DNA of 63,302 nt. Source: Thermoplasmata archaeon. Its GTDB lineage: Archaea; Thermoplasmatota; Thermoplasmata; Thermoplasmatales; Thermoplasmataceae. The position numbers were made by a program, and so were the translations under genes. How positions within the stretch are numbered: the stretch's first letter is position 1; each line of letters begins with the position of its first letter. Where the stretch lies: NCBI GenBank assembly GCA_021806295.1, contig JAJZXS010000005.1, positions 1 through 63,302 on the forward strand. The letters are read 5' to 3'. Positions 1 through 63,302 of this stretch are shown piece by piece. Below the pieces are notes generated by a model, which was given only the letters and a program-made list of their open reading frames with translations, searched no databases and was not told where the DNA came from.

Positions 1-1485
1 TGCCTTCCAGTACATATCATATGTCTCCAGCAAATGCTTTGGAAAGGCTGCAATGCTCTTAAGGTAGTCGGGCATCATCTCGATAATGAATTTTGTTCCT
101 GTATCGATTAACTTTTTCTTTTTCCCCGATAATTTCAGGCCCAGAAGCTTGCCACGCATGAACTTATAAATATAAAATGAGTACGATGCATAGAACTGCA
201 CTATCTGGTCTAAAACCGGGCCTACCCTGGTCTTCATAACAGGTGTTAGAACATCGTACCTATCCCAGTCCAGAGTAAACAGGGATTTACTGTCCAGAGC
301 TTCATCAAATATCCTTGTTCCTGGAAGCGGTGTGTAAATTGAGAATTGCAGTGCATCGGCTCCTGCCCGCGCCAGCTCCCTGGAGAATTTAACTGTTGTT
401 CTCAGGTCCCTGTACCGTTCATATGGTGCCCCGACCATCATTCCGACTATTACAACTATTCCATTTGCGGAAAGCACCTTTACAGCACTTACCGATTGTG
501 GGGTAAATTCTCCCTTGTGCATTTTTTTCAGGATTTCAGGGCTTCCAGATTCAACACCCAGGAAAGATATGCTCATTCCGGCCTCTGCTGCCTTTTCAAT
601 TAAATCTGGATGCCGGGATGTTACATCGACCCTCATCTGTACTATCCATGATGTATTGAGTTTTTTCTCTATGATCATGTCAAAAAGTTCGTTTCTGTGT
701 TTTACATTTGGTTCAACTATAAATATGTCATCAGTAAAGAATATCCAGTTATAGCCTGCGTCACGGGCACGCTCCATTTCCTGTACAATCCTTTCATTGG
801 ATTTGTTTCTCCATGTATTGCCCCATGTCGGTGTAACGGAGCAGAAATCACAGCCATAGGGGCATCCCCTGGATGTCTCCAGGCACATCACACGGTCTTC
901 TTTACCGAAAACTTTAAATGTATACTTTGAAGGGTCAAGAAGTTCCAGTGGTGGAAAGGGAAGTGTATCCAGATCTGCTATAAGTTTTCTGGGGTTTGTC
1001 CTTTTAATACCGGAACCAGATCTGTAAACTATGCCATTTATCCCATCAAAGCCGGTGCCATCAATAATTGAATTTGCAATATCGTATATTGTTTCATCGC
1101 CCTCTCCCAGAACAGAGATATCAAAACCGGCATTAATCAGTTCCTCCGGCAGGAATGTTGCATGATGCCCCCCTGCTACCAGCACTGTATCAGGTTTAAG
1201 TTTTTTTATCCAACGTGCAATATAACCTGCATTGTTATGGGCAGCAGTGGCATGAAGTGTGATGCCGACAAGGTCAGGCTTGTATTCAACAGTCATCTTT
1301 ATAGCATCATCAAGGGATATATCGTCTGCCTCCATATCAATTATTTTTACCTGGCTATCTTTTATTCTCTTAATTTCACCAGCAAGAGCCAGAAGCCCAA
1401 GCGGGGCAGGCAAAAAACCCCACTTACTCAAATAGGCAGACCCTGTACGGTTGCTGGGCCTTATAAATACAGCCCTAAATACCAT
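1..1485 (-). CDS. B12-binding radical SAM protein (3'-truncated by window edge)
   Basis: Read on the minus strand from the ATG at 1485-1483, the frame stays open for 495 codons to base 1, so the C-terminus lies outside the window. Residues 1 to about 150 look like a cobalamin-binding domain (PDLVGITLHAT, GGHHATFLPEE, LGEGDETI). The radical SAM core follows with CxxxCxxC at Cys208, Cys212 and Cys215 (SRGCPYGCDFC), then the usual VESGSPEIL and TPLPGT motifs. Such enzymes use a 4Fe-4S cluster, SAM and often cobalamin for methylation, C-C coupling or cyclisation. Substrate cannot be read from sequence. Archaeal members of this class include the GDGT ring synthases (GrsA/GrsB) and tetraether synthase, so a lipid substrate is possible in a Thermoplasmata cell, but this is inference. 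It is divergent from the next gene, with a 117-base shared promoter region. Confidence 0.88.
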   Translation of the reverse strand, partial: MVFRAVFIRPSNRTGSAYLSKWGFLPAPLGLLALAGEIKRIKDSQVKIIDMEADDISLDDAIKMTVEYKPDLVGITLHATAAHNNAGYIARWIKKLKPDTVLVAGGHHATFLPEELINAGFDISVLGEGDETIYDIANSIIDGTGFDGINGIVYRSGSGIKRTNPRKLIADLDTLPFPPLELLDPSKYTFKVFGKEDRVMCLETSRGCPYGCDFCSVTPTWGNTWRNKSNERIVQEMERARDAGYNWIFFTDDIFIVEPNVKHRNELFDMIIEKKLNTSWIVQMRVDVTSRHPDLIEKAAEAGMSISFLGVESGSPEILKKMHKGEFTPQSVSAVKVLSANGIVVIVGMMVGAPYERYRDLRTTVKFSRELARAGADALQFSIYTPLPGTRIFDEALDSKSLFTLDWDRYDVLTPVMKTRVGPVLDQIVQFYASYSFYIYKFMRGKLLGLKLSGKKKKLIDTGTKFIIEMMPDYLKSIAAFPKHLLETYDMYWKA

Positions 1486-1602
1486 ATAATATTATTTAAT
1501 AATATTATAAATCCTTTGTTATCCAAATTCTCTAACAAAAGTTATTTCTTTTTATTATGACAACACCAAAAGCATTATAACGGTTAGAACAATGATTTTA
1601 TC

Positions 1603-2490
1603 ATGATAACATATGTTAGTGAGGATGATGTACAATCCAGTTTAAATATGAAAGAATGCATCGAGGAACTGAGAAAGGCATTCATGTCATATGGCAAAGG
1701 CCTTTCTGATACACATCCCAGGGATCGCATAATTGTGGATAAAAATATGTTGAATACCATGCCAGGTTATTACGCTGAAAGGCACCTTGCAGGGCTGAAA
1801 ACATATTATTCAGGGCCTAAGGGAATTCATTTTACAGTATTAATATTCAATACAGAAAGGCCTGAAGACCTTTACCTAATTGAGGCGAATGCTCTGGGGC
1901 AGATACGAACAGGCGCACTGACAGCTATGGCTACTTCAGAAATCGTAAAAAAGAAATCAATAAATTTTACCCTCATTGGATCGGGATTCCAGGCAGAGTC
2001 ACAGTTCCTTGGGATGAAGGAGATGTTTAATCTGGACAATGCATTTGTATATTCCAGGAATCCGGAACATTCAAAGAAGTTTGCAGATAGATTCGGAATT
2101 CAGCAGGCTGAAAATCTTGAAGTTCTAAAAGAGTCCGATGTCATTACAACCATAACAAACAGCAATACACCAATATTCAACTATTCCCAGCTGCCAGATG
2201 AGTACCACATAAATCTGGCTGGGTCCAACTTCCCCATAAGGAGGGAAGCTGCACCTGACGTGCTTGATAAATCAGACATTGTGATAGTGGAAAACCATGG
2301 TCAGGCATTGAAGGAATCCTCTGAGATTATGGGAATGGAGAACAAAAGTAAGATTATTGAACTCAAGGATTATGTAATAAACAAGGAGAAATATTCAGGT
2401 AATAAAACAATTTTTAAATCCATGGGGATCGGGCTGGAAGATGTTGCTGCCGGATATGTTATTTTAAAAAATATGGGTTTATTACATTAA
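1603..2490 (+). CDS. Ornithine cyclodeaminase / mu-crystallin family dehydrogenase
   Basis: The 295-residue protein is slightly shorter than usual for the family (about 310-350). Residues around Lys66 (AGLKTYYS) and Arg102 (GQIRTGA) match the substrate-contacting segments, and GSGFQA at 126-131 is the NAD(P)-binding turn, followed by VYSRNPEHS. Family members are NAD(P)-dependent and include ornithine cyclodeaminase, archaeal alanine dehydrogenase and imine reductases; the exact substrate is not decidable here. It ends five bases before the stop of a convergent APC permease and opens a block of amino-acid genes. The ATG at 1603 is the first in-frame start after the AT-rich divergent promoter region. 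Confidence 0.9.
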   Translation: MITYVSEDDVQSSLNMKECIEELRKAFMSYGKGLSDTHPRDRIIVDKNMLNTMPGYYAERHLAGLKTYYSGPKGIHFTVLIFNTERPEDLYLIEANALGQIRTGALTAMATSEIVKKKSINFTLIGSGFQAESQFLGMKEMFNLDNAFVYSRNPEHSKKFADRFGIQQAENLEVLKESDVITTITNSNTPIFNYSQLPDEYHINLAGSNFPIRREAAPDVLDKSDIVIVENHGQALKESSEIMGMENKSKIIELKDYVINKEKYSGNKTIFKSMGIGLEDVAAGYVILKNMGLLH

Positions 2491-2494
2491 TTCT

Positions 2495-3886
2495 CTATTT
2501 TCCCGTAGCAGTTACAGTTTTTATTACATTTCTTCTGGTAACTATAAAAATAGCCATTACGGCCATCAGTATTACCATGGTTACAGTGGCCTGAATATAC
2601 GGAAATGAAGGTGGGTATATGCTATAATATATACCAAAAACAAGTATAATAAGGGAGATCGAGGGGAGTATGAGATGCCATGTATATTTGAATTCGTGCA
2701 TTGCCCTGAAAAAGAATGGAAGTGCAAAATCACTCATTATGTGGCCGAAAAACAGTGCAAGGCTTGCTATGGTAATGAGGAATATATATCCATAAAATGG
2801 GCCAAGTATCACTCCTGCTATAATGCTGGCTATAATGCTGCTGAAACCCATGAAGAGGATAGTATTTGATGGAGTTTTGTATTTGGGATGTATCTTTGAA
2901 AACCATTTCGCAATTACATGGTCCTCAGATAATGAATATCCTATCCTCCCAAGAACATTGAGTGGTGATACCATAGAAACGAATATACTGTTAAAGAGCA
3001 GGGCTATCATAATAAGAAGCACTGGAAAGCCCAGGTATTCATTTGCCAGTATCAGACCCGGGACAAGTTTAGTTGCGAAGTCCCCCATTTTTGTAGGCCC
3101 CCATCCAATTGTAAATGCATAGGAGATCATCAGGAATAAGCCACCCGTAATAACAAAACTTAGAATCAGTGCTTTTTTTATGTTTTTTCTGGGCATCTTT
3201 GTTTCCTCCCCTAAATATACTGCGCCGGAGGCTCCGGTCATGAGGAATGTCCCAAGTACTATTCCCTCAAAAAGTGGGGAAATGCCGCCAGAAAGATTGG
3301 GCAGGAACACAGCAGCCGTATTCCTTGGCCCGGAGAGAAGGATTATAGAAACTCCGAGAATCAGTATAAAGGTTATCTCCAGAAGTGCCCCGAAAAGGGA
3401 ATATTTAACTGAGGGTTTCACACCGAAATATGGAAGCATGGTAAAAATTATTACAAAAACTATCAGTACCGGAATCCAAAAATATTTGGGTAAAGTTATA
3501 CCGAAATAGGTTGAAAATATACTAGGTATCAAGACTCCGGCAAAGAACAGTGTAGTATTTGCAAGAATTGTGTATTCAAATAAAAGGTAAATCAGCCCAT
3601 CAAACATCCCATATTTTCGCCCAATGGCCATTCTGGTAAATGTATAAAATCCACCGGCACTTGCCACTTTAGATGAATACTGGTACGGTGTATTAACCCA
3701 TATAATTCCACTTATTACCGATATTAGAATTGCAAGAGGTAATGCTCCTTTTGCGTAGAATGCAGCTCCTGTTAGAGATGTGACTATAGACGCCAGAGGA
3801 GCAGTGAAAGCTATGGTTTGTCCTACAATAGCCCAGAACCCCAAAGCATTTTTCATTAACCTTGGTCTGGTATGTAACATATTCAT
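2495..3886 (-). CDS. APC superfamily amino-acid permease
   Basis: The 463-residue protein has about 12 hydrophobic segments and the APC-type start (GFWAIVGQTIAFTAPLAS) in the first transmembrane segment, followed by NTPYQYSSKVASAGGFYTF. A conserved loop (GEETKMPRKNIKKAL) lies mid-protein and the loop before a later helix reads HPKYKTPSNTI. It would import amino acids with protons or cations; specificity is not visible. It is clearly related to the permeases at 28783-30216, 35181-36596 and 53361-54791. It sits between an ornithine-cyclodeaminase-like gene and a PLP enzyme, which fits uptake of an amino acid that these enzymes process. Two alternative ATGs lie within six codons of the chosen start. 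Confidence 0.9.
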   Translation of the reverse strand: MNMLHTRPRLMKNALGFWAIVGQTIAFTAPLASIVTSLTGAAFYAKGALPLAILISVISGIIWVNTPYQYSSKVASAGGFYTFTRMAIGRKYGMFDGLIYLLFEYTILANTTLFFAGVLIPSIFSTYFGITLPKYFWIPVLIVFVIIFTMLPYFGVKPSVKYSLFGALLEITFILILGVSIILLSGPRNTAAVFLPNLSGGISPLFEGIVLGTFLMTGASGAVYLGEETKMPRKNIKKALILSFVITGGLFLMISYAFTIGWGPTKMGDFATKLVPGLILANEYLGFPVLLIMIALLFNSIFVSMVSPLNVLGRIGYSLSEDHVIAKWFSKIHPKYKTPSNTILFMGFSSIIASIIAGVILGPFYGYIFLITIASLALFFGHIMSDFALPFFFRAMHEFKYTWHLILPSISLIILVFGIYYSIYPPSFPYIQATVTMVILMAVMAIFIVTRRNVIKTVTATGK

Positions 3887-4232
3887 GTTTTTCTATTATT
3901 AACATATATTTAAACATTATTATTCTTAACTGTAAAAATTAAATATAAGTATGTATCAAAAAAAATAAATCTTTATACATACAAAAATTAAATGATAATA
4001 ATTTATAAAATTATATTATTGTTACATGTATATATTAGCATATTTGATAAATTAAGATTTACTGTTTTTAGTATTAGTGTATTATACAGAAATAATAAAT
4101 GAAAGGGAGAATTCTATATATCTTTGCATAGTGGTTGCTTGAGGAATTTCAGAACTATAAATATAAGCTATTACCTGATATTAAATTTAGAAAGTTATTA
4201 AATACTAATTCTGCATAGAAATATTGATTTAC
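3887..4232. other. AT-rich divergent intergenic region
   Basis: About 346 bases with no credible gene lie between the divergent APC permease and the cysteine-synthase-like gene. The sequence is extremely AT-rich with several TATA-like stretches on both strands. Apart from the inverted repeat at 3949-3982 I see no RNA gene, repeat or remnant coding sequence. Confidence 0.6.
3949..3982. promoter_or_regulatory. Inverted repeat upstream of APC permease
   Basis: GTATGTAT at 3949-3956 is repeated in inverse orientation as ATACATAC at 3975-3982, an 8-bp perfect match separated by 18 AT-rich bases. It lies about 63 bases upstream of the permease start codon (3886), outside the core promoter, so it could be a regulator site. 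In a region this AT-rich a chance repeat is quite possible. Confidence 0.3.
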
Positions 4233-5186
4233 ATGTATGATGTGAAGGCAAGCATCCTGAGTGCGATTGGCAATACACCCATGGTGAAATTAAACAGGAC
4301 AAGCTGCAAAAACATAGAAATTTATGTGAAACTGGAGTATTACAATCCCAGTTTCAGTATCAAGGATAGAATAGCAATAGGAATGATAGAGGATGCAGAG
4401 CGGAAGGGCATAATCAAGAGAGGAGATTATGTAATAGCCAAGACCTCCGGCAATACCGGTACCGGTTTGGCCATAGCATGTGCCGTAAAAGGCTACCGGT
4501 TTATGGCAGTGATGTCTGCCGGTAACACAGTTGAGAAATCACAGATGTTAAAAGCCCTGGGGGCCGAGGTTGTGATAGTGCCGCAACAGCCTGGCGAGGA
4601 GCCCAATACTGTATCAAGGAAGGATAATGAAGCGGTTGAAAAGAAAACCGAGGAGCTCACTGAAAAGCTACATGCATACAGGCCTAATCAGTATATAAAT
4701 CCTGTAAATTATCTTGTGCATGAATATACAACCGGGAATGAAATTATCAGCCAGACAGACGGAAACATAGATGCTTTTGTAGCATATGTTGGCACAGGGG
4801 GAACTTTTGTTGGAATATCCAGTGCATTAAAAAAATTTAGGAGTGATATTAAATGCTATCCAGTTGAACCTGAATCTGCACAGTTCCTGGCAGGCAAGCC
4901 GGTTATAACCACCAGGCACAAAATACAGGGTGGCGGGCATGCCATAAAACCACCGTACTGGGATGAATCCCTAGTTGATGGCTATCTCAGTGTTTCAGAT
5001 GAGGAGGCCATGTTTGCTGCAAGGCACATGGCTGCTACAGAGGGCATATTTACCGGTTATTCAGGGGGAGCTAATGTAGCCGCAGCAATGAAACTGGATG
5101 ATACAATGGGCAGGGGTTCTATTGTGGTTACAGTGCTGCCAGATTCCGGATTAAAATACCTCTCATCTGATCTTTATAAATATTAA
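4233..5186 (+). CDS. Cysteine synthase / cystathionine beta-synthase family PLP enzyme
   Basis: The fold-type II PLP motifs are complete: Lys44 in NPSFSIKDR is the Schiff-base lysine, KTSGNTGTG near residue 72 binds the substrate carboxylate, GTGGTF binds the PLP phosphate, and GYSGGANVAA and LPDSGLKYLS close the domain. At 317 residues it is a core enzyme without CBS domains. Family members make cysteine from O-acetylserine, O-phosphoserine or serine, or cystathionine; which one is unclear. I start at the ATG at 4233; an in-frame TTG three codons earlier is also possible. Its stop codon overlaps the stop of the convergent decarboxylase by four bases. Confidence 0.9.
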   Translation: MYDVKASILSAIGNTPMVKLNRTSCKNIEIYVKLEYYNPSFSIKDRIAIGMIEDAERKGIIKRGDYVIAKTSGNTGTGLAIACAVKGYRFMAVMSAGNTVEKSQMLKALGAEVVIVPQQPGEEPNTVSRKDNEAVEKKTEELTEKLHAYRPNQYINPVNYLVHEYTTGNEIISQTDGNIDAFVAYVGTGGTFVGISSALKKFRSDIKCYPVEPESAQFLAGKPVITTRHKIQGGGHAIKPPYWDESLVDGYLSVSDEEAMFAARHMAATEGIFTGYSGGANVAAAMKLDDTMGRGSIVVTVLPDSGLKYLSSDLYKY

Positions 5187-6583
5187 TTATGGGAGGCATG
5201 GAAATCCATGTCCGTAATTTCTCTGAATATTTGCTCACCTTTCTCGGGGCTTAACTGGTAAAGCATGTGGAAAAACAGGGTTTTTTTATCCGGATTGCTG
5301 CGGACCATGCTGGCCAGATAATCTGCTGTCTTTTCCTTTGAGCTGATGGCCATGTCCCTGGTCTCATCCTCTGAACCAACCTTATTGTGAATTGCCCTTA
5401 GGTCTTCAAGGAACTCATCTGCAACGTCCACGTGAACCGGGCATATATTCAGGTGTATTGTTGAGGGAAGCCCGAGGTTTTTGTTTGATGGCTGCACCTG
5501 CGGGTACCACCCATGATCTATCATCCTTACCCCTGTCTGGAATATGCTGTTGTTATCATCCTGGAAGGCAAATATTGTTGCATCTGGCTTTCCTGTTATC
5601 CTGTATCCGATTTCCTCTATTCCAGTGCTTATGGTTTCATATGCATCCAGTGTTTTTTTTGCCAGCCTGGTATATCCGTCAAATCCCAGATAATTGAGTA
5701 TTGCCCAGGTTCCTGCCAGCGGCCCGGCTGATTTTGTGGCCTGCATGCCCGCATTGGACATCGGGTATCCGGGCCACCGTGCATTAACATATATCTGGTG
5801 GCGCCGGTATGAGTCGTTTCTGTACATTACCACTGATGAACCCTTGGGGGTAAATCCATATTTATGGAGGTCAACTGACATGGAAATTACACCGGGCAGC
5901 CTAAAATCATAATCTGGAATATTCCTTCCGTTCTCCTTCAGGAATGGAAGTATCATGCCACCAACACATGCATCAACATGAAGCCATAAATTATGCTGGA
6001 GTGCCAGATCAGAAAGTTTTTTTATTGGATCTATTGTCCCGTATGGAAATGATGGTGCAGATCCAACTATCATGGCGGTATTATCATTTATCTTGCTTTC
6101 CATGGCATCAACATCTGCCAGGTAATTCTCATCTACATTTACCCGTATTTCCTTCAGGCCGAGGTATTCTGCAGCCTTGCTGAATGATGGATGAGCCGTT
6201 ACCGGAAGTATCACCTCGGGAATGCCTGTATGCTTTTCCAAAAAAGTATCCCTTGCTGCCTTCATTGCCAGTATAATGCTCTCTGTTCCCCCTGTTGTAA
6301 AGGTTCCTGAGACATTATCATCTCCGTGGAGCAGGGAACCCATCATTGCCACCACGTCATTTTCCAGTTTCAGTGTACTGGGAAAGGCATGATAGTCCAT
6401 TCCGTTTCTGTTCGAAAATTTCAGGAATATGTCCTGAAAGTTTTCCAGTTCTTTTATGCCAGGATCATAAAAATATGTAAATAATCTTCCCCTGCTATTT
6501 TTGATATCACTTTCCCCATAGGAGTCAAGAATATCATGTATTTTTTGTGAATCAATCCCTTTCTGTGGAAATTCTTTCAACAT
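5183..6583 (-). CDS. PLP-dependent group II decarboxylase / S1P-lyase-like enzyme
   Basis: The 466-residue protein has the group II decarboxylase signature: GTFTTGGTESI near residue 95 (phosphate binding), HVDAC with Asp204 (pyridine nitrogen contact), and SVDLHKYGFTPKGSS with Lys241 (Schiff base). The wording around Lys241 and the Ala-Arg-Trp-Pro-Gly-Tyr stretch after it resemble sphingosine-1-phosphate lyase more than bacterial glutamate decarboxylase, a resemblance many archaeal amino-acid decarboxylases share. Function is probably decarboxylation of an amino acid (aspartate, glutamate or tyrosine type); substrate unknown. The racemase gene lies 40 bases upstream in the same orientation, suggesting co-transcription. 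Confidence 0.88.
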   Translation of the reverse strand: MLKEFPQKGIDSQKIHDILDSYGESDIKNSRGRLFTYFYDPGIKELENFQDIFLKFSNRNGMDYHAFPSTLKLENDVVAMMGSLLHGDDNVSGTFTTGGTESIILAMKAARDTFLEKHTGIPEVILPVTAHPSFSKAAEYLGLKEIRVNVDENYLADVDAMESKINDNTAMIVGSAPSFPYGTIDPIKKLSDLALQHNLWLHVDACVGGMILPFLKENGRNIPDYDFRLPGVISMSVDLHKYGFTPKGSSVVMYRNDSYRRHQIYVNARWPGYPMSNAGMQATKSAGPLAGTWAILNYLGFDGYTRLAKKTLDAYETISTGIEEIGYRITGKPDATIFAFQDDNNSIFQTGVRMIDHGWYPQVQPSNKNLGLPSTIHLNICPVHVDVADEFLEDLRAIHNKVGSEDETRDMAISSKEKTADYLASMVRSNPDKKTLFFHMLYQLSPEKGEQIFREITDMDFHASHN

Positions 6584-6622
6584 AATTTAATATTTTCTTA
6601 TAGTTAAAAAAACTTTGCCGGA

Positions 6623-7312
6623 TTAATTCCTATTTTTAACTCTTTTACCGGCTGCTATAATTAATCTTTCTGCTAGCAGCCTGTCAGAATCAATAAGAGG
6701 GAGTATAGTATCATTGCTGTCGAGTATGACAGGTATCTCGGTGCAGGCCAGGATGAGGGAATCAACACCCCTATTTTCAAGTTCCCTTATAACTGGCAAA
6801 AGCACTGCTTTTCCATCCGGAATATTACCCAGCTTCACATGCTGAACTGCCCTCATCACAGAATTCTCGTCCTCCGGAATGACAGGATTTATTCCAGCCT
6901 TTTGCAGGTTTCTAATGTAAAGCCCTGATTCTATGGTCGCTGTTGTTGCAAGTATTCCCGGCCTCTTATAGCCTGATTCTAGAACAGCACCAACTGTTAG
7001 GTCGATCATGTTAAGGACATTTATTTTCCTGTGGAACTGGTCAAACCAGATGTGGACAGTATTGCATGGTATTCCAACTGTCTGTATTCCATTTTTTTCC
7101 ATGAAATCAATGCCACGATTAATTGAGTCAACCGGGCTTTCACCATTATTAAAGTATGCATCAATCCTGTTTGGAATTTCAGGATCATTATAAAGGATAT
7201 ACCTGACATGGTCCTGATCCTTATCACCATCAGTTAGTTCTGTCAACCTGTCAAGAAACTGGTTTGTTGCCTTGGGGCCCATTCCGCCGATTATTCCCAC
7301 CTTTATATCCAT
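6623..7312 (-). CDS. Aspartate/glutamate racemase family protein
   Basis: The start IGGMGPKAT and the two catalytic cysteines, Cys83 in GIPCNTVH and Cys190 in LILACTEIP, identify a cofactor-independent Asp/Glu racemase, which interconverts L and D forms by two-base proton transfer. Length (229 residues) is normal. I use the ATG at 7312; a longer reading from a TTG at 7327 adds five residues that are not typical of the family. It is probably the first gene of an operon with the decarboxylase that follows after 40 bases. Confidence 0.9.
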   Translation of the reverse strand: MDIKVGIIGGMGPKATNQFLDRLTELTDGDKDQDHVRYILYNDPEIPNRIDAYFNNGESPVDSINRGIDFMEKNGIQTVGIPCNTVHIWFDQFHRKINVLNMIDLTVGAVLESGYKRPGILATTATIESGLYIRNLQKAGINPVIPEDENSVMRAVQHVKLGNIPDGKAVLLPVIRELENRGVDSLILACTEIPVILDSNDTILPLIDSDRLLAERLIIAAGKRVKNRN

Positions 7313-7642
7313 ATTATCAATATACAATAAATATATACAATATAATATTTGCTTGCGTTGCTTTCTGTTTACCTAAAATCTTAAAATATATTGAAAGGCA
7401 TAATCAAAGAAATACCTACCAGTCTGCGTTTTCCACAGGGGTCTCCTTTCCGGTTTCCTTTCCAAGTATGTACCATGTTATAGCCCCTGCAGATCCTATG
7501 ACCCAGACAAATATGTTGAAAAGCATATACTGGTTCAGGCTGTATGTATATGTAATATATATTGTTGGAATATAAAGGCCGGTGCCCAGAAAACGCACAA
7601 GCGCTGTGAGGGCCCCCCTTGATTTTGTCGCCCATACTTCAG

Positions 7643-7650
7643 ATTTCAGG
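7643..7650. repeat. 8-bp direct repeat, left edge of IS607 element
   Basis: ATTTCAGG here is repeated at 9613-9620. The two copies coincide with the points where similarity to the interrupted MFS gene stops, so they mark the element boundaries. IS607-type recombinases are not expected to make long target duplications, so the repeat may instead reflect target choice. Confidence 0.55.
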
Positions 7651-7706
7651 GTTTAAACTGTTAATGTAAACACTTATATATAGTTATTTATTATTATGCA
7701 ATATAT

Positions 7707-8291
7707 ATGGGTAGGATATACACAATCAGGGAGGCATGCGATATACTGCAGATAGATGCAACCACACTGAGAAGGTGGGACCGTGAGGGAAAAATACACT
7801 GCATAAGGTTGTCAAACAACTTCAGAAGGGTTCCTGAGGAGGAAATCAACAGGATATTAGGAATAAAAAACAACAGGATAGATGCAATATATGCCAGGGT
7901 ATCATCCAGTGACCAGAAGAATGATTTATATAACCAAATAAATAGATTGAAATCATTATATCCCGATGCACAGGTATTCAGCGACATTAAATCCGAATTG
8001 AAGTTCAACAGAAAAGGATTCATTGAATTATTGAATATGATCGAGGACAATAAAGTAAACAATATTTATATTACCCATAGGGACAGGCTGGCAAGGTTTG
8101 GATTTGATTTAATAGAGAGTATATGCAAGATGCATAATACAAAAATAATAGAAACAGATGGGGAAGAAATATTATCAGCCAATGAGGAACTCACCAGAGA
8201 TTTGATATCCATAATAACCTCATTTTCAGCAAGGCTTTATGGTCTCAGGTCGCATAAGATGAAGAACATATTGGAGGCTGTAAGGGAATGA
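7707..8291 (+). CDS. tnpA: IS607 transposase: MerR-type HTH plus serine recombinase
   Basis: Residues 1-50 form a MerR-like helix-turn-helix (YTIREACDILQIDATTLRRW) that binds element ends. Residues 58-190 are the resolvase domain with YARVSSSDQ containing the nucleophile Ser66, ITHRDRLARFG and a C-terminal helix. The 194-residue length is typical. It cuts and rejoins DNA through a phosphoserine intermediate. Its TGA overlaps the tnpB ATG (ATGA at 8288-8291), so the two are translationally coupled. All motifs are intact. Confidence 0.93.
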   Translation: MGRIYTIREACDILQIDATTLRRWDREGKIHCIRLSNNFRRVPEEEINRILGIKNNRIDAIYARVSSSDQKNDLYNQINRLKSLYPDAQVFSDIKSELKFNRKGFIELLNMIEDNKVNNIYITHRDRLARFGFDLIESICKMHNTKIIETDGEEILSANEELTRDLISIITSFSARLYGLRSHKMKNILEAVRE

Positions 8292-9611
8292 CCCATCCAT
8301 GGAAATCCACTGATGAGAAAAGAACCATAGTATTCAGCTATAGTCCAGGTAATAACATCATACAATATCTAACCGATATGAGGGATTTAATAAACAGGGC
8401 GATAATAAATGCATATGCCATGGCAAAATCTAACAATAATAAACTGCCATCACCTATTATATTAAGAAGGTCATTAAAGAATTATTATGATAATAATATC
8501 ATTTATGCAAAGCACCATATCAATCCTGCATGCAGGAATGCAATAGCAATATTAAGATCCTATAAGAAGAACAATAATGGGGAATTAAGGATTATCAAAG
8601 CAGAAAGGCTGGCAATGAGGATAGACTCTGAATTAATAAAAATAGAGAATAATAGATTAAGAATAACTTTAAAGCCCCATGAGTATGAATACATTGGCAT
8701 TGTTGATAAAAATAAGAAGTTCAGCGAATATTCTAAATATAAATTATCAGAGGTATTGTTGACAGACAGTAAGGTATGCATTACATTCAGGGTTGGAACC
8801 TTAAACAAGCCGGTAATGGAGGATAATATAATAGGATTTGACTTGAACTTCAAATCTGTTGATTATACCATTATAAAGAACAATGAAATCGTTGAAACAA
8901 ATACCATAAACACATCCCATATAGCAAAGACGCAGAGGGACTATGCAAGGAAGAGGACAAAGATACAGAAGCATATAAAGAATCCTGCCAAAAGGGACAG
9001 GAAATTAATGGAGGCAGGCCACAGGCAGAAGAACACTGTAATGGATAAACTCCAAACTGACAACTGAAATTGTCAATGATAACAGTGATAAGACCTTTGT
9101 GTTCGAAGACCTGACAGATATAAAAAAGGAGGGAAAGAAGAATAAGAAGAGTAATAACGAGAATAAAAAATATAAGAATAATAATAAAGACAGTAAGGCC
9201 ATCAATGAAAAAAGTAATAAGAATAAGAATCATAAAAACAAAAGGTTCAGGACAGATATCAACAGATGGCCATACAGACTATTCCAGAAGCTTATTGATT
9301 ATAAATCCAAAAATAGAACATTATACGTAAATCCAGAGGGGACTTCTTCAGAATGTCCTGTATGTGGTGGTAAATTAAGGCACCCAATCTGGAAGGAATC
9401 AAAATGCATTAACTGTGGTGTAACCTTTAACAGGGATAGGCTATCATCATTGTCTATTTCTGTCAGGGGATTATGCCTGTGCGGTACCCCGTTTACCGTG
9501 AGTGGCAGTTCCTCCTGGGATTCCATGAAGAATAATTACCTGTACCATCCAGATCATGTAGTTATTGAGAATTCCAGCGACTGCAAGAAGTATTTGCATA
9601 GCAATGCATAA
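8288..9611 (+). pseudogene. tnpB: tnpB RNA-guided nuclease gene, frameshifted
   Basis: The first frame covers 8288-9067 and the second continues to 9611; the frame changes near 9048-9053, where the protein would read on as KLTTEIVNDN in the +1 frame. All RuvC pieces survive across the two frames: GFDLN (first Asp), FEDL (Glu), CPVCGG and CINCG (zinc ribbon), and NRDRLSSL (last Asp). Between the Glu and the zinc ribbon lies a long Lys/Asn-rich stretch. TnpB is an RNA-guided DNA nuclease that helps IS elements persist. With the frame broken, the full nuclease is not made unless ribosomes slip; a sequencing error cannot be excluded. The guide RNA would be expected to overlap the right end of the element. 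Confidence 0.85.
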
Positions 9612-9612
9612 T

Positions 9613-9620
9613 ATTTCAGG
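9613..9620. repeat. 8-bp direct repeat, right edge of IS607 element
   Basis: Second copy of ATTTCAGG (first at 7643-7650). It directly follows the tnpB stop codon and precedes recognisable MFS coding sequence on the minus strand. Confidence 0.55.
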
Positions 9621-10740
9621 AACGGTATCTTCTGCGAGATATCCAAGCTGGACAAAGGCATTCAGTACAATGACCAGCATCCAGAACATTATAATATATT
9701 TGGACCAGGTGCCTATGGTTTCATATGTGATAAGTGTAAGAACCAGTGCACCGACGTTTCCATAGAGAAGCATCTTCTTCCTGTTTACCCGCTCTCCAAC
9801 AAGCCCGATGAAACCCACCACAAAGGCTGCTACACTGGATACAAGGAGTATAAGGTCGGTTAGATCTGGAAATATAATGGGCCTGGGCTCATAGGCTATA
9901 AGGCCGAAGCCAGTTGTCCCTGCGAATGCAGTGGTGAGGGTTGCAAAGAACTTCAGCCAGAAATGCTTTGTTTTGTCAAGCCCGTTTTTTTCTGATTTCT
10001 TTGAAATATACCCAATGCTCTGTGAGAATCGATCCTCCCCGTAATATTTGAGTGCGTCGACCTATGCCTGTTTCTCATGCCCCATGGTTGCCAGCCACAG
10101 GAAACTTTCCGGTAAATAACGCCTTGATGCCAACAGTACTATGAGGACGATAACAGTGGTTCCGGCTATCATGATCCTCTGGAAAAATATTGATCCGTAG
10201 GCTGTGGAGAAGGCAACACCTGCCAGTACAAGCCCACCCAGGGGTATGAAGTTCAGTTCCAGGAGCATGGTGGAGCTTCTGTGCTGCCTGGGCATAATTT
10301 CCTGGGAGAGCGCCATTATTGTATTCAATTCCCCGCCAGATGCAAAAAGAAGTATTGCAATAAATATCAATATTAGGTAAAAAGAATAACTTAGAGTTAT
10401 GCCAATTGCACCCACGCCGTACATTGCCATGGTGATATAGAACACATCCTTTCTTCCGATACGGTCCGATACCGGCCAGGCAACAGCTATTCCTATTATA
10501 GGCCAGAAGGGAGACCATGAAAGAAGTATTGCAGTGAAATCTGGTGGAATTGTAACCCATGTGGTCGCCAATGAAGCCATACCCAATATGTAAGATTCAA
10601 GGAACATGCCCATGGAAAATGAGATAAATGCCCATGTATCTGTTCTTGCCCATTTATAAAAATTCTGTAACTTTTATCTGAATTCATTTTAGCACCTTGA
10701 CGTAAATTGTGGCCATAAGTAATGTTTAAAACATTTAATT

Positions 10741-11697
10741 TTACTGATTTGCCTGTTTTACCACCGCTCTTCCAAGATCAGAATTAACTACATCGCCAAA
10801 ATACTCAAGGGTTACCCAATCCAGGTGTTTTAAATCCATTTCTGTATCTACTATGAGATTGAAGTACTCTCTTGCCCGGAAGTCGGGCAATACGAAATTC
10901 ATGTAAAACTTATTTTTATCGGCGTACATGAAGAGAAAATTCCAGGTAATATTTTTCTTCATTGCCTTGTTTGCTAAAAGATTAAGTATATCTTCGTCAG
11001 TCTTTGTAGTGTATATATGTTCATCCTCTGATATCTTTAGCATATTTTCAAAACCTTCTAAATTTTTATCTGAATAAATAATGGTACGGAACTGGCCTTC
11101 CAGTGAATAATTATCTATAAATTGGGCTATGGCACCAGTATCTTTAAGTGCAGTTATTAGACGATAATGCCCAAATATTGACATAGGCAGGCTAATAACA
11201 ATGGATTTTAGATTTACACACCAGCTCTTCATGTAATCGAAGATACCCATAGAAGGCTTTATGGAAATCTTTGCCAGTATCCCATTTACTGAAATATATT
11301 CAGAAATGAGGTCAGAAAATGCCATTGTAGAACTTTCAAGCATATACCCTGTTAATATTAGATACTTCCCCTCTATTTTCATATATGGAACAGCCAGACC
11401 GTCTATATTATCCAGTTTCATAAGAAAAGATAGAACTCTTTCATCAGATATTTTTTTCTTTACCATAAAATAAAGCTCCCTTTCTTCCACACCAAGAAGT
11501 GGAAAGAATGGAGTGAACTTTGTATAATCATAGGTTTTTGGCAAGAAAACTGACAGGAAAATTTTGTCCTCATCCCTAACCAGTGCACAGGGTGCATTAA
11601 AACCTATGCTATCGCTCACCGCCATAGGCAGTGATCTAAGCCTGATTTTCAGCTCAAAATATTTCGAGAGCTTAAGGTTCACTTCCGAGAATTCCAT
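10741..11697 (-). CDS. Conserved-looking protein of unknown function, paralogue of 14464-15411
   Basis: The 318-residue soluble protein matches no family I recognise. It has no signal peptide or membrane segment. It aligns by eye with the 315-residue protein encoded at 14464-15411: both have a segment ending in a short EG-containing strand (MKIEGKYLILTGYM against MTIEEGKMILRIRF) and, in the C-terminal third, ISEDEHIYTTKTDEDILNLL against ISREDMIYQTQSTNELLNMI. The pattern suggests two related alpha/beta domains. It is the last gene of the minus-strand cluster, 36 bases after the GT2 synthase, so a role linked to the synthase or the KaiC-like ATPase is likely. I do not propose a biochemical function. 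Confidence 0.75.
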   Translation of the reverse strand: MEFSEVNLKLSKYFELKIRLRSLPMAVSDSIGFNAPCALVRDEDKIFLSVFLPKTYDYTKFTPFFPLLGVEERELYFMVKKKISDERVLSFLMKLDNIDGLAVPYMKIEGKYLILTGYMLESSTMAFSDLISEYISVNGILAKISIKPSMGIFDYMKSWCVNLKSIVISLPMSIFGHYRLITALKDTGAIAQFIDNYSLEGQFRTIIYSDKNLEGFENMLKISEDEHIYTTKTDEDILNLLANKAMKKNITWNFLFMYADKNKFYMNFVLPDFRAREYFNLIVDTEMDLKHLDWVTLEYFGDVVNSDLGRAVVKQANQ

Positions 11698-11733
11698 TGA
11701 ATAACATATAACCGGAATATAAAAACATTATTG

Positions 11734-13275
11734 TTAATTACCGTGGCTTTTGAAGGCAGGTGCGTCCATAGATGATTCTCTTGGATTTCTGTTAAGCCAG
11801 AATATTGGAATTAGGAGTGTGAACTGGAAAAATCCCCAGAAGGCCGATATATAGGTATATACCGTATGCTGAAGCAGGAGATAGGTTGACGCAATTAAGA
11901 GCAGGATCATTATTGTAATCTGTCCCCAAAAATGGCTCCATGGCAATTTTCCACCTGTCCTTGCAGTGGTGAATGGCCTTTTTTTCTTTAGCAATACATC
12001 TATGGAAGCGTATATACTTAGGGGAAATATAAGCACATTGGCTGCCATGTTATAGAATACAAAGCGCAAGGGGGCACCTTTCTCTTTTTGCGAAAGTATA
12101 AAGGTAGTCATTACTAAGATAGTATATGGTAACCATGCAAAAAAATATAAAATATTATTAATGGTTAAAACTCTTATACCTGCCATGTCCAGAATAGGCG
12201 AGATCAGGAATATAAGATAAAACCAGCCAAATGTATACCATGTTGTGGTGGCAAACCAGTCAACCTTTTGGCGCCATGGGAATTTTTTACTCATAATAAT
12301 TTTTTTCAGTATTTTTGGCATAAGCTGGAGAGACCCGGACATCCATCTCCATTGCTGATTTACATACCCCTGCATGGTTACAGGGGCTCTGCCATAAACC
12401 AGTTTCTTGTTGAAATACATTCCCAGCCATCCATTTATTGCCATATTCACAGTTGTGGCAATATCCTCAACAATGCTGCTTTCATCAAAAAAGTTGACAG
12501 ATCTTAATGCCTCCATCCTGTATACCACATTTGTCCCACATGAAAAAAGTGTGCCCTTAACACTCTTTCCCTCTGTAAGTATTTCATAGAAAATAAACTG
12601 CTGTGCCTGGGCAATCTCAGCTAATACACTTGAGTCGGCATTTGAATAAACCTGTGGTACCTGTACGAACCCTATATTGGGATTTCTATCAAGAAGTGCA
12701 GTAGTTTCCCTTAAAAAATCTGGTGCAGGCATCTGGTCTATATCCAGGACACAGGCATATGGTTCCTTTAAATCTTTAAGAACGTCATTAAGGGCACCTG
12801 CTTTATATCCTCTTCTGTTATCCCTGTGAACATATTTCATTCCCAGCCTCTGGCTTAATTCTGCAATATAACCTGTGTCTCCAGTCGTAGAATCATCCAG
12901 AACATAAACATCTGCATTCTGCCCTACATTTGAGGAAATAGCTATTAAATTTGTTCTTACCATTTCTGGCTCTTCATTGAAAACTGGCACAAGCACAGCA
13001 ACCCTGTCTCTCAGCCCATTTATGTATCCATACTGGATGCTGGGCTTATAAACACTTTCGCTCTTCTTGAATGATAAAAAATACGTTACACTCTGAATCC
13101 CAAAAAACACGCTTGCAATCCAGAACCACAGTGTAAAGAAATATTCTAAAAACGTCCCATGTTTTAATATAATGGCAGCATAAAGTGAGGCCATTATTCC
13201 GATAAAAATGAAAATTATGGATACTATTGTCATAATATTTACAACAGTTACTGTATATTTACCCAGGTTGATCAC
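11734..13275 (-). CDS. Membrane glycosyltransferase family 2, cellulose/hyaluronan-synthase-like
   Basis: The 513-residue protein has two N-terminal membrane helices (about 10-36 and 42-68), a cytoplasmic GT-A domain and about five C-terminal helices. All processive GT2 motifs are present: VLVPVFNE (93-100), first Asp pair at 127-128 (LDDS), DID at 178-180, ED at 270-271 as catalytic base, and QQWRW at 307-311. The last feature is shared with cellulose, hyaluronan and poly-GlcNAc synthases, which polymerise UDP-sugars and extrude the chain. A cytoplasmic RPFTTARTGG loop resembles the bacterial BcsA segment, but no PilZ domain follows, so c-di-GMP control is not expected. The start codon overlaps the stop of the KaiC-like gene (ATGA), implying translational coupling. 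Product polymer is unknown. Confidence 0.9.
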   Translation of the reverse strand: MINLGKYTVTVVNIMTIVSIIFIFIGIMASLYAAIILKHGTFLEYFFTLWFWIASVFFGIQSVTYFLSFKKSESVYKPSIQYGYINGLRDRVAVLVPVFNEEPEMVRTNLIAISSNVGQNADVYVLDDSTTGDTGYIAELSQRLGMKYVHRDNRRGYKAGALNDVLKDLKEPYACVLDIDQMPAPDFLRETTALLDRNPNIGFVQVPQVYSNADSSVLAEIAQAQQFIFYEILTEGKSVKGTLFSCGTNVVYRMEALRSVNFFDESSIVEDIATTVNMAINGWLGMYFNKKLVYGRAPVTMQGYVNQQWRWMSGSLQLMPKILKKIIMSKKFPWRQKVDWFATTTWYTFGWFYLIFLISPILDMAGIRVLTINNILYFFAWLPYTILVMTTFILSQKEKGAPLRFVFYNMAANVLIFPLSIYASIDVLLKKKRPFTTARTGGKLPWSHFWGQITIMILLLIASTYLLLQHTVYTYISAFWGFFQFTLLIPIFWLNRNPRESSMDAPAFKSHGN

Positions 13276-14369
13276 CTGATGTTTCTAAAAATATTATCGT
13301 CTGAAGCGTCTCTGTCCACTGTGTTTACATGCTGGACAGTTTTTATACCATCTGAGGTTATCTGGAAATAAAATGGATTTGAGTCAAATACTGTCCCACG
13401 CATCTTTACTATATTCATTGACCTGAGTATGCCTTCGTTGCTTGAGGTGTAATTTAACTTTATTATGCCGGTAGCGTAATACTCCTCAATTCCAAACATA
13501 CTCAGTTCACTGTTTCTTAATCCTGATGTGACAATCACTGTTACCCCACTTAAAGCAAGGCTGTTTAACATTAAATTTATATAATCATCATCAGGAATTA
13601 ATAGAAGTGTAATAGGGTCTATTGCAACCCTTTTTATATTTTTTGAGATAATTATTTTCTTCAGTTCTGTTACAACCTTTGTAATAAATTTTCTGAAATC
13701 TTCCCTGCCAGAGGATATATCTGATTTCATTGATCTTATTGAGTCAGATATTTCCATTACCTCTATCATTTTTTTGTCGTAATATTCTTTAAATCCTATA
13801 TTCATTGTCCTGATATTATCTAGAAACTGATCTGGAAAGGTATCTGTAAGAATCATTAACCCTTTCTCGCCTATACTTGCGCCATATGATAGGAATGTGC
13901 TTGCGATAGTAGTTTTACCTGCACCGGTTATGCCACAAATCATATAAACATATCCTGGCCTTAGGCCACCGGATAGTTTTGCATCCAGTGTTGTTATCCC
14001 GAATTTTGCCCTCTGAACCAGTGTATTAACTTCCTGTTTCACATCTATTATGTCAATTCCATATACATTGCACATTTTTTTTATATAATCCCCAATCTCT
14101 GTGTATGATAGAATTGCCTTTTTTGTTATTCCTGCATCCAGGGCCTGTGAATTAAATATCATTATATCGTTTGCAGTTGTATTTTCATCAGAAGACATAG
14201 CTGCGATCATTACTCCATCCCACTCAATAATAAATTCAAACCTATATTCCATTCCAGACTGCCCCATAATATTCTTGTTCTGGAAAATTGAGATTGATTT
14301 TGTATCTATAGAATATTTTGATGAAATGATTTTCGAAAGTGTGTTAGCATCCAAACCTTTTTTATACAA
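13272..14369 (-). CDS. KaiC/RadA-like P-loop ATPase with novel N-terminal domain
   Basis: Residues 115-340 form a RecA/KaiC-type ATPase: the typical KaiC entry GITTLDAKLSGGLRPG, Walker A GITGAGKTT at 146-154, and Walker B RVAIDPIT with Asp251. The N-terminal 110 residues (FIIEWDGVMIAAMSS and onward) match no domain I know and could sense a ligand or partner. KaiC-like ATPases in archaea act as regulators or assembly factors (ArlH of the archaellum is one), and many lack recombinase activity. Here the gene overlaps the GT2 synthase by four bases, a strong hint that the two work together. The start is a TTG at 14369; an in-frame TAG two codons upstream rules out a longer protein. Confidence 0.85.
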   Translation of the reverse strand: MYKKGLDANTLSKIISSKYSIDTKSISIFQNKNIMGQSGMEYRFEFIIEWDGVMIAAMSSDENTTANDIMIFNSQALDAGITKKAILSYTEIGDYIKKMCNVYGIDIIDVKQEVNTLVQRAKFGITTLDAKLSGGLRPGYVYMICGITGAGKTTIASTFLSYGASIGEKGLMILTDTFPDQFLDNIRTMNIGFKEYYDKKMIEVMEISDSIRSMKSDISSGREDFRKFITKVVTELKKIIISKNIKRVAIDPITLLLIPDDDYINLMLNSLALSGVTVIVTSGLRNSELSMFGIEEYYATGIIKLNYTSSNEGILRSMNIVKMRGTVFDSNPFYFQITSDGIKTVQHVNTVDRDASDDNIFRNIR

Positions 14370-14463
14370 CGTCTATTAATAGAAGTGTGGCATATAAATT
14401 TTTTTAAAAACATGAATAATTAGCATCTATGCAGTGAGCGACCTTAATAATAAAATTCTTTGA

Positions 14464-15411
14464 TTAAAGATTGCTATATAAATCTGCATCAAAGTCCGAA
14501 CATACACTCAGGTCTATAATATTTTTTCCATATAGGTCTCTGCTGCATGAAAAGATAATCTCAAGATACTCATTGAGCCTGTATGTTGATATAATGGATG
14601 AAGAATATAGTCTACCATTTCTGTACTTAATAATTATATTTGCCCTGTAAATTCCACGCTCATTTGCTCTGTCCTTTATCATGTTTAGGAGTTCATTTGT
14701 ACTCTGGGTCTGATATATCATATCCTCCCTTGATATACATTTTAAACCGTTTTTTTCCTCCAGTTCATGCGGGGGAAAAATTACAACACGGAAGTCCTTC
14801 TTATCGTATGGATTTTCAATAACCTCAGCAAGAGCATCCTCATTCATGAGAATTTCAGTGGGGTAATCAATTTTATGTGCACCAATTGGCAGTGAATACT
14901 GGATCATTGACACTGGTGACCTTTTATTCTTTTTGGAAATTAAGAATATGACATCCTCGCTCTCTGTAAGATTTATATCATCAATAAAGTATGGAATTTG
15001 AAGATATTTATTTAAGACAAGTGATACATTTGTCTTGTACATGTGATTGAACCTAATCCTTAAAATCATTTTACCCTCTTCTATGGTCATTTCACCGAAC
15101 TGTAAACTTGGTACATCCCAAAATTCCTTAATTAAACCCAGTATTTTTTTATTCATTATGGGTCGGGATATTAAATAATAGCTTTCAGTCTCAATAGGGC
15201 TGTAGGAATTGATTAGTTCAATAGCATGCCCATTCAACATGGCTTTTGTAATGAAAGCCTCAAAATAATATTTTCCGGTGTCATTATCCGGCTTGATAAA
15301 AATGCCAATTGTAATATTGTGTAACTTTGACCATCTGAAAATATCAGCTGTATCATTTATCATCATCTTTAATTCTGTATCCAACCTACATCCGATATCT
15401 TTAATTCGCAT
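14464..15411 (-). CDS. Unknown protein, first gene of KaiC-GT2 cluster, paralogue of 10741-11697
   Basis: This 315-residue soluble protein belongs to no family I recognise but shares length, order of segments and several short motifs with the product of 10741-11697 (see there). Identity by eye is low, probably near 20 percent, so the duplication is old. No helix-turn-helix, P-loop or membrane segment is obvious. It lies 94 bases upstream of the KaiC-like ATPase and may be transcribed separately or as the first gene of the cluster. The ATG at 15411 follows an AT-rich stretch with TATA-like sequence. Confidence 0.75.
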   Translation of the reverse strand: MRIKDIGCRLDTELKMMINDTADIFRWSKLHNITIGIFIKPDNDTGKYYFEAFITKAMLNGHAIELINSYSPIETESYYLISRPIMNKKILGLIKEFWDVPSLQFGEMTIEEGKMILRIRFNHMYKTNVSLVLNKYLQIPYFIDDINLTESEDVIFLISKKNKRSPVSMIQYSLPIGAHKIDYPTEILMNEDALAEVIENPYDKKDFRVVIFPPHELEEKNGLKCISREDMIYQTQSTNELLNMIKDRANERGIYRANIIIKYRNGRLYSSSIISTYRLNEYLEIIFSCSRDLYGKNIIDLSVCSDFDADLYSNL

Positions 15412-15584
15412 TGAAATATAATTATAAATACCTATATATAATTATCTTATAACTAAAAATCTTTTACCACCATTATGCATTATTATCCCGGTAAGAGATA
15501 ATTATTATAACATTAGACTTTGAGCTAACGTAATTAAAGAGGTGTATGGCAAAAATATTATTATAATATCCTTATTTTACTAAT

Positions 15585-16112
15585 GTGAAAGTTATAGTTA
15601 TATCAGATGATCTGAGCGGTGCTGCAGGCATGGCATCTATGCTTGGAATGAATATACCCATAATACCTTTCAATAGAATCGAAATTATATCAGAACGCAC
15701 TGAAATGATAGTATCAATTGACCTTGAAACAAGGAATTCCAGAGATGAACTGGATAGACTAAAATTTATAGAGAAAAATTTCTCAGAGTATAAAATTTTC
15801 ACACGAATAGATACAATGCTGCGTGGCAGTACTTCCACATTTATTGAATTTATGGCATTATACTACAATATTGCCATTACTGATACAGTTCCAGAATACA
15901 GAAGGTATACTTCAGAGGGTTTTACCTTTTATCAAAATGAAAGGATAGATATAGGACGGGCAATTCCCACACAAGCAAAACATAAAGCAAAAATATTCAA
16001 TTCTAGAACCTATGATGACCTTAGTAAGATATCCAGAAAGTGCATGGATGAAAATATGGTTCCTGTAGACCCCGGGCCATTAATTGCAGTTTATTTGAGG
16101 ATGATGTTATGA
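15585..16112 (+). CDS. Four-carbon acid sugar kinase (DUF1537/OtnK), N-terminal half
   Basis: The GTG-initiated 175-residue protein begins VIVISDDLSGAAG, the DUF1537 substrate-site signature (family form is close to IADDLTGA), and continues with TRIDTMLRG, matching the KidStlRG-type segment. In known enzymes this domain is fused to a C-terminal ATP-binding domain, but here that domain is a separate gene that overlaps the stop by four bases (ATGA at 16109-16112). The two products would form one kinase that phosphorylates D-threonate, D-erythronate or L-threonate at O4. The downstream pdxA2 fits exactly: PdxA2 oxidises the 4-phosphate, leading to DHAP. The half is also shorter than the usual N-terminal domain. 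Confidence 0.82.
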   Translation: MKVIVISDDLSGAAGMASMLGMNIPIIPFNRIEIISERTEMIVSIDLETRNSRDELDRLKFIEKNFSEYKIFTRIDTMLRGSTSTFIEFMALYYNIAITDTVPEYRRYTSEGFTFYQNERIDIGRAIPTQAKHKAKIFNSRTYDDLSKISRKCMDENMVPVDPGPLIAVYLRMML

Positions 16113-16516
16113 TCTCCATAGTGGTTGGCAGCATGACGGAAATAACTGAGAAACAGATAATGTATGTGCAGAAATCAATTGCAAATAATAGAAAATCTTC
16201 AAAAAACACTGTGGTTCTATATTATCTTAGAGATATGCACTTCAACAGAATAAAGAATAAAAACTTCTTGAGGGAAATCTCCATTTCAGATACACTAATA
16301 ATGAGTGGCGGGGAAACAGCATATTCCCTGCTGGATGCATCCGGATTCGATTATCTCATAAGTGGTGAGCAGATAATGCCACTGATTTCCACAGGCATAA
16401 TAAGTGGCGGATTATTTAATGGATTGCACTATATCATCAAGGGCGGAAGCATTGGGGAAATCGATATATATGAAAAAATGATTGAATACGCCGCGGAAAA
16501 TTTTGGGACTGGATAA
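16109..16516 (+). CDS. Four-carbon acid sugar kinase, C-terminal ATP-binding half
   Basis: The 135-residue protein starts ISIVVGSMTEITEKQ, the usual beginning of the DUF1537 C-terminal domain (VVGSxSxxTxxQ), and holds the nucleotide-site motifs MSGGETAYSLL and GGLFNGLHYIIKGGSIGE. It cannot act alone because the sugar site is in the preceding gene. The ATGA overlap with that gene suggests equimolar synthesis and a heteromeric kinase. Both halves retain sensible motifs and there is no frame remnant, so this looks like a functional split rather than a recent frameshift. Confidence 0.8.
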   Translation: MISIVVGSMTEITEKQIMYVQKSIANNRKSSKNTVVLYYLRDMHFNRIKNKNFLREISISDTLIMSGGETAYSLLDASGFDYLISGEQIMPLISTGIISGGLFNGLHYIIKGGSIGEIDIYEKMIEYAAENFGTG

Positions 16517-16556
16517 AAAACTCCTAATTATTTATACTAGAGAAAAATTACAGAGC

Positions 16557-17522
16557 ATGCTAAACATAGGGATTACTCTGGGTGACCCTGCAGGAATAGG
16601 ACCTGAGATTGTTGCAAAGTCAATTAATTCAATTAAAAACAGGAATTTCAAAATAATCCTATTCGGCGATCGTGAAAATTTCCAGGAAACCCTGAGGCAG
16701 TGCAGACTCAGCATGGGTGGAACCAAGAACATCGATTTTATAAATACAGGGACTGATGGTAGGATAGAACAGGGAAGGGTAACAGCACAGGCTGGAAGGA
16801 TAGCATATAACAGCATAAGGAGCGCGGTGGAATTTGCCATGGCTGGTAGAATAGATGCATTGGCAACAGCACCAATAAATAAGGAGGCAATAATAAAGGC
16901 CGGGTCTGAATATATAGACCATACATCAATGCTCAAGGGGCTTACCAATTCCAGATTCATCACCACACTGTTTGAGGTAAAGAAGCTCAGGATTACATTT
17001 CTGTCAAAGCATGTATCCCTGCTGGATGCCGTTAAATTTGTAGAAAAGGATAACGTTTATGCCGCAATAGTTGACACATGCAAGAGCATGAAGCTTCTTG
17101 GATTTCCTGATCCTGAGATTGCAGTTGCTGCACTTAACCCTCATGCAGGGGAATCCGGTATGTTTGGCCGTGAGGAGATAGATGAGATCATTCCAGCAGT
17201 AGAAAAGGCAAAGGAAACCATGAAGGTTTATGGGCCTATACCGGCTGATTCTGTGTTCTATCAGGCAGCAAATGGAAAATATGATGTTGTTCTGTCACTA
17301 TACCATGACCAGGGGCATATAGCTGCCAAAACCTATGATTTTAAGAATACAGTTAGCATGAATATTGGGCTTCCTTTTCTGAGGACGTCCGTAGACCATG
17401 GAACGGCCTTTGACATAGCAGGGCAGAATAAGGCAGATTATGTGAGCATGAAGGCTGCTATAATGACCGCTGCCCGATATGCACCCGGCTATAGAAAGAG
17501 ATTCAGGGCGTTGAAATTCTAA
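16557..17522 (+). CDS. pdxA2: PdxA2-type 4-phospho-acid-sugar dehydrogenase
   Basis: The protein has all PdxA motifs: GITLGDPAGIGPEI at the N-terminus, three metal-site histidines (DHTSMLKGL, KHVSLLDAV, YHDQGHIAAK) and LNPHAGESGMFGREE. PdxA proper oxidises 4-phosphohydroxythreonine for vitamin B6, but archaea make B6 by the Pdx1/Pdx2 route, and the adjacency to a DUF1537 kinase identifies this as PdxA2, which oxidatively decarboxylates D-threonate- or D-erythronate-4-phosphate towards DHAP. I start at the ATG at 16557 (322 residues); the open frame extends back to a TTG at 16482 inside the kinase gene, which gives an implausible N-terminus. Confidence 0.9.
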   Translation: MLNIGITLGDPAGIGPEIVAKSINSIKNRNFKIILFGDRENFQETLRQCRLSMGGTKNIDFINTGTDGRIEQGRVTAQAGRIAYNSIRSAVEFAMAGRIDALATAPINKEAIIKAGSEYIDHTSMLKGLTNSRFITTLFEVKKLRITFLSKHVSLLDAVKFVEKDNVYAAIVDTCKSMKLLGFPDPEIAVAALNPHAGESGMFGREEIDEIIPAVEKAKETMKVYGPIPADSVFYQAANGKYDVVLSLYHDQGHIAAKTYDFKNTVSMNIGLPFLRTSVDHGTAFDIAGQNKADYVSMKAAIMTAARYAPGYRKRFRALKF

Positions 17523-17668
17523 AATTTTTATTATTTCCCTGCTATGTCAATCGCATAATATACTTTATGAGTAAATTGTTATCTATGATAACTATTAAAT
17601 ACTCAACTATAATTATGGTATGAATATTGCTAATTATGTAAAATAGCAATAGAATAAAGGGTAATAAA

Positions 17669-19141
17669 ATGGAAGAACAGCAGGTAGATAAAAAATATGC
17701 CAGATTCGTTCTGGCTCTGTTTGCAATGATTATAGTTGCAGTTATGTATGTTGAGGGCATGCTAACACCATCCCTCCCATCAATTGCAGAGGGTTTTCAT
17801 ATAACGGTGGACCAGGTGAGCCTGGTGCTTTCTACCTACCTTCTCACAGGGGTTGCCTTAAGCCCTGTGGTTGGAAAACTGGCAGATTTATATGGAAAGA
17901 AGAAGATGATGTCCATAGTGATGCTCCTTTATGCAGGTGCAGTCTCAGTAACAGGTTTCTCACCAAACTTCACATTCATGGTTGTGTCCAGGGCAGTCCA
18001 GGGAATAGGGCTTACCATAATGCCACTGGGGATGGCCATGGTCAGGGAGGAATTCCCCAGGAATATGGTGCCTAAAGCACAGTCACTTATAAGTGGAATG
18101 TTTGGGGTTGGATTTGCAGTAAGCCTGCCACTGGGCTCTTTTATATCTGATTACTATGGCTGGAGAATGACATACCATACAGCTATACCTTTCATAGTCG
18201 CACTGGCAATTCTTACAATATGGAAGGTCAGAGAATCAAAGTACAGGAGGCCAGATGTAAAGGTGGATTATGTAGGTGCAGCAGCACTGGGAATACCCTT
18301 GGCACTAATAGTTCTGGCAATGTCAGAGGGATCGTCATGGGGCTGGCACTCTGTGCTGTTTCTGTCTATACTCATTGTGGGTGTAATACTACTAATCCCG
18401 ATGTTCATTTATGAAAAGCACTACTACCAGAAAGGCGGGGAGGCAATATTTGATATGAAGCTGCTTTCAAAAAGAAATGTCCTGATTGCGAATATAGCAT
18501 TAACAGTTTCCGGACTGGGCATGTACCTCTCAATGCAGGCACTTTCCTATAAGTTTGAAACCCCAACACCCTATGGATTCGGATTCAGCATACTGGAAAC
18601 CGGTATTTCCATGGTTGCATTTGCAGCCGGAATGATTGTATTTTCCATAGTAACGGGAAAGCTGATTTCCAGGACAGGAATAAAGCCACTGGCAATTGCG
18701 GGGTCCTTTGTAACAGCTATTGGCTTCTTCCTTCTCTCAACCTCTCCTGGCCTTGCCATGACGCTTATAGATGAGGTCATAATAGGCAGTGGAATGGCAA
18801 TAATGAATGCATCCATAATTAACCTGCTGGTACTCTCGGTTGAGGCCCGCGATATGGGGCTTGCCACATCAATGAACAGCACATTCAGGTACATAGGAAG
18901 CAGCATAGGAGCCCCCATAGCAGGAACAGTCCTGTCACTTTACACGGTTGTGGATATAGTCCACACAGCAGCTGGAACAGTGATATTCTCATTCCCTGAT
19001 TATACAGCATTCAGGTATGCGTTCATTATAGGGGGCCTGACTTTCATTATAGCGGCATTCATAGTGATTATGTCAAATGAGGTTCTGGGAAGGAGAACAG
19101 TAGAGACCCATGCAAAAAAAACTGCTGCAGCAGAAAATTAA
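17669..19141 (+). CDS. MFS drug/H+ antiporter, 14-helix (DHA2) type
   Basis: The 490-residue carrier has the MFS loop GKLADLYGKKKM between helices 2 and 3 and the GIGLTIMPLGMAM segment typical of the EmrB/QacA group, with around 14 hydrophobic segments. Family members export drugs, dyes or organic acids in exchange for protons. It is clearly related to the carrier at 36641-38074 (same VEGM/PSLPSIA start and similar C-terminus). It stands alone after the acid-sugar genes, and its substrate is not evident. Confidence 0.9.
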   Translation: MEEQQVDKKYARFVLALFAMIIVAVMYVEGMLTPSLPSIAEGFHITVDQVSLVLSTYLLTGVALSPVVGKLADLYGKKKMMSIVMLLYAGAVSVTGFSPNFTFMVVSRAVQGIGLTIMPLGMAMVREEFPRNMVPKAQSLISGMFGVGFAVSLPLGSFISDYYGWRMTYHTAIPFIVALAILTIWKVRESKYRRPDVKVDYVGAAALGIPLALIVLAMSEGSSWGWHSVLFLSILIVGVILLIPMFIYEKHYYQKGGEAIFDMKLLSKRNVLIANIALTVSGLGMYLSMQALSYKFETPTPYGFGFSILETGISMVAFAAGMIVFSIVTGKLISRTGIKPLAIAGSFVTAIGFFLLSTSPGLAMTLIDEVIIGSGMAIMNASIINLLVLSVEARDMGLATSMNSTFRYIGSSIGAPIAGTVLSLYTVVDIVHTAAGTVIFSFPDYTAFRYAFIIGGLTFIIAAFIVIMSNEVLGRRTVETHAKKTAAAEN

Positions 19142-19265
19142 AATTTTTTATTTTTAATACTATTTAAACGGAATAAACAGAACCATAAAAGTATAGATGT
19201 ACCATAATGATTGGAAATTATCGGTTGTAACAAAATTATAAATTTATCAACAATATACAAAATAA

Positions 19266-20243
19266 ATGCGTTCAAAGAGTTTATATTTTCCCACCTCGTC
19301 ATTCTCGTCTGTAATGGGAATTGAGATTTCTTCCATTGCATTCAGGCTGTTAAAATTATCATATCTATCTCTATTTCTGGAATACACAGGCCTTACTGCA
19401 TATATTTTTCTCTCAGCCATTTTTGCTTATAAATTGGTACATAAGAGGAGTACCTTAAATCAACCTGGTGTAGAATCAATACTCGGGGCGTTTACTTTTC
19501 CGGCCGGAAGTGCCGTACTGGGGTCAAGGTTAATAATAGCTGGGATGAACATCCCTGCCTATATACTATTTACTCTGTCTCTTTTATCTACGATTATTTT
19601 TACCATACAATACTTTTATAGGATTGAGAGGGTTAAGGGCTTATATCTTTATTTTATGCCTTTTATAGCGATTCTAAGCATTTCTGTGCTGCTTTCCAGA
19701 ATTATTATTAACAATGTAATATATAGCAATTACTTAATTTTCATTGTTATTTCGCTATTTATTATTGGAAATGCGGGATATCTGGCAGTAACCTCCATAT
19801 CTGCAAGATTATACAAAGAAGTATTCAGGATCACTAAAATAAATGGTTTTTATATGGTTTATGCAGGCATTGGTTCACTGACTGCTGTATCTGGCCTTAC
19901 ATCATTGCATATCTTAGGTCATGATTTTCTATTCAAATTTGTGGAAAAACTATCTTACATGAACTATGGGTACGGTGTTGCATCATCAATTTTCCTTACA
20001 GTATTATTCATGTTAAAATTTAAAAATAGTGTTATGCCCGGATATACTATCAGCCTGTGGGGTGCAGTTTTCCCGCTGGGCGTATTATCAGTGGGTTCTT
20101 CCATGGTTTGGTCTATATCCAGTATTGTTTTAGTGAAATATTTTGCCTATATTTTTGGTATTACTGCCTTAATTCTTATTATATATGCACTATTCCAGAT
20201 TGGCATAATATTTGCCAAAAACCTAATAAATGAAAGTGGATAA
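19266..20243 (+). CDS. SLAC1/TehA/Mae1 (TDT) family membrane transporter
   Basis: The 325-residue protein has about ten hydrophobic helices. Helix 1 begins with FSSVMGIEISSIA, close to the TDT form FSTVMGTGIVSIA, and helix 9 reads WGAVFPLGVLSVGS, close to the family motif WxxxFPLGV. These are the most conserved parts of the tellurite-resistance/dicarboxylate transporter family, which includes malate carriers and anion channels. Overall sequence is divergent, and the transported anion is unknown. It lies alone between an MFS gene and dsrE, on the same strand. Confidence 0.65.
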   Translation: MRSKSLYFPTSSFSSVMGIEISSIAFRLLKLSYLSLFLEYTGLTAYIFLSAIFAYKLVHKRSTLNQPGVESILGAFTFPAGSAVLGSRLIIAGMNIPAYILFTLSLLSTIIFTIQYFYRIERVKGLYLYFMPFIAILSISVLLSRIIINNVIYSNYLIFIVISLFIIGNAGYLAVTSISARLYKEVFRITKINGFYMVYAGIGSLTAVSGLTSLHILGHDFLFKFVEKLSYMNYGYGVASSIFLTVLFMLKFKNSVMPGYTISLWGAVFPLGVLSVGSSMVWSISSIVLVKYFAYIFGITALILIIYALFQIGIIFAKNLINESG

Positions 20244-20283
20244 ACTACAATAAAAACTTAATATAAAGCAGAAATAATGCCAT

Positions 20284-20628
20284 ATGGGAACAAAGTATCT
20301 TGTTGTTATAACATCCGGTCTGGATCAAAAGGATAAAATGATTGTTGGCATGAACTTTGCCAAGAATACGTTCAGGAAGAAGAAGGCAGATGATGTCAAG
20401 GTCGTTTTCTTTGGGCCAAGTGAAAAGGCATTTTCTTCTGGAGATGATGATTTTCTTAAGCTGTTTTCCATGCTTAAGGATCTGGGAATAGTTACAATAG
20501 CATGTAACGGATACTCAAGGGCACATGACCTGGATAAAGCAATTATGAGTATGAACACAGAACTTGAGGATGTCTCTGATACAATACCGCGATATGTTGA
20601 TTCAGGCTATACCGTAATAACATTTTAA
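20284..20628 (+). CDS. DsrE/DsrF-like small protein
   Basis: The 114-residue protein has the DsrE fold pattern: a first strand KYLVVITSG, a helix with Met/Phe/Ala repeats, DVKVVFFGPSEKA, and a final TVITF strand. DsrE proteins act in sulfur transfer; many members, perhaps including this one, lack an obvious partner. One cysteine (IACNGYS) sits where the family often has its sulfur-carrying Cys. It is 40 bases downstream of the TDT transporter and may be co-transcribed with it. Confidence 0.75.
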   Translation: MGTKYLVVITSGLDQKDKMIVGMNFAKNTFRKKKADDVKVVFFGPSEKAFSSGDDDFLKLFSMLKDLGIVTIACNGYSRAHDLDKAIMSMNTELEDVSDTIPRYVDSGYTVITF

Positions 20629-20792
20629 AAATCCAATTATAAAGTACCCAGGAGACCATATTGAGAAAAATTATTTTCAAAATTTATTTTTCCCTATAGG
20701 TGGATTTTCCCGGCCAATTCAGGGATCTTTCCGCTTAAGAGTTGGGCAGCTATTTATCATAAAATTAATTATAATGATATTACTTTTACATA

Positions 20793-21410
20793 ATGAAATA
20801 TACTGCAAAGGGAATAATTTTTGATCTTGATGGAACAATATGGAATTCAATGCCATACAGAATAAAGGCATGGGAGATGGCTTTCAGGGATTATGGAATA
20901 GACAGTGATCCTGAGGTGATAAGGCTCATGATAGGATATCCAGGATCAATGCTGATAAAGAAGATGAATGCCCGTGATCCCGGTATTGAAATGACAGAGG
21001 AAAAGTATTTTTCTGGGATGTTTAATGAAGTAAAATTTTTCCCGGATGTGGTAGATACTTTCAAGGAATTAAGAAATTTAGGTTTTAAAATAGCCATAGT
21101 TACTTCATCCAGGAGGGCAATGGCCGAAAGGCTGGATATACAGGTTGATGCACTGGTAACAATGGATGATGTGGCAAATGGAAAACCGGATCCTGAGGGA
21201 TACAGGAAGGCCATGTCTATAATGGGGACATCCCCTGGAAGCACCGTTGTGGTTGGAGATATTGACAATGACCTAATCCCGGCAAAAACGCTAGGATCGG
21301 TTGCCGTTCTGGTAACGCATGGCATAAAAAAAGAATCAAAAAATATGGATTATGAAATACAGAATATAGGTGATTTAATGGGCATTCTGAAAAAAATTAA
21401 ACTGGCTTAA
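20793..21410 (+). CDS. HAD-superfamily phosphatase, beta-phosphoglucomutase-like
   Basis: The 205-residue protein has the HAD motifs in order: FDLDGT (Asp11 nucleophile, Asp13), IVTSSRR (motif II), GKPDPEG with Lys (motif III) and VVGDIDNDLIPAK (motif IV). An alpha-helical cap lies between motifs I and II, as in phosphoglycolate phosphatase and beta-phosphoglucomutase. It hydrolyses or transfers a small phosphoester; substrate unknown. It abuts the stop codon of the convergent M13 peptidase with no gap. Confidence 0.88.
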   Translation: MKYTAKGIIFDLDGTIWNSMPYRIKAWEMAFRDYGIDSDPEVIRLMIGYPGSMLIKKMNARDPGIEMTEEKYFSGMFNEVKFFPDVVDTFKELRNLGFKIAIVTSSRRAMAERLDIQVDALVTMDDVANGKPDPEGYRKAMSIMGTSPGSTVVVGDIDNDLIPAKTLGSVAVLVTHGIKKESKNMDYEIQNIGDLMGILKKIKLA

Positions 21411-23366
21411 TTACCACATTATAATTTTTTCCCTGGCTGTTTTTTCGCTGTTAAATGTTTTGCAGAATTCAGGATGATTCCAGGGTGGAATCTGGGACCT
21501 AACGGATCCCGGAGAATGTGGATCGATGGTTGCCAGCCGCCTTGCCTCATTATCCCTTATCTGTGTTCTCCAGACCTGCCCCCAGGATATAAAGAACCTC
21601 TGCTGCGGAGAAAGACCGTCTATATTTTTATTTTTACCCGGTTCTGCTCTCAATCTTTTCTGAAGGGCTTCATATGCGATGAGAACCGCACCCAGGTCTG
21701 CAATATTTTCACCCAGTGTTAATTTTCCATTTACATTAAGCCCAGGCAGAATTTCCTGGGAGCCGTAGAGATCCACAACCTTCTGTGCCAGTTCATCAAA
21801 TCTTTTTCTGTCCTCCTCGCTCCACCAGTTTACCATATTGCCATTCTCATCAAAGTGGCTCCCCTGGTCATCGTATCCATGTGTTATTTCATGGGCTATG
21901 ACCCCGCCTATTCCACCGTAGTTCACAGCATCATCCATCTCTGGATCAAAAAATGGTGGCTGCATGATTCCAGCCGGAAATACTATCTCATTCCCCATGG
22001 GATTGAAATATGCATTTACAGTGGGGGGGGTCATGAACCACTCTGTCTTATCCACAGGCCTGCCTATTCTCTGCATCTGCCTGTTGGTTTCATAGTATCC
22101 TGACCTCAGAACATTTCCAAGATAATCATCTGGCTTTATTTCCACAGAGGAGTAATCCTTGAAGTGCTCAGGGTATCCGATTTTGGCGTTGAACTTTGAG
22201 AATTTCAGCAGTGCCCGCTTTCTGGTTTCCTCACCCATCCATGGTACTTTTTCAAGCCGTTCCCGGAATGTTGCCTTTATATCATTCACGAGGACAGTAA
22301 TCTTTTCAACTGCCTCCCTTCCGAAATATTTTTCCACGTAAACCTTGCCAAGATAGTCGCCGATTGAGGAATCAATTACGCTTACCACTGTTTTCCATCT
22401 TGGTGTTATCTTCTCCTGGCCCAGCAGGGTTTTCCTGAAGAAATTAAAGTTCTCCTTTACCACAGCATCATGGAGGAAGGGTGCTGATCCGGTCAGGATC
22501 TTCCACTTTAAATATTCAACTATGTTTTCCAGGCTTTCCGACTTTAACAGCTGATTTGTTTTTTCAAAAAATTCAGGCGCATCAATTATTGCATATTCAG
22601 GAGCCCTGAATCCGGTTTTGCCGAAAAATGCGCTGAATCCCATTTCAGGGTATTTGCTGTAAAGATCATCCATTTTAAAAGGATTATATGCCTTTTCTAC
22701 ATCCCTCAGATCGGTCTTGCTCCTGCTGAATTTTGCCATCTCTGTCTCAAGCCTTACAACAGTTTTAGCAGATTCCCGTGCCCTCTCTCTACTGTATCCG
22801 TACAATGTAAACATAGTTTCTATATGTCTGGCATAGGCTTCCAGGATGGGCTTCATGGAATCGTTCAGGTAGTAGTCCCTATCAGGGAGAGTTAGGCCCC
22901 CCTGTGAGATATACAGCGAGTAAATATCTGCATTTTTTGCATCCTCTGCACTGCCAATATCAAAGGGAACCTGAACGCCGTATATGGAAAGGTCTGATAT
23001 CAGGGCAGGTAGATCATCCCTTGACTGAATTTCCAGTTTTTTCATAAAACCCTCTATGGGCTGGAATTTTAATTCTTCTATCCGGGCTGTGTCCATTGCA
23101 GACCTGTAAAAGTTTCCAAGCACCTTTTCTTCGGGGCTTCCGGGTTCTTTTTCAGAATCTTCCAGTATCTGCCGGAGTATATACATATTCTTCTCATAAA
23201 GCATGTCAAAGGCGCCATATCTTGACCTGTCCTCCGGTATTGGCGTTTTTTCCAGCCATTTGCCGTTGCAGTAATGGTAAAAATCTGTTGTAGGGTTCCT
23301 GGTATCATCCATATAATCCTTTGAAAAACCTATATATCTGTTTAAAATTTCTTCCGGGCTGTCCAT
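21411..23366 (-). CDS. M13-family zinc metallopeptidase (neprilysin/PepO type)
   Basis: The 651-residue protein carries the M13 zinc site: HEITH near residue 492 and ENIADLGA near residue 552 supplying the third ligand, preceded by the NAYFNPMGNEIVFPAGIM substrate segment. The N-terminus PTTDFYHYCNGKWLEKTPIP is the standard M13_N start without signal peptide or membrane anchor, so the enzyme is cytoplasmic. It cleaves oligopeptides, fitting a peptide-fermenting or peptide-respiring life. M13 peptidases are patchy in archaea, so ancient transfer from bacteria is plausible. Confidence 0.93.
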   Translation of the reverse strand: MDSPEEILNRYIGFSKDYMDDTRNPTTDFYHYCNGKWLEKTPIPEDRSRYGAFDMLYEKNMYILRQILEDSEKEPGSPEEKVLGNFYRSAMDTARIEELKFQPIEGFMKKLEIQSRDDLPALISDLSIYGVQVPFDIGSAEDAKNADIYSLYISQGGLTLPDRDYYLNDSMKPILEAYARHIETMFTLYGYSRERARESAKTVVRLETEMAKFSRSKTDLRDVEKAYNPFKMDDLYSKYPEMGFSAFFGKTGFRAPEYAIIDAPEFFEKTNQLLKSESLENIVEYLKWKILTGSAPFLHDAVVKENFNFFRKTLLGQEKITPRWKTVVSVIDSSIGDYLGKVYVEKYFGREAVEKITVLVNDIKATFRERLEKVPWMGEETRKRALLKFSKFNAKIGYPEHFKDYSSVEIKPDDYLGNVLRSGYYETNRQMQRIGRPVDKTEWFMTPPTVNAYFNPMGNEIVFPAGIMQPPFFDPEMDDAVNYGGIGGVIAHEITHGYDDQGSHFDENGNMVNWWSEEDRKRFDELAQKVVDLYGSQEILPGLNVNGKLTLGENIADLGAVLIAYEALQKRLRAEPGKNKNIDGLSPQQRFFISWGQVWRTQIRDNEARRLATIDPHSPGSVRSQIPPWNHPEFCKTFNSEKTAREKIIMW

Positions 23367-23410
23367 CTTTGCCTATGCCGGAATTTTATATAATATTTTG
23401 CTGTTTCTTG

Positions 23411-24880
23411 TCAGAACCTGGCCCATTTAAGTGATCTTGTTACAGCCTCCTTCCATAGAGGGTACCTCTCCAGTGCATCCTTTTTTCCATCTTCAGGGGT
23501 GTATTCTTTATCAATTCTTGCCATTCCCTGTATGTCATCTATTTCCCAGATGCCTGCTGCAATCCCTGCTATATATGCAGCTCCGGCTGCGGTAATTTCA
23601 GGGGAGCCTGTTTTCATTATTTTTATGCCGGAAAGGTCTGCCTGAAGCTGCATGAGAAAATTGCTCATGGACAGCCCGCCATCTACCCTTGCCGCCTTTA
23701 TGGGGGATGCTTTTTCCATCTCCCTTAAAACGTCTTCGGTCTGGAAGGCAACCGATTCGTATGCCATCCTGGCGAAATCTCTTCGTCCTGAAGATCCATT
23801 GAGCCCTATTATAAGCCCCCTGGCATCCGGGTCCCAGTAAGGAGACCCCATACCGGAAAATGCTGGAACCATAAATGAATTCTGTGGCCTGGCTTTTTCC
23901 GCCATTTCCTCAAACCTTGCAAATGACCTTACATGCAATAGATTCTTGACCCAGTCAAGGGCGAACCCCGCACTGAACACACTTCCCTCCAGCGCATAAT
24001 TTACCTTTCTCGCACCGATACCGAATGCAACTGTATTGATCAGGGCTCCTGATTGCGGAATGTCAGTGCCTGTGTTGAGCATCGCAAAGGAACCTGTCCC
24101 ATAGGTTATTTTAGCCATTCCACTGGATGTTGAGGAATGTCCGAATAGCGCAGATTGCTGGTCTCCTATAATTGAATATACAGGAATTTCCTTATTCCTG
24201 CCTATAGAAATGCTGCCGAATTCATTCAAGGATGGAAATACATCCGGCAGCAAAATATCAGGAATTCCGAACATGGACAGCAGGCCAGAATCCCATTCCA
24301 GTTTCCTTATATCAAAAAGCATGGTTCGTGATGCATTTGTATAATCTGTATAGCACTGACGTGACCTATCAAGGTTAAAAAGTATCCAGGAATCAACAGT
24401 ACCAAAAACTAGGTCTCCATCCATTGCCCTTTTTCTTGCACCTTTAACATTATCCAGTATCCATTTGATTTTGCCGGCACTGAAATAGGGATCGAGCCTG
24501 AGCCCTGTTTTTTTAGAGATTTCCATGCTGTAATCTGAAAGGGCCTTCATAATAGTTTCAGTTCTCCTGTCCTGCCATAAAATTGCATTGTATACAGGTA
24601 TGCCTGTGTTCCTGTCCCAGATAATGGTAGTCTCTCTCTGATTGGTGATTCCGGCACACTGTATCTCTGATGGCTGTATTCCTGCACCTTTCAGCGCCTT
24701 CGATATGGATGTCTTTACAGCAGAAAGTATATAATACGGGTCCTGCTCAACCCATCCCTCCTGTGGATATTTGGATTGCATTCTCACTGTATATTTTGAG
24801 ACAACATGGCCCTCTGTGTCGAATATAACTGCCTTGGAATTTGTTGTTCCTGCGTCTATTGAAAGTATGTATTTATTTAC
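23411..24880 (-). CDS. glpK: Glycerol kinase without a standard start codon
   Basis: The FGGY kinase motifs are clear: SIDAGTTNSKAVIFD (ATP site) at the N-terminus, NQRETT, ILWQDRRT, YGTGSFAMLNTG, and DGGLSMSNFLMQLQADL. It phosphorylates glycerol to sn-glycerol-3-phosphate. Coding similarity extends upstream of the first usable start (GTG at 24787) through KYILSIDAGTT to about 24880, but there the in-frame codons read ATA CTC CGG TGG TTA TAT ACG GTA AAT before AAA TAC. No ATG, GTG or TTG occurs between the upstream TGA and the DAGTT motif. An ATG in another frame at about 24911 could give a start if a frameshift lies near 24875. Either a non-standard start is used, or the gene has lost its start. 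Confidence 0.82.
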   Translation of the reverse strand, partial: VNKYILSIDAGTTNSKAVIFDTEGHVVSKYTVRMQSKYPQEGWVEQDPYYILSAVKTSISKALKGAGIQPSEIQCAGITNQRETTIIWDRNTGIPVYNAILWQDRRTETIMKALSDYSMEISKKTGLRLDPYFSAGKIKWILDNVKGARKRAMDGDLVFGTVDSWILFNLDRSRQCYTDYTNASRTMLFDIRKLEWDSGLLSMFGIPDILLPDVFPSLNEFGSISIGRNKEIPVYSIIGDQQSALFGHSSTSSGMAKITYGTGSFAMLNTGTDIPQSGALINTVAFGIGARKVNYALEGSVFSAGFALDWVKNLLHVRSFARFEEMAEKARPQNSFMVPAFSGMGSPYWDPDARGLIIGLNGSSGRRDFARMAYESVAFQTEDVLREMEKASPIKAARVDGGLSMSNFLMQLQADLSGIKIMKTGSPEITAAGAAYIAGIAAGIWEIDDIQGMARIDKEYTPEDGKKDALERYPLWKEAVTRSLKWARF

Positions 24881-24931
24881 CGTATATAACCACCGGAGTA
24901 TTCAAATCCATATTTATAACAATATTAAATA

Positions 24932-25309
24932 TCAGTTACGGTAGACTGGCGTAATATCCATATTCGCAGTATAATTTATAACGCATATGAATTCCAGGTC
25001 TTTCTTTCCAGGATTCCTGAGCTCATGCTCGAATTTTGTATCGATGAATATAAAATCACCGGCCTGGAGCTGCATGCTTTCACCATTAACCGTGGCGTCA
25101 CATTTTCCCTTCATTATGTACAGGCTTTCAAAATAATCATGATAGTGCAGCTGTATGAATCCCCCTGGCTTTATGACAAATCTTCTCATGGCGTATGATT
25201 TTTCCTGTTTATCTGTTATAAGCCACTGTATATATGTGTCCTTTGAATTGCCAACCTTTACCTCCTGTGCAGGAACATCCTCTATATTCCCCTTATAATA
25301 ACCGTTCAT
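24932..25309 (-). CDS. Cupin-domain protein
   Basis: The 125-residue protein has a single cupin barrel: FIQLHYHDYFES gives His55, His57 and Glu61 as metal ligands and EHELRN gives His95. MQLQAGDFIFID is the inter-motif turn. Small single cupins bind metals and act as sugar or phosphate isomerases, dioxygenases or ligand sensors; no activity can be assigned. It sits between the glycerol kinase (same strand) and a divergent GNAT gene. Confidence 0.85.
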   Translation of the reverse strand: MNGYYKGNIEDVPAQEVKVGNSKDTYIQWLITDKQEKSYAMRRFVIKPGGFIQLHYHDYFESLYIMKGKCDATVNGESMQLQAGDFIFIDTKFEHELRNPGKKDLEFICVINYTANMDITPVYRN

Positions 25310-25417
25310 GTATTTGTATTAACCGGTTGTTAATAAATTATTCTTTAGTGTCTTTATCATAATGGGAGATGGGAAAAATTTATCAGGGGCCTCTGACTAT
25401 TTTATATAGTGAATATT

Positions 25418-25906
25418 ATGCCGGTAGTTATGATAGGCCATTCAAAAACCGTGAGGATCCCCAAGGGCTACAGGCCGATAAGGAAGTCTGATGTCAACCT
25501 GGAATTTGAGTCCAGTGACAGGAAGATGAGGGATTACCATTTATCATACTTTTACGACTGGAGCCGGGGAGACAATAATATAGTTATTGTAAGGGAATCA
25601 GTCAGGGGTACCATTGACGGTGTGGTTATGTTCAGGCTAGTTCCAAATATCCAGTATCCGAAAACTATAGTTGTGGAAATGCTTGCCAGAAATTTTGCAG
25701 CAGGGGGCAGTTCTGGAGTTGGATATGACTTACTTGCAGTCATAGAGCATTATATAGCATACCAGCTTGGCATAGAAAGAATAGACATAGAGGCTGTCAG
25801 GGGCCTTGAGGGTTATTATGAATCTCTGGGCTATTCTCCAACAGATGAAAAATATTACGATTCCTCCTGGAAGGAAATAGTAAATATGACAAAAAAAATA
25901 AAATAA
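25418..25906 (+). CDS. GNAT-like N-acetyltransferase
   Basis: The 162-residue protein has an acetyltransferase layout: VVMFRLVPN strand, then VEMLARNFAAGGSSGVGYDLLAVIE, a version of the acetyl-CoA pyrophosphate loop, and RIDIEAVRGLEGYYESLGY, the usual end in which a Tyr sits near the thiol. The family transfers acetyl groups to amines of small molecules or proteins; substrate unknown. I start at the ATG at 25418; a GTG nine bases earlier is possible. Its stop lies four bases from the stop of the convergent flavoprotein gene. Confidence 0.72.
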   Translation: MPVVMIGHSKTVRIPKGYRPIRKSDVNLEFESSDRKMRDYHLSYFYDWSRGDNNIVIVRESVRGTIDGVVMFRLVPNIQYPKTIVVEMLARNFAAGGSSGVGYDLLAVIEHYIAYQLGIERIDIEAVRGLEGYYESLGYSPTDEKYYDSSWKEIVNMTKKIK

Positions 25907-25910
25907 AATT

Positions 25911-27266
25911 TCAGAAGAGCTTCCGTGCCGCAGAATCAAGTCCTTCAAAGGTCATGGGATGCTGGTGTGCCATCTCTGCAAAATCCCTTGCATTCAAGCC
26001 TTTATGTATTCCCAGTGCTATTTCATTGATAATGTCCCCGGCATCGTTTCCTATCACATATCCACCTATTATCTTCAGATTCCGGTCAAACAGCATTGTT
26101 ATTTCCCCGCATGTTTCATTGCGGATCTCGGCCATGCTGTCACCGGCCATATGGTATGTAACCGTACTGCACTCAATTTTCCTTTCCCTTGCGATTTCAG
26201 GGGTTATGCCCACAAAGGACATGTTTGGAATTGAAAACAGGGTAAAGGGCACTGAATCACTGTTAAAACGTTCAACCTGGGTGTCTCCTGCCATAATGTT
26301 TGCAGCCGCAACCAGGGACTGCCTTTTCGCCGCATGAAAAAGAGGTGTTAATCCATTGACATCCCCGGTAGCGTATATATGCGGTATATTTGTCTGCATT
26401 GATGAATTTGCCTTTATGCCCTTCCTTTCTACCTCTATTCCACATTCCTCTGTACCCTGAGGAATCAGGGGTTTCCTGCCGGTTGCCATCATTACCGCAT
26501 CCGAAACAATATAATTTTTCTCCCCGTTTTCATTGATAATTGTAATTTTCAGCTTATCACCGGACTTTTCTATGGATTTAACCTCATTGTTAAGATGTGT
26601 TACCATTTCAGGCAGCATTCCTGTTAATTTTTCAACAATGCCAGCATCCATATCTGGTAACAGGCGATCCTCTCTTTCTATTACGGTAACCTTTGAACCG
26701 AGAATCGACATAAAGGATGCAGTTTCAACTCCTATATATCCGCCGCCTATAATGGCTATGGATTCTGGCACCGACTTTACAGCCGGATCGATTTTAAAGA
26801 GATCGGCACTTGTAATACAGAACTCGGCACCCGGGATGTTGAGCACATAGGTATAGGCGCCGGACCCTATAATAAGGTGCCTGAACTTCAACTTTAATTT
26901 GTCTGTGGCCGTGTCGACCTCAAGTGTGTGACTGTCCAGTATCCTTGCCGTTCCCTTTATAATTTTTAAGCCTGCACTTTCCAGTTCATCTGCATGGAGC
27001 CTGTATCGCATTTCCTGTACCTCATCCTTCCTTTTGATTATGTCCTTATAGTCCAGCTTAAAATTTGAAAATTCCTTCATTATCTTATAATTATGTACTG
27101 TGTCAATAATGGCCTTTGATGGAACACACCCCTCAGAAAGGCAGTTTCCTGACATTATGCCTTTATCGTCAATCATAACCACACTGTATCCTGATTGCTT
27201 CAATCTGAACGCAGCCGGGTATGCAGCCCCTCCTGCACCTATTGTGATAACATCATATTCTTCCAT
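25911..27266 (-). CDS. Dihydrolipoamide dehydrogenase / mercuric reductase-like flavoprotein
   Basis: The 451-residue protein is a class I pyridine nucleotide-disulfide oxidoreductase: FAD-binding ITIGAGGAAYPAA, redox disulfide Cys42-Cys47 (GNCLSEGCVPSK), NAD(P) site IIGGGYIGVETA, second FAD motif IYATGDVNG and the C-terminal base His434 or His436 (HQHPMTFEG). No 2-oxoacid dehydrogenase genes are nearby, so it may serve another thiol or disulfide substrate. It is not an obvious mercuric reductase since the C-terminal Cys pair is absent. It is convergent with the GNAT gene. Confidence 0.9.
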   Translation of the reverse strand: MEEYDVITIGAGGAAYPAAFRLKQSGYSVVMIDDKGIMSGNCLSEGCVPSKAIIDTVHNYKIMKEFSNFKLDYKDIIKRKDEVQEMRYRLHADELESAGLKIIKGTARILDSHTLEVDTATDKLKLKFRHLIIGSGAYTYVLNIPGAEFCITSADLFKIDPAVKSVPESIAIIGGGYIGVETASFMSILGSKVTVIEREDRLLPDMDAGIVEKLTGMLPEMVTHLNNEVKSIEKSGDKLKITIINENGEKNYIVSDAVMMATGRKPLIPQGTEECGIEVERKGIKANSSMQTNIPHIYATGDVNGLTPLFHAAKRQSLVAAANIMAGDTQVERFNSDSVPFTLFSIPNMSFVGITPEIARERKIECSTVTYHMAGDSMAEIRNETCGEITMLFDRNLKIIGGYVIGNDAGDIINEIALGIHKGLNARDFAEMAHQHPMTFEGLDSAARKLF

Positions 27267-27425
27267 TATTTTGAATGCTTATATTTTATAAAAATATGTG
27301 TAATCACATTCATTCAGGCAGGATAACCGGAAATTCATGGGGAATTATACATAGATAAGGTTTGTACAGGGTCAAATTTATTCTGATATCACATATATTT
27401 ATAACCGGAATACCAATATTCTTGC

Positions 27426-28775
27426 ATGGCCAGGGAACGTATAGAGATTAAAAAGATAAAGGGAAAAAATTATGCCTATACAACCGTTAATCTCTGGGAT
27501 AGGGTTAATAAAAAGGAAATAAAGGTCAGCAGATACCTTGGCAGGGTAAATGAAAACAATGAAATAGAAAAGAAGGTAACGCTTCCAGAGAAATCCTATG
27601 AATACGGTGATGTTGCCCTTCTGGCATCCATGAACATTGACCTTATAAATAAAATATCAACTAATTATGGCAAATACTGGCGCGAGATTGTAACTGCCGC
27701 AATAATAACCATTGTGGGCAGGATACCCATGGACTATGTAAAACGCTATTACAGGAAGACCATACTGTACCATTACTGGCCCAAACTCAAACTGGAGCCT
27801 AAAAACCTGACATCCATGCTGAGGTACATAGCCTTCAATAAACTTGCATTTGAAAAGCTTGAGGAATTCGATCAGACAACCCTGATACTTCATGTAGAAT
27901 TAATCATACCGGTATATGCACTTAACAGGAAAAACAGGTACGACAGGGATTTCGTAACCCTGGACATAGTATTCGACCCTGTGGAGATGCGGATACTAAA
28001 TTCCGAGCATTTCATAGGCTCAGAATATATGTTTTCGAGATTCCTGAACAGGACTGAGGATGCAACGGGCTACGACGGTGTTCTTGTCCTGGAATCGACA
28101 CATTATACACAGGGAAATATATCTGCATTGATGAAACGGGGAAAGTTATTCATTATGGAGGTGCCCCAGAAGGAGGCAATGAAAATCATAGACAGATATG
28201 GTTTATCAGGAAGGCCTTCGCTCCAGAGGGGCTTTAATTCGCTTTTGAACAGGTACATATACAGTGCAACTGAGGATGATGGCAAACTCCACTATTATAT
28301 AATGGATGATGCAGATCACGGAGAGCTTGAGTACATAAAGCCGGAAAGTGAGACACTTATTGTGGCAGTTTCCAATATGAACCTGCACCAGAACCTTATA
28401 TACCAGGCAGTAAATATAAGGCGTTTCATGTATTCATCTATCTCAAGTTCCAAATACAGGCTTGATTCTGATCGTAACCTGCTTCCTGGAAGGCTTGAAC
28501 TGGATGGGTATATTTTATTCAACATGATTACAATGAAACTTTACCTCTCATTATTCAGGAATACGAGCATACCCGGCCCTGGAAGGCACAGGCTTGTGGA
28601 TTCCCTGATGATAGAGCTTTCAACAATCAATATGTACCTACTCAAGGGTGACCTGTACATGCCAAAAATAAGCAAATCAATAATGGATCATCTAAAAATA
28701 GTTGGCGGTGGGCTTGAAACCCAGATACTGTCAAAGGAGCTGTTTAAAAATCTAGGGAATAATTTAAAAAAATAA
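27426..28775 (+). CDS. Transposase-derived protein (IS1634/IS4-like), catalytic residues apparently lost
   Basis: The 449-residue protein starts with the KGKNYAYTTVNLWD-KKEIKVSRYLGRV pattern seen at the N-terminus of IS1634-type IS4-superfamily transposases and ends with a DGYILFNMITMKLYLSLF helix like the transposase C-terminus. The place where the second catalytic Asp should be reads VLVLESTHYTQGN instead of a DRGFYS-like motif, and no clear first DDE Asp is visible. The frame is full length with no stop or shift, and no terminal inverted repeats were found. That combination points to a retained, non-transposing protein, possibly DNA-binding. It could also be a divergent transposase family I do not know. 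Confidence 0.6.
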   Translation: MARERIEIKKIKGKNYAYTTVNLWDRVNKKEIKVSRYLGRVNENNEIEKKVTLPEKSYEYGDVALLASMNIDLINKISTNYGKYWREIVTAAIITIVGRIPMDYVKRYYRKTILYHYWPKLKLEPKNLTSMLRYIAFNKLAFEKLEEFDQTTLILHVELIIPVYALNRKNRYDRDFVTLDIVFDPVEMRILNSEHFIGSEYMFSRFLNRTEDATGYDGVLVLESTHYTQGNISALMKRGKLFIMEVPQKEAMKIIDRYGLSGRPSLQRGFNSLLNRYIYSATEDDGKLHYYIMDDADHGELEYIKPESETLIVAVSNMNLHQNLIYQAVNIRRFMYSSISSSKYRLDSDRNLLPGRLELDGYILFNMITMKLYLSLFRNTSIPGPGRHRLVDSLMIELSTINMYLLKGDLYMPKISKSIMDHLKIVGGGLETQILSKELFKNLGNNLKK

Positions 28776-28782
28776 TGTTGTT

Positions 28783-30216
28783 TTATTCCCTGTTGTATAT
28801 TTCTTCCTGCACTAGCATGTCTGTTGATCCTGCCTTTTTAATTTCCTCCGGGTGTTTTTTGCCATAAATGAAAATCACAATGGCGGATATGATGATAAAA
28901 ACAATTGCAGTGATGATAGCATAATCAACTGGATACGCAGGAGGGTAAAAACTGTAGAACATTGCAACAGCAAGTATTATTGTTGCAGCCGCCGGTATGA
29001 TAGCATGTGTTACCACCTTAAACTCTTTCAGCTTTTTGAATGTGGCACCAAGCCCGAAGTTGCTCAGTATATGGCCTACGAACAGGGCTGCCGAGGAGGC
29101 AGTTACAAGGTATAGGAATCCATTCTCTGGCCCTATGAGAATCCCGGATATAAGTGAAACCGTATATGCAACTCCAGCCATAGTAATGATAGCTATATAT
29201 GGTGTTTTATGAACAGGGTGGACCTTTGAAAACATTGATGGACCAAGGCCATCTCTGCTCATGGAAAATATCATCCTGGAGCTTGTATTCAATGGTGCCA
29301 GTGATCCTGCGAAAAGGCTATTGATAATGAATACAAAAAGTATTATGGTAAATGGAAGTCCTATATACTTATCTGTAACAATCAGTCCCGGTACACTGGA
29401 GCTGAAAAATGTGGACATCTTTGAAATTCCCCATCCCACTGTTAGTGCATATGATGTAAGTACAAATACCACTCCGGTTATGAGAAAACTTATCAGAAGT
29501 GCCTTCTTTATGTTTTTTCTTGGCTGCTTTGCCTCCTCTCCGAGGGTAACAACCGCAGATGAACCTGACATTGAGAATATTGCCAGCACCATTCCAACGG
29601 CAACGCCTGCAAATCCATCGGCCGGTGTGGGTGTAAATGGAGCCAGTGTGTTCCTTGACCCCAGTGCAACAATAATGACAATGGATGTTATAATCAACAG
29701 GGCTATTTCAATAGCGGAGGCTGTGAAACTGTATGCCAGTGATGGCTTTATTCCCAGATAGGCTATTACTGTAAGTATGATAATAAAAGCAGTCATAATA
29801 GGTATCCATGTGTATGTTCCAATATTAACATGAAGAAAATACGCAATAGTTCCAGGTATGAATACACCGGATGTAAACAGTATTGCATTGGTTATAACCA
29901 TAAAATATGAGAACCACATCATATACCCGATGGTAAGGCCATATCTCGGCCCTGCTCCACGGGAATTGAAAGTATAAAATCCTCCGCTCCCGTTAATTTT
30001 CCTGGAAAACTGATAAGGCGTATTTATCCATATCAGAACTCCGAAGATGGATATGATGTATGCCAGGGGCAGTGACCCCTTGGCGAATTCTGCTGCACCG
30101 GTCATTGTAGCAGCCACAGCTCCCAGTGGGGATATCATTGCTATGGATTGCCCTAGAAGAGAATAAAATCCTGCTGCCCCTTTCTTTAGGGTTCGAGATT
30201 CTGAAACTTTTTCCAT
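28783..30216 (-). CDS. APC superfamily amino-acid permease
   Basis: This 477-residue permease of about 12 helices has the start GFYSLLGQSIAMISPLGA and the internal loops NTPYQFSRKINGSGGFYTF and GEEAKQPRKNIKKAL, strongly like the permease at 2495-3886. The C-terminal tail is charged and cytoplasmic. Specificity is unknown. It is convergent with the transposase-derived gene (seven-base gap) and has a 125-base AT-rich upstream region shared with the divergent TOBE protein. Confidence 0.9.
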   Translation of the reverse strand: MEKVSESRTLKKGAAGFYSLLGQSIAMISPLGAVAATMTGAAEFAKGSLPLAYIISIFGVLIWINTPYQFSRKINGSGGFYTFNSRGAGPRYGLTIGYMMWFSYFMVITNAILFTSGVFIPGTIAYFLHVNIGTYTWIPIMTAFIIILTVIAYLGIKPSLAYSFTASAIEIALLIITSIVIIVALGSRNTLAPFTPTPADGFAGVAVGMVLAIFSMSGSSAVVTLGEEAKQPRKNIKKALLISFLITGVVFVLTSYALTVGWGISKMSTFFSSSVPGLIVTDKYIGLPFTIILFVFIINSLFAGSLAPLNTSSRMIFSMSRDGLGPSMFSKVHPVHKTPYIAIITMAGVAYTVSLISGILIGPENGFLYLVTASSAALFVGHILSNFGLGATFKKLKEFKVVTHAIIPAAATIILAVAMFYSFYPPAYPVDYAIITAIVFIIISAIVIFIYGKKHPEEIKKAGSTDMLVQEEIYNRE

Positions 30217-30341
30217 AATTTTCCTGTAATCTTATATATGTTTAAATATTGCTTAAATAAAACACCAAATATTAAAGAATTTAAATTTTATTCATAGGTT
30301 TAACACCATTCTGCCATAAATCCGGATATGCATTTAAAAAT

Positions 30342-30704
30342 ATGATTTTAAACCATAGACCGAATGATATATTCTGTGCCCGGCTTCTGGGTGCAGTGAA
30401 TCTGATCCCAAAGGAAACGCTGAACCTTAATGAGGATTTAGATTACGAAATTTCAGCAATAAGGCCGGAGGATGTCAAAATAGATGATACAGGATCAATA
30501 GAGGGAAAAATTACATCAATACAGTTTCTGGGATCGGAAATTATGTATTATGTGGATATCGGCAATTTCAGCGTTAAAGTTAAAGGAGGCAAGTATGAAG
30601 ATGCCTATAAGGAGGGCGATTCTGTAAAACTTGTATTTGATTTAAATAATATGAATTTCTATAAATCCGGGAAAAGAGTGCTACCTGTATCTGTGCCGGA
30701 ATAA
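30342..30704 (+). CDS. Orphan TOBE-domain protein, like the C-terminus of an ABC ATPase
   Basis: The 120-residue protein reads like the end of a PotA/FbpC/MalK-type ATP-binding subunit: RPNDIFCARLLGAVNLIP corresponds to the standard P-x-N-x-FVA-x-F-x-G-x-x-N linker, and AIRPEDVKI plus GKITSIQFLGSEIMYYVDI is the TOBE barrel. No Walker motifs or ABC signature precede it in any frame. A TATA-like stretch (about 30324-30331) is placed for leaderless expression from the ATG at 30342, so it may be a working stand-alone protein, perhaps a small ligand-binding (Mop-like) protein. A fossil of a deleted ABC transporter is the alternative. Confidence 0.72.
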   Translation: MILNHRPNDIFCARLLGAVNLIPKETLNLNEDLDYEISAIRPEDVKIDDTGSIEGKITSIQFLGSEIMYYVDIGNFSVKVKGGKYEDAYKEGDSVKLVFDLNNMNFYKSGKRVLPVSVPE

Positions 30705-30794
30705 AATATCTATCAGAATATTGATTGATAAATTTGTAATTCAACGATTTCCCGGTATTGCCTGAATCAAAGGGCGAATATTAAAGATTTTATC

Positions 30795-32525
30795 TTATTC
30801 ATCAATTCCACTTTCATTTATGTACTGCTCTCCTGATTCTATTATATCTGTTATTTCTGATGTCCTGAAACCGGATTTAACGGAAATGAAATAGAAGAAA
30901 AGAGATACCACTATTACCACTATAAAATCATATGGGAATGGAAAGACGTTGAGCCCCCCGAAATTTTTCTCCCCCAGGTAAGACATTATGTCCAGTGCAA
31001 TTATGAGCAGGGGCACCCAGTATCCGCCCTTTATGTTCTCTTCTGTGATAATGCTGTCAACCCGGTGGAATAGGAGGAGCACCAGGTATACTATGAACCC
31101 GGAAAAGATTATAATGGATGTGTATCCCACGGTGGGCCATCCTGTCCAGTATACTATCAGGGCCGCTGCGACGAAGGAAACAGGCGATAATATTTTTGCA
31201 TATGGAAGTTTAAAGGGCCTTTTCATCTCTGATGCCTCTCTCCTCAGAACCATGAGAGTTGAACCCCCAAGTATGTATGTAAATGCAGCTATCCCGGAAA
31301 CAAGACCGACAACCACATACCAGCTGGGCAGTGGGGCAAGGAATGCAAGTCCAAGTATGAGGCTAATTATAAGTGAAAATACAGGAACTCCGGTTTTGCG
31401 GCTTACAGTTCCCACAGAGGGAGGGAAGTATCCTATCTCCGCCATTCCATACAGGGAGCGTGTTGATGTCCCGGCGGCGATATTGAGTGTTCCCGAGGGC
31501 GATATATATGCGTCGGCATATAGCAGATATGTCAAAACCACCATGATAGATAGGTCAGATGATCTGGCAAGGAATGCAAATGGAGCGGTATCAATACTCT
31601 TAGCATAGCTGCCTGCCGAGGCAGATGAAAGTCCCAGCCATCCTCCTGAGGCCTTCAGGAGGACAGGGTCCACAGATGAAATAAATATGACCTGCAATAG
31701 TATATAAACAGCTATTGAGGTTAACATGGCAAAGATAAGGGCCCGGGGTATATCCCTCTGTGGATTCTTAGCCTCCCCGGCAAAGTCCAGAGTATGCCTG
31801 AATCCCAGGTATGAGAAAACTATACCGTCTGTTGAGATGGCCTCGAAAACAAGCGAAATATTGTTATGTGGGAGGAAGCCACCCAGAGACCGGTTATCGA
31901 AATTACCGGCATGGAATAGGAAAAATGCCATGAGTATTATGGTCAGCGAGGGGATTATCAGCTTCCACCAGGTAACAGCCTGATTGGTTTTTCCCATCAA
32001 TTTTACCCCGAAGTAATTAAGGAAATAAAATCCTGTAATGAGAATTCCGGCTATGAGGATACCGTATCCGGTCAGCAACGTTACACTTGAGGATGGGTCC
32101 AGCGGATTTTTCGCATAGTAAATCAGTGCCGGATGAATTATATAAGAACCAGCGTATGTCATTACTGCCTCAGCCTCCAGGGCTGGTGCAGCAGCCCTTG
32201 CCGCGAAATATGCCCATCCGAAGAATAATCCGGCAATGCCACCATGGGAGTAATGACCGTACCGCGTTATAAATCCGCTACGTGGTATCATTGCACCGAT
32301 CTCGGCATAAACAAGAGTTATAATAAGCACCAGAATGCCCCCTATAACCCATGATATAATTGCAGCTGGACCTGCAGTACCCGCAGATGCAGACTCTGCG
32401 AAAAGCCATCCGGAGCCGATAATAGACCCCAGGCTGAGAAAATAAAGGTCCCATGATGTCAAAACTTTCTTTAATTTTATGTCCTGATTCCGGCGCTCGC
32501 TGTAGGGGTGCGGGATTTTATCCAT
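30795..32525 (-). CDS. APC superfamily amino-acid permease, long form
   Basis: At 576 residues this is longer than the other APC carriers here and of a different subfamily. The N-terminus SWDLYFLSLGSIIGSGWLF is the classical APC helix 1 with the unwound GSG site, and RHTLDFAGEAKNPQRDIPRAL is the conserved loop. About 12 to 14 helices follow, then a charged tail. It resembles the archaeal and bacterial aspartate/proline:H+ symporter-like group. It is convergent with the TOBE protein and divergent from the MFS gene at 32706. Confidence 0.9.
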   Translation of the reverse strand: MDKIPHPYSERRNQDIKLKKVLTSWDLYFLSLGSIIGSGWLFAESASAGTAGPAAIISWVIGGILVLIITLVYAEIGAMIPRSGFITRYGHYSHGGIAGLFFGWAYFAARAAAPALEAEAVMTYAGSYIIHPALIYYAKNPLDPSSSVTLLTGYGILIAGILITGFYFLNYFGVKLMGKTNQAVTWWKLIIPSLTIILMAFFLFHAGNFDNRSLGGFLPHNNISLVFEAISTDGIVFSYLGFRHTLDFAGEAKNPQRDIPRALIFAMLTSIAVYILLQVIFISSVDPVLLKASGGWLGLSSASAGSYAKSIDTAPFAFLARSSDLSIMVVLTYLLYADAYISPSGTLNIAAGTSTRSLYGMAEIGYFPPSVGTVSRKTGVPVFSLIISLILGLAFLAPLPSWYVVVGLVSGIAAFTYILGGSTLMVLRREASEMKRPFKLPYAKILSPVSFVAAALIVYWTGWPTVGYTSIIIFSGFIVYLVLLLFHRVDSIITEENIKGGYWVPLLIIALDIMSYLGEKNFGGLNVFPFPYDFIVVIVVSLFFYFISVKSGFRTSEITDIIESGEQYINESGIDE

Positions 32526-32705
32526 TCTGTTTCATTGATATATAGAATTTAATATTTGCTGTAGTTTTTTCAGCATTATGAATGATACTGCACATTGTAC
32601 ATTAATTTAGGGAATTCATAGAAAATCTCCATAATGCATATATTTATTTCTTTTAAAATTATGTGGTTAAAATAATATTCTTATAACATCCTGCAATACC
32701 ATGTA

Positions 32706-33920
32706 ATGGCTTCATTTTCAGCAGATATACACAACAAGCAGGTTGTTATAGTCAGCCTGTCCTCCATGATGCGATCGCTGGGCATGGGAGCCTCCTGGCC
32801 CTTCATGGCAATATTCCTGAGTTTATACCTTCATCTTGCCGTATATATTGTTGGGGTTATTTTTACCCTGCTATCCCTAATGTCCATGGCATTCAGCATA
32901 CTGGGTGGTTATCTGGCCGATCTGAAAGGGAGAAAATTCACGCTGATGCTGGGAAGCGTTTCGGGCATATTCATTTATCTTTCAATAGCACTTTCCTTTC
33001 TTTATAATATTTACTCACTTACGATTATACTCTTTATAATGTCATCCTTCTCAGGTTCGCTTGTGTATCCTTCGGCAAGTGCCCTTATTTCCGATGTAAC
33101 TGAATCACAGGACAGGGAGGGCGGTTATTCAATTTACCGGATACTGTCAAATGTGGGATGGGCAGTAGGCCCCCTTATGGGGTCTTTCATCTACTCTTCA
33201 GGAATTATATATATATTTTATGCCCTGGTAATAGCAAGCATCCTGCAGGCATTTATAATACTCTTTGTCAGGAGGCAGAATGTTATGAAAACAGGAACTG
33301 GAACGAGAAATCCATTCCTTGTTTTTGATAAATATCTATTCGTTTTCAGCATAGCAACCTTCTTCATCATACTGCTGTCATCGCAGTTCTCTGTATCCCT
33401 GCCACTTTACAGCGAGATTGCCATAAAAATCAATGTTGCTGACCTGGGATATATATATGCAATCAACGGCATAGTTGTTGTTCTCGGACAGTATCCTTTG
33501 ATAAGGGCCTTTGCAAGGTTCGGAGATCTGGGAACGTTTATAGCCGGTGCCCTGTTTTATGCCCTTGGATACTTTATTATTGCATTTTCCACAAACTTAT
33601 ATGATTTGATGTTCGATATGGTCATAATTACAGTAGGGGAGAATCTTACAACGCCAACTATAAATACTGTTATCTCAAAGATGGCCCCTGCAGGCAAAAC
33701 GGGGAGGTACATGGGATTCAACTCCATGTTCAATTCAATCGGCAGGGCTTTCGGGCCCTCTGTGGGAACCTATATAATGTATACATTCCATTATAATGGA
33801 CTGACCACATGGTCCCTCATATGCATATTCGGGATATTTTCAGCTGCAGTAATTGTTGTATTCTCTTTCATGTACAGAAACTCAGGCAATACTTATATTG
33901 CAGCGGCACACAGGACTTGA
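32706..33920 (+). CDS. MFS transporter
   Basis: The 404-residue protein has 12 predicted helices and the MFS loop GGYLADLKGRKFTLMLG after helix 2. The second half has a similar, weaker loop (ARFGDLGTF). Cargo is unknown; the layout is that of sugar or drug carriers. Another MFS gene follows on the same strand after about 60 bases, and the two may be expressed together although their sequences are only distantly alike. Confidence 0.88.
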   Translation: MASFSADIHNKQVVIVSLSSMMRSLGMGASWPFMAIFLSLYLHLAVYIVGVIFTLLSLMSMAFSILGGYLADLKGRKFTLMLGSVSGIFIYLSIALSFLYNIYSLTIILFIMSSFSGSLVYPSASALISDVTESQDREGGYSIYRILSNVGWAVGPLMGSFIYSSGIIYIFYALVIASILQAFIILFVRRQNVMKTGTGTRNPFLVFDKYLFVFSIATFFIILLSSQFSVSLPLYSEIAIKINVADLGYIYAINGIVVVLGQYPLIRAFARFGDLGTFIAGALFYALGYFIIAFSTNLYDLMFDMVIITVGENLTTPTINTVISKMAPAGKTGRYMGFNSMFNSIGRAFGPSVGTYIMYTFHYNGLTTWSLICIFGIFSAAVIVVFSFMYRNSGNTYIAAAHRT

Positions 33921-33979
33921 CAGAACTATCCTGCATTATAGATTTATGAAAGTATTTATTTTGCATTACCATATTGAGG

Positions 33980-35179
33980 ATGCCGTGGTATAAAGTGGAT
34001 AAATTAAAGATTATCAGGAATACCTACCTTTCTTATTCTGTGCTCATTATAATACTCATAACATTTATGGTTAGGGCATCAAACAATATGATGATGACCA
34101 CAATTTCCCTGTTTTCAAAATACGACCTTCACTTCGGGCAGCTGGAGGTTGGGCTCACAGAGTCCCTCATGGCCCTGGCCACCTTCATCACAACCGGATT
34201 GATCAATTCAAGGCTGGATACAGTAAGGCGCCGCTATCTATTTATCGGTTCAAATATAGGCTTCACTATTGTTCTGGCAGTCATGCAGTTTTCAAATTTT
34301 ATAACAGTGTGGATATTCATAGCTGTTGCAGGACTTGCCTTCGGTGCCATCATGCCAAATATAATCACCTCTGCGGGCATGATAGGTGATAAGAAGGTCA
34401 GGGAAAAGGTTCTGGGCATATATACCCTGGCACTCAGCGTAAGTCTAATTGCCGGGCCTGCACTTGAGTCCTATATACTTAAATTCGAACCATTAAGGTA
34501 CATATTCCTCTTCTTTGTGCCACTGGGCATTGTGGCCTCTGTGCTCTCACCTTTCCTGAGATTCCCTGACAGCAAATCAGAAATTAAGAAAAAGAAAATA
34601 AGGGTATTCGGAGAGCCAGGATTCAGGGTTGCAGTCTATGCAATTCTGGCATACAATATTATTTTTGCACTGCTCATAACTTTCGGCGGCATATATGCCA
34701 GGAGTGTGCTAAAATTGAGCCTTTCTGATGTTTCACTGCTGTTTACCGGATTTTTCATTGTTTCATTTTCATCAAGGCTTTTCATTTCATGGAAGGCACC
34801 GGAAAATCTCTGGCACTATCTTGGAACTGCAATTATTATTACATTGACAGGAATAATTTTCCTGTTTTTCGGTGTCAATGATATAATATACATTATTGCC
34901 TATCTTCTCCTGGGGATACCACATGGCGTAACATATCCACTATCCATAGTATCCATCAGCAGAACATTCGACATGTCCTACAGCAATATGGCAAACAGCT
35001 ATTTCTTCTCCATAATGATGGCAATAGGTATCATAACACCAACTGCCGGGGGTTTGATTGAAAATGCCATAGGCTTCAGGTATATGTTTCTCGCACTGTT
35101 TCCGGTCATACTGTTCCTTCTGTTTGCCTCTAACTCCAATATGAAAAAGATGAAATTTAAAGCAACTGAGGTGGCTTGA
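33980..35179 (+). CDS. MFS transporter
   Basis: This 399-residue 12-helix carrier begins with a helix ending in FMVRASNNMMMTTI and has the VRRRYLF loop between helices 2 and 3, a weak version of the MFS signature. It is a clear paralogue of the gene at 61881-63056 (VRASNN, SKYDL, FGSVMPNI and GIPHG are shared). I start at the ATG at 33980; a TTG two codons earlier is also open. Its stop is two bases from that of the convergent APC gene. Confidence 0.87.
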   Translation: MPWYKVDKLKIIRNTYLSYSVLIIILITFMVRASNNMMMTTISLFSKYDLHFGQLEVGLTESLMALATFITTGLINSRLDTVRRRYLFIGSNIGFTIVLAVMQFSNFITVWIFIAVAGLAFGAIMPNIITSAGMIGDKKVREKVLGIYTLALSVSLIAGPALESYILKFEPLRYIFLFFVPLGIVASVLSPFLRFPDSKSEIKKKKIRVFGEPGFRVAVYAILAYNIIFALLITFGGIYARSVLKLSLSDVSLLFTGFFIVSFSSRLFISWKAPENLWHYLGTAIIITLTGIIFLFFGVNDIIYIIAYLLLGIPHGVTYPLSIVSISRTFDMSYSNMANSYFFSIMMAIGIITPTAGGLIENAIGFRYMFLALFPVILFLLFASNSNMKKMKFKATEVA

Positions 35180-35180
35180 G

Positions 35181-36596
35181 TTATTTAGGCTCAAGGGCCT
35201 CCTCCTCAATGGACATCTTCGCTGCCTTCCTCACCCTGTCAGGGTGCAGTTTGTATTCTATCAGGGTCATTATCCCTGCAATAGGAATCCATGCAATGCC
35301 TATGTATACTGCTATATTTTCAGGATATTTTTCCGGCGATATCAGCGTGCCTGCCATTATAATTACGAGAATCAATATTCCGATTACGGGTATAATAACA
35401 TGCTCAATCACCCTGAGCTTGCCAATGCGTTTCATCATAAACGGCAGGGATATTGATGCAACAATATGCTCTGTATATGCGGCGTATGCATTGATCAGGA
35501 GCATGATAAGGCCACCCTGGACCGGCCCGAATAGCACACCGAAGACAACAGCAATGATGAAGGACATAATGAATATTGTCAGTGCAGCATTGGAGGGCGT
35601 TTTGTATTTTTTGTGTATTTTTGCTATGCTTTCTGGAAGGAATAAGATGCCGTCCCTTGCAAAACTATAAAATATTCTTGAATCGGCATTGCTCACGGAA
35701 ATATTGTATCCCATAAAACTGTTTACTGTTACTAGAATTAAAAGTATGTATATAACGGGATTGAGTTTGCTGAAAAGTATAACACCGGGGTCATTGCTAC
35801 CTGCAAATGAGGCCATGGCAGAGGGCCCCCAGCCTATTGTAAATGCGTATGAAACAATTATTAGCGTTATGCCTGAAAGTATGACCGTGCCTATTAGGGC
35901 TTTTTTGATTGTTTTCTGTGGCGTGATCGCCTCCTCTCCCATGGCTGTTATGGATACGGTCGTGCCGAAGTAGAGTATCATTGAATAGATCATTGCGAAC
36001 AGAAGCTGGGATATTCCTGAGACGTATTTTGTGCTGAATACTGCAAGAGTATTAAGTTTTCCGGCGTTGATTATGATTAATGCTGACCCTATAAGCAGCA
36101 CTGCAACCTCTATAACGCCCCCGGCTATCTGGTAATCTGTTGAAATTTTCATGCCCCTGTGTGTGAATATGAAGGATATCAATGCGGCAAAGAATGCCAC
36201 TGGAAGCCAGAAAATTATGCCCTTATAAGTGGGGTCAAGGAGTGTTATGAATGCTGCCAGTCCCAGGAATCCGAAGCTGCCGTAGCCTATGAGGCCATAA
36301 AACGCCATATTCCATGCCTGAAATGTGCCGGCTACACCGCCAAGGCCCTTGCCTGCGAATGTATAGTAGGAACCGGCAGAATTAACATGCTTGGAAAACT
36401 GGTATCCAGTATTCATAATAAACAGATATGCAAACACACCGAGAACCAGGGCAAGCGGTGTGGCCCCCAGTGCATATTCTACCACTCCAGTCAATAAATA
36501 AGCTGCGTCTGCTGCAACTGAAAGTGTTCCCATGGCCTGCCATACTAGCCTGAATCCACCAAGAGAATTGCGCTTCAGCCTTCCGGTTTCTATCAT
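35181..36596 (-). CDS. APC superfamily amino-acid permease
   Basis: The 471-residue permease has about 12 helices; the N-terminus GGFRLVWQAMGTLSVAADAAYLLTGV and the loop GEEAITPQKTIKKAL match the archaeal APC group. It is closest in this window to the permease at 53361-54791 (shared GVxxYALGATPLA and NTGYQFS-like segments). The cytosolic tail is short. Substrate unknown. Confidence 0.9.
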   Translation of the reverse strand: MIETGRLKRNSLGGFRLVWQAMGTLSVAADAAYLLTGVVEYALGATPLALVLGVFAYLFIMNTGYQFSKHVNSAGSYYTFAGKGLGGVAGTFQAWNMAFYGLIGYGSFGFLGLAAFITLLDPTYKGIIFWLPVAFFAALISFIFTHRGMKISTDYQIAGGVIEVAVLLIGSALIIINAGKLNTLAVFSTKYVSGISQLLFAMIYSMILYFGTTVSITAMGEEAITPQKTIKKALIGTVILSGITLIIVSYAFTIGWGPSAMASFAGSNDPGVILFSKLNPVIYILLILVTVNSFMGYNISVSNADSRIFYSFARDGILFLPESIAKIHKKYKTPSNAALTIFIMSFIIAVVFGVLFGPVQGGLIMLLINAYAAYTEHIVASISLPFMMKRIGKLRVIEHVIIPVIGILILVIIMAGTLISPEKYPENIAVYIGIAWIPIAGIMTLIEYKLHPDRVRKAAKMSIEEEALEPK

Positions 36597-36640
36597 GGAA
36601 AGCGAATATTTATTTTTATTTAAAGTTTGATAACATTAAA

Positions 36641-38074
36641 TTAACTCTTTGTTTCTGTTTTTTTAATGAGGGCCGTGAATATGAAGCCGAGAATCACGAA
36701 TATAACCCCTATGAGATATATATAATTGTAGGCAGTCTTATCTGGAAAAGCTTCCATGATTTTGTATGGAATGCCATTGACCATTTTTACGCCTATGGTA
36801 ACCTTTACGGTATACATTGTTTCCAGTGCACCTCCGAATGCAGGCGCTATTGACATTCCTATATCCCTGAATACAGTATTCATTCCAGTGGCCTCACCAG
36901 CATTTTCCCTGGGTGTGGAGGTAAGAAGAACGTTGATTATTCCAACGAGCATCATTGATATTCCGGCTCCCACAAATATTGTATCAAGCAGTATTTCCGG
37001 TATTGTTGCACGGTAAAGGTATAACAAACCAAATCCTATTATGTCCACTGTAAGTCCCATAAGTATTGAGAGCCTCGGCCCCCTCTTGCGTATTACTCTT
37101 GCAGCCACAGGCGCAAAAACCATATTCATGACCGTGGCAGGAAATAATATAAGGCCCGAATCAAATACTGTTTTGCCGAATCCGCTGGGTGCAGGGTCCT
37201 GCAGCAGGGTTGGAACAGTAAAGAACAGAAAATACATTGCTGCCATGGCAAAGAGCCCCACTATATTGGAAAGGAAAATATTCCTCTTCTTCAGAAGCTT
37301 CATATTTATGAATGCGTATTTATAATGGCTTTCAAAATATGCAAACACTGTAAATAGAACAAGGGCTGTAATGAATAATTCGATAATAAGATATGAATAC
37401 CATCCATAATGCTGCCCCTCGGATAGTGCGAAAATAAGTGCAACCAGCCCGCCACCCAGCATTGCGACACCAGCAAAGTCGATTTTCTGCTTTCCTGTGA
37501 CCGTGTTCTCCCTTATGAATATAAATACAAGGATAAGCAAGATTACCGCAACCGGTATTGCTGTATGGAAATCCCACTGCCATCCCAGGGTTTCGGTGAT
37601 ATACGAACCAAGAACAAGCCCGATGCCTGATCCTATGGCAAAGGTGGCGCTCATTATGCCCTGCGCCAGTGCCAGTTTTTCCCTGGGTACAACATCATTT
37701 ATTATCGCAAAGGCTATGGGTATCATCCCGAAGCCGAGCCCCTGGGCTGCACGAACTGCTATGAGCTCATCAAGGGTTCTGGTAAATCCCCCGAATGATA
37801 TGGCAATAGTATATATTATTCCCAGAATCAGGAATACTTTTTTCTTGCCAACTATATCAGCAACCTTTCCGAATATGGCTGCTGAAACTGTGCCGCTTAT
37901 TATGTAAGCGGTTAAAATCCATGATACATTGCTATAGGTTGAATGGAAGAATGTTATGAATATTGGTATGGCGGGTACTATCATAGTTTCTACATAGATA
38001 ATAAGCAATCCAGAAAATGCCATTAATGCTATGGATATGTTAATTGATTTCTTTGACATTGGAGTTTCAGACAT
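36641..38074 (-). CDS. MFS drug/H+ antiporter, 14-helix (DHA2) type
   Basis: The 477-residue carrier has the loop GKVADIVGKKKV after helix 2, the helix-5 segment GIMSATFAIGSGIGLVLGS typical of antiporters, and a C-terminal basic tail. It is paralogous to 17669-19141, with matching VETMIVPAIP/VEGMLTPSLP starts and similar ends. It follows the APC gene start by 45 bases on the same strand and probably has its own promoter. The exported compound is unknown. Confidence 0.9.
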   Translation of the reverse strand: MSETPMSKKSINISIALMAFSGLLIIYVETMIVPAIPIFITFFHSTYSNVSWILTAYIISGTVSAAIFGKVADIVGKKKVFLILGIIYTIAISFGGFTRTLDELIAVRAAQGLGFGMIPIAFAIINDVVPREKLALAQGIMSATFAIGSGIGLVLGSYITETLGWQWDFHTAIPVAVILLILVFIFIRENTVTGKQKIDFAGVAMLGGGLVALIFALSEGQHYGWYSYLIIELFITALVLFTVFAYFESHYKYAFINMKLLKKRNIFLSNIVGLFAMAAMYFLFFTVPTLLQDPAPSGFGKTVFDSGLILFPATVMNMVFAPVAARVIRKRGPRLSILMGLTVDIIGFGLLYLYRATIPEILLDTIFVGAGISMMLVGIINVLLTSTPRENAGEATGMNTVFRDIGMSIAPAFGGALETMYTVKVTIGVKMVNGIPYKIMEAFPDKTAYNYIYLIGVIFVILGFIFTALIKKTETKS

Positions 38075-38173
38075 GCCAACTCGATTAAATGTTTATTAAT
38101 AAATATTTCTTGAACAGAATTATGACAAAAATGGAAATTATATTTCAGGATTCAGTAAAAATAATTCCGGATA

Positions 38174-39280
38174 TTAATTTTGATAAACTAAAACTGGAAT
38201 TTCCATTTCGTCTTTGAGAAGCCCGCTGTGCGCACCCTTCATGGCATATTTCCTCTGATTCAGTGGGAAATGGTATATGTCGTTATTTCTGGATATCCCT
38301 ATAAGCCCCGGGAGTTTCTGCATTACGTTGCTGTCTATCTTTCCCATCAGGGTTGTATATGCACTGTCTCCTCTGGCCACCAGTTCAAGATTGGTGTAAT
38401 GTCCCTCCAGATACTCCCTTATCTCTGATGTGTTCTCCAGGAAAAGGGCCCTGGAATCTCCGTAGGGCGGGAGTATGGATATGTCCATAAGGTCAGAATC
38501 GTTCCCAAGGTTAATAGTATTCCCGACCTCCACATGTCCGTGGTCTGCGGTTATGACAAAATCATAGTCACTGTATTTTTCCATTATTGAAATGAGGCTC
38601 TGAAGTATATATCTCGCCGATTCCACGGTGTACTGATCATATGGCCCGAGCTTATGTGCTGTCTGATCCACCTCCGGGAGATAGAAACTCACGAAATCTT
38701 TTCCCTGCTTTAGGTTATCCTCCAGCACATAAAAGCTGTGGAACACATTGGAGTATGTGTCTGTATTATTATTGCCATACAGCAATGTGGAGAATGAAGT
38801 TTTATTTATGAAAGCCGGTATGATATTCACAGTTGAATACCCAGCCCTGTTCAGTGCCGTTATCTTTGATTCATAATTGAAAATCGAGCTCATAGGATAG
38901 GCACGCTCCATGGAATCCCTTATATAGGCAGCCGAGGATGTGTAACCCAGTATGTTTACTATTGAACCCAGCTGCCTTATGTACAGCTGATAGCCAATTA
39001 TGCCATGCTGCCCGGGATAACGGTTCAGAAAGAAAGATGACAGTGCGTTTGATGTGGTTGAGGGAAATACGGATGTGCATTTCATCTCATTCCTGAATTT
39101 TATTCCTGTTCTTTCGTATATGTTCCATCCCAGCCCATCCAGCAGTATGAAGCACAGCTTTTTATGCTTGTAGCCCAATCCGATGCCATCTGTTTCTGTC
39201 CTGAGGCCGAAATGGGAAAATATGTCACTTGATAGGTTTACCAGGGATTTATTGCCCGGAATTATAAAGTTTTCCTGCAT
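38174..39280 (-). CDS. Alkaline-phosphatase-superfamily phosphodiesterase / nucleotide pyrophosphatase
   Basis: The 368-residue protein has metal-site motifs of the type I phosphodiesterase group: LLDGLGWN (first Asp), SVFPSTTSNAL with the nucleophile Thr, PEVDQTAHKLGP (Asp, His) and TADHGHVEVG (Asp-His). No signal peptide is seen, so it is probably cytoplasmic. Family members split phosphodiester or pyrophosphate bonds in nucleotides, sugar nucleotides or lipids. It lies 25 bases downstream of cbiA on the same strand and might be co-transcribed, but a direct role in cobalamin synthesis is not known. Confidence 0.85.
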   Translation of the reverse strand: MQENFIIPGNKSLVNLSSDIFSHFGLRTETDGIGLGYKHKKLCFILLDGLGWNIYERTGIKFRNEMKCTSVFPSTTSNALSSFFLNRYPGQHGIIGYQLYIRQLGSIVNILGYTSSAAYIRDSMERAYPMSSIFNYESKITALNRAGYSTVNIIPAFINKTSFSTLLYGNNNTDTYSNVFHSFYVLEDNLKQGKDFVSFYLPEVDQTAHKLGPYDQYTVESARYILQSLISIMEKYSDYDFVITADHGHVEVGNTINLGNDSDLMDISILPPYGDSRALFLENTSEIREYLEGHYTNLELVARGDSAYTTLMGKIDSNVMQKLPGLIGISRNNDIYHFPLNQRKYAMKGAHSGLLKDEMEIPVLVYQN

Positions 39281-39304
39281 GGATGTATATGCATTATTGA
39301 TATA

Positions 39305-40669
39305 TTATAATTCAGGATTTTTTTTACGGTAATCCCTGCACAGCAAAACGAATCTCCTCGCTGCATTCTGGTTTGATGGAAAATATACATGCAGATATCC
39401 TGCAGTAATCCCCATGTAACTGTATCCTTCCAGTTCGCCATTTTTGAATTCGTATGCCGGCTTCTGATTCCCGTTGAATTCTATTCTTGAATAGTGGAAT
39501 TCATGCCCCCTTATTCTTTTACCCTTTTCCAGTATGACCCCGGTTGATGCAGCCGCCGCGTCCCTGTAACCCAGTGAGAGGCCTTTCATATGCACTGTGG
39601 CCGGTATTGCGCCCACCATGGGGAAACACCCTTTATCCACAGCTATTGATTCTGAAAGGTACATGTAGCCACCGCATTCTGCAAAAACTGGCATTCCGTG
39701 TCCGATTTTATTCCTGATTTCCCACATGAGTGTTTTATTCTCTGAAAGTTCCCGGGCATATAATTCAGGGTATCCTCCGCCCAGATAGAGCCCGTCAATA
39801 TCTGGCAGGGATTTATCCCTTATGGGATCAAAATATACCGGAATACCGCCAAACTTTTCCAGAATTTCAATATTCTCAGCATAATAGAAGGAAAATGCCT
39901 CATTATATGCTATGCCGATCCTTGCCCTCTCCTTCATTTTTAAATTGTAAATTCTTTTGTTTCCATTCCATGTGGTTCCATACTTCCGGGAAATCCTGAT
40001 TATGGAATCCAGGTCAACACTTTTTCCTATTTGCTGTGATAGATTCTGAAAATAGGCTTCTCCTGTGGCTTTTTCCGCAGTGGTCACAAGACCAAGATAA
40101 CGTGACCTTATTTTTAAATCCTCACCGCGCTTTATGCATCCTATAACCTTTATTCCGGTAAAATGCTCGATTGCGTCCCTTACCATGCTGCAGTGGTAGT
40201 CTGATCCTGCGCGGTTCATTATAACTCCTGCTATGTTCACCCTTTTATCCATGTCCCTGAATCCCATCACTGTGGCAGCAGCGCTCTGCCCTGAAGATGA
40301 AATGTCCACAATAAGTATTACTGGCAACCCGAGGATCCTGGCAACGTCAAATGAGCTGCCACGGAACTTATTTCCAGGCGCCCCGTCATAAAGGCCCATT
40401 ACCCCCTCAACTATTGAAATATCGCTGCCTTCGGAATTGTGATAATAGATCTCCCTGACAGTTTCGTCGCTTCCCATCACAGGGTCAAGGTTGTGGGGTG
40501 TATTCCCTGATGCAATTCTGTGGAAACCCGGATCAATATAATCAGGCCCGACCTTGAATGGCTGCACCCTCATTCCTTTATCTGAAAGTGCCCTCATGAT
40601 CCCGGCTGATACCGTTGTTTTTCCTGACCCACTGGATGTGCCAGCTATCATTATTCCCTTAATGGCCAT
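39305..40669 (-). CDS. cbiA: Cobyrinate a,c-diamide synthase
   Basis: The protein joins an N-terminal ATP-binding domain (P-loop GTSSGSGKTTVSAG, GPDYIDPGFH) with a C-terminal class I glutamine amidotransferase domain whose nucleophile is in FAECGGYMYLS, plus the family segment GLYLGGGYPELYA. It amidates the a and c side chains of cobyrinate using glutamine. I start at the ATG at 40669 (MAIKGIMIAG); a start at 40693 adds eight unlikely residues. It overlaps the end of cbiG by 11 bases. Only these two cobalamin genes are in the window. Confidence 0.93.
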   Translation of the reverse strand: MAIKGIMIAGTSSGSGKTTVSAGIMRALSDKGMRVQPFKVGPDYIDPGFHRIASGNTPHNLDPVMGSDETVREIYYHNSEGSDISIVEGVMGLYDGAPGNKFRGSSFDVARILGLPVILIVDISSSGQSAAATVMGFRDMDKRVNIAGVIMNRAGSDYHCSMVRDAIEHFTGIKVIGCIKRGEDLKIRSRYLGLVTTAEKATGEAYFQNLSQQIGKSVDLDSIIRISRKYGTTWNGNKRIYNLKMKERARIGIAYNEAFSFYYAENIEILEKFGGIPVYFDPIRDKSLPDIDGLYLGGGYPELYARELSENKTLMWEIRNKIGHGMPVFAECGGYMYLSESIAVDKGCFPMVGAIPATVHMKGLSLGYRDAAAASTGVILEKGKRIRGHEFHYSRIEFNGNQKPAYEFKNGELEGYSYMGITAGYLHVYFPSNQNAARRFVLLCRDYRKKNPEL

Positions 40670-41654
40670 GCAGAAACACCGATACGGTAACATTATTAAT
40701 AATTTCCTTAGATACTATCTGCATGCCATTGCCAGAGGAAATTCTTGCAGCGGGATTGGACACAGAATAGGCGCCGGTGGCCCTGTAAACAGCGGCGGAT
40801 TTTTCAGATGCATAACGGTTAAGTTCATCAGCCGGATAAAAATAAAGTGGGCATTCCAGGTTTTCCGCAAGTTTTTTAATATCGGGGTTCCCGGATTTTA
40901 TATCTATGGTTGAAATTGATCTTATGGCCTCCATTAATAGGTGAAATTTTTTGAATGTTGATTCTATGGCGTTTAACATGTCTGTTAATGTTGCATCGCT
41001 GGAAAAACCTATGCCGAGATCCAGCACGTGCGGCACCAGTATCAGGGCAGAAGCATCCTGCTCATCCATATAGGTTATAATGATTTTTCTTCCACTGGGG
41101 GAACCCGGAAGATCAGGGACTGGAATGCCTGTTCTGTTGATTACCTGTACCGGATCACCTGCAAGCATATCCCCTGAAACGGGGGCGAGGTTCTCCCTGT
41201 TCCTGATGGCCATGCCGTATTTCACTGCAACTGAATCTACAGAGGCAATTCCATGGATATCAGATGCAGTTGTAATTACAGCACATGCACCCAGGATATC
41301 CGATATCTTTCCAGCCATATCATTCGCACCGTGGTGCCCGCCTGTTACAGGTATAACAAACCTGGCCGAGTCATCTATTGCCAGGACCGGTATATCATGG
41401 AACTTATCATGCAGGTAAGGTGCTATGATCCTTACAACTGCTCCCAGGGACATAACAAAAATGGCAGCATCATAATTCTCAAAAATAGATTCCATAATAT
41501 CTCCTGCATGTCTGAAGGTTTGATACTTCCCGGATCCGGCATATCTGCTGCTTACAAAAATATCTGTTCGAAATTCCCTGGAAAGTCTTTCAGAAATCCC
41601 GATGCCATTGGAGGTTACAGCCACCAGTGCAATCCTCATGCCATCCATATCCAT
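40659..41654 (-). CDS. cbiG: Cobalt-precorrin-5A hydrolase
   Basis: The 331-residue protein shows the three CbiG regions: N-terminal MRIALVAVTSNG, the central AIFVMSLGAVVRIIAPY and TGGHHGAND, and the C-terminal LGIGFSSDATLTDML with a final YSVSNPAA stretch. CbiG opens the lactone ring of cobalt-precorrin-5A, releasing acetaldehyde, in the anaerobic B12 pathway. It leads an operon with cbiA. The start at 41654 could also be an ATG five codons later (41639). It is divergent from the TPP riboswitch gene. Confidence 0.9.
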   Translation of the reverse strand: MDMDGMRIALVAVTSNGIGISERLSREFRTDIFVSSRYAGSGKYQTFRHAGDIMESIFENYDAAIFVMSLGAVVRIIAPYLHDKFHDIPVLAIDDSARFVIPVTGGHHGANDMAGKISDILGACAVITTASDIHGIASVDSVAVKYGMAIRNRENLAPVSGDMLAGDPVQVINRTGIPVPDLPGSPSGRKIIITYMDEQDASALILVPHVLDLGIGFSSDATLTDMLNAIESTFKKFHLLMEAIRSISTIDIKSGNPDIKKLAENLECPLYFYPADELNRYASEKSAAVYRATGAYSVSNPAARISSGNGMQIVSKEIINNVTVSVFLHGH

Positions 41655-41735
41655 GAATTGTATAATGCCTATTATATTTATCAGGAATAAAATAATCTGT
41701 GCAGGTCGATAAATATTTATATATTTTATAGATAC

Positions 41736-41820
41736 ATAATTACCGGGGAGCGAAAAGCTGAGAGGATAGGGATCGACCCGTGTAACCTGATCCGGGCAAT
41801 ACCGGCGGAGGGAGATGGAT
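41736..41820 (+). promoter_or_regulatory. TPP riboswitch (THI-box)
   Basis: The region has all THI-box core pieces in order: ACCGGGGAGC, CTGAGA (41758-41763), ACCC, then AACCTGATCCGGGCAAT and ACCGGCGGAGGGA (to about 41813). These match the conserved TPP-binding strands around the central loop. A TATA-like stretch at 41716-41730 would start transcription at about the first base of the aptamer. The MFS start codon is only about 25 bases after the aptamer, so control of translation start is likely. A three-codon ATG frame (41828-41839) lies between them. TPP riboswitches in front of thiamine-related transporters are known in Thermoplasma relatives. Confidence 0.93.
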
Positions 41821-41843
41821 ACGAAATATGAATTTATAGAATT

Positions 41844-43082
41844 ATGGTGGCTATTACGTTAACCACGAAGCAGCGTTTTATGATTGTATCAAGCGCTTCA
41901 GGGCTAACGTTCTGGGGAATGGTTGGTACACTGGGTCCGCTTGCTGCAGCAGGGTCAATAATAGGGGTGCTCCCCCATTATCTGAAGGTTCTCGTTCTGC
42001 TGATCGGGCCTTTATTTGTCCCATTCGGGAATTTTTTCATGGGATTGCTTACAGACCGGCTTGGAAGAAAAAAGATTTTTCTTATGACCATGATCATTTA
42101 CGGTGTAGGAATAGTTGTGATATCATTGAGCTATACCTTCATTCCACTGATAATAGGCCTGATGCTGGCGGAATTCGGGGTCGGCGGTGAGGAAATACCC
42201 TCCCTGTCGCTTGTATCTGAGGATTCTCCTGTATCCCAGAGGGCAATGTGGCTTACAATCATATCTGATTTTGACAACATAGGCAGTGCCCTTATAGCAG
42301 GATTATTTGTTATAATTGTAAATTCATTCATGGACAGGATAATTCTTCTTTCTGCTGCCTCAGCACTCATTATAATTATGGTACTCTCCAGGATTTCCCT
42401 GCCGGAGTCATACAAATGGCAGGAATCAAGGGGGCAGAAGGAAAAGTCAGAAATTACAAAGAAATCGCTTTACATAGACACCGCCGGTGTAAATATCAAA
42501 AGGCCTGCATACAGGCTATCTCTCTTTGTGCTCATGGCAATGGCAATATCCCAGTATACCACATTCGGACTCATGGCATATGTAATCGGCCCGTACGAAT
42601 TTCCCGGAGCCCGTACAGATGACATGATAATATTTGTTGCCCTTGTGGGCGCCTCAGTGGCTGGCTTCATTGCTGCACCGCTCATATCACGTGGAAGGAA
42701 AAAATATACTATGTATTCCTTCGGAACCGGATTTTTATCCACGGTTCTGATTTTTATCCTTATACCCTTCCTTCATGACACACTGATATTTTATCCGCTG
42801 CTGTTCCTCAACATGATGATGAGTGAATTTGCCTGGGCTTCCAGAACAACACTGGAGCCTGAGCTGGCACCCACAAGGATAAGGGGAACTTTCATTGGCA
42901 CCGTCAGGCTGGCTCCAATGATAGTATATCCGCTGCTTGTCATAGCAACCAGCACCATGCCACTAACAGACTTTATTGCCCTGAACATGGGATTGTGGCT
43001 TCTTGGATTTGCAGGGGCCATGGTATGGCATCATTACGGGATTGAAACAAAAAATGTTAACATAGACTATTCAGAAAATTGA
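41844..43082 (+). CDS. MFS transporter under TPP riboswitch, probable thiamine transporter
   Basis: The 412-residue 12-helix carrier has the MFS loop GLLTDRLGRKKIFLMT and the helix-6 end LPESYKWQESRG. It belongs to the same broad group as the pseudogene at 7416-10687. The function is inferred from the riboswitch: it should be repressed when TPP is plentiful, which suits uptake of thiamine or a precursor. Thermoplasma genomes have similar THI-box carriers described as ThiT1-like. Sequence alone does not prove the cargo. Confidence 0.87.
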   Translation: MVAITLTTKQRFMIVSSASGLTFWGMVGTLGPLAAAGSIIGVLPHYLKVLVLLIGPLFVPFGNFFMGLLTDRLGRKKIFLMTMIIYGVGIVVISLSYTFIPLIIGLMLAEFGVGGEEIPSLSLVSEDSPVSQRAMWLTIISDFDNIGSALIAGLFVIIVNSFMDRIILLSAASALIIIMVLSRISLPESYKWQESRGQKEKSEITKKSLYIDTAGVNIKRPAYRLSLFVLMAMAISQYTTFGLMAYVIGPYEFPGARTDDMIIFVALVGASVAGFIAAPLISRGRKKYTMYSFGTGFLSTVLIFILIPFLHDTLIFYPLLFLNMMMSEFAWASRTTLEPELAPTRIRGTFIGTVRLAPMIVYPLLVIATSTMPLTDFIALNMGLWLLGFAGAMVWHHYGIETKNVNIDYSEN

Positions 43083-43148
43083 AAATTCCTGTAATGCCAT
43101 TTATAATAAAATTAATATATTCTTTTCATTATTAACTCAAGACATTCA

Positions 43149-46100
43149 ATGGATATAAACATAGATGAAAGTATAACAAAATGGGAAAAAGATGTTATAG
43201 ACACTTCAAAAAATAATCGCCTCCTATATTTCAATTCCGACTCATTCCTGAAGATAACCACCCCATCCATGCTGTTCCTCTTCGACGATCTGGTTAACAA
43301 GGATAAAAAAATGGGGGTGCACCTGACCGGGTATGAGGAAAACCGCAGGAAGGATGAAATAATATTTTCAAGGAAAGATGGCCTCGGAAAGGCGCTATCA
43401 TCTATGTACTACCAGGCCAACAGTGCCCTGAAGGAGCACGGATCAAACGTTTTATTCATTTCATTTGGACTGCTGAAATGGAAGGATGAAAATGCCAAAA
43501 CAGTGGAAACACAGCTTTTTTTCGTCCCTGTAACCCTGTCCAGGAAGATGTACGATGATTTTACCCTGGAATCTACAGAGGGGGATATATTTTTCAATCC
43601 TGTGCTAAGGGAAAAGCTGGAACAGTTTGGAATTAAATTTGACTTTACATTTGAGGACAATCTGAATCTATCCGAGGCAATGAGAAATTTCAAGCTAACC
43701 GTAAAGGATACTAAGTGGAGTGTCAGCAGAAATTCCTATCTCGGTGTGGTTTCCTTTACAAACAACAATATATACAACGACATAAAGAAAAACCATGATG
43801 CTATAAAGAAAAATGACCTGACCAGGGCACTGGCGGGAGACTTCGAAGTCATTAAAAAATTGAACGAGAAGATGCCCAGGACCATTGACTATTCAATAGA
43901 TACAGTCATGGATGCCGACTCCAGCCAGATAAGTGCGGTGTATGCCGCAAGGGCAGGTGCAAGCTTTATACTCAATGGCCCCCCGGGAACAGGGAAAAGC
44001 CAGACAATTTCTAACATTATAGCCGATTCAATGAAGAATAACAGGAGCGTTCTTTTTGTCAGTGAAAAAAATGCTGCAATAGAGGTTGTCAAAAAGCGCC
44101 TCCAGGAGTCCGGGCTGGGAGATTTTATCCTGAGCTTCCATGGAAATGCATCAAAGAGTGAAATCATTAAATCCCTGTATAAATCAGTGGAGAACAACCA
44201 GCATGTTTCCAGAACCCTTGTACCCACGGACAGGTACTCAGGGACCCTGAACGATTATGTACATGCTGTCCATGAAAAACGTGGAAATCTTGGAAGGAGC
44301 GTGTACAATGCATGTATGGTTGAACTTGAAAACAGCTGCCAGTTTTCTCTCAAAATTGGTGCGGGCATGATCGACATTACCCCGGAAGTACTGGAAAACA
44401 TAGAGTTCCAGATTTCAGAGTTCAACGATTACCTCGATATCATTGAAAATTTCGATAAAATGCCGGTTGATTTGCAGCTGCCCCGGTACAGGGAGAATCC
44501 TGAAAAATACTACCGTGGAATAGACTCCATAGAAAACGGCATAGATGGCATGGAGGAAATAGGGGATCAGATAAAAAATTGTACCGGCGTGGATGTTGCA
44601 TCAATGAAAGATGCAGAGAAGGTTTACAGGCTGGGGTCGGTGCTCAATCCTGAGATAACCCTGGAGAAAGAGTTCCTGGATGCGGAGTTTATCCAGGATG
44701 CCTATGAACTGCTGGAGTCCCGTGAAAAACTGATTCAGGAATACAGGTATATGTCAGATATTTTCATGAAAAAGAGGAAAAAAGAGTTCTTGAACCTGGA
44801 CCTTGATGCCCTGAAAAAGAACCTTGTTGAAAACTACAGCTCTGGCCTCAAAAGGCTTTCCTCGGATTATAAAAAGATAGTAAAGGACGTGATGGACCTA
44901 ACTGAGGACGAATCGAGGAAGCATTATAATGAAATTATAGAAGACATAGATTATGCCATGAAGATAAGGGAGAAAGAAGCAGCCCTTGAAGCAGTGGAGG
45001 AATCCATGAAATCAAGGAATATCGACTCTGAGGATGTTTATGATAAGATCAGATATGCAAAAAAGATAATCTCAAATATGCCCGGGGAAACTTCAGTCGG
45101 GGCAGTAACTGAAATGGTATCAGGAATGGAAAATATGGATAGCATAATGGAATTCAAATCACTCTATGAATCTGTGATTGATGGAATAAATTCTCTTTCT
45201 GAGGTTCTGCCATCTGCCGGCAGCATGGCGGATAAAAAACTAGAGGAAATCAGGGAACAGATAGTAGGGCTCTCATCCCTGGATGTGGAACGCTATGCCA
45301 AATTCATGGAGCTCTATGATTCACTGAAATCTTCCGGCATAGACATATCCCCCGCCTTCAATATGGACCTGCATACAGACTCCATACTTCAATCATTCAG
45401 GCACAGCTTCAACCATGAATTCGTTTCATATTATGTAAGAAACGATGATAATCTGAAGAATTTCAGAGCCTCCTCCCACGAGAGGCTGGCAGGCATGTTC
45501 ATTGATTATGACAGAAAAAGAATAGAAATAAACCGGATCAACCTGGTAAGCGAATTAACAGACAGGCGCAGGGAGATACTGGCAAAGTATCCCGGTGCGT
45601 CCATGATAATCAAAACCGAAAATGCAAAGAAAAGATTCCAGAAGCCATTAAAGACGCTGTTCGGTGAGCTCAGGGAGGTGCTTCCAGCACTGAAGCCCTG
45701 TATAATGATGAGCCCGAATAATGTAAGTGCTTTCCTTGACAGCGATTTTTCCTTTGACCTGATTATATTTGATGAGGCATCACAGCTGACGCCTCCTGAT
45801 GCGGTAGGATCCCTTATAAGGTCAAAGCAGGCGATTATATCCGGGGATACGCAGCAGCTTCCACCCACCAGTTTCTTTGAAAATGTAAATATATCAAAGT
45901 ATGAGGATGATTATGTTGTGCTGGACAACATACTGGACCAGTTTGATGCCATAGGGCTCGCAAAGATACCGCTGAAATGGCATTACAGGAGTGTTGATGA
46001 CAGGCTGATCGCATTTTCCAACAGGTATTTCTACGAAAATTCCCTGGAAACGTTCCCTTCTGCCTATGTAAACTCTCCGGATACAGGCCTTGAATTTTTC

Positions 46101-46967
46101 AAAATCGAGGGCACCTACAGCAGGGGAAAGAGCAGAACCAACAGGGCAGAGGCAAATGAGGTAGTAAGGATAATAAAGGAAGAACTGCTTCAAACAAATT
46201 CCATAGGGGTGGTAACCCTGAGCGAGGCCCAGAGGTCCGCCATAGAAGAAACCCTCAGTTCCTATTCCAGGCACGATAGCGTTCTTGCAGAGCTAATAAA
46301 CAATGACGGCATATTTGTAAAAAACCTGGAAAACGTGCAGGGAGATGAAAAAGACGTAATAATTTTGAGTACAGGATACGGAAAGGATGATAGTGGCAGG
46401 CTGACAATGAATTTTGGCCCTATAAACAGCACTGGAGGGGAGAAGAGGCTGAATGTGGCCATAACCCGTGCCAGGAAAAAATTCATCGTTGTTTCATCCA
46501 TGGACCCTGAGGATATAAGGGTCCCGGAAACGGCCGGCAGGGGGCCTGAACTTCTAAAGCAATATTTGATTTATGCCAAAAACCATGGATCAGGATCCAT
46601 TATACAGAAATTCAGAAATGATGATGCAATAATAAATGATGTTGCTGCCAAGCTTGAGGCCGAGGGTTTTACTACAGTGAAAAACGTGGGATATTCCATG
46701 AACAATATAGCCCTGGCAGTGATTGATCCGGATGATGATAACCACTATATCCTCGGGATTGAAACAGATGGCAGGATTTATAATAGCATGAAGACCGCAT
46801 CGGAACGTGAAAGGATAAGGAAGGCGATACTGTCCGCCAGGGGATGGAACCTTTATAGGATATGGTCCGTGGACTATATGAAGAATCCTGAAAAGGTGCT
46901 TCACGAAATTATCAATAATATCAACAGGTACAAAACAGAAGTCAAAAGCGCTGGGAGGGAGATTTGA
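43149..46967 (+). CDS. DUF4011 / SF1 helicase / Vsr-like nuclease fusion
   Basis: This 1272-residue protein has three parts. Residues 1-240 match the DUF4011 start (WEKDVIDTSKNNRLLYF). Residues 265-1110 are an SF1 helicase with Walker A GPPGTGKSQ at 277-285, a long helical insertion, FDEASQ near 875, GDTQQLPPTSF and the end motif AITRARKKF. Residues 1150-1262 look like a Vsr/MTES-1575 endonuclease: GIETDGRIYN, RERIRKAIL, then GWNLYRIWSVDY. This domain order matches bacterial single-gene antiphage proteins (Gao et al. Hhe type), so a defence role is likely but untested here. The last 19 bases overlap the tRNA-Ser gene on the other strand. Confidence 0.85.
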   Translation: MDINIDESITKWEKDVIDTSKNNRLLYFNSDSFLKITTPSMLFLFDDLVNKDKKMGVHLTGYEENRRKDEIIFSRKDGLGKALSSMYYQANSALKEHGSNVLFISFGLLKWKDENAKTVETQLFFVPVTLSRKMYDDFTLESTEGDIFFNPVLREKLEQFGIKFDFTFEDNLNLSEAMRNFKLTVKDTKWSVSRNSYLGVVSFTNNNIYNDIKKNHDAIKKNDLTRALAGDFEVIKKLNEKMPRTIDYSIDTVMDADSSQISAVYAARAGASFILNGPPGTGKSQTISNIIADSMKNNRSVLFVSEKNAAIEVVKKRLQESGLGDFILSFHGNASKSEIIKSLYKSVENNQHVSRTLVPTDRYSGTLNDYVHAVHEKRGNLGRSVYNACMVELENSCQFSLKIGAGMIDITPEVLENIEFQISEFNDYLDIIENFDKMPVDLQLPRYRENPEKYYRGIDSIENGIDGMEEIGDQIKNCTGVDVASMKDAEKVYRLGSVLNPEITLEKEFLDAEFIQDAYELLESREKLIQEYRYMSDIFMKKRKKEFLNLDLDALKKNLVENYSSGLKRLSSDYKKIVKDVMDLTEDESRKHYNEIIEDIDYAMKIREKEAALEAVEESMKSRNIDSEDVYDKIRYAKKIISNMPGETSVGAVTEMVSGMENMDSIMEFKSLYESVIDGINSLSEVLPSAGSMADKKLEEIREQIVGLSSLDVERYAKFMELYDSLKSSGIDISPAFNMDLHTDSILQSFRHSFNHEFVSYYVRNDDNLKNFRASSHERLAGMFIDYDRKRIEINRINLVSELTDRRREILAKYPGASMIIKTENAKKRFQKPLKTLFGELREVLPALKPCIMMSPNNVSAFLDSDFSFDLIIFDEASQLTPPDAVGSLIRSKQAIISGDTQQLPPTSFFENVNISKYEDDYVVLDNILDQFDAIGLAKIPLKWHYRSVDDRLIAFSNRYFYENSLETFPSAYVNSPDTGLEFFKIEGTYSRGKSRTNRAEANEVVRIIKEELLQTNSIGVVTLSEAQRSAIEETLSSYSRHDSVLAELINNDGIFVKNLENVQGDEKDVIILSTGYGKDDSGRLTMNFGPINSTGGEKRLNVAITRARKKFIVVSSMDPEDIRVPETAGRGPELLKQYLIYAKNHGSGSIIQKFRNDDAIINDVAAKLEAEGFTTVKNVGYSMNNIALAVIDPDDDNHYILGIETDGRIYNSMKTASERERIRKAILSARGWNLYRIWSVDYMKNPEKVLHEIINNINRYKTEVKSAGREI

Positions 46968-47032
46968 ACTCCCGGGCACTTACGTGCACAGGTTTTCCAG
47001 ACCTGCGTCTTACCAGGCTAGGCTATCCCAGC
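46949..47032 (-). tRNA. tRNA-Ser (anticodon GGA)
   Basis: The minus strand folds into a class II tRNA of 84 bases: acceptor GCTGGGA pairs with TCCCAGC, discriminator G, anticodon stem CAGGT/ACCTG with loop CTGGAAA, anticodon GGA, and a long variable arm (TGCACGTAAGTGC) typical of serine. The T-loop reads TTCAAAT. CCA is not encoded. Its 3' end overlaps the last codons of the helicase gene on the opposite strand. Confidence 0.95.
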
Positions 47033-47054
47033 TTCAACACATAATATATTTTTG

Positions 47055-47498
47055 TTATAATATCCTTTCGAATAATGGGATTGTAACGCTTTTTTCAATT
47101 CCATCCATTGTCCTGAGTTTTTCAAGCACAAAGGTGGAAAGGTCCTTCATGGATTTCTGGGCCGTTAAGAGCATAATATCCCAGTCTCCTGTAACGATTG
47201 AGGCCGAAATTACATTATCCATCTTTGAAAGGTTGACGCATAATGACCTCTGGTCTATGGAAGATTTTGGATTATACTGTATCATGATATATGCAAGAAC
47301 GGAGTATCCCAGCTTCTCATAGTTCAGATCTACTGTATATTTTTTTATGAACCCGTCCTTCCTGAGCCTCTCCATTCTTTCGAATATTGTTGCCCTGGGA
47401 ATCTCCAGAGAATTGGAAATGTCTGATATTTTATCCCTTCCGTGCTCTTTCAGGTACTCTATTATTTTCATATCCTTTTTATCAATATTATCAAGCAT
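47055..47498 (-). CDS. Lrp/AsnC-family transcription regulator
   Basis: From the ATG at 47498 (MLDNIDKKDMKIIEYLK) the protein is 147 residues with the AsnC winged helix (ISDISNSLEIPRATIFERMERL) followed by a RAM ligand-binding domain ending in ERIL. The longer frame from 47531 adds 11 unlikely residues. It is divergent from the asparagine synthetase gene; bacterial AsnC controls asnA, so the pair may be regulator and target, with asparagine as possible ligand. This is inference from arrangement. Confidence 0.9.
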   Translation of the reverse strand: MLDNIDKKDMKIIEYLKEHGRDKISDISNSLEIPRATIFERMERLRKDGFIKKYTVDLNYEKLGYSVLAYIMIQYNPKSSIDQRSLCVNLSKMDNVISASIVTGDWDIMLLTAQKSMKDLSTFVLEKLRTMDGIEKSVTIPLFERIL

Positions 47499-47591
47499 AA
47501 AAGCAAAATGACATTGATGTATATAAAACATTTGTTTTTAACACGGAAAATCAAATAAAATGTTTATAAATTGTGATTTAATAGATACATT

Positions 47592-48551
47592 ATGGAAACA
47601 TTGAATCAGAATGATGATTATGTGAAAGGTGAGATAGAAAGATCAATGAGGCACCTTGCCGACCCGAAAGTTCAGCATGCCATAAAGGTACAGAGCTATA
47701 TTCGGTCATATGTGACAGATTTCCTGCGGGAGGCAGGTTACACGGAAATTGCACCTATTATAATTTCACCCCTCACAGACCCGTTGAACCATCCGGTTTA
47801 TGATCCGAAGATACATGCCTATGGAGGCGATATGTGGATTACCCAGAGCATGATTTTCCACAAGCAGATAGCCGTGCAGGAACTCAAGAAAATCTTTATA
47901 ATGTCCCCAAACGTAAGGCTTGAAACCGAGGAAAAGGCTGAAACCGGGAGGCATCTTTATGAATTTACCCAGATTGACATCGAGGCACTGGAAAAGTCCA
48001 GGGAAGAGATGATGTCCCTTGCAGAGGATATGATCATATACACAATATCAAGAATAAAGAAGGAACATTCTGAGGAGTTAAAGTATTTCCACAGGACGCT
48101 GCCTGACTACCACAAGCCATTCCCGGTGATTACCTTCAGGGAGGCGGAGGAAAAGTACGGCAAAGGCTTCGAAACAGGATTATCAAAAGACTCCAAGTCC
48201 CCTGTATGGGTAATAGACATACCCTTAAAGGAAAGGGAATTTTATGACAGGGAATACCCGGACAGGCCCGGAATACTGAGGGATATGGACCTTATCTGGC
48301 CAGAAGGGTTTGAGGAGGCATCATCCGGTGGAGAAAGGGAATATGAGCTTTCACAGATCCTTGACAGAATCCATAAGAAAGGCCAGACAGAGGAACAGTT
48401 TAAATGGTTCATTGAACTGGCCCGTGAGGGAATTAAGCTCACAACCGGATTCGGTATAGGCATAGAGAGGTTCACCAGGTTTGTATGTGGCGTGGCAAAA
48501 ATTGAGGACGTCACAACATTTCCTAAAGTACCTGGAAGAATATCCCTTTAA
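47592..48551 (+). CDS. Archaeal asparagine synthetase related to Asp/AsnRS (class II fold)
   Basis: The 319-residue protein is a class II aminoacyl-tRNA synthetase catalytic core without an anticodon-binding domain. Motif 2 is in RLETEEKAETGRHLYEFTQ and motif 3 is GFGIGIERFTRF. This length and the missing N-terminal OB domain match the archaeal asparagine synthetase related to AsnRS (described from Pyrococcus), which makes asparagine from aspartate and ammonia with ATP. A tRNA-charging role is unlikely without the anticodon domain. It faces a Lrp/AsnC regulator across a 93-base promoter region. Confidence 0.85.
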   Translation: METLNQNDDYVKGEIERSMRHLADPKVQHAIKVQSYIRSYVTDFLREAGYTEIAPIIISPLTDPLNHPVYDPKIHAYGGDMWITQSMIFHKQIAVQELKKIFIMSPNVRLETEEKAETGRHLYEFTQIDIEALEKSREEMMSLAEDMIIYTISRIKKEHSEELKYFHRTLPDYHKPFPVITFREAEEKYGKGFETGLSKDSKSPVWVIDIPLKEREFYDREYPDRPGILRDMDLIWPEGFEEASSGGEREYELSQILDRIHKKGQTEEQFKWFIELAREGIKLTTGFGIGIERFTRFVCGVAKIEDVTTFPKVPGRISL

Positions 48552-48600
48552 AAATTAATAATTTAAATTAGAATTTTTTAATATTTTATTCAATGAACTT

Positions 48601-49308
48601 CTATTTTGTGCCACTGCCGATATTCAGATTATGCCCGCCTGCCACATTTATAATCTGGCCTGTTATCAATTCTGAAAGCAGAAGGAATTCCACAGCCCTG
48701 TTAACGCCTGACGGAGGATATCTGCCTGGAGTGCCCAGCTTCTGGGGTACCCCCTGATCGACAAAATCTTTCTCTATGAATCCTGGGGCAACCCCGTTCA
48801 CAGTAATGTTATAGGGTATGAGCTCCTTTGAAAGTTCCCTTATCATTGAATGTACTGCCCCCTTGCCGGCTGCGTATCCTGGATTTGAATTAAGCAGCAC
48901 ATTGTCAGCGGCCGCAAATCCGATGATTGCCCCGAATCCCTGCTTTTTCATGACAGGCACCGATGCCCTGGCCATATTATAAAATGTTCTGGCGTTGTTA
49001 AGCAGGGCCTCTTGGAATGTATCCTCTGGATATTCCTCTATTTCCGTGGTGGAGAAATAATTGCCGGCAACATTTACCACACCATCAAGGCTTCCCATGG
49101 CCTCTTTAGCAACCTCTACAACTTTCTCGCATTCCTTATAGTTATTAAGATCGGCTTTCCATGAATGGCACCCAATCTTGCTGGCAACAGATTCAACCGT
49201 ATCGCCCCTGGAGGAAAGAAATAGGTGAAACCCCTGTTCATTCAGGTAATATGCAAGTGAACTGCCAATGCCATGGCCTACCCCCGTAATCAAAATATTT
49301 GTCTGCAT
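48601..49308 (-). CDS. Short-chain dehydrogenase/reductase
   Basis: The 235-residue protein has the SDR motifs: ITGVGHGIGSSLA (NAD(P) loop), VNVAGNYF, and GYAAGKGAVHS, where Tyr and Lys of YxxxK form the catalytic pair. The substrate is unknown; the family reduces oxoacyl groups, sugars and many alcohols. It is a lone gene, flanked by the asparagine synthetase (convergent) and tRNA-Ser(CGA). Confidence 0.88.
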   Translation of the reverse strand: MQTNILITGVGHGIGSSLAYYLNEQGFHLFLSSRGDTVESVASKIGCHSWKADLNNYKECEKVVEVAKEAMGSLDGVVNVAGNYFSTTEIEEYPEDTFQEALLNNARTFYNMARASVPVMKKQGFGAIIGFAAADNVLLNSNPGYAAGKGAVHSMIRELSKELIPYNITVNGVAPGFIEKDFVDQGVPQKLGTPGRYPPSGVNRAVEFLLLSELITGQIINVAGGHNLNIGSGTK

Positions 49309-49422
49309 ACCTGATTATGGATATTTTCTATAAAATATTTGAGTGACATATAACCGTACAAAAACTGTAAGAGATTAACGGTATAGATATCAAGGAAAAC
49401 TATCATTTAATTTGATATAAGG

Positions 49423-49506
49423 CGCTGGGAGGGAGATTTGAACTCCCGAGCTATTTCTAGCAGTAGATTTCGAATCTACCGTCTTACCGGGCTAGGCTAC
49501 CCCAGC
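49423..49506 (-). tRNA. tRNA-Ser (anticodon CGA)
   Basis: The minus-strand class II tRNA has acceptor GCTGGGG pairing with TCCCAGC (one G-T), discriminator G, anticodon stem GTAGA/TCTAC with loop TTCGAAA, anticodon CGA, and a long variable arm (GCTAGAAATAGC). The 3' portion is identical over about 27 bases with tRNA-Ser(GGA) at 46949. CCA is not encoded. Confidence 0.95.
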
Positions 49507-49520
49507 TTGGTACTGTATCT

Positions 49521-49913
49521 CTATTTTTTATTTAATTTTTCATATTCCTTTTTCATGCATTTATCCATTACAACTTCGATTCCCATGTCATTTGCCAGTT
49601 TTGCTGCACCTTCGTTTACTATCCCCTCCTGCATCCATATTACCTTTGCCTTTCCCTTTGAATCCATGACTATATCCTCAACGAATTCTGGCCTTCTGAA
49701 TATGTCAACAACGTCAACATTCCCATCTATTGAATGGATATCCCTGTAAGCCTTTTTCCCCATCCACTGATCCAGCATGGGATTCACAGGAATTATATTG
49801 TAACCTCTGTCCATTAAAAATTTTGCCACCTGATAGCTATACCTGTCAGGCTTGTCTGAAATGCCAACAACTGCTATATCCCTGTATTTTTTCAGAATTT
49901 CTTCCACTTTCAT
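49521..49913 (-). CDS. CoA-binding domain protein (YccU-like)
   Basis: The 130-residue protein is a single Rossmann CoA-binding domain: DIAVVGISDKPDRYSYQVAKFL, GYNIIPVNP, and WMQEGIVNEGAAK then VVMDKCMKKEY. It resembles the N-terminal part of succinyl-CoA synthetase alpha but lacks the ligase domain. Proteins of this type are widespread; their role is not settled. It begins about 100 bases from the divergent TFS gene. Confidence 0.9.
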   Translation of the reverse strand: MKVEEILKKYRDIAVVGISDKPDRYSYQVAKFLMDRGYNIIPVNPMLDQWMGKKAYRDIHSIDGNVDVVDIFRRPEFVEDIVMDSKGKAKVIWMQEGIVNEGAAKLANDMGIEVVMDKCMKKEYEKLNKK

Positions 49914-50017
49914 ATGTATTAATATGCAGATTATTAATAAAATTATCTACCGGGACCTGCAATACAGGCATGCAGATAATCGCGCAAGTGTTAAATATTC
50001 TTCTGAAATAATGTATT

Positions 50018-50323
50018 ATGTTTTGCCCGAAATGTGGGGCTTTGATGACTCCAAACAAGGATAAATATGTATGCAATAGCTGTGGTTTCGAAGTGTTGAA
50101 GGCAGGCACAGCGGATCAGAAAATCATTTCAAAAAGTTCAGATAAGGAAATTATAATGGTAGCCAAGGAAGTAAATGCCGAGCCACTGGACAGTGACGCA
50201 GTGTGCCCTGTATGCCATCATGTTGGTGCATATTATTTGCTGAAGCAGACCAGATCCGCAGATGAGCCCGAGACGAAGTTTTACACCTGTGAATCCTGCG
50301 GACACAGGTGGAGGGAATACTGA
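50018..50323 (+). CDS. tfs: Transcription elongation factor TFS (RPB9/TFIIS-like)
   Basis: The 101-residue protein has an N-terminal zinc ribbon (CPKCG, then CNSCG) and a C-terminal TFIIS-type ribbon (CPVCHH, then CESCGHRWREY). The acidic pair in SADEPET is the tip that enters the polymerase active site to stimulate RNA cleavage in backtracked complexes. It is directly upstream of SRP54 on the same strand. The length is standard for archaeal TFS. Confidence 0.93.
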   Translation: MFCPKCGALMTPNKDKYVCNSCGFEVLKAGTADQKIISKSSDKEIIMVAKEVNAEPLDSDAVCPVCHHVGAYYLLKQTRSADEPETKFYTCESCGHRWREY

Positions 50324-50390
50324 TTTTTATATTTTATAAAATGCCGGCAGATTTGCTGGATAGTAGTTTTATATTATTTTTCTAACAAAT

Positions 50391-50400
50391 CTTATATAAC
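50391..50400 (+). promoter_or_regulatory. TATA box for SRP54 gene
   Basis: CTTATATAAC is centred about 23 bases upstream of the ATG at 50419, which suits leaderless transcription from an archaeal promoter and favours that start over the ATG at 50413. Confidence 0.55.
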
Positions 50401-50418
50401 ACATTTTGATAAATGATT

Positions 50419-51789
50419 ATGGTTCTCGATAACTTATCAGATTCATTAAAAAATATTATGCGTAAAATTTCGGGGTCAAGTTACATAGACAGGGATACAG
50501 TTAAGGAGGTGACAAAGGAGATTCAGAGGGCGCTTCTCAAGGCAGATGTAAATGTTAAACTGGTGCTAAAGCTTTCAAATACAGTCCAGGAAAGGGCACT
50601 TAATGAGAAACCGCCGGCTGGAATGACATCCCAGGATTACATTATAAGGATAATATATGAAGAGCTCCTGAAAATACTGGGAACCGATGCAGATTTTGAG
50701 CTGAAGCCACAGACCATAATGCTCGTGGGTTTATACGGAAACGGTAAAACCACCACTGCAGGTAAGCTTGCAAGGCTGTTTCAGAAAAAAGGGCTCTCCA
50801 CAGGATTGATAGCAGCTGATGTTCACAGGCCAGGTGCATATGAGCAGCTGAACCAGATTGCGAAGGAAGTTAACGCCGGCTTCTACGGTGAAAAGGATGA
50901 AAAAAATGCCCTGAAAATAGTAAGGAATGGAATCAAGAATTTAGATGATTACAGGATAAAAATAATAGATACCAGCGGTCGTGATTCCCTGGACCAGGAT
51001 TTAATAGATGAGGTCAGGGAGATCAAGGAAAAAATTAATCCTGATACCGTATTATTTGTCATTGATGCAACACTGGGACAGCAGGCAGGCCCACAGGCGC
51101 AAAAACTCCACGATGCAGTAAATATCAACGGTGTCATAATAACAAAAATGGATGGTACGGGAAAAGCAGGTGGTGCACTAAGTGCCGTGGCTGATATAAA
51201 ATCTCCCGTTTATTTCATAGGTACCGGGGAGCATATGGATGATATACAGATATTCAATCCGAAGAAATTCCTTTCAAGGCTTCTGGGAATGGGAGATATA
51301 GATTCATTAATGGAGGTTGTTGAGGAAACAAACCTGACCGAGGAGGAAGCAGAGGCATCACTGGATAAGCTAATGTCCGGGAAATTTGACCTAAAGGATA
51401 TGTACGATATCTGGGAAAAATTTGCGAAGCCCGGACTGCTGAAAAAATTCTTCGGTGCCCTTCCGCTTGCAAAAATGCCAGGTGCCGGGAAACTGGATGA
51501 TTCCCAGCTTGAGCAGGCAGATGAGAAATTGCGCTTATACCGGGTAATACTTGATTCCATGACATATTACGAGCTGGAAAATCCCGATGAGCTGAATGCA
51601 AAGCGTATAAAGAGAATAGCAGCAGGTTCAGGACAGGGAGAAAAGAATGTAAGGCAGTTATTAAAGGAATACAATGCCATGAAAAAGAATATGAAGGCAA
51701 TCAAAAAGAACAGGAATTTCAAAAAAATGCTTAAAACCCAGTTCAAGGGAGGCAATTTCAGCCTCGATGATCTGGAATCACAGCTTTAA
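50419..51789 (+). CDS. srp54: Signal recognition particle protein SRP54
   Basis: The 456-residue protein has the N domain (1-90), the G domain with P-loop GLYGNGKTTTAGKL, AADVHRPGAYEQL, DTSGRD, and TKMDGTGKAGGALS, and a methionine- and lysine-rich M domain from about residue 300 that binds 7S RNA and signal peptides. It guides nascent membrane proteins to the translocon. I use the second ATG (50419) because of the TATA box distance; 50413 is equally open. The stop overlaps the convergent geranylgeranyl reductase stop by four bases. Confidence 0.95.
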   Translation: MVLDNLSDSLKNIMRKISGSSYIDRDTVKEVTKEIQRALLKADVNVKLVLKLSNTVQERALNEKPPAGMTSQDYIIRIIYEELLKILGTDADFELKPQTIMLVGLYGNGKTTTAGKLARLFQKKGLSTGLIAADVHRPGAYEQLNQIAKEVNAGFYGEKDEKNALKIVRNGIKNLDDYRIKIIDTSGRDSLDQDLIDEVREIKEKINPDTVLFVIDATLGQQAGPQAQKLHDAVNINGVIITKMDGTGKAGGALSAVADIKSPVYFIGTGEHMDDIQIFNPKKFLSRLLGMGDIDSLMEVVEETNLTEEEAEASLDKLMSGKFDLKDMYDIWEKFAKPGLLKKFFGALPLAKMPGAGKLDDSQLEQADEKLRLYRVILDSMTYYELENPDELNAKRIKRIAAGSGQGEKNVRQLLKEYNAMKKNMKAIKKNRNFKKMLKTQFKGGNFSLDDLESQL

Positions 51790-52976
51790 ATTAAATCTTC
51801 AAGCTGTGAGACAAGTTCCGGATATTTCATCTGGACTGCTTTTAATATTTCTTCAACCGAGATGTTTGTCATTCTTACATCGGATATAACATCAACAAGC
51901 TTGTCCAGCGTTTCATCTGACAGTGTTCCCAGTTTCTCCTTTGCAAACCAGTTTCTCAGATGCTTTCTCTCAAATTTGTCCTTTACCATGAGATCGTAGT
52001 TCTTCATCATCTGCTCTGAATAGTCATTCTCCTCTATGGCCTTTTTAGAAACCTGCGCTGCGAATTTGCCGGAAATCATTCCATTGGCTATGCCACCGCC
52101 AGTTATCGGATCAATGAGCCTTGCTGCATCCCCTATTGCCAGGAGGCCGGGAAGGCTCATCTTGTCCTTGACCCTGTTAACGGAAACTCCACCGCTTATC
52201 TGCTGGATTATGCGGCCCTTGCTGTATCCGGGGTGTGATTTTATCCAAGAATCAAGATAGTTTTTAACGTCAAGGCGATCCTTCATCCTTGTTATGGTTA
52301 CACCGATTCCCACATTTGCCTCATGGGGCCCCTTTGGAAATACCCAGAGATAGCCTGCCGGGGCTATTGACCCGAGATAGAAATCTGTGAAATCTTCGTT
52401 TGAGTCTACATTCTCCATCCGGTATTCCAGCGCAGATATGATATCGTTTTTCTTAAGTATGGGGGATTTCAGGCCTGCCCATCTGGAAAACTCGCTTTCA
52501 AATCCATCGGCTGCTATCACCATCTTTGCCCTTACCTCTACTTCCTCTCCGTTGTGCCTGATCTTGGCACCTACCACACGGTTCCCTTCCTTTATGACTG
52601 AAGTGGCAGGTGATTTTATCCATATATCGGCACCCTCGGTGGCTGCAAGTGTTGCAATATGCTTATCGAATTTATCGCGCTCAACAACAAAGCCCACCTC
52701 ATTGCCTGCGCTTTCTGCTCCCAGTATAATGGGCTTTTTCTCTGAAGGGCCGTAAATTCTGGCACCCTTTACCTCATCAGATATCCAGTGCTGTTCTGGC
52801 TTTAAGTCTACCTCCGGCATCCATGCCTTTGATACACCCTCCCCACATCTAACCGGGGACCCTATATCCGGACGCTTTTCTACCATCAGGGTCTTCAGAC
52901 CGTATCTTGCAGAATACCTTGCTGCAGAACTTCCTGCAGGGCCTGCACCTATTACAAGAACATCATAGTTTAGCAT
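51786..52976 (-). CDS. Geranylgeranyl reductase (digeranylgeranylglycerophospholipid reductase)
   Basis: The 396-residue flavoprotein has the FAD motif VIGAGPAGSSAARYSARYG, the GGR-type RCGEGV segment, FPKGPHEANVGIGV, and GDAARLIDPITGGGIANGM. It saturates the geranylgeranyl chains of archaeal ether lipids. The preceding ferredoxin gene overlaps it by 14 bases, indicating that the ferredoxin supplies electrons. Length is like the well-studied Thermoplasma acidophilum enzyme. Confidence 0.93.
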   Translation of the reverse strand: MLNYDVLVIGAGPAGSSAARYSARYGLKTLMVEKRPDIGSPVRCGEGVSKAWMPEVDLKPEQHWISDEVKGARIYGPSEKKPIILGAESAGNEVGFVVERDKFDKHIATLAATEGADIWIKSPATSVIKEGNRVVGAKIRHNGEEVEVRAKMVIAADGFESEFSRWAGLKSPILKKNDIISALEYRMENVDSNEDFTDFYLGSIAPAGYLWVFPKGPHEANVGIGVTITRMKDRLDVKNYLDSWIKSHPGYSKGRIIQQISGGVSVNRVKDKMSLPGLLAIGDAARLIDPITGGGIANGMISGKFAAQVSKKAIEENDYSEQMMKNYDLMVKDKFERKHLRNWFAKEKLGTLSDETLDKLVDVISDVRMTNISVEEILKAVQMKYPELVSQLEDLI

Positions 52977-53172
52977 GGAACCACTCCGCTGATATTGCTC
53001 CCGTGGGGCAACCTATAACACAAAATTCGCACTTAATGCACTTATCCTCATTTATGGCAATAACTGTTTCATCCAAATTAATCGCATCAGTTGGACACAT
53101 GCCAACACAGGCTCCACAGTAATCGCAAAGTCCTCTGTCTATGTCCATCTCGCTCTTAACCTTCACTTCCAT
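52963..53172 (-). CDS. 2[4Fe-4S]-type ferredoxin, partner of geranylgeranyl reductase
   Basis: The 69-residue protein has two cluster motifs: CDYCGACVGMCP and CIKCEFCVIGCP, each CxxCxxCxxxCP. I start at the ATG at 53172 (MEVKVKSE); a GTG at 53187 is possible. The gene overlaps the reductase start by 14 bases, so the two are translationally coupled. It should carry electrons to reduce lipid double bonds. Confidence 0.92.
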   Translation of the reverse strand: MEVKVKSEMDIDRGLCDYCGACVGMCPTDAINLDETVIAINEDKCIKCEFCVIGCPTGAISAEWFHAKL

Positions 53173-53360
53173 AAGCGTAAAAGCCACATACCTATATCTA
53201 TTTTTTGTTTTATCCCATTGTCCATGAATATTTTTGAATTATCAGGGTTCAGCCAGCCTCTTTCATTGGATTTTTCCTATATAAGTATATGCGTGAAAAT
53301 ATGTAACATAAATTATAAGTTTTATAGAAAACATTTTATATAATAATCGGTTTTATTCCA

Positions 53361-54791
53361 ATGGATGAAAGCGAGCCGGTCCTGGAAAGAAAATATGAGC
53401 TGAAACAGGGGGCAGTGGGCAAATGGCATGCCGTATTTCAGGCATATACCCATGTGGCTCCCTCGGGAGACATTGGTATATTGCTTACAGGCGTGGCGCT
53501 GTTTGCACTTGGTGCATCTCCCCTGGCTGTGCTGCTGTCGTGGGTGGTCTACCTCTTAATGGTGAATACAAATTACAGGTTCAGCAGGAGGGTGGCCCAT
53601 GCGGGCGGCTACTATGCAATAGGCGGCCATGGAATGGGTGGTTTTTACGGCTTCATGAACGGCTGGGTTTATCTGCTGGATGAAATGATAATATATCCGA
53701 GCTTCGGGCTTCTGGGGTTTGCGTCAGTAATTTACCTGCTGAGCCCCAGCATCTCATCAATACCTTTCATATGGATTCCCCTGATACTCATACCATTTGC
53801 CACAGGGCTGCTGTTCAATTATTTCGGCATCAAGCCATCCCTTGTTTATCTACTTATTACTGCCTCAGTTGAGGTTGTATTTCTGCTCTCTACAAGCTGG
53901 TACATTATTGTATCCATGGGCCATGCCAATACCCTAAGTGTTTTTTCCCTCCGGGGAATCAATGCCATACCATTTCTGTTTGCACTGCTTTATGGAATCG
54001 AGGCTTATGGCGGCCTGGGAACCGTGATAGGCATAAGCGAGGAAACAGAAAAATCAAAATTCAATGTGCCCCGGGCTATAATAATTGCCTCAATACTTGC
54101 CGGTGCAACACTCATATCGGCAATGTATGCCCTGACCATAGCATGGGGGCCTTCTGTTATGAGCGGTTACGCCGCGTCCCCGGATCCGGGATTGATAATC
54201 TGGCACAGATTTTTCGGGCTTCCCGGTGAAATAATACTGCTGTTCTTCATACTGAATGGATATATTGCATACACTGTTGCGAATCCAATTGTCCAGTCCC
54301 GGGTCATATATGCCATGGCCAGAGACGGGGTTTTTCCCAAGTATTTTGCAGTTACCCATAAAAAATACAGAACTCCATACAGGGCGGTTACGCTTGTATC
54401 CCTGATCGCCCTGGTTGTTGCCCTTGGCCTGTCATTTCCCTTCGGGCCTTTCGATGCTGCAATAATAACAGGAGCCATGGCAGGGATCGGCCTGGTTACC
54501 GCACATGCAATGTCCAGCCTGGCCTACGTGAGGTTTGCCAGGAAGGATAAAAAGGTGGAATACAGTACACTGAAGGATATGGTAATACCTCTTATCTCAT
54601 TTGTGGTGCTGATTCCTATTATAGTGTTTGCATTCGATGAACTGACATGGCCCTATATTTTATCGCCCATACTTGCTGCCCTGTGGGTTCTTGGATCATT
54701 TATATTCGGAATGTACCTGTATAAAAATAAAAAAGAGGACTTAATGAAAGCCGGAGGTGAGGACTTTTCCGAGGTAATTACAGAGGATTAA
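53361..54791 (+). CDS. APC superfamily amino-acid permease
   Basis: The 476-residue permease has about 12 helices; the N-terminus GKWHAVFQAYTHVAPSGDIGILLTGV and the loop GISEETEKSKFNVPRAI are the conserved parts. The loop HKKYRTPYRAVT matches the other APC carriers. It is closest to the permease at 35181-36596. It lies convergent with the ALDH gene and has its own 170-base AT-rich upstream region. Confidence 0.9.
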   Translation: MDESEPVLERKYELKQGAVGKWHAVFQAYTHVAPSGDIGILLTGVALFALGASPLAVLLSWVVYLLMVNTNYRFSRRVAHAGGYYAIGGHGMGGFYGFMNGWVYLLDEMIIYPSFGLLGFASVIYLLSPSISSIPFIWIPLILIPFATGLLFNYFGIKPSLVYLLITASVEVVFLLSTSWYIIVSMGHANTLSVFSLRGINAIPFLFALLYGIEAYGGLGTVIGISEETEKSKFNVPRAIIIASILAGATLISAMYALTIAWGPSVMSGYAASPDPGLIIWHRFFGLPGEIILLFFILNGYIAYTVANPIVQSRVIYAMARDGVFPKYFAVTHKKYRTPYRAVTLVSLIALVVALGLSFPFGPFDAAIITGAMAGIGLVTAHAMSSLAYVRFARKDKKVEYSTLKDMVIPLISFVVLIPIIVFAFDELTWPYILSPILAALWVLGSFIFGMYLYKNKKEDLMKAGGEDFSEVITED

Positions 54792-54801
54792 TAATTTTTA
54801 A

Positions 54802-56295
54802 TTATCCTTTAAAAATCTGGTCGTACCAGTCCTTTCTCACCTTTCCTGTTATATCAAAGTATACATGCTTTATGTATGTGAACTCTTCCAGCGAGTAGGG
54901 TGAAAGTGATGCACCGTGGCCGCTCTGCTTGTATCCAGCCCATGGCATCTCAGATGGAACCACCACGTGCTCATTGACCCATACAGTGCCGAATCTCAGA
55001 TCCCTTGTTGCCCTCATTGCAGTTGTGATGTCAGAAGTCCATACTGATGATCCGAGGCCGTATGTGACATCGTTGCTTCTCCTGATTACGTCATCGTAGT
55101 CCCTGAATTTCAATATGGTAAATACAGGTCCGAATATCTCCTCTTTGACAATGGCAGATGACTCGTTTTCAGTATATATGAGAGCCGGATCAATGTAATA
55201 TCCGTGCTCGTGGCCGTTAATTTTAGGCCTATCGCCCCCGGAGATCAGCCTGCCACCCTCTTCTATTCCCTTTTTAATATATCCCTCAACCCTTGTTCTC
55301 TGTGCCTCAGAAATGAGAGGCCCCATATCGGTATCGGGATTTTCCGGATCGCCTATTTTTATTTGCCTAATCCTTTCTTTCAACCGCTGTACAAACCTAT
55401 CAAAAACTTTTTCCTGGATATAATATCTGGTTGAATTTGCACAGTCCTGGCCATTATTTACCATACCGCCCACTATGGCACTCTCCACGGCAGCATCAAT
55501 ATTTGCATCTTCGAAAACTATGAAAGGTGCCTTGCCTCCCAGTTCAAGGGAAACCTTTTTCAGGGTTGAGGAACCGAGATCAGAGAGCCTTTTTCCAACC
55601 TCAGTGCTCCCTGTAAATGCAATCATGTCCAGCTTGTTGCTCCTTGCCATCTGTTCACCCACGGAGCTTCCCGGGCCCGTAATTACATTGAAAACCCCTG
55701 CAGGAACTCCGGCATTTTCAACCAGTTCGGCAAGTTTCAGGGTTGTCAGTGGGGTGTAGCTTGCCGGCTTTACTACAACGGAGTTTCCTGTGGCAATGGC
55801 TGGAAAGGCGCGCCATATAACCATCATGAGCGGGTAGTTCCACGGAGTTATAACTCCAACTGCACCGATGGGCTCCCTTCTTATTGCACTTGTCCCGTCC
55901 GCAACGTATTCTGCCATGGCCTTCCCCTCCAGTGTTCTGCATGCCCCTGCAATAAACCTTATATTATCTATGGTGTATGGTATATCATAACCAGATACCT
56001 GCTTAACACTTTTCCCGGAATTTTCAGTCTCGAGTTTTATAAACTCCTTCTGGTTTTTTTCAAGAAGGTCTGCGATTTTCAGTAAAATATTTGATCTGTC
56101 TCCGGGAGGAAGCCTGCTCCATACCCCGGAGTCAAAGGAATCCCTTGCAGCATCCACTGCCATTTCTACGTCAGCTTCTGATGCTGACTGCACTTTTGCG
56201 ATAACTTCATCGGTTGATGGGTTTTTGACATCCAGAAGTTTCCCTGTGGATGAGTTCACCCATTCTCCATTTATGTAAAGTTTGTAAGTTTCCAT
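54802..56295 (-). CDS. Aldehyde dehydrogenase (NAD(P)-dependent)
   Basis: The 497-residue protein has the ALDH motifs: TPWNYPLMMVIWR, GPGSSVGEQM, SLELGGKAPF with the general-base Glu near residue 251, and NNGQDCANS with the nucleophile Cys near 285. The wording is closest to betaine- or aminobutyraldehyde-type ALDHs. It oxidises an aldehyde to the acid. The iron-type ADH gene lies 13 bases upstream, so alcohol is likely oxidised stepwise to acid by this pair. Confidence 0.92.
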   Translation of the reverse strand: METYKLYINGEWVNSSTGKLLDVKNPSTDEVIAKVQSASEADVEMAVDAARDSFDSGVWSRLPPGDRSNILLKIADLLEKNQKEFIKLETENSGKSVKQVSGYDIPYTIDNIRFIAGACRTLEGKAMAEYVADGTSAIRREPIGAVGVITPWNYPLMMVIWRAFPAIATGNSVVVKPASYTPLTTLKLAELVENAGVPAGVFNVITGPGSSVGEQMARSNKLDMIAFTGSTEVGKRLSDLGSSTLKKVSLELGGKAPFIVFEDANIDAAVESAIVGGMVNNGQDCANSTRYYIQEKVFDRFVQRLKERIRQIKIGDPENPDTDMGPLISEAQRTRVEGYIKKGIEEGGRLISGGDRPKINGHEHGYYIDPALIYTENESSAIVKEEIFGPVFTILKFRDYDDVIRRSNDVTYGLGSSVWTSDITTAMRATRDLRFGTVWVNEHVVVPSEMPWAGYKQSGHGASLSPYSLEEFTYIKHVYFDITGKVRKDWYDQIFKG

Positions 56296-56308
56296 TTATT
56301 CACCATTT

Positions 56309-57544
56309 TCAATTTTCTAAAGTCCCATCATACATATTTGTTATAAGCTTTAGCGAATTTTCCATTGTCAGCCTTCTCGGATTGAATCTCGGCAGGTCAT
56401 AGAGCTTCTGCCTTGAAGAATATATATATTCGGCAAATTTTTCTATATCAGACTTCGGGAAGTTTATCTCCTTTAAAGTTGTGGGCATCTCAAGATCCTT
56501 CAGCATCTGTATGATTGCCGGCGGGATTTTGGAGGCCACCTCCCTGGCAGATTCTCCCCTGTGCGGTATATTGAATATTCCGGCCAGTGAACCGATTTTA
56601 TTATATGCAGCAGATATGTTGAAATCCAGTATATATGGCAATGCCATTCCCACGGCAACACCGTGGATTGCACCGTATTTAGGGCCGAATGCCTCTCCCA
56701 GGCAGTGGCCAAGAATGGAAGGGCCTGCAACCCAGGGAAATGTTATCACCATGCCGCCGAGCATTGCACCCATGGACATTCCTGACCTTGCCCTTATGTT
56801 GCCCGGATCATTATATGCTGTCCTCAGATTTCTGAAAATAAGGGATGCAGCCTTGGTGGCAATTCCATCCGATACTGGATTTGCCTCCTTGCTGATCAGT
56901 CCCTCTACGTTATGTGCAAGTGCATCCATACCACTGGCTGCAGTTGTTCTTGGAGGTGCACTGGCATTTAGCACAGGATCCACTATTGCAGTATCCGCAA
57001 GAAGGTTACTGCTTGCAGCCCATGTTTTATACATGGATTCCTTATCTATGACCACAGACATATTAGAAACCTCGCTACCTGTGCCTCCGGTGGTGGGTAT
57101 CAGAATTTTTGGAAGCCCGGGATTTTTGAATTTGTCCTCCACAGGGGTGAGATACTCTGAGGGGTCTCCGGGATTCGTAACCATGGAGGCTACCATCTTG
57201 CTGGTATCCAGAACACTTCCCCCGCCCACTGCAAGAACAGAATCAAATTTTCCATTAGACCTGGCAAAATCTACAGCGTTTATGATGTTTTCCATATTGG
57301 GCTCATTTGAAATCTTATCGTATATCTCATATTTTATATGGTTTTTTGAAAGAGATTCCAGTATGTTCTCCAGAAGGCCGAATTTGTAAACATTCGGATC
57401 TGTGACAATTAAAGTATTTTTCCTGCCCATGAGGCTTAACTGATCACCTGCAAGCCTGGCCTGCCCTGCACCAAAAAGTATCCTCTTAACCTGGTCAAAA
57501 TTCAGTGCATGTTTATATTCATACAAAGTATCCATATCATTCAT
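56309..57544 (-). CDS. Iron-containing alcohol dehydrogenase (group III)
   Basis: The 411-residue protein has the NAD(P) loop VGGGSVLDTSKM, TTGGTGSEVS and the metal ligands in MDALAHNVEGL (Asp, His), GHCLGEAFGPKYGAIHG (two His). It oxidises alcohols or reduces aldehydes with Fe2+ or Zn2+. It leads the operon with the ALDH gene, behind an AT-rich promoter with a 19-bp palindrome. ATG at 57544 or three codons later (57535). Confidence 0.92.
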   Translation of the reverse strand: MNDMDTLYEYKHALNFDQVKRILFGAGQARLAGDQLSLMGRKNTLIVTDPNVYKFGLLENILESLSKNHIKYEIYDKISNEPNMENIINAVDFARSNGKFDSVLAVGGGSVLDTSKMVASMVTNPGDPSEYLTPVEDKFKNPGLPKILIPTTGGTGSEVSNMSVVIDKESMYKTWAASSNLLADTAIVDPVLNASAPPRTTAASGMDALAHNVEGLISKEANPVSDGIATKAASLIFRNLRTAYNDPGNIRARSGMSMGAMLGGMVITFPWVAGPSILGHCLGEAFGPKYGAIHGVAVGMALPYILDFNISAAYNKIGSLAGIFNIPHRGESAREVASKIPPAIIQMLKDLEMPTTLKEINFPKSDIEKFAEYIYSSRQKLYDLPRFNPRRLTMENSLKLITNMYDGTLEN

Positions 57545-57549
57545 TAAAA

Positions 57550-57568
57550 ATATATAAATAATTTATAT
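57550..57568. promoter_or_regulatory. 19-bp AT palindrome at ADH-ALDH promoter
   Basis: TATATAAAT, one central base, ATTTATATA: perfect 9-bp arms ending six bases before the ADH start codon. It overlaps the expected TATA/transcription-start zone of a leaderless gene, so a bound regulator would block initiation. It may also simply be overlapping TATA-like sequence. Confidence 0.4.
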
Positions 57569-57662
57569 ATAACGCTTGTTATATACTTTCACGGTGAATG
57601 GCATAAGGATTCCAGAGGGTGTTTAATGAAAAATCTTTTTAACGTATAAGCTATATTGTTTT

Positions 57663-58169
57663 ATGAAATTTAACGTACAGACAGAGGATTTCCCTGAGAC
57701 GTTTTATGCTTTCATCGAAATCCCCCAGGGCGCAAATACGAAGCTGGAGTACAAGCCGGAAGTGGATAATATAGTTCTTGACAGGATACTGTTCACATCC
57801 ATGGTATACCCAACAAATTACGGCTTCATACTGAATACAAAGGGAAAGGACGGGGATCCTCTGGACGTTCTCGTAATTGCATCGGGGCCAATCCCATCCG
57901 GTACTGTTGTAAAATGCAGGTCTGTGGGAATAGCACAGATGAGCGATGAGGAGGGTTCTGATAATAAGGTTATGGCGGTGCCTGTTGACAAGGTTGACCC
58001 AACATCAGCGGCAATAAAGGATGTAAATAACCTGGGTGACCCATTAAAGGAGAAAATAAAACATTTCTTCCAGCATTATAAAGAACTTGAAAAGGGCAAA
58101 TTCATGACCTTTCATGGATACGCTGGCAGGGAAGAGGCCATTAAAGAAATTAAAGAATCCCTTTTATGA
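57663..58169 (+). CDS. ppa: Inorganic pyrophosphatase (family I)
   Basis: The 168-residue protein has the soluble PPase signature DGDPLDVLV and the active-site segments YPTNYGFILNT and KVDPTS. It hydrolyses PPi with Mg2+ and drives biosynthesis. The length is standard for archaeal family I enzymes. It is divergent from the ADH gene across 118 bases. Confidence 0.95.
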   Translation: MKFNVQTEDFPETFYAFIEIPQGANTKLEYKPEVDNIVLDRILFTSMVYPTNYGFILNTKGKDGDPLDVLVIASGPIPSGTVVKCRSVGIAQMSDEEGSDNKVMAVPVDKVDPTSAAIKDVNNLGDPLKEKIKHFFQHYKELEKGKFMTFHGYAGREEAIKEIKESLL

Positions 58170-58225
58170 AACAGAACTTTCGTTCGAATCAATAATATTT
58201 TTTACCATTTTATGTTTATATTCGT

Positions 58226-58795
58226 GTGCGTTATAGGAAATATCTCATCGGCTTTCTCGGACCATTGATCACGATAATATTAATATTCCTGGATATAGGC
58301 ATTTCTCCATATTTTTCATGGTATGTCAATTCATTGAGCAGTTTGGGAGTACACAGATATTATTTTATTTTTGATTCTGCTGTAATAATAGGTGGAATTT
58401 CCATTTTTATATTTGCACTTCTGCTGTATAAAAACCTTGCAGTGAAATTTCTCTCCATAGGCTTTATCATGGCTGGTGCTATTTCACTTTTCCTAATAGG
58501 AATTTTCAACGAAAACTATGGAAATTTGCATCTCGCAATTGCCGTTATATACTTTATATCCACACCTGTGGGAATCATAATATTTAGTTTTTACAGGATA
58601 CGTAGATTTATAAGCTATTACGGCTTTATTTCAGGAATTATTTCCCTGGGAACAATAATTTTTGGAATACTGGTACTGTTCCGGTATATTAAAATTGGAA
58701 TAGGGCTCTCAGTTACTGAGATGGCTGAGGCATTGCTGCTATCTTCCTGGTCTTCCATAACCGGGCTTTATCTCTGCTATCACCATGCAAGATGA
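58226..58795 (+). CDS. DUF998-like membrane protein
   Basis: The GTG-initiated 189-residue protein has six hydrophobic segments; helix 1-2 loop FSWYVNSLSSLGVHRY resembles the DUF998 signature (FSW-x-x-NSLSxLG). Function of this family is unknown. It is 56 bases after the pyrophosphatase gene and ends next to the convergent sugar kinase. Confidence 0.75.
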   Translation: MRYRKYLIGFLGPLITIILIFLDIGISPYFSWYVNSLSSLGVHRYYFIFDSAVIIGGISIFIFALLLYKNLAVKFLSIGFIMAGAISLFLIGIFNENYGNLHLAIAVIYFISTPVGIIIFSFYRIRRFISYYGFISGIISLGTIIFGILVLFRYIKIGIGLSVTEMAEALLLSSWSSITGLYLCYHHAR

Positions 58796-58796
58796 G

Positions 58797-59798
58797 TCAA
58801 ACGTCCGAGTCTATAAAGTTCTTAATTATTCTGGTTCCCATGCCATCGAATTTCAGGCGGATCACAAACTCCGACATCTCACGCATCCTGTTCTGAAGCC
58901 TGTTAACATTTTCAGGGTCCGTCATTACCAGTATGAACCCCTCTGACCCGCCCCCGAGAAGCTTAGCTGACCTCGCGCCATTATCAAAGGCATAGCTGAT
59001 CATCTTTTCTATTCTTTCATTGGAGACGTTGCTGCCCAAAGTCTTTTTGATTTTCCATCCATTATTAATTAGTGAACAGATTTCCTCACGGTTTTCTGAC
59101 ATCACTGCCCTGCTCATCTGCAATGCCATGTCCCTTATGGACCTCAATTTTGACATTGTTTCTTCATCTCCAAGTGCTGATTTCAGGGCCTGTTCCTGTA
59201 GGGACTTTGAGCTTTCCCGTGTATTTCCGGTATATACCAGAATCATTGATCTTTCCAGGTTATGAATGAACTCTGTATTGATATTGAATTTCTGAATTGT
59301 TTCACCCGACCTTTTAAATTCCATATACTTCAGGCCGCCAACTGCTATAGCGAATGGATCCTGTTTTCCCAGTATTATATTGAATTTTTCCTTTTCTGTG
59401 ATATAGGATTCCCTGGCAAGTTCTAGAGGCCCTATTTCGGTTCTCTTTATTGCATAGATTATTTTGATTATGCCATTCAGCAGGGCTGAGCTGGAACCCA
59501 GGCCTGAACCTGGAGGGACATCGCTGTTCATTATAAGCCTTCCAGTGGTGATTCCACTATCCATGAACATCCCGATAATTCGATTTTCCATGGAAGTATT
59601 ATTTGATGAAATAAGGGATGTTTTCAGGAAGTCCCTGGAAGAAATTTCAAGTGTCCCTCCATCGTCCAGGTACCTTATCATTATTCCCCTATCTATAGTT
59701 GTATTGAACACTGCACCCCCATAATTTTCCAGAAATGGGCTGATGTCTGATCCACCACCGGCAAAGCTTATCCGAACTGGACTGTAAACAGTAATCAT
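58797..59798 (-). CDS. GHMP-family sugar kinase (heptose-7-phosphate kinase-like)
   Basis: The 333-residue protein starts VYSPVRISFAGGGSDI, a form specific for the HddA/heptose kinase and fucokinase-like GHMP group, and has the ATP loop PPGSGLGSSSAL and a C-terminal LLGGGSEGFIL. It phosphorylates a sugar or sugar phosphate at the anomeric position; substrate unknown. A mevalonate-pathway role is less likely because the N-terminal form differs. It is convergent with the DUF998 gene. Confidence 0.87.
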   Translation of the reverse strand: MITVYSPVRISFAGGGSDISPFLENYGGAVFNTTIDRGIMIRYLDDGGTLEISSRDFLKTSLISSNNTSMENRIIGMFMDSGITTGRLIMNSDVPPGSGLGSSSALLNGIIKIIYAIKRTEIGPLELARESYITEKEKFNIILGKQDPFAIAVGGLKYMEFKRSGETIQKFNINTEFIHNLERSMILVYTGNTRESSKSLQEQALKSALGDEETMSKLRSIRDMALQMSRAVMSENREEICSLINNGWKIKKTLGSNVSNERIEKMISYAFDNGARSAKLLGGGSEGFILVMTDPENVNRLQNRMREMSEFVIRLKFDGMGTRIIKNFIDSDV

Positions 59799-59983
59799 GT
59801 AAATACATCAGAAATACCTATTAAAAGGTTAAGCTCCTTTATTTATTGAATAATTACCAGGTTTTTGGTATGGCAGAAATAAATATGGTGTATTAATCCC
59901 GGAATACAGGTTTCTGCCAGCTCAATAACTATTTATGTATTAATATAATACGGTATGCAAATCAAAAGCAGCTGGTCTTGATT

Positions 59984-60292
59984 ATGATAGTATTCAATGT
60001 AAATTCCGGGATGATACAGATACAGGATTCTGTTGGAAGGTTATTGATGAACAGAATTTTAATAATGAGAGCGTATACTGAAACGGTCGCCTGTGATTCG
60101 GGCATGTGCGAGGTTGTGCATGGAATTTCGCTGAAAATCAAAAGGCGCTGCAATGATCCAGAAATGCTTTATTTTATGAACGGAAATATAGAGATTGCAA
60201 TGGATTCCACCGTGTACGACCTCCTGGAAAGGGAAAACCTTTCGATTGAAAAGGGAAGGGATATTGCTGTGGAAAGAAGGCGCCGCAGATAA
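59984..60292 (+). CDS. Small basic hypothetical protein
   Basis: The 102-residue frame (ATG at 59984, or TTG at 59978) has no recognised domain. It is soluble, with one Cys pair (ACDSGMCEVVHG) and a very basic end (VERRRRR), and could bind nucleic acid. No competing long gene covers the region, it is followed by an MFS gene after 35 bases, and the Arg codons are the AGG/AGA type of neighbours. Still, this could be a chance frame. Confidence 0.5.
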   Translation: MIVFNVNSGMIQIQDSVGRLLMNRILIMRAYTETVACDSGMCEVVHGISLKIKRRCNDPEMLYFMNGNIEIAMDSTVYDLLERENLSIEKGRDIAVERRRRR

Positions 60293-60327
60293 CCTAAAAA
60301 TCAATTTATAGTATCTGGACATGCAGA

Positions 60328-61692
60328 ATGATGGATCACAGGTACGGAGTTCTCGCAGTTACAACATTAAGCACACTCATGGCTGCCATAGATTCCACCA
60401 TTGTGTATCTGGCGCTCCCCGCCATGGGCGAAACCTTTCATTCCGGTATTTCATACCTCACAGTTGTTGTAACTGCATATCTGATTTCCACAACTGTTAT
60501 GCTTGTACCTGCAATTGAAATAACAAAAAGAATAGGAAACAGGAATTTTTATATTATAGGATTTTCTTTATTTACCATTTCCTCACTGGTAATAGCATTA
60601 TCATTCAACATACTTTCAGTAATAGTTTTCAGGTTTACAGAGGGAATAGGTGCCGGAATAATGACCTCATCCGACATTCCAATAATCCTCGGAGCCTTCA
60701 GGAGTGGTGAAAGAGGAAAGGCAATAGGGCTGAACTCAATAGCGTGGTCCATAGGAACCGTGACTGGACCAGTTCTGGGGGGATTCCTTGTGGCCATCAA
60801 CTGGCGTTATATTTTTTTAATCAATGTACCCATAGGCATAGCAGCAATATACACCGGTTTCAGGATAATTAGGAATGACAGGCCGGTTAAACTTCCGCTA
60901 AAATACAGGTCTGCAATCTCCATGGCAGCATTCATAATACCCCTCATCCTTGGAATAGCACTGATAAATGTGTATTATATCATTATTGCAGCTGTTATAT
61001 TCCCTTTTTTTATGTATACACAGGTTAAAAATCCAGTGATTGAGAGGAAACTGCTGAAAAATATAAAGTTCTCCCTGATAACAGTGGCATCCTTCCTGGA
61101 ATCCTTTGTTTTCTTTTCAGTACTGTTTGCCCTGAGCCTGTATTTTGAAAGTGATCTGGGAATAGGCAGTGTTGAAACTGGTCTGCTCATAATGGCCTAT
61201 CCTCTGGCTTCCATAATATCCAGCCCCATAGGCGGCATGCTTTATGACCGGTATCCCAACAGCGAGGCCATAATGGCTGCAGGCACCCTTATGGAATGCA
61301 TTCCGGTAATATTTATTGCCATATACCTGAGGTTTATCCCGGAGCTGCTGTTAATAGCTGGATTTGGGGGTTCCATGTTCTGGGCGCCCTCCACAACAAT
61401 GATTACAGATGCCATGGGAGAGCGTTACCGTGTCCAGGCCAATAATTCTATGTTCATCATGCGTGATGTGGGCATAATCGCATCAATTTCAATACTCCCA
61501 CTGTTTATAATGTATTTCTCGAGGGTCAATGTTGGCCTTGGAGATATTTTCGTGGAAAAGTCAATGGTGGATATTACTGCCGGAATCAGTGCCTATCTAC
61601 TGGTTACGTCCATGATTTCATTATCATCACTTATATTTATTTACGAATACCACAGAAGGGTAAGGAAATCCATTAGCAATGGTGCCATGTAA
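60328..61692 (+). CDS. MFS drug/H+ antiporter (DHA2-like)
   Basis: The 454-residue carrier starts MAAIDSTIVYLALPAMG, the EmrB/QacA helix-1 motif with the membrane Asp, and has the antiporter segment NSIAWSIGTVTGPVLGGFL. About 14 helices are expected. It is less like the two DHA2 carriers at 17669 and 36641 than those are to each other. A drug or metabolite exporter role is likely; cargo unknown. Confidence 0.9.
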   Translation: MMDHRYGVLAVTTLSTLMAAIDSTIVYLALPAMGETFHSGISYLTVVVTAYLISTTVMLVPAIEITKRIGNRNFYIIGFSLFTISSLVIALSFNILSVIVFRFTEGIGAGIMTSSDIPIILGAFRSGERGKAIGLNSIAWSIGTVTGPVLGGFLVAINWRYIFLINVPIGIAAIYTGFRIIRNDRPVKLPLKYRSAISMAAFIIPLILGIALINVYYIIIAAVIFPFFMYTQVKNPVIERKLLKNIKFSLITVASFLESFVFFSVLFALSLYFESDLGIGSVETGLLIMAYPLASIISSPIGGMLYDRYPNSEAIMAAGTLMECIPVIFIAIYLRFIPELLLIAGFGGSMFWAPSTTMITDAMGERYRVQANNSMFIMRDVGIIASISILPLFIMYFSRVNVGLGDIFVEKSMVDITAGISAYLLVTSMISLSSLIFIYEYHRRVRKSISNGAM

Positions 61693-61743
61693 GGCCCTGC
61701 AGCAGTATCAAATAGTTAAATAACAAATTAAACATATACATCC

Positions 61744-61817
61744 GGATCCGTGGGGTAGTTAGGACATCCTGCTGGCCTTCGAAGCCGATGACCCGGGTTC
61801 AAATCCCGGCGGGTCCG
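61744..61817 (+). tRNA. tRNA-Arg (anticodon TCG)
   Basis: The 74-base tRNA has acceptor GGATCCG pairing with CGGGTCC (one T-G), T-arm CCGGG/CCCGG with loop TTCAAAT, and anticodon loop CTTCGAA giving TCG. The first pair of the anticodon stem is a C-A mismatch and the variable region is only four bases, so the fold is slightly unusual. CCA is not encoded in full. Confidence 0.88.
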
Positions 61818-61880
61818 CCTTTTCCATGCATTTTGATGGCATCTGAAAAATTTTATTTATTATCCAGCAATTATGCTGCA

Positions 61881-63056
61881 ATGCCTAAATTTTTAAATAG
61901 CAAAAATAGTGGTATAGTTATATATATAATATTGTTAATGTTACTTACATTTTCTGTGCGGGCCAGCAACAACCTGATACTTACCACAATACCTCTGATA
62001 TCAAAATATGATCTGAACTTTAACAGTGTTGAGATAGGTATACTTGCCGCAGTTGCAGTTGGAAGCACAGGCATAATGAGTGCACTGGTGAATTCAAGGC
62101 TCTGCCCCGGGAAGAGAAGGAAATTATTCATTTCGTCCATTATAATATACATGGTTCTTGAGCCGGTATTCTATTTCTCAAATACTTTCAGCATATGGCT
62201 GCTGGTTATACTTTCAGGTTTCTTCTTCGGATCCGTAATGCCCAACATAATAAGCTCTGCGGGAACAATAAAGGATAAAAGAACAAGGGAAAGGACATTA
62301 ACACTGTACACATTATCATTGAGTGCAAGCCTGGTAATCGGGCCCTTAATTGAATCATTTATACTGCTATATTTCAACCTGTACCAGCTATTCTTATTTT
62401 TTATCCCTTTCGGGATTATAGCAATAGTGTTATCCTTCAAAATAAGATTCCCTGAGGAAATTAAGGATAAAACGAAAAAGAATCTGAATGTTTTCAAAAA
62501 TCCGGGTTTCAGATTATCCGTTTTCAATAATATATCCTACGATACGCCATTTGCATTAATATTAACGTTTGGTGGGATATTTGCAAGAACAGAATTCAAT
62601 GCGCCATATTCCTTCGTTGAACTTTTGCTGGCGGGTTTTTTTGGATTATCGTTTCTGTCCAGATTTATTCTTTCATACAGGCCTGCAAAAAAATTATATA
62701 TTACAACCACCGTATCAATAATTATAACCATCATAGGTTTGATACTAGTATATTTTTCGACAAGTTTAATCCTATATTTTGTTATTATATGCCTGCTTGG
62801 AATACCACATGGTTTGACATTTCCAACATCGCTCACTGCATTATCAAGATCATTCAATGAGAGCGAAATATCGGTTGCAAATACATATTTTTATGCACTG
62901 ATGATGTTTCTTGCTGTCATTGTCCCATCTATGGCGGGATTGATGGTTTATTCAGTAGGTTTGAGGTTCACCTTTCTTCTATTTGCCATCCCTGTGATTA
63001 TACTGTTCGGATTGATTCTGCGTGAATACAAACGTATACCTGAAATAAATAATTAA
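61881..63056 (+). CDS. MFS transporter
   Basis: This 391-residue 12-helix carrier is a paralogue of 33980-35179: FSVRASNNLILTTIPL, SKYDLNF, FFFGSVMPNIISSAG and LLGIPHGLTFP are shared. The frame is open back into the tRNA gene, and ATGs exist at 61836 and 61881. I prefer 61881 because an AT-rich TATA-like stretch lies about 25 bases upstream and the paralogue also begins shortly before helix 1. Substrate unknown. Confidence 0.85.
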   Translation: MPKFLNSKNSGIVIYIILLMLLTFSVRASNNLILTTIPLISKYDLNFNSVEIGILAAVAVGSTGIMSALVNSRLCPGKRRKLFISSIIIYMVLEPVFYFSNTFSIWLLVILSGFFFGSVMPNIISSAGTIKDKRTRERTLTLYTLSLSASLVIGPLIESFILLYFNLYQLFLFFIPFGIIAIVLSFKIRFPEEIKDKTKKNLNVFKNPGFRLSVFNNISYDTPFALILTFGGIFARTEFNAPYSFVELLLAGFFGLSFLSRFILSYRPAKKLYITTTVSIIITIIGLILVYFSTSLILYFVIICLLGIPHGLTFPTSLTALSRSFNESEISVANTYFYALMMFLAVIVPSMAGLMVYSVGLRFTFLLFAIPVIILFGLILREYKRIPEINN

Positions 63057-63170
63057 TATTGATTCCATGAACAAATGCTTAAATCAGGATATTTTGCTGT
63101 CTGGTTTTTACTACCAATGCCCCCGACAATTCAAGAGAATAATTGAAATAAGCATGTAGTAATAACCATG

Positions 63171-63302
63171 TAAGAAATCATGAAAAACCTTATTTAGCCT
63201 CAGCTATATGACGATATAGCTGTGAGAATCGGAGGCGGTTGTTATGCAACTTGACCCTTGAGGCCGTTAGTAAGAATAGCCGCCCTTCGACTCGATTTCT
63301 TA
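63171..63302 (+). other. Structured 132-base element, possible ncRNA or mini-transposon
   Basis: TAAGAAATC (63171-63179) pairs perfectly with GATTTCTTA (63294-63302), closing the whole unit. Inside are a perfect 8-bp hairpin (CAGCTATA, loop TGACGA, TATAGCTG; 63201-63222), a GTTG/CAAC hairpin (63238-63250) and a GGCGG/CCGCC pairing (63234-63238 with 63280-63284). The GC content is much higher than flanking noncoding DNA. No coding frame crosses it. It does not match 5S, SRP, RNase P or tRNA as I know them. A structured RNA, or a small mobile element with 9-bp terminal repeats, are both possible. Strand is arbitrary. Confidence 0.45.

Follow-up and report, generated by a model that had tools for sequence, protein, structure and literature searches.

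What could hold together, on one strand of an archaeal genome, a KaiC-like ATPase, a membrane polysaccharide synthase and two proteins of nearly equal size on either side of them? The question is raised by four minus-strand genes in a contig of a Thermoplasmata archaeon, of which we analysed a stretch of 63,302 nucleotides (hereafter, the window). A check of the reading frames and of the sequence found all four where the original prediction had placed them. The first encodes TaA, a soluble Ta1207-family protein of 315 residues built as a chain of β-α-β units (positions 14464..15411, minus strand, as for all features below). It is followed by the KaiC-like ATPase with its N-terminal domain (13272..14369; 365 residues, TTG start), by a BcsA-like GT2 membrane polysaccharide synthase (11734..13275; 513 residues, GTG start) and by TaB, a second Ta1207-family protein, of 318 residues (10741..11697). 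The ATPase and synthase genes do overlap by four bases, as had been noted, but the shared letters are GTGA and not ATGA, the synthase starting at GTG. A putative TATA-like box, read from the sequence, lies upstream of the ATPase gene (14390..14410). A/T-rich boxes resembling it also precede TaA and TaB, and by the same reading none is obvious before the GT2 gene. Since the Ta genes may have promoters of their own, the unit need not be a single transcript.

The two bracketing proteins had been described as related to each other and of no known family. The kinship is confirmed by BLASTP (E 7e-13, 21% over 233 residues), and both belong to one sequence family rather than to different ones; this family, however, is known. 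It is Ta1207 (PF19020), which has a solved structure (PDB 5M86), and the matches of TaA (E 1.1e-45, 156.2 bits) and TaB (E 4.1e-35, 121.6 bits) lie far above the cut-off of 26.3. Ta1207 is a named Pfam family with no function assigned. In a Foldseek search, an AF2 model of TaA built with 34 aligned sequences (pLDDT 92.7) had 5m86_A as its sole clear solved match (E 4.3e-15, TM 0.71/0.70), and the Ta1207 gene of T. acidophilum (L218) scored 728 bits to the same structure. A PDB profile search with the Ta1207 alignment (A6) gave no match, and 5M86 was reached by the fold search and by direct use of the Ta1207 sequence; a viral fold search with the TaA model also returned no match. In the tree, TaA and TaB form separate clades, each with Ferroplasma and Acidiplasma members, so that the duplication predates the split of these genera. 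Among 300 genomes of the class, PF19020 was found in 52, all of them in the window's family or its sister family.

The core of the ATPase is a KaiC domain (PF06745, residues 122-346; E 4.8e-40, 137.8 bits against a cut-off of 26.6) carrying a Walker A (GITGAGKTT), a Walker B (VAIDP) and a KMRG motif. Its likeness to the KaiCs of the PDB (E 1e-27) brings to mind a clock of the KaiC type, setting the timing of polysaccharide synthesis, a reading that we hold to be almost certainly wrong. The profile search found one KaiC domain only, with no tandem CI-CII arrangement, and KaiB was absent from all 26 related genomes searched; on these two grounds we rejected a KaiABC circadian clock. In addition, the position of the catalytic Glu is occupied by Asp, which is conserved across the ATPase family. 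The protein reads DT where KaiC has the catalytic EE pair, a trait of the clock KaiC that is not needed for membership of PF06745.

The N-terminal domain of about 110 residues that had been predicted for the ATPase (14010..14369) is real: it is conserved in relatives and has no Pfam match above the cut-off. An AF2 model built with 30 aligned sequences (pLDDT 86.6) has the topology α-βββ-α-β-α-β. A PDB profile search with the domain alignment gave no match, but the fold search did, with AF1548 (1y88) at E 3.1e-6 and also Can2, EcoT38I, VC1899 and Bax1, all of them PD-(D/E)xK folds. According to the model, the domain therefore has a PD-(D/E)xK (restriction-endonuclease-like) fold with the α-β3-α-β core. 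The catalytic (D/E)xK motif is missing from all aligned KaiC N-domains, in which the strand reads IAAM, IAVK or VAVL, and because its acidic residue is absent throughout we call the domain nuclease-dead. Relatives in other genera, T. acidophilum included, are fused to HTH_45 winged helices; they share a GxSGxxHxFD motif with the KaiC N-domains, and one of them exceeds the DUF1829 cut-off. KaiCs carrying this N-domain (N-domain KaiCs) are confined within the class to the window's family and the sister family, with weaker matches elsewhere, those examined being other architectures; they also occur in two MAGs labelled Micrarchaeota.

A nuclease fold next to an ATPase could belong to a defence or mobile cassette in which the cell surface is modified against viruses, and the exchange of the synthase in one genome (see below) would fit this as well. 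We consider it very improbable. The nuclease motif is missing, the PADLOC matches to the ATPase are marginal and partial only, the viral contigs searched held no homologues, and the distribution across genera follows a vertical pattern. A defence system was rejected on the first three of these grounds.

The synthase bears out what had been predicted for it, with all the motifs of a processive GT2 enzyme (LDDS, DID, VED and QQWRW) and no PilZ domain. It matches PF13632, PF13641 and PF00535, has seven hydrophobic segments and resembles BcsA in the PDB (E 2.7e-26); with the BcsA cellulose synthase equivalog (TIGR03030) it scores 150.6 bits, below the cut-off of 699.1. By its motifs and membrane segments it is a processive polysaccharide synthase, predicted to make its polymer across the membrane. 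Aligned with its homologues, it differs at the position of the FxVTxK gating-loop motif of BcsA, where it has PFTTARTGGKLP (11937..11973). Unlinked archaeal GT2 homologues, of the FxVTPK type, read FKVTPK, FRVTPK or FSVTPK here, whereas 16 of 16 members of the GT2 clade linked to N-domain KaiCs read FxTARTG. This signature was seen in the KaiC-linked clade only. It is a signature of the clade, and it may be a sign of altered control.

That the ATPase and the Ta proteins might replace c-di-GMP control had been suggested from the lack of PilZ. As worded, this finds no support: with positive controls in both searches, PilZ was absent from all 41 related genomes as well as from the GT2 protein, and none of the 25 genomes in the window's family carried GGDEF. 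GGDEF regulators are generally missing in archaea (PMC5847659). With neither PilZ nor GGDEF in the family, there is no c-di-GMP pathway left to replace.

Do the four genes belong together? Recurrence of at least three of them had been proposed as support for a system, and such sets are found in two or more genera. The complete order TaA-KaiC-GT2-TaB on a single strand occurs at six loci in two genera, Ferroplasma and Acidiplasma (the window, G006, WH1.bin9, A. aeolicum and the related MAGs TL1-4.bin46 and TL1-3.bin39), and TaA-KaiC-GT2 was noted in another genus (L200). At the WH1.bin9 locus, one ORF of the opposite strand is inserted. In the window's family, a GT2 gene adjoins the N-domain KaiC at 16 of 17 loci; at the seventeenth (WH5.bin18), a GT2 fragment remains between KaiC and TaB. 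The gap between the two genes is -4 to +6 bases in about half of the loci and at most 225 in all. Distances among the KaiC proteins correlate with those among the GT2 proteins (r 0.856, 15 loci; 0 of 10,000 permutations); where genes are linked, the descent of the genome is by itself enough to produce such co-inheritance. Proximity of Ta1207 genes was counted over the 15 loci of the family that are uncut by a contig end: a Ta1207 gene lies within about two genes of the KaiC-GT2 pair at 14 of them, and 6 kb away at the remaining one. In F. acidarmanus, 6 kb separate the TaA-TaB pair from one of the KaiC-GT2 pairs. At a density of 2-4 Ta1207 genes per 1.8 Mb, we estimate that chance would place one within 3 kb at about 1% of loci. 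The four-gene set is a recurrent unit and not a chance cluster.

A different arrangement is seen in the sister family (the 'I-plasma' type). Here, nine loci consist of KaiC and two adjacent Ta1207 genes with no GT2, and they face genes for surface proteins that carry a PKD domain and, at the C terminus, a membrane segment; a second N-domain KaiC of the same family has no Ta1207 beside it. Since KaiC and Ta1207 stay together without GT2, the synthase does not seem to define the signalling core but to be one of its outputs. The same loci feed the strongest rival to a module dedicated to the synthase, namely that KaiC and Ta1207 work as a regulatory pair of general scope, with transcription as one conceivable target among others. 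GT2 would then be a co-transcribed passenger or one among several regulated genes, and the synthase would be under no direct control. The fusion of the N-domain family to winged-helix domains fits this reading, as do the Ta1207 copies scattered in most genomes (2-14 per genome, the majority away from KaiC). Three observations speak against it: the linkage of KaiC and GT2 is retained with short spacing in four genera of the window's family, a GT2 was replaced while the gene order stayed intact, and a second KaiC-GT2 pair exists. All in all, we see a general regulator as possible but doubtful.

The replaced GT2 is that of WH1.bin9. In the trees, KaiC, TaA and TaB of this genome group with those of the window and its GT2 falls in the other GT2 clade, which indicates that the synthase was exchanged and the order left unchanged. 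Ta1207 subclades track KaiC subclades in the trees, and in one genome of the window's family (G021) a KaiC and a Ta1207 pair, both of the sister-family type, are found alongside a GT2. The second pair is found in Ferroplasma genomes, where a diverged KaiC-domain gene overlaps another GT2 gene, again by four bases. The gating-loop position of this GT2 is of the FxVTPK type, and its KaiC partner has lost both Walker A and KxRG. ATP cycling is therefore not essential to every such pairing. This degenerate ATPase favours an explanation by a scaffolded glycan machine, where a structural assembly of KaiC and Ta1207, such as a ring or cage, positions the synthase without ATP-dependent switching; the 10 chains of the Ta1207 crystal (5M86) hint at an oligomer and point the same way. 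Against a scaffold, almost every N-domain KaiC keeps Walker A, Walker B and KMRG, and we find this explanation unlikely.

Our preferred reading, to which we give about an even chance, is that the KaiC-like ATPase and the Ta1207 proteins make up a KaiC-hub signalling module that controls the BcsA-like GT2, with a surface polysaccharide as its output. We infer the regulation of the synthase by the ATPase and Ta1207, the physical control that this implies and the product. The ATPase would form hexamers that bind and hydrolyse ATP in trans, and its N-domain would be a binding or sensing module and not a nuclease. Ta1207 proteins would act as adaptors that bind KaiC. The ATPase, directly or through Ta1207, would then switch the activity of the synthase, possibly involving the altered gating loop, and the product would be a cell-surface homopolysaccharide. 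A more specific proposal, which we regard as fairly unlikely, is that a KaiC hexamer with a repurposed nuclease-fold sensor recruits Ta1207 and gates the synthase directly via a re-evolved FxTARTG, as an ATP-dependent archaeal counterpart of PilZ and c-di-GMP.

The recurrence of the unit in wall-less acidophiles (Ferroplasma, Acidiplasma and relatives) suggests a way in which archaea may control a surface polysaccharide without c-di-GMP, and it offers a testable case of how a BcsA-type synthase could be controlled in a c-di-GMP-free archaeon. It also supplies a genomic context for the orphan Ta1207 fold. In the literature covered, the outputs of the proposed archaeal KaiC hubs are mostly unknown, and the unit links one KaiC subfamily to an enzyme that can be assayed. 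We found no description of the KaiC-Ta1207-GT2 set in a literature search that did not extend to the original 2017 KaiC-hub paper and the Ta1207-structure paper. The 'cellulose synthase catalytic subunits' of F. acidiphilum have been named with no KaiC alongside (PMC12350378).

Each part of the unit has a known counterpart. The Ta1207 of T. acidophilum (PF19020, PDB 5M86) is of the same family by profile and fold, but its gene adjoins neither an N-domain KaiC nor a GT2. AF1548 (1y88), DUF1829 and the archaeal winged-helix fusions share the fold of the N-domain, and the winged-helix fusions also its GxSGxxHxFD motif, whereas here the domain is attached to a KaiC ATPase and the catalytic (D/E)xK is absent. 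With bacterial BcsA, the synthase has in common the GT2 core (D, DxD, ED, QxxRW), the N- and C-terminal membrane segments and the position of the gating loop; it differs in having neither PilZ nor a c-di-GMP pathway, and in FxTARTG replacing FxVTxK, and no candidate for a BcsB-like partner stood out. Archaeal KaiC-like ATPases were proposed as signal-transduction hubs by Makarova, Galperin and Koonin in 2017, as relayed in PMC5847659 and PMC6393860. As far as those accounts describe them, such hubs share with our unit a single PF06745 KaiC domain, an extra domain and co-located non-KaiC partners, and inactivated KaiCs occur among them too; particular to our unit are the N-terminal PD-(D/E)xK-like domain, the Ta1207 partners and the GT2 output. 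Finally, REC-BcsA fusions occur in Methanobacteriaceae (PMC5847659). In both cases an archaeal BcsA-type GT2 is placed under a signalling domain, but theirs is a two-component receiver fused to the GT2, while here it is a separate KaiC ATPase.

Orthologues of the two Ta1207-family (PF19020) proteins, TaA and TaB, that bracket the KaiC-like ATPase and the GT2 polysaccharide synthase are adjacent in Ferroplasma acidarmanus (L141:1455-3738) and in genome G004 (L120:6712-8995), with no KaiC-GT2 pair between them at either locus. Since the flanks of both loci seem to be syntenic with those in the window, this arrangement suggests that the KaiC-GT2 pair was either inserted or lost at this site. We also observed, in three Ferroplasma genomes (L112:4814-7716, L111 and L113), another BcsA-like GT2 directly preceded by a second KaiC-domain gene, the two genes overlapping by 4 bases in two of the three. 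This second KaiC-domain gene lacks the Walker A motif, and its N-terminal region carries a cysteine pair and is zinc-ribbon-like.

The KaiC carrying the N-terminal PD-(D/E)xK-like domain was also found in two MAGs labelled Micrarchaeota (L151:9887 and L152:9875), which have its downstream neighbours in common, a PurD-like gene adjoining KaiC. Micrarchaeota live with Thermoplasmatales, and these occurrences may reflect transfer or mis-binning. In Thermoplasma and relatives (L206, L208, L210 and L219), the PD-(D/E)xK-like domain is fused to an HTH_45 winged helix, and these fusions constitute an uncharacterised, putative regulator family. Ta1207 itself reaches 8-14 copies in several genera (G018, G020, G024 and G141), often placed in tandem or head to head. 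In the sister family, very large surface-protein genes converge on the KaiC-Ta1207 set (L149:11061-20974, with counterparts in L150 and L160); one encodes 860 residues with PKD domains and the other more than 2300, each with a C-terminal membrane segment.

The MFS transporter gene adjoining TaB is intact in genome G006 (432 residues) and split in the window (7419-10655), where residues 12-358 correspond to positions 10655-9615, with an in-frame stop, and residues 355-432 to 7652-7419. The two parts are separated by a TnpB-like gene in two ORFs (8288-9067 and 9099-9611) and, at 7707-8291, by a serine recombinase (MerR plus resolvase), an arrangement inside the transporter gene resembling an IS607-type insertion.

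What the first reader, a model, noticed from the sequence alone, without database searches (positions are those of the whole stretch)
43149..46967. DUF4011-helicase-Vsr-like nuclease: likely archaeal single-gene antiviral protein
The domain order and the GIETDGRIYN/GWNLYRIWS nuclease-like end match bacterial defence proteins of the Hhe type. Finding a full-length copy in an acidophilic archaeon beside a tRNA gene suggests horizontally moved defence.
Basis: partly seen in the sequence, partly recalled or inferred. Interest (0 to 1): 0.72.

Follow-up and report, generated by a model that had tools for sequence, protein, structure and literature searches.

The report
Core archaeal helicase with dead nuclease
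A large helicase of a type known from bacterial virus defence is kept by every adequately sequenced member of Ferroplasma and its two sister genera at ordinary, non-mobile places in the chromosome, but its DNA-cutting part has lost its invariant catalytic residue, so it probably now works as a non-cutting helicase rather than as a recently imported virus-killing enzyme.

Summary
In detail: window 43149-46967(+) is one intact 1272-aa gene with DUF4011, a UPF1-like SF1 helicase and an MTES_1575 (Vsr-like) nuclease fold, ending 20 nt inside a tRNA-Ser gene. The interpretation mostly fails. (1) The catalytic aspartate of the nuclease ('IDLAV') is Asp in 47 of 48 relatives from the same class or plasmids and in all 73 readable relatives elsewhere. 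It is Ala or Pro in all 13 sequences of this lineage; the helix-A glutamate is also gone. All ATPase motifs are intact. (2) The gene is not recently mobile. It is in 8 of 9 other genomes of the genus (the exception is 80% complete and lacks flanking markers too) and in every genome of two sister genera. These form one clade with the same branching in the gene tree. (3) Purifying selection is strong (dN/dS 0.04-0.085), also on the dead domain. The genus is Ferroplasma: one genome's length equals the published F. acidiphilum genome. I read it as a domesticated, nuclease-dead offshoot of the DUF4011-helicase-Vsr defence family, a nucleic-acid motor with a pseudonuclease binding module. Whether its job is genome maintenance or nuclease-independent defence is open.

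The parts
43149..46967 (+). DUF4011 - UPF1-like SF1 helicase - pseudo-Vsr nuclease protein, 1272 aa
43197..43619 (+). DUF4011 domain (aa 17-157); AlphaFold model of aa 1-252 confident (pLDDT 91.5) but without a clear PDB fold match; a Pro found in all outgroup sequences compared is Gln122 here
43977..44000 (+). Walker A GPPGTGKS (aa 277-284), intact
44184..45593 (+). Large insert between Walker A and Walker B (aa 346-815); fastest evolving part (dN/dS 0.08-0.16)
45771..45782 (+). Walker B DEAS (aa 875-878), intact
45963..46502 (+). AAA_12 / second RecA half (aa 939-1118) with motifs IV-VI intact; UPF1/IGHMBP2/Sen1/Dna2-like fold
46611..46922 (+). MTES_1575 Vsr-like nuclease fold, catalytically degenerate (aa 1155-1258)
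46632..46634 (+). Ile1162 in place of the helix-A glutamate (SPFEE motif of active relatives)
46710..46712 (+). Ala1188 (GCC) in place of the otherwise invariant catalytic aspartate (IDLAV motif)
46761..46769 (+). Retained E1205-T-D1207, the second acidic motif (IE-C-D in relatives)
46948..47032 (-). tRNA-Ser(GGA); its 3' end encodes, on the other strand, the last six residues SAGREI and the stop of the protein
41844..43082 (+). MFS transporter, conserved upstream neighbour in the genus and in two sister-genus genomes
47055..47531 (-). Lrp/AsnC regulator, conserved neighbour after the tRNA
47592..48551 (+). Class II aminoacyl-tRNA-synthetase-like protein (319 aa, tRNA-synt_2), conserved neighbour

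Best explanation
A vertically inherited, clade-core member of the DUF4011-helicase-Vsr family whose nuclease has been inactivated while the helicase stayed intact. Most likely mechanism: an ATP-driven UPF1-like SF1 translocase/helicase moves on DNA (or RNA). The DUF4011 domain and the long insert set substrate or partner choice, and the pseudonuclease holds or guides the nucleic acid without cutting it, as the inactivated nuclease domain of RecC does. I think it has been domesticated for chromosome or nucleic-acid maintenance in Ferroplasma and its sister genera. SHOWN: intact ATPase motifs, loss of the catalytic Asp and helix-A Glu in the whole clade, vertical inheritance, purifying selection, predicted fold of the C-terminal half. 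INFERRED: no cleavage activity, a binding role for the pseudonuclease, 5'-3' polarity, a maintenance role.
For: Catalytic Asp column: D in 47/48 class or plasmid relatives and 73/73 readable relatives elsewhere; A or P in 13/13 of this clade. An independent profile built only from outgroup nuclease domains places Ala on the Asp match state, posterior marked *. Walker A K, Walker B DE, motif III Q, IV R, V Q/E and VI R all intact. Predicted C-terminal half is UPF1-like (Foldseek prob 1.00, E 1.6e-13); the nuclease part has the alpha-beta-beta-beta-alpha-beta order with Ala1188 at the start of strand 2, Glu1205 on strand 3 and Ile1162 in helix A. Present in own genome, 8/9 other genus genomes, 3/3 g18, 2/2 g19, no ortholog in other genera of the family. 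g1+g18+g19 form one SRP54 clade (support 1.0), branching as in the gene tree. Same neighbours in the genus. dN/dS whole gene 0.043, 0.085 and 0.072 in three pairs; pseudonuclease 0.021, 0.133 (8 changes only) and 0.059. No DUF3320 (wHTH) or HEPN hit and no second copy in the genome (relatives for comparison). Precedent for an inactivated nuclease domain with a new DNA-guiding role: RecC (PMC1185551).
Against: No biochemistry or knockout. E1205, D1207 and the R-E-R helix remain, so weak or unusual metal binding is not excluded. The gene is confined to three genera and its middle diverges fast (38% identity between g1 species), more like a conflict gene than a classical housekeeping gene; it evolves faster than neighbouring Lrp and the synthetase-like gene. 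A core, vertically kept gene can still be a defence gene. The conservation of the pseudonuclease could be partly structural.
Confidence: 0.55

Rival explanations
1. Nuclease-dead but still antiviral: the protein senses or strips invading nucleic acid by its helicase, or recruits a separate nuclease, and is kept as a core immune gene.
For: All its nearest annotated profiles are defence or candidate-defence models. The fast-diverging middle insert (dN/dS 0.08-0.16, 38% identity between species) would fit an arms race. Ferroplasma carries CRISPR-Cas and hence meets mobile elements (PMC5473848).
Against: No defence genes, integrase or transposase beside it; no gain and loss within the clade; lacks the accessory modules (DUF3320, HEPN) described for some relatives (PMC3710099). 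Fast divergence of an insert can also be neutral.
Confidence: 0.3
2. An ordinary, active single-protein antiviral helicase-nuclease of the Hhe / PDC-S37 kind, cutting with a rearranged active site.
For: Same domain order; MTES_1575 domain well above its Pfam cut-off; E1205, D1207 and the arginine helix kept.
Against: Asp1188, invariant elsewhere but for one protein, is Ala or Pro in all 13 sequences and varies freely between the two; helix-A Glu lost; Arg1218 (92% outside) also lost. No replacement acidic residue is common to the clade in that strand.
Confidence: 0.1
3. A recently acquired defence cargo inserted at the tRNA-Ser gene.
For: The gene overlaps a tRNA 3' end, a common integration site; the family occurs on plasmids.
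Against: Same place across the genus with matching gene and species trees; the only other copy of the 22-nt tRNA 3' end in the window is the second tRNA-Ser gene at 49424; no integrase among neighbouring proteins; GC like the surroundings.
Confidence: 0.03
4. A decaying pseudogene-like remnant of a defence gene.
For: Nuclease site lost.
Against: Intact frame in every complete copy, dN/dS far below 1 in all domains.
Confidence: 0.02

Closest known systems
PADLOC PDC-S37 (candidate single-gene defence system)
   Same: Full-length match, 938 bits over aa 1-1267; same domain order.
   Different: A candidate only; the catalytic Asp is intact in nearly all family members compared here and lost in this clade.
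Hhe (NCBIfam NF042953, DUF4011 anti-phage protein)
   Same: DUF4011, SF1 helicase and Vsr-like nuclease.
   Different: 623 bits against a cut-off of 2000; the Hhe copy examined is 1893 aa and lies on a plasmid beside insertion sequences; different branch of the tree; it keeps E and D of the site.
ProA (NCBIfam NF058533, anti-phage protein)
   Same: 925 bits over aa 74-1267.
   Different: Below its cut-off of 1500; the model is about 1900 positions long and the match starts at its position 451.
[quoted passage not shown] PMC3710099)
   Same: Helicase and Vsr-type REase fold.
   Different: No HEPN, transglutaminase or wHTH (DUF3320) hit in the window protein; inactive nuclease site.
Core DUF4011 gene of Pseudomonas aeruginosa (right flank of cDHS1, in every isolate; PMC10250203)
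   Same: A DUF4011 gene kept as a core chromosomal gene.
   Different: Its nuclease site was not examined here; it borders a defence hotspot, which this gene does not.
RecC of RecBCD (PMC1185551)
   Same: PD-(D/E)xK nuclease fold that lost its catalytic site beside helicase modules and took on DNA guiding.
   Different: Not the same system; RecC's helicase domains are also dead and it works in a trimer.
UPF1 / IGHMBP2 / Sen1 / Dna2 SF1 helicases
   Same: Helicase core fold and motifs.
   Different: Different accessory domains.

Membership tests
DUF4011-helicase-Vsr superfamily (PDC-S37 like) | DUF4011, SF1 helicase and MTES_1575 domains in this order, full length | tested here: met
Hhe anti-phage protein | Reaches NCBIfam NF042953 cut-off (2000 bits) | tested here: not met
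   623 bits
Hhe anti-phage protein | Intact Vsr-like nuclease site | tested here: not met
Hhe anti-phage protein | Protects cells from phage | not testable with these tools
   needs a plaque assay
ProA anti-phage protein | Reaches NCBIfam NF058533 cut-off (1500 bits) | tested here: not met
   925 bits
MTES_1575 REase (PF18741) | Profile above gathering score | tested here: met
   80.6 vs 38.2; secondary-structure order of the model fits
MTES_1575 REase (PF18741) | Catalytic Asp of PD-(D/E)xK site | tested here: not met
   Ala/Pro in 13/13
UPF1-like SF1 helicase | ATPase/helicase motifs and fold | tested here: met
UPF1-like SF1 helicase | 5'-3' unwinding | not testable with these tools
   inferred from family only
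Horizontally mobile defence island | Patchy presence, variable locus, mobile-element genes or attachment repeats | tested here: not met
Clade-core vertical gene | Present in all well-sampled members, gene tree equals species tree, fixed locus | tested here: met
   locus fixed in the genus, moved in some g18 and in g19

The most novel reading that the evidence does not exclude
An antiviral helicase-nuclease was tamed once in the common ancestor of Ferroplasma and its two sister genera: nuclease switched off, accessory sensor and killer modules absent, helicase retained and made a permanent part of the chromosome with a new genome- or RNA-maintenance role.
Probability: 0.45. Interest if true: 0.65.

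Novelty: new variant of a known kind. Interest (0 to 1): 0.5.

Why it matters
Profile-based defence catalogues would count this gene as a defence system by its 938-bit PDC-S37 match, yet its nuclease is almost certainly dead and its inheritance is that of a core gene. It is a clear case where the family label and the likely function part ways, and a testable example of a conflict gene becoming a resident gene in archaea. A second, separately rooted DUF4011 lineage is near-universal in another family of the same class, and a DUF4011 gene is core in P. aeruginosa, so such taming may be common for this family and can be tested by knockout in F. acidiphilum.

Tried and rejected
The literature library has no text on PDC-S37 and only three papers naming DUF4011, one of them relevant. 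The helicase-nuclease gene matched by an F. acidiphilum CRISPR spacer (PMC5473848) was considered as this gene and rejected: the near-identical copy of this gene from G009 finds only its ortholog in the F. acidiphilum-size genome G004. Attachment-site search around the tRNA: no upstream copy. DUF4011 fold searches gave no clear match (Foldseek best prob about 0.15; VIA-align best Z 3.0), so no function is inferred for that domain; this does not show that the fold is new. The C-terminal structure list is filled by the helicase part, so similarity of the nuclease part to Vsr in the PDB was not tested by fold, only by Pfam profile. The missing copy in genus genome G001 was checked: that genome (80% complete) also lacks SRP54, the tRNA match and the MFS neighbour, so absence says nothing. 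Near-identity of the gene in G004 and G009 was checked as possible recent transfer: the whole 20-kb stretch is 98-100% identical apart from its end, so it is not special. The sister group of the clade is unresolved (SH-aLRT 93 to a single planctomycete).

Full report
WHAT IS THERE. The reading frame 43149-46967(+) is intact and encodes 1272 aa. Pfam finds DUF4011 at aa 17-157, AAA_11 and AAA_12 helicase halves, and MTES_1575 (Vsr-like nuclease) at aa 1164-1258, all above curated cut-offs. The best whole-protein profiles are PADLOC PDC-S37 (938 bits), NCBIfam ProA (925, cut-off 1500) and NCBIfam Hhe (623, cut-off 2000). The gene ends inside tRNA-Ser(GGA): the last six codons (SAGREI) and the stop are the complement of the tRNA 3' end.

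THE HELICASE IS INTACT. Walker A (GPPGTGKS), Walker B (DEAS), the Gln of motif III, Arg of IV, Gln/Glu of V and Arg of VI are all kept in the clade. By sequence the nearest solved structures are UPF1, IGHMBP2, Sen1 and Dna2. A predicted model of aa 830-1272 (pLDDT 87.7) matches UPF1 with probability 1.00 and Z about 15-16. The model of aa 1-252 is confident (pLDDT 91.5) but has no clear match.

THE NUCLEASE IS DEGENERATE. I aligned 13 copies from the window's lineage with 48 proteins from the same class or from plasmids and 78 from other bacteria and archaea (closer view). At the catalytic aspartate of the 'IDLAV' strand, 47/48 and 73/73 readable relatives have D; the lineage has A (6) or P (7). 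(Of the 78, four had a gap there and one was masked.) At the helix-A glutamate most relatives have E (30 of 48; 47 of 78) and the lineage has I (12) or T (1), but this position also varies elsewhere. E1205 and D1207 are kept. A profile built only from 40 outgroup nuclease domains places the lineage's Ala/Pro on the Asp state with posterior marked *. In the model, Ala1188 opens strand 2, Glu1205 sits on strand 3 and Ile1162 is in the first helix, the usual places of the PD-(D/E)xK site. Catalysis is therefore very unlikely; this is inference from the site, not an assay. The 13 sequences share one ancestry, so this is one inherited event, not 13. A single similar loss (Gly) was seen in one distant protein (L105).

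IT IS A CORE, VERTICALLY INHERITED GENE OF ONE CLADE. In 100 relatives, orthologs occur in 8 of 9 other genomes of the genus, in all three g18 genomes and both g19 genomes, and in no other genus of the family apart from generic helicase hits (the class-wide sample agrees). The genus genome without it is 80% complete and also lacks SRP54, the tRNA match and the MFS neighbour. In the genus the order MFS - this gene - tRNA-Ser(GGA) - Lrp - class II synthetase-like gene is fixed; one g18 genome keeps the tRNA side, two g18 genomes keep the MFS side, and g19 has the gene elsewhere. The tRNA-Lrp-synthetase block exists without the gene in g17 and g19, so the gene was placed beside it. An SRP54 tree groups g1+g18+g19 with support 1.0, g19 deepest; the gene tree has the same order. 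One genus genome has a contig of 1,826,943 bases, the published size of the F. acidiphilum Y genome (PMC5473848), so the genus is Ferroplasma (inference from the size match).

SELECTION. dN/dS is 0.043 (window vs G006), 0.085 (G002/G007) and 0.072 (G054/G026) for the gene; 0.021, 0.133 and 0.059 for the pseudonuclease (the 0.133 rests on 8 changes); 0.012-0.033 for the helicase core; 0.08-0.16 for the insert at aa 346-815. The dead domain is thus still under constraint. It also has residues invariant in the clade and rare outside it (N1157, D1159, I1162, F1174, K1178, N1186, T1206, M1214), and columns invariant in the compared outgroups are changed (Pro to Gln122, Ser to Asn927), as expected if the protein shifted function.

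SURROUNDINGS. Neighbours are transporters, cobalamin genes (CbiG, CobB), an Lrp regulator and a synthetase-like gene; no specific defence-system hit among ten neighbours (the Lrp and permease hits are generic) and no integrase or transposase. The 22-nt tRNA 3' end recurs only in the second tRNA-Ser of the window. Recent insertion at the tRNA is not supported.

MECHANISM. Shown: intact motor, inactive-looking nuclease, constraint, vertical descent. Inferred: the motor works on nucleic acid without cutting; the pseudonuclease binds or guides the strand, for which RecC is a precedent (PMC1185551). Some relatives in the literature carry HEPN, transglutaminase and wHTH modules (PMC3710099), and DUF3320 is detected in two of six relatives scanned; none is detected in the window protein. 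I favour a maintenance role (about 0.55) over nuclease-independent defence (about 0.3). The data do not separate these strongly: being core and vertical argues for maintenance, the fast insert and the family's history argue for defence.

NOVELTY. The family is known; what is new here is a clade-wide, catalytically dead, vertically fixed version. Filing it as 'Hhe' would be wrong on two tested features. 'Works like a helicase of this family' remains sound.

Noticed in passing
loci L094-L102, L106-L108, L113 (class relatives, family f11): A separate lineage of ~1250-aa DUF4011-helicase-Vsr proteins is near-universal in family f11 of the same class (34 of 40 high-quality genomes). It keeps the catalytic Asp but has mostly lost the helix-A Glu and mostly reads IECDS for IECDG: a second core lineage of the family.
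   Followed up: partly
L105 (G248, f15): An independent loss of the same catalytic Asp (to Gly) in a distant DUF4011 protein.
   Followed up: no
G393:C14:11154-19833, G259:C24:96369-105258, G265:C5:86238-95106: Two DUF4011-helicase genes stand close together in several f32 genomes.
   Followed up: no
window 46948-46967: The C-terminal SAGREI of the protein is encoded by the complement of the tRNA-Ser 3' end; in G026 and G054, where the gene is away from the tRNA, the tail differs.
   Followed up: partly
window 47592-48551: A 319-aa class II synthetase-like protein (tRNA-synt_2 only), short for a full AsnRS, beside an Lrp regulator; may be an archaeal asparagine synthetase related to AsnRS (own knowledge, not tested).
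   Followed up: no
loci L033 and L034: The 20-kb stretch around the gene is 98-100% identical between two genomes held as different species, except at its end (91.7% in the last 568 bases), suggesting block exchange between them.
   Followed up: no
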